Part shown: piece after piece, positions 1 to 5,660 of the stretch
Layout of the letters: every line of letters starts with the position of its first letter
How positions within the stretch are numbered: position 1 is the stretch's first letter
DNA from: Pyrinomonadaceae bacterium
Lineage (GTDB): Bacteria > Acidobacteriota > Blastocatellia > Pyrinomonadales > Pyrinomonadaceae
Assembly (NCBI GenBank): GCA_013812565.1
Contig: JACCTF010000664.1
Span: 1-5,660 of the forward strand
Direction of reading: 5' to 3'
Length of the DNA: 5,660 nt
The notes under the pieces: model-generated
Database searches by the model: none
Seen by the model: the letters and a program-made list of their open reading frames with translations, nothing else
What the model was told of the DNA's origin: nothing
Made by a program: the position numbers and the translations under genes

Positions 1-20
1 AGGCAGGCTTTACCGCTGGA

Positions 21-377
21 ATGACAACCGCGAACCCCTTCCGTTCCGACGCTTCCGCGCTCGCCCGAATCCATCCACTCTGGGAAGATTCCGATCTCGA
101 TGGACCAGCTAAACCTTTAGGCGCTAATGCCCCACGGGAACTGTTTCTCATCTCTTCCTCGGCAGATTGGCGCAGCGGGGGCGGGAATAGAACGTTGGCG
201 GAAGCTTGCGTTCCGGCAAACGATCTTCGCAACGCAGGCCTCTTCCAGCTTGGGTTCAATTCCAAGCGAGGCTACTTCTGGAAGGATGTTACAACCCGCG
301 TGAGCGACACGCAGGTGTGCGGCGGTGTAACTAAAAAGTTCCTGGGAACGCTCGCCGTCATGGAGCGCGGGAAGTAA
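21..377 (+). CDS. Doubtful open reading frame, no recognised product
   Basis: An open frame of 118 codons that I do not recognise. It has no evident domain, signal peptide or membrane segment, and no good ribosome binding site precedes the ATG (only 'tgga' just upstream). The opposite strand is also open across most of the same stretch (117-419), so openness alone is weak evidence. The frame could be the 3' part of a gene beginning before the window, a decayed remnant, or chance. A perfect 6-bp hairpin (248-253 with 262-267) lies inside it. Apart from this frame and the palindromic repeat after it, I see nothing identifiable between 1 and 525. Confidence 0.25.
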   Translation: MTTANPFRSDASALARIHPLWEDSDLDGPAKPLGANAPRELFLISSSADWRSGGGNRTLAEACVPANDLRNAGLFQLGFNSKRGYFWKDVTTRVSDTQVCGGVTKKFLGTLAVMERGK

Positions 378-392
378 CCACAGTAAGTCTAA

Positions 393-451
393 AGTCCAAG
401 GTCCAAGGTCGAAAGCCAAGACGTTGGACTTTTGACTTTTGACCTTGGACT
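393..451. repeat. Imperfect palindrome made of 7-bp tandem units
   Basis: The left side carries a heptamer 'gtccaag' repeated in tandem (394-410). The right side carries 'cttttga' twice, followed by 'ccttggac' (429-450). Positions 401-415 pair with 436-450 over 15 bp with one G-T pair, and an inner 4-bp stem (416-419 with 424-427) closes on the loop GACG. An alternative register pairs 393-403 with 441-451 over 11 bp. No clean T-run follows, so it is a poor intrinsic terminator. It resembles dispersed intergenic heptamer repeats seen in some soil bacteria; that resemblance is from memory and unchecked. Confidence 0.75.
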
Positions 452-473
452 CTTTATCCCTGTTTCACTCTCT

Positions 474-479
474 TATGAT
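474..479 (+). promoter_or_regulatory. Possible -10 box (TATGAT) upstream of the sulfotransferase gene
   Basis: TATGAT matches the TATAAT consensus at five of six positions and lies 46 bp before the ATG at 526. No recognisable -35 hexamer sits 16-18 bp upstream. TTGACC and TTGGAC occur in the adjacent palindrome but at spacings that are too long. This is a weak candidate. Confidence 0.2.
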
Positions 480-525
480 TTGATTTGGCAGTGCAACTAG
501 AAATTGTGCCGGGGCGGAAACCCAT

Positions 526-1110
526 ATGAGTGAAGAAGCTGGAGAATACGTTATTGTTGTTTCGGGTCTGCCCCGTTCCGGCACTTCTATGATGATGCGG
601 ATGCTGGAGGCCGGTGGGGTAGACATACTCACCGACGGAATCAGAGCAGCCGACGAAGATAATCCGAAAGGGTATTACGAAGTTGAGTTAGTGAAAACCC
701 TCAGGCAGCAGATTGATAAGTTCTGGCTTGAGGAAGCGAAGGGGAAAGCTGTTAAAGTGATCTCCTCGCTTTTGGATACGTTGCCTCAAGCCTACACCTA
801 TAAAGTGATCTTTATGAATCGGAACATCGAAGAGGTGATCGCTTCTCAAAACAAGATGCGACTGAGAAGGGGCGATAATTCCGAATCAGCCGATGAAGAT
901 ATGGCTCGGTTGTTCCGAAAGCATTTAGAGAAAGTGAAAGACTGGATCGCGCGACAATCAAACTTCAAGCTGATCGATGTTGATTACAGAGAGGTGCTTG
1001 AGAGTCCGCTCCACCACGCGGAGCGAATCAAGACTTTCCTCGGAAAGGAAATCGATGTTGAGAAGATGTCGGGGGTTGTTGACGGGAACCTCTACCGCAA
1101 TCGTCGGTAA
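526..1110 (+). CDS. Short sulfotransferase-fold P-loop protein
   Basis: A 194-residue protein predicted to be cytosolic, since it has no signal peptide or membrane segment. Residues 9-13 form a hydrophobic strand running into GLPRSGTS (14-21), the 5'-phosphosulfate-binding loop of PAPS-dependent sulfotransferases. Residues 93-108 (KVIFMNRNIEEVIASQ) match the family's second motif, in which Arg99 and Ser107 would bind the 3'-phosphate of PAPS. The family transfers sulfate from PAPS to hydroxyl or amino groups; the acceptor cannot be read from sequence. The protein is shorter than classical sulfotransferases (about 250-300 residues), but the ending VDGNLYRNRR looks like a natural C-terminus of compact bacterial members and not a truncation. 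'gcgga' at 514-518 is an acceptable Shine-Dalgarno sequence seven bases before the ATG. It uses many A/T-ending codons compared with the downstream kinase. A mobile element sits 8 bp after its stop. Another P-loop transferase or kinase role is possible. Confidence 0.85.
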   Translation: MSEEAGEYVIVVSGLPRSGTSMMMRMLEAGGVDILTDGIRAADEDNPKGYYEVELVKTLRQQIDKFWLEEAKGKAVKVISSLLDTLPQAYTYKVIFMNRNIEEVIASQNKMRLRRGDNSESADEDMARLFRKHLEKVKDWIARQSNFKLIDVDYREVLESPLHHAERIKTFLGKEIDVEKMSGVVDGNLYRNRR

Positions 1111-1111
1111 G

Positions 1112-1118
1112 AGATTAA
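1112..1118. repeat. Left copy of putative target-site duplication (AGATTAA)
   Basis: AGATTAA abuts the left inverted repeat of the MITE-like element and recurs at 1316-1322 immediately outside the right one. Removing the element and one copy rejoins a continuous AT-rich intergenic sequence. The chance recurrence of seven bases exactly at both borders is low, so I read it as a duplication made on insertion. Confidence 0.7.
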
Positions 1119-1315
1119 CTCACCTTACGCGATTGGGCGGGCGAAACCCGCTCGACCATTTAGCAACTACAAGTAATTGCGGTTTTCTGAAGAATTGATC
1201 GCCTGAAACTGCCTGCAAAATACTCATCGAAAACAACAAAGAAGTTGCCAAACATCACAAGGTCAACCAGTTAGCAGGATTTCAGAAATCTTCACAACAG
1301 ACCGCGTAAGGTGAG
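1119..1315. mobile_element. MITE-like non-autonomous element, 197 bp
   Basis: The ends are perfect 13-bp inverted repeats: ctcaccttacgcg at 1119-1131 and its exact reverse complement at 1303-1315. Directly outside them the 7-bp sequence AGATTAA occurs on both sides (1112-1118 and 1316-1322) in direct orientation, as expected of a target-site duplication. The match can be read as 8 bp (GAGATTAA) because the terminal base of the right repeat is also G. The interior is far too short for a transposase, so movement would require an enzyme supplied elsewhere. A small GC hairpin (1137-1141 with 1147-1151, loop CGAAA) lies near the left end. The insertion falls just after the sulfotransferase stop codon and leaves that gene intact. 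I cannot assign the parent IS family from the termini alone. Confidence 0.78.
1202..1309 (+). pseudogene. Possible remnant of a transposase C-terminus within the MITE
   Basis: Inside the element a 35-codon stretch stays open and ends with TAA (1307-1309) within the right inverted repeat. It encodes a lysine- and glutamine-rich tail including KILIENNKEVAKHHKVNQ. It has no start codon, and a stop (1196-1198) lies just upstream in frame. In many insertion sequences the transposase gene runs into the terminal repeat, so this could be the 3' end of the parent transposase kept after internal deletion. I do not recognise the peptide, and chance is a serious alternative. Confidence 0.2.
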
Positions 1316-1322
1316 AGATTAA
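1316..1322. repeat. Right copy of putative target-site duplication (AGATTAA)
   Basis: This is the partner of the AGATTAA at 1112-1118, directly adjoining the right terminal inverted repeat. The identity of the copies suggests a fairly recent insertion. Confidence 0.7.
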
Positions 1323-1355
1323 ATTAAAACTTACAACCTTGGAATACCAGACTCA

Positions 1356-1377
1356 CCGCAGAGACCAGAGGGGGCGC
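1356..1377. repeat. CGCAGAGACC-type repeat, upstream copy
   Basis: The sequence ccgcagagaccagag followed by ggggcgc matches the reverse complement of 2527-2548 at 20 of 22 positions, the first 15 being identical. The two copies flank the alpha/beta hydrolase gene in inverted orientation. This copy lies immediately before that gene's ribosome binding site. It resembles widely scattered 'CGCAGAGACGCAGAG' intergenic repeats of environmental bacteria, from memory only. Confidence 0.7.
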
Positions 1378-1387
1378 AGGGGAGCGT

Positions 1388-2587
1388 ATGTTAGTGCGAA
1401 GCAAATATATCGGTCTTTGCTTGCTGCTTCTATGCTGTGCTGTGTCAGCTTACACTACATCTCACATGAGCAGCGCGGCACAAAATCAACAACGCCCGCT
1501 GCCTCCGGATCAGCCGGCCTCCGGTCCGGGCGGCGCAGATTATCGCTACCGAGAAGTTAAGCAAACTTCTTACGGAGAGGGAAGTAGACAGTTTCAAATC
1601 TTCGAGCCGGAGCCGCGACCACAGAGTGCTCCGTGCATCGCCTTTCTGCACGGATGGGGCGGGATGGACCCATCCAGTTATCGTTTGTGGATCGAGCACA
1701 TAGTCAAGCGCGGCAACATCGTTATCTACCCTCGTTACCAAGAGAATTTGCGGGAACGCGCGCCGAACATGACGCCGGGCGCGATTGATGCGCTGCGAGA
1801 TGCCTTTCAGATTCTCGACGGCAGGCGGCACACCAGAGCGGATCGAACGAAATTTGCTTTGGTCGGGCATTCACTCGGCGGGGTGATTAGTGCCAACATC
1901 GCCGCCCGAGCCGCACAGGAAAATCTCCCGGAACCCAGTGCCCTGATGGTGGTGCAACCTGGCGACAATAACAGTTCTAAACTCTTTGGTCGCCGGAGAC
2001 AGAGCATTCGGGAAAACTACGAATCAATATCCAGCAGGATTCTCTTGCTTGTGGTTGTGGGCGACGAAGACCGTATTGTTGGTACGCAGGCGGCAAAGCA
2101 GATATTTCAATCTGTCCCACACATCCCGGCCGTAAATAAAGAGTTCCTAATGTTTCGGTCAAACCACCAAAGTTCGCCGCCGCTGTTGGCAAACCATTTT
2201 TCACCTTTAGCACCGTTATCTCAGGATGAGTCCCGACCGCGCTTTCGCCTGCTCCGGCGACGTCTCGGCGGTTTTGCAAAAGGTGAGACAAATGCTCTGG
2301 ATTTTCACGGCTATTGGAAGTTGTTCGACGCGCTAACTGAAGCTGCCTTTTACGGAAAGAATCGTGAGTACATGCAGATACTACAAAGCCGGACTCTATG
2401 GGAGACGGTAGTTGATGCCGGTAAGAAAATCGCCGTTAATGCAAAGTCATCTCATAACATTGCTGATAACAAGTCGATGCTAAGAACAGGATTGAACGTC
2501 CCCGTTATTACCGTGCTAGATACTCCGCGTCCTCTCTGGTCTCTGCGGGGAAGGCAGGGTTCTTTAGGGACTAAGCCACGGTACTAG
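1388..2587 (+). CDS. Exported alpha/beta hydrolase with repeat-derived C-terminus
   Basis: A 399-residue protein. Residues 1-21 are a typical signal peptide: Arg4/Lys6, a hydrophobic core at 8-19, and likely cleavage after AVSA (18-21). A low-complexity Pro/Gln/Ser linker follows to about residue 50. The hydrolase fold begins near 80 with HGWGG (88-92, oxyanion region) and the nucleophile elbow GHSLGG (160-165, Ser162). The acid is probably Asp226 or Asp228 in GDEDRIVG, and the base probably His260 in SNHQSSPPLLANH, which has canonical spacing; His307 (LDFHGYW) is conserved-looking but less likely to be the base. It would act outside the cytoplasm as an esterase, lipase or peptidase-like enzyme of unknown substrate. 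'aggggag' (1378-1384) supports the start. Residues 380-387 are encoded by an inverted copy of the repeat found upstream of the gene, and the last 12 residues look unlike a hydrolase tail, so the native end may have been lost or extended. Confidence 0.85.
   Translation: MLVRSKYIGLCLLLLCCAVSAYTTSHMSSAAQNQQRPLPPDQPASGPGGADYRYREVKQTSYGEGSRQFQIFEPEPRPQSAPCIAFLHGWGGMDPSSYRLWIEHIVKRGNIVIYPRYQENLRERAPNMTPGAIDALRDAFQILDGRRHTRADRTKFALVGHSLGGVISANIAARAAQENLPEPSALMVVQPGDNNSSKLFGRRRQSIRENYESISSRILLLVVVGDEDRIVGTQAAKQIFQSVPHIPAVNKEFLMFRSNHQSSPPLLANHFSPLAPLSQDESRPRFRLLRRRLGGFAKGETNALDFHGYWKLFDALTEAAFYGKNREYMQILQSRTLWETVVDAGKKIAVNAKSSHNIADNKSMLRTGLNVPVITVLDTPRPLWSLRGRQGSLGTKPRY
2527..2548. repeat. CGCAGAGACC-type repeat, downstream inverted copy
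   Basis: This is the inverted partner of 1356-1377 (20 of 22 bases, with ctctggtctctgcgg at 2534-2548 exact). Unlike the upstream copy it lies inside an open frame, encoding residues 380-387 of the hydrolase (PRPLWSLR), and the stop codon follows 37 bp later. Repeats of this kind are normally intergenic, which suggests the hydrolase frame has run into what was once its 3' flank. Confidence 0.7.
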
Positions 2588-2621
2588 AAGAGTGTACCAA
2601 TGTCCTGTGTTTTGATTTAGC

Positions 2622-2627
2622 TATAAT
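2622..2627 (+). promoter_or_regulatory. Consensus -10 box (TATAAT) upstream of the propeller-kinase pair
   Basis: A perfect TATAAT lies in the 65-bp gap after the hydrolase, 25 bp before the ATG at 2653, and would give a short leader. No good -35 hexamer is found 15-19 bp upstream, and there is no extended -10 TG. It is the most plausible promoter for the two-gene unit, but read-through from the hydrolase gene is also possible because no terminator is visible in the gap. Confidence 0.4.
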
Positions 2628-2652
2628 CAATCTTAAAGGACGGGAATGATTT

Positions 2653-3930
2653 ATGCTGAAACTTGCTGCGATCTGTGCGTGCCTTCTTATATCAATAATC
2701 GTTCAGCCGTGTGCGTCTTCGGATACGGTTCGTGCGGCAGCGCCGTTTCATCAGGCCGAGCTGATCTTTCCGCTTGAACACTGGCACAACCATGCTTCGT
2801 GCATCGTCGAACTGCCGAACGGTGATCTGTTCGTGTGCTGGTTTCACGGCTCGGGCGAGCGCCAAGCCGACGACGTGAAGATTGAAGGAGCAAGGCTCAA
2901 GAAGGGATCAAGGAGTTGGAGCACGCGGTTCACTCTGGCCGATACGCCGGGTTACCCCGACACCAACTGCGCGATGTTCGTCGATCCGCAGCAGAGATTG
3001 TGGTTGCTGTGGCCGACCATTCTCGCCAACGAATGGCACACGGCTTTGATGAAGTACAAAATCTCGTCGCGTTACGAAGCGGATGGTCCGCCGCGATGGG
3101 ATACAAGCGAGGTGCTTCATATCACGCCGGGGCCGGAGTTTGAAGCGACAGTCAAAGAAGCTCTTGACGGCTTTGAGACCAAACTCCAACAAACCCCGGA
3201 ACTGCGCAGTGAAGCGGTGCAAGAATACCTGGCACGAACTCGTAAGAACGCCGCCGACAAACTCTATCGTCGCCTCGGCTGGATGACGCGCGCCCACCCC
3301 TTTGTTTTGGACAACCGGCGATTGATCATACCGCTCTACTCGGACGGCTTCTCCTTCTCGCTGATGGCGATTACCGATGATTGGGGAAAGAGTTGGCACA
3401 CCAGCACGCCTCTCGTCGGAGCGGGCAATATCCAGCCGAGCATTGTGCAGAAAAGAGACGGCACGCTTTACACCTTAATGCGCGACAACGGCCCCGCGCC
3501 GAAGCGTCTGCACATGAGCGAGTCAAAGGACAACGGCGAAACGTGGTCGCCCGTCACGGACAGCGACTTGCCTAATCCCGGCTCCGGCGCTGAGATCATT
3601 CGACTGAAGAACAATCACTGGGTTCTCATCTCCAATGATAGCGAGCGCGGGCGTCATAGTTTGCTGGTGTCAATCTCTGAGACGGAAGGTAAGTCTTGGA
3701 AGTGGAAGCGGCATCTCGAATATGAGCCTCCCGGCCCAGGGGCAAGCGAGTTCCACTATCCATCGATCATTCAAGCGCGCGACGGAACACTACATGCCAC
3801 ATACAGCTACTTTCTCAACAACAAATCCGCAACCAAAGATAAGGACGGGCGTTTGCAACGCAAAGCCATCAAGCACGCCCACTTCAACGAGGAATGGGTG
3901 ATGGCGGGCGAAGGGCAAGTGAAGCGATAG
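2653..3930 (+). CDS. Exported sialidase-like (BNR/Asp-box) six-bladed propeller protein
   Basis: A 425-residue protein with an N-terminal signal peptide: Lys3, a hydrophobic core at 4-18, and probable cleavage after CASS (20-23). The mature part resembles the BNR_2/sialidase superfamily. Asp-boxes are visible at 241-248 (TDDWGKSW) and 291-298 (SKDNGETW), with a degenerate one at 342-349 (SETEGKSW). Other propeller landmarks are HNHASCIVELPNGDLFVCW (45-63), IQPSIVQKRDGTLYTLMRD (260-278) and FHYPSIIQARDGTLHATYSY (367-386). Residues about 160-208 form a charged helical insert between blades. The classical arginine-containing FRIP motif of GH33 sialidases is not seen, so exo-sialidase activity is not established; it may cleave or bind another sugar. 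Family length is typical. 'cggga' (2641-2645), seven bases upstream, supports the start. The kinase gene follows within 22-46 bp on the same strand, suggesting co-transcription. Confidence 0.85.
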   Translation: MLKLAAICACLLISIIVQPCASSDTVRAAAPFHQAELIFPLEHWHNHASCIVELPNGDLFVCWFHGSGERQADDVKIEGARLKKGSRSWSTRFTLADTPGYPDTNCAMFVDPQQRLWLLWPTILANEWHTALMKYKISSRYEADGPPRWDTSEVLHITPGPEFEATVKEALDGFETKLQQTPELRSEAVQEYLARTRKNAADKLYRRLGWMTRAHPFVLDNRRLIIPLYSDGFSFSLMAITDDWGKSWHTSTPLVGAGNIQPSIVQKRDGTLYTLMRDNGPAPKRLHMSESKDNGETWSPVTDSDLPNPGSGAEIIRLKNNHWVLISNDSERGRHSLLVSISETEGKSWKWKRHLEYEPPGPGASEFHYPSIIQARDGTLHATYSYFLNNKSATKDKDGRLQRKAIKHAHFNEEWVMAGEGQVKR

Positions 3931-3952
3931 AGAGCAAGTGAAGCAGTAGAGG
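3915..3952. repeat. 19-bp imperfect tandem duplication across the gene junction
   Basis: Two adjoining 19-bp units (3915-3933 and 3934-3952) agree at 16 of 19 bases, sharing gcaagtgaagc and tagag. The first unit encodes the last residues (QVKR) and the TAG stop of the propeller protein. The second fills the gap and ends exactly at the upstream ATG of the kinase. It looks like a local duplication, such as replication slippage, that lengthened the intercistronic spacer. Confidence 0.7.
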
Positions 3953-5653
3953 ATGAACAAAGTGGATAAGGGGAGAATGGACAGCTACGAGTATGTTGTC
4001 GGTGTTGACGTTGGCACAGGCAGCGCCAGAGCGGGCGTCTTCGATCTGCGTGGCGAAATGGTCGCGACCGCCGATCATCCGATACAGATCTTTCGCCCGC
4101 ACCCGGATCACGTTGAACACTCTTCAATTGATATTTGGCACGCGGTCTGTCAAGCGGTGCGTGAAGCGTTGAGAAAGGGTTCGGTGAATCCGCAAAACGT
4201 TGTCGGAATCAGCTTCGATGCCACGTGCTCGCTCGTCGCGCTCGACAGGGAAGATAATCCCGTCACCGTGTCGCTCGATGGTGAACCATCGCACAACGTC
4301 CTTGTTTGGATGGATCACCGGGCGGAAAAAGAGGCGGACGAAATCAACCGAACCAAGCACCGGGTTCTCGATTACGTCGGGGGAGGATTATCGCCCGAGC
4401 AGGAACCGCCGAAGCTTCTGTGGTTGAAAAGGAACTTGTCTGACACCTGGCAGCATGCCGCGAAGTTTTTCGATTTGGCTGATTACCTGGTTTATGAAGC
4501 GTGCAAGCAGAACGTGCGCAGCCTGTGTACCGTCGTGTGCAAGTGGACATACATGGGGCACGAGGGCGAAGGCGGAAGCTGGGACGAGAGTTTCTTCAAG
4601 CAGATTGATCTTCAAGATTTGTTCGTGAATGGCAGAGCCGGAGACCACATACGTCCGATGGGCACGAAGGCTGGTGAATTAACCGAAAAGGCGGCTCGTG
4701 AACTCGGCCTGCTCGCGGGCACAACGGTTGGCGTCGGCATTATTGATGCTCATGCGGGCGGCATCGGCTCGCTCGGGATGACCGCGCCCGGCGAAGCGTG
4801 GAGCGCGGAACAGATCAATAACACGCTGGCATTGATCGGCGGAACATCATCGTGTCATATGGCGGTTTCCCCCAAAGCGAGGTTTATCCCCGGCGTGTGG
4901 GGGCCATACTACAGCGCCATGATTCCAGGGGTGTGGCTGACCGAAGGCGGACAGAGCGCAACCGGCGCGCTCATTGATCACGTCATCAGTAACCACGCTT
5001 ACTCATCGCAACTGAAACGGGATGCGGCCGCACGAAATGTCACGATCTACGAACTGCTCAATGAGAAAGTCGCTGCACTGAAAGCCGCTTGGGGTGAAGG
5101 ATTCTTAACCGGGAGCCTGCATGTGCTGCCGGATCATCTCGGCAACCGCAGCCCCCGCGCCGACAGTCATGCGCGCGGCATGATGAGCGGCCTGGCACTC
5201 GATTCTTCATTTGAAAGCTTGGCCCTGCTCTACTACGCGACCATCCAGGGGGTGGCCTACGGCACGCGCCACATCATCGAAGCGTTGAATGCCGGCGGGT
5301 ATGAAATCAACCGGATACATGCCTGCGGCGGTGGAACAAAGAACCCGACCTGGTTGCAAGAACATGCTGACATCACCGGCTGTCCGGTCTATGTCGCCAA
5401 GGATTGCGAAACCGTGCTGTTGGGTACGAGCATACTGGCGGCGGTCGCCGCCGGGAGATACCCTTCGATCTTAGAAGCGATGCATAACATGAGTCCGGCT
5501 GCCGCAGTCGTCAAACCTGATACAACTCGACGTGGATTTCACAACGCAAAGTACGAAGTGTTCAAACTGATGTACGAACATCAGCAAGAATACAAGCGCA
5601 TGGTGAAGCGGGCGGGCACCGGACAGAGTGACGCACACTCGCTCACGGCTTGA
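3953..5653 (+). CDS. FGGY-family pentulose kinase, probable D-ribulokinase
   Basis: A cytosolic carbohydrate kinase of 566 residues, or 558 if it starts at Met9 (3977), close to the roughly 540 residues usual for the FGGY pentulose kinase subfamily. Motifs in order: DVGTGSARAGVFD (19-31, first phosphate loop); TCSLV (91-95, the signature reported for D-ribulokinases related to human FGGY and yeast YDR109C); WMDHRA (119-124); IIDAHAGGIGSLG (263-275, with Asp265 the likely catalytic base); ALIGGTSSCHM (293-303, second phosphate motif); and ACGGGTKNPTWLQEHAD (457-473, adenosine-binding motif). The expected reaction is ATP-dependent phosphorylation of D-ribulose to D-ribulose 5-phosphate, which feeds the pentose phosphate pathway or salvages free ribulose. 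L-ribulose or ribitol-derived substrates are alternatives. The gene is intact, with all motifs present, and its stop lies 7 bp before the window's end. It appears to be co-transcribed with the preceding propeller gene. Confidence 0.92.
   Translation: MNKVDKGRMDSYEYVVGVDVGTGSARAGVFDLRGEMVATADHPIQIFRPHPDHVEHSSIDIWHAVCQAVREALRKGSVNPQNVVGISFDATCSLVALDREDNPVTVSLDGEPSHNVLVWMDHRAEKEADEINRTKHRVLDYVGGGLSPEQEPPKLLWLKRNLSDTWQHAAKFFDLADYLVYEACKQNVRSLCTVVCKWTYMGHEGEGGSWDESFFKQIDLQDLFVNGRAGDHIRPMGTKAGELTEKAARELGLLAGTTVGVGIIDAHAGGIGSLGMTAPGEAWSAEQINNTLALIGGTSSCHMAVSPKARFIPGVWGPYYSAMIPGVWLTEGGQSATGALIDHVISNHAYSSQLKRDAAARNVTIYELLNEKVAALKAAWGEGFLTGSLHVLPDHLGNRSPRADSHARGMMSGLALDSSFESLALLYYATIQGVAYGTRHIIEALNAGGYEINRIHACGGGTKNPTWLQEHADITGCPVYVAKDCETVLLGTSILAAVAAGRYPSILEAMHNMSPAAAVVKPDTTRRGFHNAKYEVFKLMYEHQQEYKRMVKRAGTGQSDAHSLTA
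3968..3979 (+). promoter_or_regulatory. Ribosome binding site favouring a kinase start at 3977
   Basis: The purine run aaggggaga directly before the ATG at 3977 offers AAGG (3968-3971) at a 5-base spacing. The ATG at 3953 has only 'agagg' directly abutting it, which is too close. The protein starting at 3977 would begin MDSYEYVVGVDVGTG, close to the usual N-terminus of the family. The internal start is therefore slightly preferred, though not proven. Confidence 0.4.
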
Positions 5654-5660
5654 ATTCGTG

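Follow-up and report, generated by a model that had tools for sequence, protein, structure and literature searches.

The window analysed here is an entire contig of 5660 bp (G000:C234) from a fragmented source genome (5.34 Mb, 1103 contigs) that is 90.7% complete. It contains a miniature inverted-repeat transposable element (MITE), the features of which are collected in Table 1, located between two genes that encode a sulfotransferase (526-1110, Pfam Sulfotransfer_3) and an alpha/beta-hydrolase (1388-2587). The stop codon of the sulfotransferase gene is located at 1108-1110, and the left duplication begins 2 nt downstream. Direct reading and a repeat search revealed that the 13-bp ends are exact reverse complements, 171 nt apart, with AGATTAA flush outside both; the preliminary description of this DNA, which had reported the ends and the doubled heptamer, was correct to the base. 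The hairpin consists of a 7-bp stem and a 5-nt loop, and its one G-T pair is an A-T pair in a second copy of the element. The sulfotransferase gene is rare in the family, being present at E <=1e-20 in three of 119 genomes including the source, with relatives in many other phyla. Between it and the upstream frame, a long imperfect palindrome of repeated GTCCAAGGTC-type words occupies positions 385-454 of the window (arms of 23 nt, 87% complementary, with a spacer of 13 nt).

Table 1. Features of the 197-bp element and its borders (positions in the window)
Feature	Position	Strand	Basis
Left copy of the 7-bp target-site duplication, AGATTAA	1112..1118		sequence
Left terminal inverted repeat, CTCACCTTACGCG	1119..1131	+	sequence, repeat search; 13-mer also found 77 times in G007
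197-bp MITE	1119..1315		second copy, 94% identical over its full length, at G000:C417:4785-4981
Short GC-rich hairpin in the element	1135..1153	+	read from sequence and alignment; paired in the RNA fold
Right terminal inverted repeat, CTCACCTTACGCG on the minus strand	1303..1315	-	sequence, repeat search
Right copy of the 7-bp target-site duplication, AGATTAA	1316..1322		sequence, repeat search

The role of chance was assessed with 1000 first-order Markov windows of the window's length, in which a perfect 13-bp inverted repeat within 500 bp was sought. Such a repeat occurred in 49 of the 1000, whereas none additionally contained an identical 7-bp direct repeat flush with it; on its own, the inverted repeat is therefore only mildly unusual, and its combination with the flush duplication is not due to chance. 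No frame of at least 50 aa lies within 1119-1315, so that the element is devoid of a transposase gene, in agreement with the earlier view that it is too small to encode one. The sole frame of at least 50 aa which overlaps it (977-1198) starts inside the sulfotransferase gene in a different frame.

Apart from the Markov test, the existence of the element is settled independently by the second genomic copy. A further copy with a different flank, which the preliminary description had proposed to look for and whose absence was to count against it, is present in C417 of the source genome; it is likewise 197 bp long, lies at an unrelated site, and is flanked on each side by TGAACTAA, a duplication of its own. 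The alignment of the two copies runs to the final base of the terminal repeats and collapses outside, so the homology beyond the borders that had been named as a second objection was not found. Judged by reading frames alone, the neighbours of the second copy look like an M16-type peptidase and an aminotransferase. Since it occupies two unrelated genomic sites and lacks a transposase gene, the segment is a miniature mobile element, and the second copy, the terminal repeats, the duplications and the missing transposase gene together uphold its identification as a MITE. The 197-bp element has thus moved in the past. In the source genome, its first 67 bases matched the two copies and five weak places at E values up to 10 (best E 0.17). 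The 13-mer with one mismatch was found at six more places, which are taken as chance, and with two mismatches the reversed control was as frequent as the pattern (160 versus 154). An orthologous locus, and with it an empty site, was not found: the sulfotransferase occurs at E <=1e-20 in just two of 118 other family genomes, and among the best 80 of its 281 relatives none has the window's other genes nearby.

A different explanation would be that the segment is a conserved element acting in cis, for example a terminator or regulatory RNA of the sulfotransferase gene, whose likeness to a transposon is accidental. On both strands, its RNA folds better than shuffled sequences (z -4.8 and -4.6), which would suit such a role, and the inverted ends alone may account for these values. 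However, the second copy adjoins different genes, the flanks are duplicated at both sites, no Rfam match to the element was obtained, and neither terminator-like nor promoter-like sites were found in 1050-1450. A cis-acting function of this kind is therefore considered extremely improbable.

The whole element, used as a query, gave no match in 96 further genomes from the family and class, nor was one obtained against plasmids in distant mode, and a 24-base end pattern was absent from viral contigs. A paired-end search for the exact 13-bp ends, 156-186 nt apart, was performed in 162 genomes of the class including the source. Exact pairs were identified in two of them, namely the source with two copies and G007, a genome from another genus of the same family, with four copies of different interiors. 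The exact 13-mer occurs 77 times in G007 and its reversed control not at all. In a draw of 396 genomes from the phylum without G007, the exact 13-mer was present in 16, the source included; outside the source no genome contained more than two, a maximum also reached by the reversed control, and single hits were no commoner than those of the reversed control.

For G007, a catalogue of 47 candidate pairs was compiled, covering 59 of the 77 exact 13-mers, in which a pair was included if it had no more than one mismatch in total or if six or more of its seven flank positions matched. This catalogue is biased towards duplications, because flank matches were one route of admission. A stricter set, with at most one mismatch and two nested pairs dropped, comprises 39 pairs, two of which are insertion sequences. 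Here, 25 pairs have an exact 7-bp duplication, two an exact 8-bp duplication, four match at six of seven positions and eight at fewer; these last eight are a point against the main explanation given below. By their interiors, the 43 elements shorter than 400 bp fall into a group of 16 (200-216 bp, one of 361 bp), a group of 26 (275-296 bp) and a singleton. Most of the 77 exact 13-mers lie on two MITE families whose interiors are unrelated. A separate group is made up of the two source copies, which have just about 22 terminal bases in common with some of the G007 elements. Eight of the 43 elements have a partner of at least 99% identity at a different site, which suggests a recent spread, in G007 only. 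Unpaired ends were present at 13 more loci, of which 12 matched MITEs, none matched an insertion sequence, and five were contig ends. Since these five contig ends fall inside MITE copies, such repeats bear on the fragmentation of assemblies. The shorter family (L117-L120) is rich in small GC-rich palindromes such as GCGGCTCTGCCGCC, unlike the source element.

No transposase remnant was found in the MITE interiors, a further point against the main explanation. The possibility that these interiors are deletion relics of insertion sequences is not supported by matches longer than 18 nt, as the sole one among the seven insertion-sequence pieces compared is a stretch of 22 nt that five G007 elements have in common with L174, an insertion sequence of G007.

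A common target was recognised in the duplications. Among 30 exact 7-bp duplications (26 distinct), 16 fit the pattern TNANTNA at all four fixed positions, seven at three and seven at fewer, compared to 0.5% and 4.1% of 25,357 background 7-mers for four and three positions, respectively. AGATTAA matches three of the four. The 8-bp duplications TGATTTAA and TCATTTAA of G007 and TGAACTAA of the second source copy all have the form TNA-NN-TNA, and such 8-bp variants would explain why the two source copies differ in having 7 and 8 bp.

Full-length insertion sequences with the same ends, which the preliminary description had expected as further proof, were identified in relatives, with ends that are identical or differ by one base. 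The intact transposase of L174, which has the ends CTCATGTTACGCA, was used as the query at E <=1e-30, and relatives were present in eight of the 162 class genomes; no relative was found in the PDB. Two of these relatives belong to intact elements. The one in G005 is 1124 bp long and has CTCACCTTACGCA at both ends, the duplication TAAGTAA and an open transposase gene of 357 aa; the one in G108 is 1113 bp long and has the same ends, the duplication TTAATAA and an open gene of 354 aa. Both transposases exceed the cut-off of the NCBIfam model NF049921 (IS701_2), and both pairs of ends agree with the MITE end at 12 of 13 bases, the 13th being different. Among insertion sequences, exact copies of the 13-mer were found only on broken or truncated ones. 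In G007, an element of 1127 bp at L151:1288-2414 has CTCACCTTACGCG at both ends, and another of 1127 bp at L171:949-2075 has it at one end with one mismatch at the other. Each contains an in-frame stop, the transposase gene of L151 is broken, and a piece of the broken G007 transposase matches Pfam DDE_5. The single visible end of L231, a truncated copy in G108, is exactly CTCACCTTACGCG. Neither L151 nor L171 has a 7-bp duplication, which is counted against the main explanation together with their broken genes and the differing 13th base of the two intact elements; a clean 7-bp repeat is also absent from L174, which has a 6-bp repeat only, and from L178 (1342 bp, ends CTCACGTTACGCA), which has no duplication. 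At L151:987-2414, a 296-bp MITE and the broken 1127-bp element, with the same ends, are separated by five bases. A plasmid element of Polaromonas, from outside the phylum, is annotated as IS701 family; it has CTGATGTTACGCA at its ends and the 7-bp duplication TATTTAA, and relatives in Thiothrix and Stanieria have the same 13-base ends with no duplication visible.

Ends shared with autonomous insertion sequences, a hallmark of MITEs, were thus found in relatives, where broken or truncated elements have them exactly and intact ones at 12 of 13 bases, and the partner type of the MITE has likely been identified there. The explanation we hold to be highly probable is that a MITE without a transposase gene, present at two unrelated sites, is moved in trans, as predicted from the shared ends and the 7-bp duplication, by the DDE transposase of 1.1-kb IS701-like insertion sequences. 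Its past movement is shown; present mobility and the mechanism in trans are what we infer. The transposase would bind and cut at the 13-bp ends, the element would be joined into an AT-rich, dyad-symmetric target (TNANTNA, occasionally TNANNTNA), and repair of a 7- or 8-nt staggered cut would give rise to the duplication. Another, unrelated transposase with coincidentally similar ends might be responsible instead, given that mobilisation by IS701-like elements is a prediction and that the exact 13-mer, as far as insertion sequences are concerned, lies just on broken or truncated copies. However, the IS701-like elements match the MITEs both in their ends (12 or 13 of 13) and in the length of the 7-bp duplication, and TAAGTAA and TTAATAA both fit TNANTNA, the same type of target as that of the MITEs. 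An unrelated mover is accordingly regarded as unlikely.

The source genome contains two IS701_2 genes over the cut-off among ten matches. One, in C1071, is truncated where its contig begins and has a single visible end, CTGATGTTACGCA; the other, in C837, has TAGGACTTACGCA ends. No insertion sequence with exactly CTCACCTTACGCG ends has been assembled in this genome, which is again counted against trans-mobilisation by the IS701-like partner. The cognate element may have been lost or may be unassembled, or a resident relative whose ends are less similar may have taken its place. For the same reason, and because the two source copies are about 6% apart, the "recent" mobility suggested at the outset is not sustained, the divergence speaking against a very recent movement of both copies. 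It could even be that the movement of the MITE lies far in the past and that it has since become fixed, the source genome having no transposase left that recognises it. The presence of just two copies about 6% apart and the missing CTCACCTTACGCG-ended insertion sequence are in line with this; perfect ends and perfect duplications have nevertheless been kept in both copies, and repeats are typically lost from assemblies as fragmented and incomplete as this one. Such a fixed relic appears possible, if somewhat doubtful, and it rivals the trans-mobilised MITE in respect of present activity alone, not of MITE identity.

By the curated profile, which is exceeded in G000, G005, G007 and G108, the partner transposases belong to IS701. 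The IS701 family as published comprises elements of 1400-1550 bp with a 4-bp duplication and an incomplete YREK motif, according to the available part of the 2008 definition (PMC2266710), and the same length and duplication are given for ISTth8 in the corresponding part of PMC6352166. The partner clade does not fit this definition. Despite the match to the IS701_2 model and the IS701 annotation of the Polaromonas relative, partner-type elements are 1113, 1124, 1118 and 1127 bp long, their duplications measure 7 bp in G005, G108 and Polaromonas, and YREK is complete in five of the seven transposases examined (L174, L177, L178, L180 and L181), with F for Y in L172 and C for Y in L226, whose ends differ. 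The ISPepr1 subgroup of IS4 is described in the accessible text of PMC2266710 with 1500-1600 bp, 7-8 bp duplications, YREK and the end consensus YT-AA-YTT---A. It resembles the partner in its duplications, the YREK motif and ends starting with YT, but the partner measures about 1.1 kb and matches the consensus partly. For L174, the IS4 models score below their cut-offs, the best giving 111 bits against 250, so that the partner fits this subgroup neither in length nor in profile.

ISAba11 is akin to IS701. It has a similar length of about 1.1 kb, and differs in its 5-bp duplications, as far as the accessible portion of PMC7885321 describes it. Good descriptions of bacterial MITEs that have a partner insertion sequence are given in the parts of PMC6382973 and PMC11578231 at hand. 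Like the element presented here, MITEAba12 with ISAba12 and MITEPye1 with IS1182 are, in these parts, short, lack a transposase gene, have target duplications and inverted ends that resemble the ends of an insertion sequence, and occur in few to many copies; their ends and partner families are different. MITEAba12 has 9-bp duplications without a clear sequence in the part of PMC6382973 concerned, while those found here are of 7 bp (some of 8 bp) with a clear preference for TNANTNA. No report tying a MITE to IS701 was found in the literature searched, to which ISfinder and most subscription papers did not belong. Nor was any found that joins IS701, miniature inverted-repeat and target site duplication, or three of the terms MITE, IS4 family, IS701 family and 7-bp; the portions of the Acidobacteria literature that were available name miniature inverted-repeat transposable elements in a reference only.

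The kind of MITE is thus already known, and it is tied here to a probable partner family, so that a blank intergenic stretch becomes a mobile element with a probable partner. The 13-bp end together with the TNANTNA duplication provides a usable signature for annotating such elements. Insertion sequences filed under IS701 with 7-bp duplications and a full YREK suggest that this family needs subdividing. A broader proposal, whose probability we place just short of even, is that the 13-bp CTCACCTTACGCG might be the whole passport, serving three MITE families with unrelated interiors in two genera, all inserted into TNA-N-TNA or TNA-NN-TNA. Their movers would then form a separate group of 1.1-kb insertion sequences, with a complete YREK and 7- to 8-bp duplications, outside both IS4 and the published IS701. 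A second IS701_2 clade, represented by L226 (G000:C837:359-1339) and L225 (G007:C79), has TAGGACTTACGCA or TAGGAGTTACGCA ends; it has the inner TTACGCA in common with the partner clade, and L226 is without the YREK tyrosine.
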